DNA of 20,796 nucleotides from a virus: positions 1 through 20,796 of the IMG/VR virus record IMGVR_UViG_3300042691_053970; one strand, written 5' to 3'. Positions within the stretch are counted from its first letter, which is position 1. Every line of letters begins with the position of its first letter. The notes below the pieces were generated by a model. It made no database searches. It was given only the letters and a program-made list of their open reading frames with translations, and had not been told where the DNA came from. A program made the translations under genes and the position numbers. Below, piece after piece: positions 1-20,796 of the stretch.

Positions 1-118
1 AAAGTGCGTCCTCTCCGTCGCTGCCGAGGAAAGATAGCTTTGGAACCCACTGGTTCAGGCCTTCCATCGACTGCTTTTTATAGAACCTGTGTGACTGAGT
101 ATCGAGGAATAGGTCTCC
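1..118 (-). repeat. Tandem fibre repeat unit 4 (cut by window edge)
   Basis: Begins with GDLFLDT at nt 98-118 (residue 436), then QSHRFYKKQ and QWVPK. After the tryptophan segment it departs from the consensus (LSFLGSDGED instead of NQFRGT), so it may be the last unit before a new domain. Confidence 0.75.
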
Positions 119-1423
119 AACTTTTGCATCAACGAGGCTGATGATAAGGTCAGTGTCCTCTATCGCCGCTGTGGCGATTATGGTGTCAGGGTCACCGATG
201 CCTTCAAGAGTGACCGTACCTCTGAACTGATTTCTTGGGATCCACTGATCCGAACCGTAGGAAGACTGCTTCTTGTAGAATCTATGGCTGTCTGTATCAA
301 GGTAGAGATCGCCAATCTTGGCAGCGACGAGCTGATTGACAAGGGTCTCGCTCGCCTCAGTTCCGCCGATCAGGATTGAGTCTGGGTCGCCGATTCCCTC
401 AATTACTGCTGTTCCACGAAACTGATTCCTTGGAACCCACTGATTGCCTCCGAGCAGCTCCTGTCGTTTGTAGAACTTATGATTCTCAGTGTCAAGATAG
501 AGATCTCCGACCTTAGCAGCATTTAAGGAGCTAATGAGATCTTGATTCTCAGACAGGTTCTGCAATATGATATCGTCGGGGTCACCTGAGCCTTCAAGTG
601 TGATTGTTCCCCTAAACTGGTCACGTGGGACCCACGGAGTCGATCCTGTCTGACTCTGCTTCTTGTAGAACCTGTGATCATCAGTGTCAAGGTAGAGATC
701 GCCAATCTTGGCAGCGATCAAGTCCTCAATGAGATCAGCGTCTTCTGGTGCATCGGCTGATATGATCTCATTTGGATTTCCGCTTCCTTCAATTGCCTTT
801 GTGCCGCGGAATGATTTGCCTCGAATCTCCCATCTCTTTAAGTTTCCAACTGCGCTTTCTCTGATAAGCTTCCAGATGTAAAAAGAGTCCGTGTCTAGAT
901 ATGTCTCACCGATGATTGCGATGACCACATCGTTTTCGGGTAAGTTTGGATCTCCGGTTCCCTCATAGGTGCTGAGCCCTCTATCACCAGCATCGCCTTT
1001 TTCACCTGCTGAGCCCGGTGATCCATCGATGCCCTTGAATATGATGCCGCTTGACCAAGAGCCACCTGATTTTCTGTGAATCTTGAAGTTCTGAGTGTCG
1101 ATGTAGGTCTCATCATCTGATCCCACTTCAGAAGCAGGAGGACCCTCACCCGTAATAACATTTTTTCCACTTTGACCCGAGAGCAGAGCTTTTTTATTCC
1201 AGCCCGTTGTCTCTTTAGTGTAGACTTCTTTAGTGAGATTATCAAAGTAAGTGTCGCCAATAGCTCCGTCAGCGTCAGATGGAACCCCGTCTCCTGTGAG
1301 AAATGCGGGAGGAATTTCTGCCTGGGAAGCTGATGGATTCCCAACGACTATTGTCCTTCCTAACTTATCACGAACGGTGTACGAACCGCCGGCCTGCTGC
1401 AGGGAGAACTTGTTGACTCTCAC
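1..1423 (-). CDS. Tail fibre/adhesin with collagen-like segment and 65-aa tandem repeats (3' end outside window)
   Basis: The frame stays open for 474 codons from a GTG start at 1423 to the window edge, so the C-terminus is missing. The GTG is chosen because a GTAGGAG ribosome-binding site lies 7 nt upstream. The protein is modular: GD-x-Y-x-D-T-like modules begin near residues 56, 104, 172, 241, 306, 371 and 436. The last four are spaced exactly 65 residues apart and share GDLYLDT, an H-x-FYKKQ segment, QW(V/I)P and FRGT elements. Residues 131-151 form seven Gly-X-Y triplets (collagen-like). Short collagen-like stretches beside GD-x-Y-x-D modules are familiar in phage fibres and bacterial adhesins, so a trimeric, surface-exposed receptor-binding or spacer fibre is inferred. 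It is the last gene visible of the tail cluster, 34 nt after the LamG gene. The exact family and receptor are not recognisable. Confidence 0.85.
   Translation of the reverse strand, partial: MRVNKFSLQQAGGSYTVRDKLGRTIVVGNPSASQAEIPPAFLTGDGVPSDADGAIGDTYFDNLTKEVYTKETTGWNKKALLSGQSGKNVITGEGPPASEVGSDDETYIDTQNFKIHRKSGGSWSSGIIFKGIDGSPGSAGEKGDAGDRGLSTYEGTGDPNLPENDVVIAIIGETYLDTDSFYIWKLIRESAVGNLKRWEIRGKSFRGTKAIEGSGNPNEIISADAPEDADLIEDLIAAKIGDLYLDTDDHRFYKKQSQTGSTPWVPRDQFRGTITLEGSGDPDDIILQNLSENQDLISSLNAAKVGDLYLDTENHKFYKRQELLGGNQWVPRNQFRGTAVIEGIGDPDSILIGGTEASETLVNQLVAAKIGDLYLDTDSHRFYKKQSSYGSDQWIPRNQFRGTVTLEGIGDPDTIIATAAIEDTDLIISLVDAKVGDLFLDTQSHRFYKKQSMEGLNQWVPKLSFLGSDGEDAL
119..313 (-). repeat. Tandem fibre repeat unit 3 (195 nt / 65 aa)
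   Basis: Begins with GDLYLDT at nt 293-313 (residue 371), then DSHRFYKKQ, QWIPRNQFRGT and EGIGDPDTI. It is closest to unit 2, sharing RNQFRGT and EGIGDPD. Confidence 0.85.
314..508 (-). repeat. Tandem fibre repeat unit 2 (195 nt / 65 aa)
   Basis: Begins with GDLYLDT at nt 488-508 (residue 306), then ENHKFYKRQ, QWVPRNQFRGT and EGIGDPDSI. Protein conservation exceeds nucleotide conservation, so the copies have diverged under selection on the protein. Confidence 0.85.
509..703 (-). repeat. Tandem fibre repeat unit 1 (195 nt / 65 aa)
   Basis: First of the regularly spaced coding repeats, counted from its GDLYLDT motif (nt 683-703, residue 241). It contains DDHRFYKKQ, a PWVPRDQFRGT segment and EGSGDPDDI. 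The next unit begins exactly 195 nt downstream in the gene. Confidence 0.85.
971..1033 (-). other. Collagen-like Gly-X-Y segment in the fibre protein
   Basis: Residues 131-151 read as seven consecutive Gly-X-Y triplets (GID GSP GSA GEK GDA GDR GLS). They lie between two diverged GD-x-Y-x-D-T modules. Such segments in phage fibres are thought to form triple-helical shafts. This one is short, so it may be a trimerisation hinge rather than a long stalk. Confidence 0.7.
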
Positions 1424-1430
1424 TTTTTTG

Positions 1431-1437
1431 CTCCTAC
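1431..1437 (-). promoter_or_regulatory. Ribosome-binding site deciding the GTG start of the fibre gene
   Basis: GTAGGAG is followed by a 7-nt A-rich spacer and GTG at 1423. No in-frame ATG lies nearby, so the strong Shine-Dalgarno match fixes the GTG as the start. Confidence 0.75.
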
Positions 1438-1457
1438 ACCTTAGGTATTGATGCTGC

Positions 1458-4400
1458 TTAGATTTCTACAAGCGACTCATCAGGATCATCGGACCTAAAT
1501 GTCGTTTTACCCATCTCATCAAAAAATGGGATTGAGCTTGTAGAAAACATGCTAATATTTTGAGAGTGTGTTAGTTCAGGCGCAACGACAGTTGATCCAC
1601 TAAGGAATACGCACTTTACGGGAGGCTCAAGTGATTGCTTATCAAAAAATGCCGTGTCACGTCTTTGTTCTAACATGTCGCGTAGGAATCCGTAGTGATT
1701 AGATCGCCACCTGACTGATGTGTACTCAGGTTCTATGTTTGAGATGCCATACCTGTAAGTGCCCTTTCTAATTCCTGCACTTGATGTGGTCGTCATCTCA
1801 CCTATCCTATGTTTTATTACTGCAGTTCCCGGAAATCCAAAAACTAATGTAGTAGGAAGTGTCCAGCGTGTCGTGAAAATAAGCTCTTTTAGCTTTGGAA
1901 GTGAATATTGTGAGAGGAGTGACGGCTTTTTGCTGGTATCATCAATCGCAATTGGTAGTCTTGCGGTTCCATTAAAGTATGTTGCAGCACCGCTAAGATC
2001 ACGACGACGGGCAGTGGCTCCATAAAGCCTAATGGGACTTTCAGCATATGGAAACTGCTTGAAAAACTGTCCGCCTACCTCTGACAATCTGTTGATAAGA
2101 TTTGACGGTGAGTCAGGATTAGCAACAACTAATTCATGGCCAAGTGTGTTCAGCTGCGATGTAACACGGAAGCTTGTTGTTCCTGAAAGAAAAATTGAAT
2201 AGCTTGGTAGGCAACTATCATAAACACGCTCCTTTTCATCAGCAATATTGACAAACCTCTGAAGTGATCCAGTGGTTCCTGCCTGCCCAAGTGAGACACG
2301 ACTAATTACTTTTCTGAGATCTGAGCTTGACGGAACTGTTAGCGTCTTGCCACCATCAGAAACAGTGACAAGGCTTCCTGTCACTATCTGATCAAGATAA
2401 GAGCCAAAATAGGACTCAGTGAAGTCAAGTTCAAACTGATCTAACACGCTGTCGTCACCGATAACATAGTGAAGAGCAGGAGACGAAATTCTTGTTGGGT
2501 TTATGTTATTGACAGGCTGAAAGTTCTTAAGAACCGAGCCATACATTGTGACTCTTGTATTACCTGCTTTTATTGTCATTGATGAGCTGGGAAGCATAGA
2601 CAATGAACCGCTTCTATCTACAGTGGAGTAATCGTTCGGATTAGAAAGCAGTCTGCTATACCCAGCCTCAATACCAAAAATTAAGTCATCTCCCGGCATT
2701 AGCAGATATGGAGAATTATTTGACAGTGGCGTGTTAAAACCACTTTCTGAATTTTGTCCTTCATACCAGCTGCTGTAGAGACTTACGAACTCTGTCGCAG
2801 TCAAACCGGATGAAAATATGTTCTGACCACCGAGAGTCTTAAGCGCCCTAGCATCAAAATTGACAGAATTAAAAAGAACTTGATTCCTTCTGGAAGATTC
2901 AGCAGATCCAGTGCCTAAATGCCATTTATCAATACCAACTAAAAAGCTTGAGTCTGAGTCAGAGAGCTGCCTTGCAGACGCTCCTCCTGGCCAAGGATGC
3001 CCAACCGGATCTGAAACATCAAATCCTGAAGATTTGTAAACAGGTAAAGCATTTACGTTGAAAGTTCTAATTGGTGCAGTGCCGGGCTGGCACTCTAACT
3101 GAATACTTCCTGTGTAGCTATTTTGAATCGCATTTGGAATAGTCACAGTTGAAGTGTCAAATTCATGCAAGAATGCAGGCGAGAATGAATTTTGAGGAGC
3201 ATCATCTCGCAGTGTGAATGTCGTAAGAGGACTGGCAAATGTCATGGCACCTGACATTATGATGCTTCTGTTTGAGAGGCTTCGTGCCACAGTCTCTGGC
3301 ACATTGGTCTGCCTGTACATAAAGAAGATATAGTTATCGTGCACGTGATAGTACTGGTATCCCAATGATCCAGTTGACGCTGGTATTTTTTGTCTAACGT
3401 CAACGTTGTCAAATTCAACTGCTACTTTTTCAAGTAAAAAAGGAGTTTTAATATAATCGTTTAATTTAAGCCTGTTGGATGAAGTAGCAAAGTACTTTGG
3501 GTGATCTGGAGCAGATGCGTAATTTGAGGGTGTGCACGAGAAAGCCGGTGCAAGACCAATTGCTGTTGCTCCGATAGCACCGACAAAAGTATTAAGAAGA
3601 GATTCAGTGTCAGTTGGAACATCAGTTATATTAATAACATCGCCAGATGAAGTCTTTTCAAAACGAGTGTAGCCATATGTTGCTCCACCGTTGAACTGTG
3701 ACATTATTCCTTCAAGAGAAAACACGCCTGGTGATGATTCGGTAATGTCAAGTCTAAATGGAAGCGGTGAATTATCTACCGGGTTGTAAAGACCAATATC
3801 ATCCCACATTCCTGTGTTGAAGTTATAGTAATTGAATCCTGTTTTGCTTGCTGTTCCAAGTCCTGGCACGACTGCGCCAGTGTCAGAGAATAAATTCCTA
3901 GTTATGATTGAGTCATCAGAAGATGAAAGATTGATTTCAATTTTAACTTTTGACCACAGCGGCTCTGTGAAACCAGGCAGGGTGGATGTCTCAGTGCCAG
4001 TGGAATAAAAATCATTTTCAGGATCAATCGCGATGCTATCATCGAAAGGAACGATCAGTCCTGGATTAATCCGAGTCATGTGCGCTGGCTGCTGATGGCT
4101 TCTTAAGGCAAGGCTTACATTGACATTCGATTCGGCGCCAATCATGTTGGTGGCTGCTGGAACAAGAGAGTCGCTGTAGCTCGAAAATGCCGGGAGCATC
4201 GCCGGGAATACGACAGACTGTGTTATAAAATTGATCGTTAAGCTATCATTGAATTGGTCACTTTCGCTTCTGATACCAAGATTCTCAAACTTTAATCTTT
4301 CTGAAAGGGAGACGCTTGACCTTGATCTTCTGACTAAAATGTCACCAGCTGATGGATTCTTATTCAGCTCAGAGTCAAGCTGCTGTATCAGAACCCTAGG

Positions 4401-5300
4401 CGGAGGAGAGATAAATCCGCTCCTTGGATCACCTACTCCGAACCTTACGGCGGCATATACGGCTGATGCTTCAAGACTGGAAAGAGCTCGTCCATTCCAT
4501 ATTGCAACCTCATAGAGGTACCCCCTGAAATCAGCTGCAGACGCTGCCTGACTAAATGCTCCTGTGGCCCAAGCTGCACCGAAAGTTGTAGGAACCAACG
4601 CCCCTTGCAGTCCATCAAATGATGGACCAATGATCGTAGAGGTTGAAGCCCTCGGCATGCCATTAACTGTGAATGTGCATGATCTTGTAGAAGCTGTGTA
4701 AGATATACAAACGTGATGCCATGAATTTGGCGGTACACCGGTAGTCGTTCTTACGACATTTCTATCGCCGTCTGAGTCATACATGTCCATGTAGAGCCTG
4801 CCAAGATTATCTTGATAGACTAAAAACTCAGCCAGAGATGAAAGAAAAGGCGCATATTTGGCGATAATAACTTGATTTGACGTGAGGACTGTGGGACGAA
4901 ACCAGAACGATATAGTAAAATCGTTCTCCCTGCCGAGCTCATCAAAGAATATATGGTCTCTGACATACTCAGGGGCACCTGTAGAATTAACAGTCGTTAT
5001 GTACTCAACATTCGCATCAGTCGTCGCATTAAACGTGAAATCGAATGATTTACGATCTACCCTCAGCTCTTGACGTCCTGGATTTAACAGGCTCGCTGGA
5101 ACTGACAGTTGGCTTGGCAGACCGGCTCTTCTCATAACGTTTCCACGACCAGTCAGATCTGGAACGAAATCACCGTCAAAATCACGATACCAGGAGACAA
5201 GCCCACGTGACACATCGAACACGTTCTGTGAACCAATCGTGATGTTTAGACGAAATGCCCGTGTGAGATCAACTGGAATTGGACTTCTAAGTTTTGGCAT
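1458..5300 (-). CDS. Large LamG-domain tail/virion structural protein (1280 aa)
   Basis: A very large virion protein. Residues ~30-290 form a LamG/concanavalin-like domain, with core motifs DFTISFWFRP (128-136), NSWHHVCISYT (192-202), FTVNG (210-214) and FRGYLYEVAIWNGRALSSLE (258-277). This fold typically binds glycans or other ligands. The long remainder is Ser/Thr-rich, predicted mostly beta, with no motif that I can name. Near the C-terminus (~1175-1215) is a YGISNIEPEYTS...YGFLRDMLEQRRDT block, a type I recall from large virion proteins of other big phages. No signal peptide or membrane segment is seen. The ATG at 5300 lies 1 nt beyond the stop of the upstream gene, with AGAGA as a modest ribosome-binding site. 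The position between baseplate genes and the repeat fibre suggests a tail-periphery or adsorption-apparatus role, which is inference. Confidence 0.8.
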   Translation of the reverse strand: MPKLRSPIPVDLTRAFRLNITIGSQNVFDVSRGLVSWYRDFDGDFVPDLTGRGNVMRRAGLPSQLSVPASLLNPGRQELRVDRKSFDFTFNATTDANVEYITTVNSTGAPEYVRDHIFFDELGRENDFTISFWFRPTVLTSNQVIIAKYAPFLSSLAEFLVYQDNLGRLYMDMYDSDGDRNVVRTTTGVPPNSWHHVCISYTASTRSCTFTVNGMPRASTSTIIGPSFDGLQGALVPTTFGAAWATGAFSQAASAADFRGYLYEVAIWNGRALSSLEASAVYAAVRFGVGDPRSGFISPPPRVLIQQLDSELNKNPSAGDILVRRSRSSVSLSERLKFENLGIRSESDQFNDSLTINFITQSVVFPAMLPAFSSYSDSLVPAATNMIGAESNVNVSLALRSHQQPAHMTRINPGLIVPFDDSIAIDPENDFYSTGTETSTLPGFTEPLWSKVKIEINLSSSDDSIITRNLFSDTGAVVPGLGTASKTGFNYYNFNTGMWDDIGLYNPVDNSPLPFRLDITESSPGVFSLEGIMSQFNGGATYGYTRFEKTSSGDVINITDVPTDTESLLNTFVGAIGATAIGLAPAFSCTPSNYASAPDHPKYFATSSNRLKLNDYIKTPFLLEKVAVEFDNVDVRQKIPASTGSLGYQYYHVHDNYIFFMYRQTNVPETVARSLSNRSIIMSGAMTFASPLTTFTLRDDAPQNSFSPAFLHEFDTSTVTIPNAIQNSYTGSIQLECQPGTAPIRTFNVNALPVYKSSGFDVSDPVGHPWPGGASARQLSDSDSSFLVGIDKWHLGTGSAESSRRNQVLFNSVNFDARALKTLGGQNIFSSGLTATEFVSLYSSWYEGQNSESGFNTPLSNNSPYLLMPGDDLIFGIEAGYSRLLSNPNDYSTVDRSGSLSMLPSSSMTIKAGNTRVTMYGSVLKNFQPVNNINPTRISSPALHYVIGDDSVLDQFELDFTESYFGSYLDQIVTGSLVTVSDGGKTLTVPSSSDLRKVISRVSLGQAGTTGSLQRFVNIADEKERVYDSCLPSYSIFLSGTTSFRVTSQLNTLGHELVVANPDSPSNLINRLSEVGGQFFKQFPYAESPIRLYGATARRRDLSGAATYFNGTARLPIAIDDTSKKPSLLSQYSLPKLKELIFTTRWTLPTTLVFGFPGTAVIKHRIGEMTTTSSAGIRKGTYRYGISNIEPEYTSVRWRSNHYGFLRDMLEQRRDTAFFDKQSLEPPVKCVFLSGSTVVAPELTHSQNISMFSTSSIPFFDEMGKTTFRSDDPDESLVEI

Positions 5301-5301
5301 C

Positions 5302-6153
5302 TTATCTCTTTAAACCTACGTATACAATTGAGTCAGTTCCTGGTGAACTAGCGAGATCGACGATTTGCCCTGAAGCGCTTGAGATCGCGCCGACTGGTAA
5401 TAAATCATCAGTCTTTGATGTCACAACGTTTAGGATTGCTTGAATTTCTGAATCAAGAGATTCAAATGACCTGTAAGAAACTTCTTCATCGACAAATGGA
5501 TCGATTTTGCAGTCAGAAACTGACATGAATGAATCAAAGTTCTTAACCTGATAGTTATCACTTGATTCTATGGTGTCATTAAATGCCTCAATCGAATGAC
5601 CACTTACTGTGATATGACTGACAATTGGGATATTTCTTCCGCGAGCATCGGTCGCAAAATTTGCTGATCCTCCCTCTACCTGATGAATGTCAAACTTTGT
5701 TGTGATTGCAAAATCATTTGTCTGACGATTTCTAAGATCGAGAGGCTCTATAACGCCATCATACAAATCGATATTATCATAAGACTTATTTCCCTGAGTT
5801 CTTGGAAAAATTTCGATACTGGTTCCAGCCTGTATCCATGTGACTGGATTGAATCCTTCTGCATCTAAAACGGGAGTTGTTGGTTGAAATTTGATTCCTT
5901 GACCAAAGGTCCTCTGTTCTTCTTCAAAATTTGGAAATAGCTTAATCTTCTTTGTGCCTAAGCTTGCATCTGCCCCATCATAAAAATAGTCTAATGAGTC
6001 TATCCTAAGACCGTCAAATACAATAACTGGGTCTGAATTTGGTCGAATTAGGGGCAATGGGCTTGTTGAAGTCTGCTCGAATGTCCGAACCTCGACTCCC
6101 TGCAAGCCAATAACGGCATTTGAGTTTCCAATTGTGACCGCTTCTGATGGCAT
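5302..6153 (-). CDS. Unidentified tail/baseplate-associated protein (283 aa)
   Basis: I do not recognise a named family. The protein is acidic and predicted mostly beta-rich. Segments such as DNIDLYDGVIEPLDLRNR (~125-142) and a C-terminal GTDSIVYVGLKR look like virion-protein sequence. No transmembrane segment, signal peptide, Cys cluster or catalytic motif is visible. ATG at 6153 follows the stop of the double-LamG gene by 2 nt, with a TAGGA ribosome-binding site inside that gene's last codons. Its stop lies 1 nt before the next start. Translational coupling between two giant structural genes makes a structural or chaperone role in assembly of the tail periphery likely, but this rests on position only. 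Confidence 0.7.
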   Translation of the reverse strand: MPSEAVTIGNSNAVIGLQGVEVRTFEQTSTSPLPLIRPNSDPVIVFDGLRIDSLDYFYDGADASLGTKKIKLFPNFEEEQRTFGQGIKFQPTTPVLDAEGFNPVTWIQAGTSIEIFPRTQGNKSYDNIDLYDGVIEPLDLRNRQTNDFAITTKFDIHQVEGGSANFATDARGRNIPIVSHITVSGHSIEAFNDTIESSDNYQVKNFDSFMSVSDCKIDPFVDEEVSYRSFESLDSEIQAILNVVTSKTDDLLPVGAISSASGQIVDLASSPGTDSIVYVGLKR

Positions 6154-6155
6154 CT

Positions 6156-9100
6156 TTATATTCCTACCGTTGCTTCAACGACCGTGACTTCAGTATTTTT
6201 AAGCCTGTTCTCAACGTAGATTTCGCTCTGAAGATATGAGAACTTAGAGCGCTCGAGCGAGTGTGGCTCAATGACGTAGTTTGATCCTAGAAATATTGTA
6301 TTGCTAGGAATAAAGCGCTCGATCAAAGCCCCCATCGACTTATCGAACCATTTGAAGAACTCGAAAAGGAGCTTAAGATTGATCTTATCGGTGAGTCGAT
6401 TGAAGTATACGTCTCTAATAGCCTCTAACTTTGGATAGTCAGGGCTAAACTGCAGTTCGATTGCGCCGACCGCGTCGTCAAGCTCATCGAGCGTCGCGAA
6501 TATCTTTGCAATATCCTCATCAAGAACGCGAGTCGGCGAGACCTCCATAGAGAAACGAAGGTCGTCGATTGGCTCTTCTGATTTTCTAACAGAGAAAACA
6601 GGGCCCACCTCGGCGTCAATTTCAGGATGGAGGCTTGGGTCACTTAATCCCCTAATCCTGAACTTATTGTCCTCAACGGCTTCGTCAAATTTCATTGACA
6701 TGACTGAAGTTTTCATTCTCTCGCTGTTAATTACCTGCGCTGATGAGTCGAATCCAGATCCAGTCATGTGATACTGGTTCTGCGAGTAATCAAACAGCTG
6801 AATTCCACCAGTCGATGCAGATGATGTCGTTGGTTGCGATAGCCAGCAATCAACTCGAAGTCGTTCCCATGAACCTGACAACTCATTTACGAAGTTGTAG
6901 TTTAAACTTGGCGTCTCAACTCCAACTGATTCTATGTTTTGGGCGTGTTCAAGCAGTTCATCCTGTGAAAGTTGTTTGGACCAGAATCTTATCCTTCCTA
7001 CTTTTCCTGAGAACATTGTTGTTTTTGCAAGACTATCTGTTGATCCATTTATGTAATATGGGATGGTATCTAATGATTGTAATCCTATGCAGATAAATGA
7101 ACCGCTAGAATTGAGTGATGAATCAATTTTAGAGAAATATGATCCATTATCAAAGTAGTAAGATGTCTGATATGCACTTTTTACAGTATTAGAATCGTCA
7201 CTTGCGGCCCAAATAAAGTAGGATGAACTGGCCTCGTTAAGTGAACCGCTTCTTCCAAATGAAATGTGCCATGCATTTCCATCGAATATATTGATGCCGT
7301 CAATGCCAAGATTTAATAGATTAGAGCCCGTGAGACTGGATGAGACAAACAAGCTTAGAGATGACTCGCCATTACCAGCAATGGCGACAAGGTTTGCCAG
7401 CACACCGTGAGATGTAGAGAATGAAGACCCAGTCACATTAATTCTAGCGAGACTCTGCAAGATTGGATGATCATAGCTTGGATCAAACTTATAAATCGCC
7501 TCATATGACCAAGAGCCGCTGGTGAACAAACCATCATTCGCTGTGTTACTAACAATAGGATCACCGGGCTCAGTCCTCGACCCGCTTAGAAATGTTCCTG
7601 ACACAAATGGAAAGTTTGTCGGAATACCGATTGAGTTGAACGAAGCTGGAGTTTTATTTAATGAGCCGCTGAAATTTAAGAAACCTTGAACGATTGACCT
7701 AGGTACACGGCCGCCGCTGAGGTATGATGTTCTCTGGCCCCCATATTCTTTAAAACGAATATTTGAGTCTGGCTCAATTCCTGCAAGCCTGATTAGACTT
7801 TTAACGGCTCCAATTGTGCCCTTAGCGCGTGTTAGCGTCGGAATCTCATGAAGAATTCGTCTCCAGATAGTGTTCTGAATCTCGCTAAATGATAACAGCT
7901 GCTGTTTTGAGTCTCGAAGTGAATCTTGGTTTTGTTGATTTCCCTTGATGCCAATGTCTCTAAAAAAGTTGGGAAGGCTGATGCCGTACTTTTGCGCGAG
8001 GAACGGAAGCAGCTGGGATGAAACTGTGTCAATCTCATTATATCCTAGCTGGTTGAGGCTGGAATAGTGATCAATGAACATCTTCACTTCATCAAACTGC
8101 TTTGCCCAAGTGTAAAGAATCGCTGATATGATCTGGACAGATCCAATCTTGGTGTCACCTGGCCTTGTTCCCTGTGCATCTATCGGCTGACCGACGTCGC
8201 CTTCAATCGAGTCAAGACTGTAAAAATCTTGCTCTTGAAGCAGATAGTGCTGTGGAATAAGCTTGGTGATTAGGTTTGGATTATTTCTGTCAAACTCAAG
8301 GGCTGATTCTAAGAACTGCTCATTAAGACTTACAATATCAGGATGGTCAGAGAATAAAACTGGTGAGTACTCAATGATCTCATTGGTTATAGGAGAGTCT
8401 ACATGCTTAACTCGCTGTGACTGATTAAATGCCGTCACTTGTGAGTGAAGGCCGTTACCTGAATGGTCAAGGACAAGTGAGTTGTTTGTGTAACTACCAG
8501 TAGGCTCATTAAACTTAAAATAGAGCTTTAAGTCAGGATCAGGAAAAGTTGTATTGTTTATGCTAGAGCTTATCTCGTACTGTGTTCTTACCCTGTGATA
8601 GATCTTTATGTCATCTATCGATCCTAAGAATTGATTTGTAGGAACAAATGTGTAGTCAGTTGTAATGTGATTTGAGCCATTTGCAATTTTTAGCTGATCG
8701 CTTGAGAAATTGAGTCTTCCTAAATTCGGCTGCGACACGCTCGCCGTAAGCTGCCCATCGATATAAAGATGAACATTTTTATCATCTGGCTCTCTTGAGA
8801 ACACGACTGCGACAGGAACGAACCTTCCCTTCTCGATTGGCGATGAGATAGCGGTACTGTAGTTTGTTCCTGAAGATATTATGAACTTAACATCGCAATT
8901 TGTGGTACTTGCAGAAGCGACTGTAGCTAATGTGAATCCATTAACGTTTGATGTGTTAAGCTTTTGAGTGATAATGCAGTCGCTGGTTGCAATTTGCGGC
9001 ACAAATACCTGCATCTCGATAGTCATAGAATTTAGACCTGGATCAAGAACAGAATCACCAGATTTATTCCTAGAGATCTCAGGAATCGTAAAGCCAGCGC

Positions 9101-9512
9101 GATCGTTAACTTCAATGTAGTTGCTTTGATCGAAGTTCAAGTATCCTGTGTACTTTGGAAAAGAATCAAAAATGTATTTCTCAAAGCCTGTTAGACTGTC
9201 AAGAAATTTCTCAATCTCAAGATCATTTCCGTCAAAAGGAAATCCGTTGATTATGCTCTCAAAGGCGACATTTGTCTTTGCCTGTGCTGAATTGAAAAAA
9301 GTGTGATTCTCAAACTGTGACCAATCTATTGGTATTTGCTGGGTTGATTTTAGACCTGTGCCCAGCGGATCATAACGGAAAGAATCCTGACCTGAGATAT
9401 TAGTTCCGGTCACCTCATTGGCGGTCACATCTTTTATTACTACGCTCTCACCGCGAAGCTCTTTTAGAAGCTCAGAGCCCATTAAGTTTCCAGCGTAGAT
9501 TGAATTTTTCAT
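6156..9512 (-). CDS. Large virion protein with two LamG-like domains around a helical core (1118 aa; gp7-like position)
   Basis: Domains in order: an N-terminal linker (1-115); a first LamG-like domain (~120-350, with NSMTIEMQVFVP, VHLYIDG and FLGSIDDIKIYHR); a helical block (~395-592) containing WRRILHEIPTLTRAKGT...IRLAGI...FKEYGG; a second LamG-like domain (~600-865, with GSWSYEAIYKFD and GKVGRIRFWSKQLS); and a helical C-terminus (~1000-1118) with FFKWFDKSMGALIERFIPSN. The KGT...EYGG block and the WFD...IERFIP block recur in tail proteins of large phages, from memory. It sits two genes after the gp6-like wedge gene, where T4 has gp7/gp8, so a peripheral wedge role is plausible. That equivalence is positional inference. 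ATG at 9512 follows the upstream stop by 2 nt. Confidence 0.8.
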   Translation of the reverse strand: MKNSIYAGNLMGSELLKELRGESVVIKDVTANEVTGTNISGQDSFRYDPLGTGLKSTQQIPIDWSQFENHTFFNSAQAKTNVAFESIINGFPFDGNDLEIEKFLDSLTGFEKYIFDSFPKYTGYLNFDQSNYIEVNDRAGFTIPEISRNKSGDSVLDPGLNSMTIEMQVFVPQIATSDCIITQKLNTSNVNGFTLATVASASTTNCDVKFIISSGTNYSTAISSPIEKGRFVPVAVVFSREPDDKNVHLYIDGQLTASVSQPNLGRLNFSSDQLKIANGSNHITTDYTFVPTNQFLGSIDDIKIYHRVRTQYEISSSINNTTFPDPDLKLYFKFNEPTGSYTNNSLVLDHSGNGLHSQVTAFNQSQRVKHVDSPITNEIIEYSPVLFSDHPDIVSLNEQFLESALEFDRNNPNLITKLIPQHYLLQEQDFYSLDSIEGDVGQPIDAQGTRPGDTKIGSVQIISAILYTWAKQFDEVKMFIDHYSSLNQLGYNEIDTVSSQLLPFLAQKYGISLPNFFRDIGIKGNQQNQDSLRDSKQQLLSFSEIQNTIWRRILHEIPTLTRAKGTIGAVKSLIRLAGIEPDSNIRFKEYGGQRTSYLSGGRVPRSIVQGFLNFSGSLNKTPASFNSIGIPTNFPFVSGTFLSGSRTEPGDPIVSNTANDGLFTSGSWSYEAIYKFDPSYDHPILQSLARINVTGSSFSTSHGVLANLVAIAGNGESSLSLFVSSSLTGSNLLNLGIDGINIFDGNAWHISFGRSGSLNEASSSYFIWAASDDSNTVKSAYQTSYYFDNGSYFSKIDSSLNSSGSFICIGLQSLDTIPYYINGSTDSLAKTTMFSGKVGRIRFWSKQLSQDELLEHAQNIESVGVETPSLNYNFVNELSGSWERLRVDCWLSQPTTSSASTGGIQLFDYSQNQYHMTGSGFDSSAQVINSERMKTSVMSMKFDEAVEDNKFRIRGLSDPSLHPEIDAEVGPVFSVRKSEEPIDDLRFSMEVSPTRVLDEDIAKIFATLDELDDAVGAIELQFSPDYPKLEAIRDVYFNRLTDKINLKLLFEFFKWFDKSMGALIERFIPSNTIFLGSNYVIEPHSLERSKFSYLQSEIYVENRLKNTEVTVVEATVGI

Positions 9513-9514
9513 GA

Positions 9515-11023
9515 TTATTTCACTCTAAATTTAGATCCTGCATCACGCAGAATGTATTTGATGCCCTTGTCAACGACGAGATACTCAAGCATAAGCGTCT
9601 TTCCTATTGGAAGCCCATCAAAGATAACATCGAAGTATGCGCCAGAAGAATCCTGTGAAACACGAGTGCCATTTTGATATTCCTCAAATGGAATATACAC
9701 ATATGAATTTTCTGCATCGATGACCCTAAAGTAAAGAGCCTCAGGCGACTCGCTGTCAAGACTTCTGACCATCCTGGCGGCTGAAGGCTCAAAATTTGGA
9801 TCATAGATAAAAAGCCTAAACCTGTAATTGCTATTATTCTGAAACTCTTGCTGTGAATTGACAGCTTTCACAATGAGCTGTCTTGGCTGACCTATGCCGG
9901 AGTTTCTATTGGGTAAAGAGCATGTTAATTGGCTGCTATAAAATGTGACTGAGCCATCATTAGATTTCCATCTCTCATCAAAGATGATGCTTCCTGATGC
10001 TGCAACGGCGTCTTTAAGTGTAAGAGTACCAGTGATGACTTGAGCACTAAAAGCATTGATTGCAAACGATGACGAATACACCCCGGCTAGGAATGAATTT
10101 CCAATCTTTGCCTGTGAGACTGACTGTGTGATGGCAAAGCTTCCGGTCGAAAGAACTATTTTCATGCAATCGTTTCCGACCACGGGACTTGAGGCTGAGA
10201 CTATGTTGACATTAGACGATGCAATGTCATTAGTCAGGAATAGTGATCCAGTCGTATCAAAATAAAATGAATTATGGGAGTCAATAATAGAATCTTTAAA
10301 ATGCGACTCAAGCCTTGGACGAAGCGCATGATTGATAACATGTCTTGATGCAAATCTCTTGACAAATCGAGTAATGTCATCGGTCTCTTGACTGCCGCTG
10401 AATGAAATGATAAATCCATTGTTTTGAAGTATTCCACCCAGCGTTGCAGAAACAATGTCTGTCACCTCAACGAAAAGATCCTCATTTCCATCAGAAAATT
10501 GCTGCTTTGACTCAAGTGACCTGATTCCTAATCCATCTTGCAGGTTTCCTGAAGTATAAAAATCAATCGCTGAGTCACCCACTCCGCCTGTAGCATATGC
10601 TCCAGAAATATTCCAGCCCGTTCCTGCTGATGAGCTTAAAAAGTTACATGTGTCAATGTCAGAGAAAGCTGACACATCGCGACCGTCACCTTCATCAAAA
10701 GGAACAGCAAGTGGAAACACAGAAACTGTGAAATCGCGTGGAGATGGAAGTCCACTTTCAATCGACTGAAGTCTAATATAAGACCTAAAAGTTGGATCAT
10801 TAATATTAAGAGTTCCAATTGATGAAAGTCTTGATATATCAAATTTTACTAGAATTCTTGAGATCTCGATATTATTTGCGGTTGTTCCCGAGACTGTCTC
10901 ATCGTAAAGTTTGAAGAGATCAAGAGTTCCTGCACGACCGACATTGGCATCTGTAGCCCTAACGCCATCTATGATTTTATTGGTTATGTAAGTGTCGGCG
11001 GATGCCGTTGCGATGATGTACAT
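9515..11023 (-). CDS. Baseplate/tail protein with DNRLRE-like N-terminus (502 aa)
   Basis: The N-terminus (IATASADTYITNK, residues 4-16) and the following ISRILVKFDISRL segment (~54-66) resemble the DNRLRE-type beta-sandwich found in secreted carbohydrate-associated proteins and some phage virion proteins. The rest is beta-rich, with a C-terminal segment IGKTLMLEYLVVDKGIKY (near 475-492). No enzymatic motif is evident, so a structural rather than hydrolytic role is inferred. Its ATG at 11023 overlaps the last base of the gp6-like stop codon (TAATG), indicating translational coupling. It occupies the slot after gp6, where T4 places wedge proteins gp7 and gp8, but I see no sequence match to either. 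Confidence 0.75.
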   Translation of the reverse strand: MYIIATASADTYITNKIIDGVRATDANVGRAGTLDLFKLYDETVSGTTANNIEISRILVKFDISRLSSIGTLNINDPTFRSYIRLQSIESGLPSPRDFTVSVFPLAVPFDEGDGRDVSAFSDIDTCNFLSSSAGTGWNISGAYATGGVGDSAIDFYTSGNLQDGLGIRSLESKQQFSDGNEDLFVEVTDIVSATLGGILQNNGFIISFSGSQETDDITRFVKRFASRHVINHALRPRLESHFKDSIIDSHNSFYFDTTGSLFLTNDIASSNVNIVSASSPVVGNDCMKIVLSTGSFAITQSVSQAKIGNSFLAGVYSSSFAINAFSAQVITGTLTLKDAVAASGSIIFDERWKSNDGSVTFYSSQLTCSLPNRNSGIGQPRQLIVKAVNSQQEFQNNSNYRFRLFIYDPNFEPSAARMVRSLDSESPEALYFRVIDAENSYVYIPFEEYQNGTRVSQDSSGAYFDVIFDGLPIGKTLMLEYLVVDKGIKYILRDAGSKFRVK

Positions 11024-12864
11024 TAGAGTGCCGTCCCCACTACGTCGAAATCAGGATACCTCAACTCAAAGATGCCGCCCGGAGGTGGTGTGATAATCCC
11101 TCTAAACGTATTTCGACTGATATTAAATGTGTCTGTAGAATACTGTCTTCCCTGATAATTTGGTTCAATATTCTCAATCTTAAGTCCTGAATCGACAAGT
11201 GAAAGCACTCCAGGAGTGTTTATGATGATATTCTGAATGTCAGATATCATGATCGGCTGATCAATCTGAAAGTTTTTTACGCTCATCTCGCGGCTGATGT
11301 TAGCAATGACAGCCTGCACTGTTGCTGGCTTGCTCGCATTTGGATTCACATAAACTGCAAATCGAATCCTGAAGTTAATGACTCTTGAGTCGAGTATATC
11401 GAATGCGTCCCCAATCAGTCTGAAGCTATTCAGATATGACCTAAGATTAATTTTCAAAGTGTCAGGTGACGTCGTTAAAAATCCATTTGAGTCTTTTGAC
11501 GTGATAAAAAGCTGTGCTGCAAGAGGATTATTTGGATTAGGTCTAACACCTGCCCTAAAGACTCGACCGAATTGAGTTGGAAGAGTATAAATTCTGGAGA
11601 TAAGATCTTCTTTTGTCACAATTCTTGACTGCAGGCTGCGGGCTGCTGGAATTTGAGAACGAAGGTCCTCGATAGTTGGAGCTGAATCGCCGCCAGTAGC
11701 TGGATTCTCGTTTGAGATGTCAAATGATCTTCTAACATTAGCAGCGTCTACAGCGCTGACATCATTTGGAAATCTAATTTTCAACTGCTGGTAGGCGGCG
11801 ATTGATTTTGCTGACACGTTGTGACTGAGACCGCCGCCGTACCTGTAAGTGACACTTATGATTGTGTTTCTGGGTGTAATACCTAGAGTTTTGGTCTGAA
11901 GCAATGCAGATGGGTCTATTGAAAATGTGCTGAATGTGCTTGTTCCGTAAAGTGGAAGAGCCAGCGTCTCAGGGTCTGGAATGGCATCGTCATCGGTCGT
12001 AAGAGCATTTCCGCCGCCGAATTGAATCGATGTGGCCCTTGACGTGACATCACTAATGGTCACATATCTTCTTGGAGCGGGCTTGATTGTGAGAATGCTC
12101 TTTACCTCAGATGCATCGGGACCGAAATTTTGCGCTTGTGCAAACACAGTGTCCTGACTCAGGGCCTCAACCTCATAGTAGTCATTTCCATCACCGTCGA
12201 ACACCCGTAAGATTTGACTGACATTTGGATTTGAGAGCGTCAGTTTAAAGAATGGCTGCGGGTTGTCAGAAATTGTGAAAGTTTCAGTGATCTCATTTCC
12301 TGATACGCAGACTGTGTCGAGACGAAGAATAAATGTTAAAATCGTCGAGCCGCTGACAGTTCCTATTGTCTTTTGTGCGATCAGATTACCACTAAGATCG
12401 CGTTTGGAAAAATCAACCTCTTCTGTAAGGTTAAACGTTATTCCAGCTGTTGAAGCCAGGACAGTTCCGAGCTCAATGACAGGAAGTGCTGACTCTCTTG
12501 GAACATACTCACCGTTGACTAGATCTGCCGGAACTTCGATATAAATGGAAACTGTGGCAGAAGCTGCTGCGGCTCCTCGTGGTTTTATTCCTGCCTCTAG
12601 AATCATTCGATTGAGGTTCTTGGTCTCGACTGCAGTCGACCATGACATCTCTTTGAACTGGTGATCCATGTAGAAAGACATATTGTCAGAAACCGATGCT
12701 GCCATATCAAGGAGTAAGCCTCCAAGCCCAGCCTCAGAAAAGTCCTGAATCTTGTCACCAAAGTAAGTCTGGGCATAGCGAAGAAGATCTCCCCTAAAAG
12801 AGTCGAAGTCTTTGGCGAGATATGTCCTGTTTCTTGCATTCTTAAGCTGTTGATCGCTAGCCAT
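11023..12864 (-). CDS. Baseplate wedge protein, gp6 / baseplate-J-like (613 aa)
   Basis: The N-terminus (YLAKDFDSFRGDLLRYAQTY, residues ~15-34), followed by SEAGLGGLLLDMAASVSDNMSFYMD (~43-67), is characteristic of gp6/BaseplateJ wedge proteins. The C-terminal part (QAVIANISREMSVKNFQIDQ, then MISDIQNIIINTPGV) matches the helical and strand region seen at BaseplateJ C-termini. Length agrees with T4 gp6 (660 aa). These proteins dimerise into the iris-like ring that joins baseplate wedges and responds during sheath contraction. ATG at 12864 follows the gp25-like stop by 3 nt. It is flanked by the gp25-like gene, its usual partner in the wedge core. Confidence 0.9.
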   Translation of the reverse strand: MASDQQLKNARNRTYLAKDFDSFRGDLLRYAQTYFGDKIQDFSEAGLGGLLLDMAASVSDNMSFYMDHQFKEMSWSTAVETKNLNRMILEAGIKPRGAAAASATVSIYIEVPADLVNGEYVPRESALPVIELGTVLASTAGITFNLTEEVDFSKRDLSGNLIAQKTIGTVSGSTILTFILRLDTVCVSGNEITETFTISDNPQPFFKLTLSNPNVSQILRVFDGDGNDYYEVEALSQDTVFAQAQNFGPDASEVKSILTIKPAPRRYVTISDVTSRATSIQFGGGNALTTDDDAIPDPETLALPLYGTSTFSTFSIDPSALLQTKTLGITPRNTIISVTYRYGGGLSHNVSAKSIAAYQQLKIRFPNDVSAVDAANVRRSFDISNENPATGGDSAPTIEDLRSQIPAARSLQSRIVTKEDLISRIYTLPTQFGRVFRAGVRPNPNNPLAAQLFITSKDSNGFLTTSPDTLKINLRSYLNSFRLIGDAFDILDSRVINFRIRFAVYVNPNASKPATVQAVIANISREMSVKNFQIDQPIMISDIQNIIINTPGVLSLVDSGLKIENIEPNYQGRQYSTDTFNISRNTFRGIITPPPGGIFELRYPDFDVVGTAL

Positions 12865-12867
12865 TTT

Positions 12868-13353
12868 TTATCCGATAAAGTTTAGTGTTACGCTGATGAC
12901 ATCAGATGTGATGTTTGCCCGTGCAACCGAGTAGGTCACTAGGATTTTAATCCTAGCTTGACCTGCGTTCTCAGTTGGAATTGGAGCCGAAGAAAAATTC
13001 TCAAGTGAGACAAACGGCATGTACTTTGAAACTGCCGTCTGAATCCGTCTCATTGCTTCCATATCACCGTCCTCAGAAGCAAGCTCGGACAGGATCGGAA
13101 TCAGGTTGGCACCAAAATCATAGAAATTAAGACGCTCACCGTGGTTTGTCATGATCAAGTTTCGAAGATTGTCTCGAACCTGATCTGCCAAATTTCGATG
13201 CATCTTAAGAAGTCCATCGCCAGTATCACCAAGCTCGATTGGTGTCTTTATTCCAATCGGTGGTGGAGCAGAGGCAATTTGACTGGCCTGCTGTCGCTTT
13301 TGCGCCAGGTCTTCACCCACACTCTTAAAGCTATAAGACCTAGCCTCTGCCAT
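12868..13353 (-). CDS. Baseplate wedge subunit, gp25-like (161 aa)
   Basis: Residues 32-42 (PIGIKTPIELG), 62-74 (NLRNLIMTNHGER) and 78-81 (YDFG) are the gp25-like signature. The family is often labelled 'lysozyme' in databases, but in T4 gp25 is a structural wedge subunit that helps nucleate the sheath, and no catalytic claim is made here. The ATG at 13353 is preferred to an in-frame TTG 12 nt upstream because a GAGGA ribosome-binding site lies 5 nt before the ATG and overlaps that TTG. It precedes the gp6-like gene by 3 nt, a pairing conserved in many contractile systems. Confidence 0.92.
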   Translation of the reverse strand: MAEARSYSFKSVGEDLAQKRQQASQIASAPPPIGIKTPIELGDTGDGLLKMHRNLADQVRDNLRNLIMTNHGERLNFYDFGANLIPILSELASEDGDMEAMRRIQTAVSKYMPFVSLENFSSAPIPTENAGQARIKILVTYSVARANITSDVISVTLNFIG

Positions 13354-13358
13354 CTTAG

Positions 13359-13363
13359 TCCTC
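13359..13363 (-). promoter_or_regulatory. Ribosome-binding site fixing the gp25-like start
   Basis: GAGGA lies 5 nt before ATG 13353 and overlaps the alternative upstream TTG codon (13363-13365), so the shorter 161-aa product is favoured. Confidence 0.65.
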
Positions 13364-13406
13364 AATCATAAATAAGCCAGAACTAAAAATTGAAAGGCTA
13401 GTTTTG

Positions 13407-13703
13407 TCAAGAAGTTCCAGTTCCAGTTCCTGTTGTTGCGCCTACTCCTCCAGGAGCTGAAACTGAAATTCCTGGACTTACCGTAACAGTGACTGTCATA
13501 GACTTGATATAATCATCAATGGCTTTAGATATTTTTTGAGAGAGAGCTGTGGCAACAGTATCTAACTTTGAATTAAATGCCTGAAGCTGATCACTGTCGG
13601 TTGGTTTATTTTCAACTACTTCTAAAAAAGCAATCTTAATCTGCTCCTGAAGAGATGGACTTCCTGGTAATGGGGTGGTAGTTCCTAAAGTTTCAATAGC
13701 CAT
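13407..13703 (-). CDS. Small unidentified baseplate-cluster protein with Gly/Thr-rich tail (98 aa)
   Basis: Family not recognised. Residues ~18-68 are predicted helical (EQIKIAFLEVVENK, then LDTVATALSQKISKAIDDYIKS). They are followed by a strand TVTVTVSP (70-77) and a low-complexity end, GGVGATTGTGTGTS. Similar 'helix, TVTV strand, Gly/Thr tail' proteins occur beside spike genes in large myophages, as far as I recall, without a firm function. The ATG at 13703 follows the spike-gene stop by 1 nt, with a GGAG site 7 nt upstream inside that gene. It sits between spike and gp25-like genes, suggesting a small baseplate component or assembly factor. It occupies a slot comparable to T4 gp53, but no sequence similarity is claimed. 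Confidence 0.7.
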   Translation of the reverse strand: MAIETLGTTTPLPGSPSLQEQIKIAFLEVVENKPTDSDQLQAFNSKLDTVATALSQKISKAIDDYIKSMTVTVTVSPGISVSAPGGVGATTGTGTGTS

Positions 13704-13704
13704 C

Positions 13705-15045
13705 CTATTCTCCGAAAATTGTAGTTGATTTTATATTTTGAATATGTGTTTTTGCAGTTTCAAAACTATTAGACAAATTACTTGCCGCAGTTAGAATTTC
13801 AGGACTTGGAAGTCCGTAACCTGGTGTCGTGTGAGATTGTAATGCAGTGCAAAAGCCTTGAACGGCACCAATTAACTCTGCCAATAATGCCTCTAGCTCT
13901 GTGTATCGAATATACGGCTGGTTTGCAATACCTTTGCCGCCTGTAGCGTTGAATCCACTTAAAGCTATGTAGCTTCCTGCAATCTGTACTATTCCATTCT
14001 CGTGCATTATCATTGCCGCGCCGCTTTCTGATGATGACTGCTCTTTTACGATTCTGACCGTTCCTGTTGACCTTGCGATCATTCTCTGCTGATCTGCTTT
14101 TGAAACGATGAAAGATCCAGCCCTATTGTCGCCAGATATACTGAAGAATGCATCGTTAGGAAGCGCAACATTTAAAAGTAAGTCAGGATTAACAAACTCA
14201 TCAGACCTTGAGTTTGACACCATATAGACACGAGCAGAGTCAGTGGCAAAATTGACAGCACCTTCTGACTCTTTTTGAGTTCTCTCACGCCTGTCGGCGA
14301 TTGTGAGAGACATTTCTTCGTCGACTAAAGTGTCAGGACGAGTGGATGGAAGACTTCCACGACCGACGACAATGTCAATTGCTCCTGATCCAGCAGGAAC
14401 TTGCAGATTGTTGACATTTTTTATGATGTTGTCATCTGAAAGCGTTGATTGGCCCCTGGCTTCTCCGAGCATAATAAGCGAGTTGTGTGATCCCTGTATG
14501 ACTAGGTCACCTGGGCGCTTTACGTAATTTGGGACAACCTCGAACCTGTGAGTCAAAGAGGCATAATTTTTTGCTTTAACAAGCTCATCAGGATCAGAAG
14601 TGACTGAAACACTGCTAAATGTCTGCGTGGGCTGGTCTCTAGTCGCTGCCGATGTCAGGCCAGACGCGTCACTGTACCTTGCGCGCTGAAAGAACGTGTA
14701 ATTTAAGTCTTCAACATGAGCAGGTTCATGAATCCTTGAGATCCAATATCCGACCTGACTGATGCTGGTTGGATCCTCAAATACGATCCAAACCTGCTCA
14801 CCTGGCTTAAGCGGCATAGACAAGTGAGATGAGAAGAATGGATAGCAGACTATCTCTGAATCACTGTCTTTTGACAATGCATTTGAGATGATCTTGACAA
14901 TAGCGGTATTGTTTGGAAGCTGCTTAAATCCAGCAACGTTAATATTGACCAGACTCTTATAGTATTCTAGTGGCTTTTTTGTGATGGATCCTTTCTGAGA
15001 AGTAATGACATCAACCACAAGACCTCTAAAAAATACCGCTGACAT
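13705..15045 (-). CDS. Baseplate hub/central spike protein, gp5/VgrG-like without lysozyme domain (446 aa)
   Basis: Residues ~1-105 look like a spike OB-fold: an N-terminal VNINVAGF strand, then PFFSSHLSMPLKPGEQVWIV and GYWISRIHEP. The middle has repeated strand-turn patterns (PGDLVIQGSHNSLIMLGEA, and AAMIMHENGIVQIAGSYIAL near 345-364) expected of a beta-helical needle. Near residue ~405 is SHTTPGYGLPSPEI, resembling the His/Gly/Pro-rich ends of phage spike proteins. No glycosidase domain like that of T4 gp5 is visible, so it would puncture mechanically while cell-wall hydrolysis is done elsewhere. ATG at 15045 lies 2 nt after the upstream stop with an AAGGGA site. Its place directly before the gp25/gp6-like pair supports a hub assignment. 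T4 gp5 equivalence is inferred. Confidence 0.8.
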   Translation of the reverse strand: MSAVFFRGLVVDVITSQKGSITKKPLEYYKSLVNINVAGFKQLPNNTAIVKIISNALSKDSDSEIVCYPFFSSHLSMPLKPGEQVWIVFEDPTSISQVGYWISRIHEPAHVEDLNYTFFQRARYSDASGLTSAATRDQPTQTFSSVSVTSDPDELVKAKNYASLTHRFEVVPNYVKRPGDLVIQGSHNSLIMLGEARGQSTLSDDNIIKNVNNLQVPAGSGAIDIVVGRGSLPSTRPDTLVDEEMSLTIADRRERTQKESEGAVNFATDSARVYMVSNSRSDEFVNPDLLLNVALPNDAFFSISGDNRAGSFIVSKADQQRMIARSTGTVRIVKEQSSSESGAAMIMHENGIVQIAGSYIALSGFNATGGKGIANQPYIRYTELEALLAELIGAVQGFCTALQSHTTPGYGLPSPEILTAASNLSNSFETAKTHIQNIKSTTIFGE

Positions 15046-15047
15046 GC

Positions 15048-15410
15048 CTATCCCTTAATCTTGTTGAATATATCATCCTCAGTAATTTGCGGAGCTGCTG
15101 ACTCAGATTCAGCAATAAGCTTTGCCAGATTTAAAAGCTGTTCATTACTCTTTGACATTCTCTCAAGATATTTTGTCAGAGTCACACCTAATGTCGCGTG
15201 ATCTGATGCGGAGGTTCCCATCTGAGAGTAGAGATTTGTGAAAAGCATATAAGCATTAGTACGATCGACGATAGCATGTTCATATATTTGCTTCCAAAGC
15301 ATCTTCTTTTTGTCTGATGTATTCTCGATTGAGTCAAGAACATCGGCAAACTCATTTACTTTTTTCTCACTCTCTTGGAGCTTATCAAGCATCTTCTCAA
15401 GGGTTCCCAT
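15048..15410 (-). CDS. Unidentified 120-aa helical protein between sigma factor and spike genes
   Basis: Not recognised with confidence. The sequence is almost entirely alpha-helical: a charged N-terminal helix (EKMLDKLQESEKKVNEFADV, ~5-24) suited to coiled coil, then KKKMLWKQIYEHAIVDRTNA, and LTKYLERMSKSNEQLLNLAKLI (~78-99). It ends in a short acidic/hydrophobic tail (TEDDIFNKIKG). The ATG at 15410 shares one base with the TGA of the sigma gene (TGATG), so the two are probably translated together. Possibilities are a late-transcription co-activator analogous to T4 gp33, a small terminase-like protein, or a hub-assembly factor. None is supported by a diagnostic motif. Confidence 0.7.
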   Translation of the reverse strand: MGTLEKMLDKLQESEKKVNEFADVLDSIENTSDKKKMLWKQIYEHAIVDRTNAYMLFTNLYSQMGTSASDHATLGVTLTKYLERMSKSNEQLLNLAKLIAESESAAPQITEDDIFNKIKG

Positions 15411-16132
15411 CAGGCAAACTCTCCGCTCTTAACAAGATTCCTGTAGTGTCGTCGTATTACAGTCATTGCAGCTCCGAGCTGCTTTTGATTTAAGTTAGAG
15501 ATGTTCCTGACATAGACAAAAATCGCACGCTTGTTCAGGAAGTCAAGATCATCAACCTGCATAAAAACTGTTGAAATTGCATCAAGGCATGCAATCTCAT
15601 AATCATGGGACAGGCTTGCACGTATCTTTTTAAGGACTCCAAGGATTACTTCACGTCGATTGCTCTCAATCATCATGTCCTCAGGACTCTCACAGATCTG
15701 AGTGGCATGGAACTGCTGGGCATCAGCAGTCTTAGGCTCACGAAGCTCTTCAAGTGACACAAATCTATTTGACTTCTTCTGTCTATTCTTCGAATAAATT
15801 ACAAGCCAATTCCTAGCAACAACATTGAAATAAGAAAAAGCTTTTGAACCACGCTTAGGATCAAATTTATGCATTGATTCATATAGAAATGTAACACAAT
15901 CACTCTTCAAGTGCTCAATGGGCTCACCAGGCCCAGCAAAACCATAAATAAAAATAAGACTCTCAACAAGCTTATCAAATGCTGGCATAATCCTTGAAAC
16001 ATAGATTGAATGTCGCATTTCATTATCAGACTCATTCTGAAATGCTTCAATTGACTTTTGTGTCTCAGCATCGAAGTACAGGCCATTGGACCCGCTACTT
16101 CTCTTAATTACCCTCTTCGTTCCCTTCAGCAT
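15410..16132 (-). CDS. Probable phage RNA polymerase sigma factor, late-type (T4 gp55-like, 240 aa)
   Basis: Residues ~74-115 carry a sigma region-2-like block: LKSDCVTFLYESMHKFDPKRGSKAFSYFNVVARNW, comparable to the FNPEKS...FAYF segment of T4-type late sigma factors. The basic stretch KNRQKKSNRF (116-124) follows. The C-terminus (~211-234, SNLNQKQLGAAMTVIRRHYRNL) looks like a helix-turn-helix, as in sigma region 4. T4 gp55 is shorter (185 aa). It would recruit host RNA polymerase to late phage promoters. The start at 16132 overlaps the preceding membrane-protein gene by 29 nt in another frame, with a weak GAAGG site. No TATAAATA late promoter in the coding direction was found in this window, so its target sequence is unknown. 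Confidence 0.75.
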   Translation of the reverse strand: MLKGTKRVIKRSSGSNGLYFDAETQKSIEAFQNESDNEMRHSIYVSRIMPAFDKLVESLIFIYGFAGPGEPIEHLKSDCVTFLYESMHKFDPKRGSKAFSYFNVVARNWLVIYSKNRQKKSNRFVSLEELREPKTADAQQFHATQICESPEDMMIESNRREVILGVLKKIRASLSHDYEIACLDAISTVFMQVDDLDFLNKRAIFVYVRNISNLNQKQLGAAMTVIRRHYRNLVKSGEFA

Positions 16133-16421
16133 TTACGTCGCCTTCATCCTGTGAATTTGTTAATGTGTTCGCGACGTAAAGAATCGCGTCTCTGGACTTT
16201 CTGATATCTTCAACGGCCCGTTTGATCTCTGGGGAGTCAAAGAAAAGAGGTATCTGAAGAATTTTTGACATTGACTCATACCGCTTGTCAAGGAGGTCAA
16301 GTGAGTCCTCAAGTGCATCTTCAATCTTAATTATGACTCTTCCAAACTTGTAATTATAGTAGCATGAAACCGCTAATACAATCGTTTCAAGTAACAGCAA
16401 TGATGTAAGAATTACATTCAT
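16104..16421 (-). CDS. Small membrane-anchored protein with acidic C-terminus (105 aa)
   Basis: The N-terminus (about residues 3-24: VILTSLLLLETIVLAVSCYYNY) is a single hydrophobic segment, either membrane anchor or uncleaved signal. It is followed by a helical charged region (IKIEDALEDSLDLLDKRYES), then RAVEDIRKSRDAILYVANTL and an acidic/Asn end (EGDVNAEGNEEGN). Small proteins of this build, N-terminal TM plus helical tail, are common beside late genes in T4-like marine phages and generally lack known function. ATG at 16421 shares one base with the glycosyltransferase TGA (TGATG). The last 29 nt overlap the sigma gene. A role at the inner membrane in lysis timing or assembly is possible but unsupported by a motif. 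Confidence 0.75.
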   Translation of the reverse strand: MNVILTSLLLLETIVLAVSCYYNYKFGRVIIKIEDALEDSLDLLDKRYESMSKILQIPLFFDSPEIKRAVEDIRKSRDAILYVANTLTNSQDEGDVNAEGNEEGN

Positions 16422-17581
16422 CAAAATAAGTGCCCAAGTGTTTTCTCATAAATCATTGTGACGCTTTCAGGTGAGTACTGTTCCCGAATTGTCTTTCCAA
16501 GCTCAGCTGCCCATTGCCTTGGAATATCACTTGATGATTTAAATTTTCTGACTTTCTTCTTAAAGTCTTCCTCAGAGACTTCGGCCCACTTTGTGCCCTT
16601 AATCCAGATATTACCATCGACACGAGTCTCGTGAATCTCAGTCATCTGATAATCCAGCTTAAGATACTTTCCCTTTCCAAGGAAATCAGTGTGACCTGAG
16701 AATCCAGTCGCAATAACAGGCAGATCACATGCGGCCGCCTCTAGGAGTGGAAGGCCATAGCCCTCACCACGTGTTGCGGATACAATCGCCTTAATTCCTG
16801 GATTTCTATAAAGTGAAACGAGCTCATCCTCTTCCACCATCCCATTTAAGAGGTGAATGCGAGGATATGGACCCTTTCTGACCTCTGATATCACTTTTTT
16901 GAATATATCTGTCACCTGAGGCCAATCAAACTTGGTACCTCTTCCTGCATTTGCCTTTATTACAATTCCAACATCTGGATCATTGGCGAACTCCTCACAT
17001 AGCCACTTGACTGTGAAGAATATGTTCTTTCTATCATTATATGGGTTATTTCCAGTGATAGTTCCAACTATTAAAAAGTTGAACGCAGTCTCAAGGTTGA
17101 TTCCAATGTCACGACAATTTTCGCTAAGGATCTGTCCCATAAAACTTTCAGGAATAACATGAATTGGAACATTCACCTTTCCTGTATTCTCAATTGTTTG
17201 CTTAACGAAACTTGATGGCACCACTATCTCAGACATTTTATTGCAGCAATCAATCCAAAGAGGATTGCACTTATCTGACTCAACCAGTGCTGTGATACCA
17301 ATATTCTTATGCGCAAGATTTGGATCCCACTCATTTGGAAGCTGAATCTGGAACGATACATCAAACTTTCCAGTTATATTCCCTGTCCTTCTCATGATCT
17401 CACCAATCATGCCATTATCAAGTTCAGGATTCACTTTCCAGGATGTGCTTCCCCAGGGAAGTACTTGAACTTGAATTTCACAGTCTGGATGCGTTTTAAG
17501 CACCCAATCAAAGACCTGGCGGGCATGATTTCCATAACCTGAGTTACTCAGGAGTGGTCCCCTGACAAGGATCTTTTTCAT
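16421..17581 (-). CDS. GT-B glycosyltransferase, GT4-like (386 aa)
   Basis: Two Rossmann-like halves are suggested: an N-terminal ILVRGPLLSNSGYGNHAR (4-21), with the Gly-rich acceptor loop typical of GT-B enzymes, and a C-terminal SATRGEGYGLPLLEAAACDLP (268-288), carrying the donor-binding E-G-Y-G...E (E273, E281) signature of GT4 retaining transferases. It should transfer a sugar from a nucleotide donor; donor and acceptor cannot be read from sequence. The ATG at 17581 is chosen over one 18 nt further upstream: it forms an ATGA overlap with the preceding stop and has a GGTGA site 4 nt before it. The gene is tandem with another GT4-like enzyme but shares little sequence with it, so the two probably act in succession. 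Downstream it runs into the small membrane-protein gene. Confidence 0.88.
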   Translation of the reverse strand: MKKILVRGPLLSNSGYGNHARQVFDWVLKTHPDCEIQVQVLPWGSTSWKVNPELDNGMIGEIMRRTGNITGKFDVSFQIQLPNEWDPNLAHKNIGITALVESDKCNPLWIDCCNKMSEIVVPSSFVKQTIENTGKVNVPIHVIPESFMGQILSENCRDIGINLETAFNFLIVGTITGNNPYNDRKNIFFTVKWLCEEFANDPDVGIVIKANAGRGTKFDWPQVTDIFKKVISEVRKGPYPRIHLLNGMVEEDELVSLYRNPGIKAIVSATRGEGYGLPLLEAAACDLPVIATGFSGHTDFLGKGKYLKLDYQMTEIHETRVDGNIWIKGTKWAEVSEEDFKKKVRKFKSSSDIPRQWAAELGKTIREQYSPESVTMIYEKTLGHLF

Positions 17582-18819
17582 AAGGTCACCATCTCCCATG
17601 ACTTCCTTCTGCTCTTCCAGTTTTGAATTGTCTCATTAAGCGTATCATGCCACATATCAATTGTCTTGTCATAGTTGAACTCTGACTCAACATAATTTTT
17701 GGCCTTCTCACCAAGGGACTTTCTATCTTCAGGTGACATGTCATACATTTTAAAGATTGCATCAGCAATATTCTCATTCTTGACATAATCTTCATAGATG
17801 AATGGAACAACCTGCGATCCAACGCATGACCTAAAGTCTATATCAAGCGCAATTCCATTCTCAGACCCGTCACGATGATCGACCACTTGACGAGTAAGAC
17901 CACCTGTCTTTGCGGCAATCACAGGCTTTCCACACTGCATTGCCTCAAGTGTTGCAAGGCCAAAACCCTCAGCGTATGATACGTTGATGCAACTGTCAGA
18001 TATGTTATAGAGAACATTCATCTTATCAAAGTCAATTCTATCTGTGGAGAATATCACACTATCCTGAACTCCGAAGCACTTACTAACCTCGTGAAGGTTT
18101 GGTCCCTCATCATCCAAAGGATTGGTGTGCATTAGAAGAGTTGCATTGCTCTTTCCCATAGCCTTGATCTTTTTCATAAACATGGACCAAGACTCAATGA
18201 CATCAGATGAGCGCTTTCTGCGCGCATTTCGATTGACCCAAAATAGTACAAAGTCATCTTTCCTGTTTGATCCCAGGATTTCAACTTTCTTTGCCTGCCT
18301 GACAGATTCTGGCAGAGGATAAAACACATGCTGTGGAATTGCATGTGGAACAAAGTTTACCTTATTTGGAAAATCTTCCTTGCAGATCTCATAGGTTAAG
18401 TAAGAGTGACAGTTAATCAGGTCAGTTGAGTCATAAAACTGTCGATTAAAGACTGGCTTTGGCCAGTTGTCCCAAACATGCCACCAAGCAATAGGACAAA
18501 CCTGGTGGATCTCATCCTCCATCTCAAAAAGCCAGAAGAAAAATCTTGGATCAGTAAAGATTAGAATTAAATCTGGCTTTTCAGTGGCAAGGGTGACACG
18601 AAGCATGTCTTTAGTGCCAAATCCATCAACAGGCTTAATGATAAAGTCTTCATTAACTGCAATGGTCCTATAATCGGAGTGCTTAATCGCAGCTCCAAAC
18701 TGTCTGAATGTCCACTCGCCCTTTTTAAGGAGACCCTCTATGAGGTGGCGCGTCTGTGTACCAACACCTGATGTTGATAAAGCATGATCAGATAGGACAA
18801 GTACTTTCTTTTTCTGCAT
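17578..18819 (-). CDS. GT-B glycosyltransferase, GT4-like (413 aa)
   Basis: N-terminal VLVLSDHALSTSGVGTQTRH (6-25) is the Gly-rich GT-B acceptor-side loop. C-terminal SYAEGFGLATLEAMQCGKPV (281-300) holds the E284/E292 donor-site pair, followed by AAKTGGLTRQVVD. FWVNRNARRKR (193-203) lies where GT4 enzymes contact the donor phosphates. Together these support an active retaining glycosyltransferase using an NDP-sugar; specificity is unknown. The aromatic-rich FFFWLFEM and AWWHVWDNWP segments (~93-120) are unusual and may line an acceptor pocket. It ends in a 4-nt ATGA overlap with the second GT4-like gene. A 73-nt gap with a weak promoter-like sequence lies upstream. GDP-sugar genes two and three genes upstream are candidates to supply the donor. 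Confidence 0.88.
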   Translation of the reverse strand: MQKKKVLVLSDHALSTSGVGTQTRHLIEGLLKKGEWTFRQFGAAIKHSDYRTIAVNEDFIIKPVDGFGTKDMLRVTLATEKPDLILIFTDPRFFFWLFEMEDEIHQVCPIAWWHVWDNWPKPVFNRQFYDSTDLINCHSYLTYEICKEDFPNKVNFVPHAIPQHVFYPLPESVRQAKKVEILGSNRKDDFVLFWVNRNARRKRSSDVIESWSMFMKKIKAMGKSNATLLMHTNPLDDEGPNLHEVSKCFGVQDSVIFSTDRIDFDKMNVLYNISDSCINVSYAEGFGLATLEAMQCGKPVIAAKTGGLTRQVVDHRDGSENGIALDIDFRSCVGSQVVPFIYEDYVKNENIADAIFKMYDMSPEDRKSLGEKAKNYVESEFNYDKTIDMWHDTLNETIQNWKSRRKSWEMVTL

Positions 18820-18892
18820 TCACTGGATTCCGGTTCATAGAAATATTAGAACAGAATAAAACTCAGTAAATATATCGCTCAAGATCAAACCA
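18820..18892 (-). promoter_or_regulatory. Intergenic gap with weak promoter-like elements before the glycosyltransferase pair
   Basis: This is the largest gap between genes in the window. On the minus strand TTTACT (18865-18870) and TAATAT (18843-18848) are separated by 16 nt and end 23 nt before the ATG, a loose sigma-70-type arrangement. TATATTTA (18867-18874) matches the T4 late consensus TATAAATA at 6 of 8 positions. AT-rich DNA produces such matches by chance, so only a possible promoter is claimed. No terminator hairpin is visible. Confidence 0.25.
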
Positions 18893-19687
18893 CTAAGTGC
18901 AGTGTTCTGTGTCGCGATATGGGCAATAAAGACAAGACTGGCGATTCTTGATTCTGACTCCCTTTCTCATACCTGCAATTGTGTTAGACACAAGCTTGTT
19001 GGCTTTCTGCATTGCAACTGGTCCAACTGAGACCGTGAAGAGCTCAACACGCTTTCCAGCCTTTGCGCCCTTTTTAAGAAGCACATAGCCACACTTAACA
19101 TAACGTGCGCCATCAAAGAGCACCTTGTGCTTACTTGTCAAGTAAGACTTATAAAGAGCTACCTGTGCTAAAGTGAGGGGATTCTGTTTCTTCTCTGCAT
19201 TCCAGCCACCAGCTCCTGCAGTCTTCCAGTCAAGAATCCAGAGATCATAACCACCTTTTTCACGTGGAACTTTAATAATGCAGTCCACAAATCCCTTGAA
19301 GTAAGCGTCACGATCTTCAATTGACTCATACAGGGCTTCCTCGGCAGAGACAGTTGTCCATCCTGGGAAGTTTTGATCAAGCCAATCCGGAACTTCATCA
19401 AGCGCATCTTTTGCCCATGTGGCCCACTTCTCAACATCAGGAAATCCCTTAGAATCCCATGCAGAGACAATGTCCATTAGACACTGCTCGATATTCATGG
19501 TTCTCGTCTTTAGATACCCCTCGCAAGCTGCGTGAACCGCAGTTCCAAAGTCAAGATGCTCGCTTGGTTTGTCGAGATTGATCTTCTTAATCTGTTGCAG
19601 GTAATGACGATGGGGGCACTCATTCCATGTTCGGACTTCGGAGTACGACACATGCGCCTTTCCAGTTGGAAGAAGATTATTGGACAA
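18893..19687 (-). CDS. RecB/Cas4-type PD-(D/E)XK nuclease with probable 4Fe-4S cluster (264 aa)
   Basis: The conserved PDDEXK_1 core is visible: H52 and E56 in FGTAVHAACEGYL, D135 in KGFVDCII, D153-x-K155 in WILDWKTA, and Q175...Y179 in LAQVALYKSYL. Four cysteines (C24 in WNECPHRHYL, then C252, C255 and C263 near the C-terminus) match the split Cys arrangement that holds an Fe-S cluster in Cas4, AddB and related nucleases. All catalytic positions look intact. Such proteins are DNA exonucleases used in end processing or recombination, and phage copies are common. The start is TTG at 19687, since an AAGGGG site lies 5 nt upstream and no in-frame ATG exists before the upstream stop. No cas genes or repeats are near, so a CRISPR adaptation role is not suggested. 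It sits oddly between sugar genes. Confidence 0.88.
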   Translation of the reverse strand: MSNNLLPTGKAHVSYSEVRTWNECPHRHYLQQIKKINLDKPSEHLDFGTAVHAACEGYLKTRTMNIEQCLMDIVSAWDSKGFPDVEKWATWAKDALDEVPDWLDQNFPGWTTVSAEEALYESIEDRDAYFKGFVDCIIKVPREKGGYDLWILDWKTAGAGGWNAEKKQNPLTLAQVALYKSYLTSKHKVLFDGARYVKCGYVLLKKGAKAGKRVELFTVSVGPVAMQKANKLVSNTIAGMRKGVRIKNRQSCLYCPYRDTEHCT

Positions 19688-19692
19688 TTTTT

Positions 19693-19698
19693 CCCCTT
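19693..19698 (-). promoter_or_regulatory. Ribosome-binding site supporting the TTG start of the nuclease gene
   Basis: AAGGGG lies 5 nt before TTG 19687. The frame meets a stop upstream without any ATG or GTG, so TTG is the only credible start giving the whole PDDEXK domain. Confidence 0.65.
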
Positions 19699-19723
19699 TA
19701 TAGGATATTATCCAATGTAAAGA

Positions 19724-20698
19724 CTATCTTTTTAAGCCTGAGATGCTTGAAAGATCTGCCTCATACATAAGTCTAGCAAGATCCGCAAATGTAGTCTTGG
19801 GAACCCAGCCGAGCTTTTGCCTTGCTTTCGAATAGTCGCCTTCCAACCATGGGACCTCATGAGGGCGTTTCAGTCTTTCATCAATGATAAGATGCTTGTC
19901 AACATTGAGACCTGCAATATCAAAGACCTCATACAGGAATTCACGGACAGTGTGGGTTTCACCCGTAGCAATCACGTAATCATCGGGCCGATCCTGCTGG
20001 AGCATAAGCCACATCGCCTCGACGTAGTCCTTCGCATACCCCCAATCGCGGAGGGCATCGAGATTACCAAGAGCTATCTTATCTTGAAGTCCAAGCTTGA
20101 TTCTAGCCGCAGCTATTGTGATCTTACGGGTAACGAATGTCTCGCCGCGGCGAGGGCTCTCATGGTTAAAGAGGATACCTGATGAGGCATGGATACCATA
20201 ACCCTCACGGTAATTACGAGTGAGACCGTGGGCAAAGACCTTGGCGCATGCATAAGGAGAGGCCGGCATGAGCCTGGTTGTCTCACTCTGAGGATGCTCT
20301 GGATTGTCACCATACATCTCAGACGATGACGCCTGGTAAAATCGACAGTCAGGCTGCATTGTCCTAATGCACTCAAGTAGACGAAGAGGACCCATTGCAA
20401 CAGCATCTACAGTCTCTTCCGGAACATCGAAAGACACTCTAACATGAGATTGCGCTGCTAGGTTGTAGACCTCATCAAAATGATTGTCCTTGAACAGGCG
20501 ATAAAAAGCACCTGCATCATTCATTGAACCATAGACAAGCTGAAAGTTTGGATGCGATAGAAGTCCATCTATTCTGTCTGTGGCTAGAAGAGATGTCCTT
20601 CGTTTCATTCCCACTACCTTGTATCCCTTCTCAAGCAGAAGTTCAGCAAGGTATGAACCGTCTTGTCCTGTAATTCCCGTAACTAAAGCAGTTTTCAT
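19724..20698 (-). CDS. gmd: GDP-mannose 4,6-dehydratase (324 aa)
   Basis: Short-chain dehydrogenase/epimerase fold with all key elements: NAD(P)-binding GITGQDG (8-14), an RRTS segment (33-36), NLAAQSHV (79-86), the catalytic SSSEM (124-128), and Y149...K153 in [13 protein letters not shown] (183-184) and [20 protein letters not shown] (211-230) are typical of GDP-mannose dehydratases. It converts GDP-mannose to GDP-4-keto-6-deoxy-mannose, precursor of GDP-fucose, GDP-rhamnose, GDP-colitose or GDP-perosamine. Length is slightly short of E. coli Gmd (373 aa) but complete. The gene begins 2 nt after the stop of the partial upstream gene, which looks like a partner epimerase. The ribosome-binding site is weak, so expression may depend on coupling to that gene. 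Phage-borne gmd is well known, and the acceptor of the final sugar is not identified. Confidence 0.93.
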
Positions 20699-20700
20699 TC

Positions 20701-20796
20701 TTAAATTTTAACACCTCTGACATCAGGGTATCTATCAATGAATGAATTTATTGTCTTACGCAGGCCTTCATGGAGCGATGTGTACTCTCCGTTCCA
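20701..20796 (-). CDS. C-terminus of a probable sugar-nucleotide epimerase/reductase (5' part outside window)
   Basis: Thirty-one codons remain before TAA at 20701-20703, reading [20 protein letters not shown] and a further 11 residues. The W...Y(T)SL-EGL-KTI-FI pattern is the usual C-terminal helix of NAD-dependent epimerases/dehydratases, including GDP-fucose synthase-type enzymes. With gmd 2 nt downstream, an enzyme finishing a GDP-6-deoxyhexose pathway (for example a GDP-L-fucose synthase) is a reasonable guess, but the fragment is too short to tell which. Confidence 0.6.

Follow-up and report, generated by a model that had tools for sequence, protein, structure and literature searches.

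Does the exact 65-residue periodicity of a repeat in a phage tail fiber mean that repeat spacing is itself under selection along the fiber? The question is raised by a gene at one end of IMG/VR record IMGVR_UViG_3300042691_053970, a viral contig of 20,796 bases that was analyzed in its entirety (the window). The gene occupies positions 2 to 1423 on the minus strand, starts with GTG, with GGAG located 7 nt upstream, and runs past the contig end; 474 residues are readable, and the 3' end of the gene and the C terminus of the protein lie beyond the contig. A preliminary description, made from the sequence of the window, proposed that the spacing of the units is selected, as in a stacked or trimeric shaft. 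The results presented here favor a narrower answer. The gene likely encodes a collagen-type modular tail fiber, and the phage has T4-like baseplate genes; in such a fiber, the register is probably kept by collagen-free blocks only.

Four units of equal length in a protein of mixed spacing

The motifs reported at positions 703, 508, 313, and 118 of the minus strand are exactly there (residues 241, 306, 371, and 436). They belong to four consecutive 65-residue units on the minus strand: unit 1 (residues 196 to 260, positions 644 to 838), unit 2 (residues 261 to 325, positions 449 to 643), unit 3 (residues 326 to 390, positions 254 to 448), and unit 4 (residues 391 to 455, positions 59 to 253). 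As described, all three intervals measure exactly 65 residues (195 nt), and no indel separates the units in any of the six pairs; this exact register rests on three intervals in a gene that the contig end truncates. GDLYLDT, the motif on which the description was built, recurs in three units and reads GDLFLDT in the fourth. The other motifs quoted vary between units: FYKRQ stands in unit 2, PWVPR follows unit 1, and F-R-G-T is broken after unit 4. In all four units, 28 residues separate GxGxP from GD and 23 separate GD from W, and no Gly-X-Y run of at least three triplets occurs between the units. Residue identity between units is 49 to 62%. In the ungapped register, 25 of the 65 columns are invariant across the four units, and a MAFFT alignment raises this number to 27 by moving the nine residues at the start of unit 1 by one position, so that the sole irregularity of the register is located before the first motif.

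The repeat stands far above the controls. Protein autocorrelation at a shift of 65 is 434, against a best value of -63 for shuffled sequences (300 shuffles, any shift from 20 to 299), and the nucleotide pattern for GDx[YF]xDT-x4-FYK has four matches in the window and none in 100 dinucleotide shuffles. Tandem Repeats Finder, run on the DNA at a score of 30, did not report the array.

Outside the array, the spacing is different. An N-terminal segment (residues 1 to 40, positions 1304 to 1423, minus strand), which aligns to the orthologs described below (tblastn alignments begin at focal residue 3 for L149 and 5 for L150) and would be the attachment end of the fiber, is followed on the same strand by three modules with cognate motifs at residues 56, 104, and 172. 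Modules 1 (GDGVP...GDTYFDN...W, residues 38 to 87, positions 1163 to 1312) and 2 (GEGPP...DETYIDT...W, residues 83 to 131, positions 1031 to 1177) have short linkers. A collagen-like run of seven Gly-X-Y triplets (residues 131 to 151, positions 971 to 1033) leads to module 3 (GTGDP...GETYLDT...W, residues 152 to 207, positions 803 to 970), with a linker of 17 residues. Along the visible protein, the motifs are thus spaced by 48, 68, 69, 65, 65, and 65 residues; the spacing is not constant, the 65-residue period is local because the three further cognate motifs are spaced differently, and a fixed period along the whole fiber is ruled out. The visible 65-residue array comprises four units within a protein of mixed spacing. 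Beyond unit 4, the end of the readable gene (residues 456 to 474, positions 2 to 58, minus strand; QWVPKLSFLGSDGEDAL) retains the W and F-x-G, lacks both the R and T that complete F-R-G-T and the next E-G, and continues with SDGEDAL up to the contig end; the unit pattern is lost there. The GSDGEDA at this point may be the start of another Gly-X-Y stretch.

Family and genomic neighborhood of the fiber gene

The assignment of the gene to a tail fiber, made in the preliminary description, is borne out by family matches and by gene position. The protein matches the tail fiber protein family phrog_3904 (E = 7.8e-7 over residues 112 to 278), as do its two orthologs (6e-27 for L149 and 5.5e-10 for L150), and it matches phrog_26654, a family of unknown function (3.6e-6). 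The gene lies in one run with, and behind, genes for gp25-like (5.9e-7) and gp6-like (2.5e-10) baseplate proteins. The 65-residue array taken alone gives an E value of 0.37 with phrog_3904; its best PHROG match is phrog_31320, of unknown function (7.7e-4 over 31 residues). Against Pfam and NCBIfam, nothing scored above the curated cutoffs for the focal protein, the best match being TOBE (0.0077). The phage tail repeat-like family PTR (PF12789) was not found in the focal protein at E = 0.1 or in its two parts at E = 5. Although a Gly-X-Y segment is present, Pfam Collagen stays under the cutoff in the focal fragment (0.34) and in the ortholog L150 (7.9e-4) and exceeds it in the ortholog L149 (1.3e-6). 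The fiber gene encodes an ordinary kind of protein, and its repeat is real and well observed.

Several other genes of the window lie on the same strand. Near the fiber gene, two large proteins (positions 1458 to 5300 and 6156 to 9512) contain Laminin_G_3, a ConA-like lectin domain (2.2e-18 and 1.6e-13, respectively). The gp6-like protein (positions 11023 to 12864) has full-length relatives in six phage records, including Microcystis phage Mel-JY01, Flavobacterium immuto phages, and a 484-kb uncultured phage; at just 29 to 32% identity, these relatives place the phage far from isolated ones. Upstream of the baseplate genes are two group 1 glycosyltransferases (positions 16421 to 17599 and 17578 to 18819) and a GDP-mannose 4,6-dehydratase (positions 19724 to 20698; Pfam, 3.1e-126), which are possible glycan modification genes, and a protein of the PD-(D/E)XK nuclease superfamily (positions 18893 to 19687; 3.2e-24).

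A duplicated GDxYxDT module

The cognate motifs of the protein belong to a module that is found in other viral proteins. A spaced-motif scan of viral contigs, with permitted spacings of 59 to 69 only, returned 11 stretches. In nine of these, both motifs of the pair share one open reading frame (L143 and L145, which are among the nine, represent a single protein). Of the remaining two, one has its pair out of frame, and the other (L148) has no array in the frame read. In the nine in-frame stretches, the modules are separated by Gly-X-Y sequence, and the matched pairs are 60 to 69 residues apart. A profile was built from 22 modules of the scan loci and of Sinorhizobium phage Phosso (23 were extracted, and one with an undefined residue was dropped).

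This collagen-flanked-module profile matches the focal protein with 89.7 bits over seven domains and none of the seven other window proteins included in the test. When the repeat region was shuffled 200 times, 14 of the shuffled versions were listed, with a best score of 4.3 bits, and the reversed protein was listed at -8.5 bits. The signal is uneven: modules 1 and 2 score 30.1 and 35.2 bits, the 65-residue units score 9 to 11 bits each, with the match mainly in the half from GDLYLDT to YK/W, and module 3 scores 2.4 bits, which is the level of the shuffles. The proposed common origin of the long units and the short module leans on module order and on the orthologs. In a module tree, module 2 clusters with modules 7 to 9 of one ortholog (L150; support, 96/99). 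The four focal units have no firm placement among the other modules, where long branches meet, and the tree is not a basis for any claim on the order of duplication.

Two complete orthologs and the lengths of their junctions

With the GDx[YF]xDT-x4-FYK nucleotide pattern, two viral stretches were recovered, L149 (IMGVR_UViG_3300033076_001401) and L150 (IMGVR_UViG_3300010885_057925), each of which contains a complete ORF with an ATG start and a TAA stop (928 and 1,095 residues, respectively). These ORFs match the focal protein (1.7e-42 and 2e-36), are alignable with it from the N terminus, and lie directly behind orthologs of g2, g3, and g4, the same gene position as that of the focal gene; the gp6 proteins of the two contigs are 63% (L149) and 61% (L150) identical to the focal one. 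Behind the fiber gene in both contigs is an ORF (L149, positions 3 to 518; L150, positions 776 to 1693; minus strand) with a near-identical start, MAGILDPKSRIMDVVLTQQGRRQIASG.

The orthologs contain the same kinds of module as the focal protein but differ from it in module order and number and in carrying collagen between many modules. Their long-linker units (L), in which 27 or 34 residues separate GxGxP from GD (28 in the focal units) and 19 separate GD from W (23 in the focal units), are mixed with a second type that has a linker of 21 residues (L2) and a third type without GxGxP. Copy number varies between the relatives, as the preliminary description suggested checking: L149 contains three L+L2 blocks, and L150 contains two.

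The lengths of the junctions between modules depend on their type. Where repeated junctions are collagen-free, that is, without a Gly-X-Y run of at least three triplets, they are exact across the three proteins taken together: 65 residues at the three focal unit-to-unit junctions, 57 in all five long-to-second-type junctions, and 66 in both second-to-third-type junctions. By contrast, collagen-bridged L2-to-L junctions measure 80, 86, and 83 residues and differ by triplets. Two observations are contrary to this rule. The first junction, which is collagen bridged, measures 70 residues in one ortholog and 71 in the other, a one-residue difference, and two collagen-bridged junctions of L150 both measure 54. 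The rule covers 10 junctions in three proteins, and those of L149 and L150 are not independent since the two share ancestry. With these restrictions, exact register is probably a property of the folded, collagen-free modules.

The unit duplications are old

The DNA of the units has diverged as far as was claimed: nucleotide identity between units is 54 to 59% overall and 35 to 45% at third codon positions. The NG86 estimate of dS is undefined in four of the six unit pairs and is 1.57 and 2.06 in the remaining two, with dN of 0.37 to 0.49. Synonymous sites between units are saturated or nearly so. At shared residues, the number of identical codons is at or below the expectation from codon usage in three pairs and somewhat above it in the other three (18 versus 12.3, 19 versus 12.5, and 18 versus 13.8). 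On this sequence evidence, the duplications are old and the protein is under purifying selection. The DNA is too diverged for the equal spacing to have come solely from recent tandem duplication, an explanation that is ruled out. The description of a length that is kept while the sequence drifts applies to these four units, which are of one module type and unchanged in length.

Is the spacing selected?

The claim that went further, that spacing itself is selected, is not supported for the fiber as a whole. Irregular spacing, which the preliminary description had named, for the full gene beyond the window, as refuting it, is present both in the visible gene (48, 68, and 69) and in the two complete orthologs (57 to 95 and 54 to 83). 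In its strong form, a stacked trimeric shaft with all repeats of equal length and the spacing selected along the whole fiber, the claim is contradicted by these values and is improbable; the long linker also differs in length across the proteins (27, 28, and 34). What favors selection is the four-unit run itself, where all six focal pairs are free of indels at a mean identity of 57% and with synonymous sites at or near saturation, whereas the 28 focal-to-ortholog unit pairs have a mean of 2.29 indel events at a mean identity of 41%. For a star of four units, a Poisson estimate, which rests on one alignment and few events, gives 2.5 to 2.9 expected events and a probability of none of 0.085 or 0.057. 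The exactness of the run is therefore suggestive at best as a sign of selection on length. Equal length could also have come purely from tandem duplication or recombinational homogenization with no constraint on length, a reading that fits the block duplications in the family, the three unit pairs with an excess of identical codons, and the 11 of 21 ortholog unit pairs that are likewise without an indel. Against it stands the divergence of the units: with DNA just 54 to 59% identical and dS undefined or above 1.5, recent copying or conversion is insufficient for the equal length. At probabilities of 0.057 to 0.085, chance may still account for it. We consider this account unlikely, if somewhat less so than selection along the whole fiber.

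That the protein is not a fiber at all, and instead serves as an adhesin or decoration protein of the surface that has collagen-like parts, is very improbable given the tail-fiber PHROG matches and the position of the gene in a baseplate and tail cluster. Its support comes from weak similarities to BclA. C-terminal slices of the orthologs match BclA_C at 0.0079 and 0.02, below the cutoff (0.35 for the whole of L149), and a segment of L149 that takes in collagen matches PDB entry 1wck (BclA) at 0.0052. These matches hint at a C1q/BclA-like head, a part that lies outside the visible focal gene.

A probable modular fiber with folded and collagen joints

The reading that best accommodates these results is the collagen-type modular fiber. 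The module, its duplication, the lengths of linkers and spacers, the orthologs with their variability, and the synteny are directly supported. In this reading, the building block, GxGxP, a linker, GDxYxDT, five residues, Y-K, and W, has been duplicated many times, with the blocks joined partly by Gly-X-Y (collagen) spacers and partly directly; the four 65-residue units are a collagen-free run of a long-linker form of the block. Three such chains presumably wind together, and the fiber is most likely a trimer that carries a receptor-binding tip. The collagen stretches would act as spacers that lengthen or shorten by whole triplets, and the noncollagen block as a compact fold, perhaps a short linker helix followed by a three-stranded beta meander, that tolerates changes in length poorly. 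We propose that the collagen-free run holds its register under drift, and the whole fiber does not, because folded blocks resist length change and collagen spacers slip. The 65-residue run might then be a stiff segment that keeps the tip, encoded past the contig end, off the baseplate, with a role in adsorption.

The structure models are compatible with such a fold at low confidence. Two AlphaFold2 monomer models, a unit model (four alignment rows) and a full-length model, have mean pLDDT values of 47 and 35, respectively. Within the units, each model assigns strands to GDLYLDT, HRFYKK, and the W region, and the linker helix is present in the unit model and in just two of the four units of the full-length model. 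Three linker residues (L36, L40, and A43) are the same in all four units and are compatible with a short heptad d-a-d pattern. A search of solved structures with the unit profile gave nothing credible (best value, 0.31). A further, tentative extension is a two-part ruler, in which triplet-variable collagen spacers are combined with fixed-length alpha/beta units (a heptad-like linker helix and a beta meander) and phages set the length and stiffness of the fiber by whole units. The 65-residue run could then be a rigid alpha/beta shaft segment, not yet characterized, inside a collagen-type fiber.

Searches for relatives

Protein searches returned no relative of the fiber protein among isolated phages (at 1e-5) or genome contigs, and no confirmed relative among viral contigs with the whole protein or the unit alignment as the query. 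The viral-contig result reflects limits of the method, since the nucleotide pattern found two orthologs in the same collection. At E values up to 10, the 65-residue array alone returned seven phage records (best E, 2). The focal protein had no match in 25 records, in a search of genomes that recovers both orthologs as a positive control; the L149 protein had none in 30 records, in a search without a positive control.

Neighboring genes were also used to locate related loci: 27 loci with gp6 relatives and 80 of 173 with g4 relatives were obtained, and g2 or g3 gave no confirmed relative in the related-locus search. In the genome search, g2 homologs were present in 9 of 25 records, and nine downstream regions were examined, eight of them behind a g2 homolog (homolog-bearing record G013 was left out). 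Among downstream ORFs of at least 100 residues, the motif regular expression had one isolated match, in L055. Another record with a g2 homolog, L054, has a single open frame over nearly all of a 4-kb region (positions 2 to 4000, minus strand) with a Gly-X-Y run of at least five triplets. Over 136 loci, the best match to the unit hidden Markov model (HMM) had an E value of 0.031 and fell in a gp6-like ORF, and the motif-array expression matched Phosso (L135) alone. Because many of these contigs stop short of the region or break off inside it, the absence of the array is weak evidence.

Comparison with known systems

The fiber gene overturns no accepted view of tail fibers, and two complete orthologs now complement its sequence, which is truncated at the contig end. 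It provides a small natural example of one block reused with and without collagen and leads to a prediction for phage fibers: folded joints should hold their length, and collagen joints should slip in threes. Fibers with collagen and other domains are known from polinton-like viruses, whose fiber proteins are reported to contain collagen and phage-tail-repeat domains (PMC12220804). The prophage collagen-like fibers EPclA and EPclB of E. coli O157:H7 have trimeric collagen and coiled-coil parts, and fibers of this type are reported to differ in length by multiples of three in the collagen and of seven in the coiled coil (PMC3368898). The domains PfN, Pf2, and PfC, which that study names, are absent from the Pfam listings for the focal protein, L149, and L150. 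A further comparison is with Sinorhizobium phage Phosso, in whose minor tail protein (XYS97521.1) tandem GDFYIDT..IYGPK..G.WG modules recur at 64 and 63 residues together with collagen. This protein matches the N-terminal half of the focal protein (5e-5) and the focal 65-residue array just at an E value of 4, and it differs from that array in its short linker and in the collagen that separates its modules.
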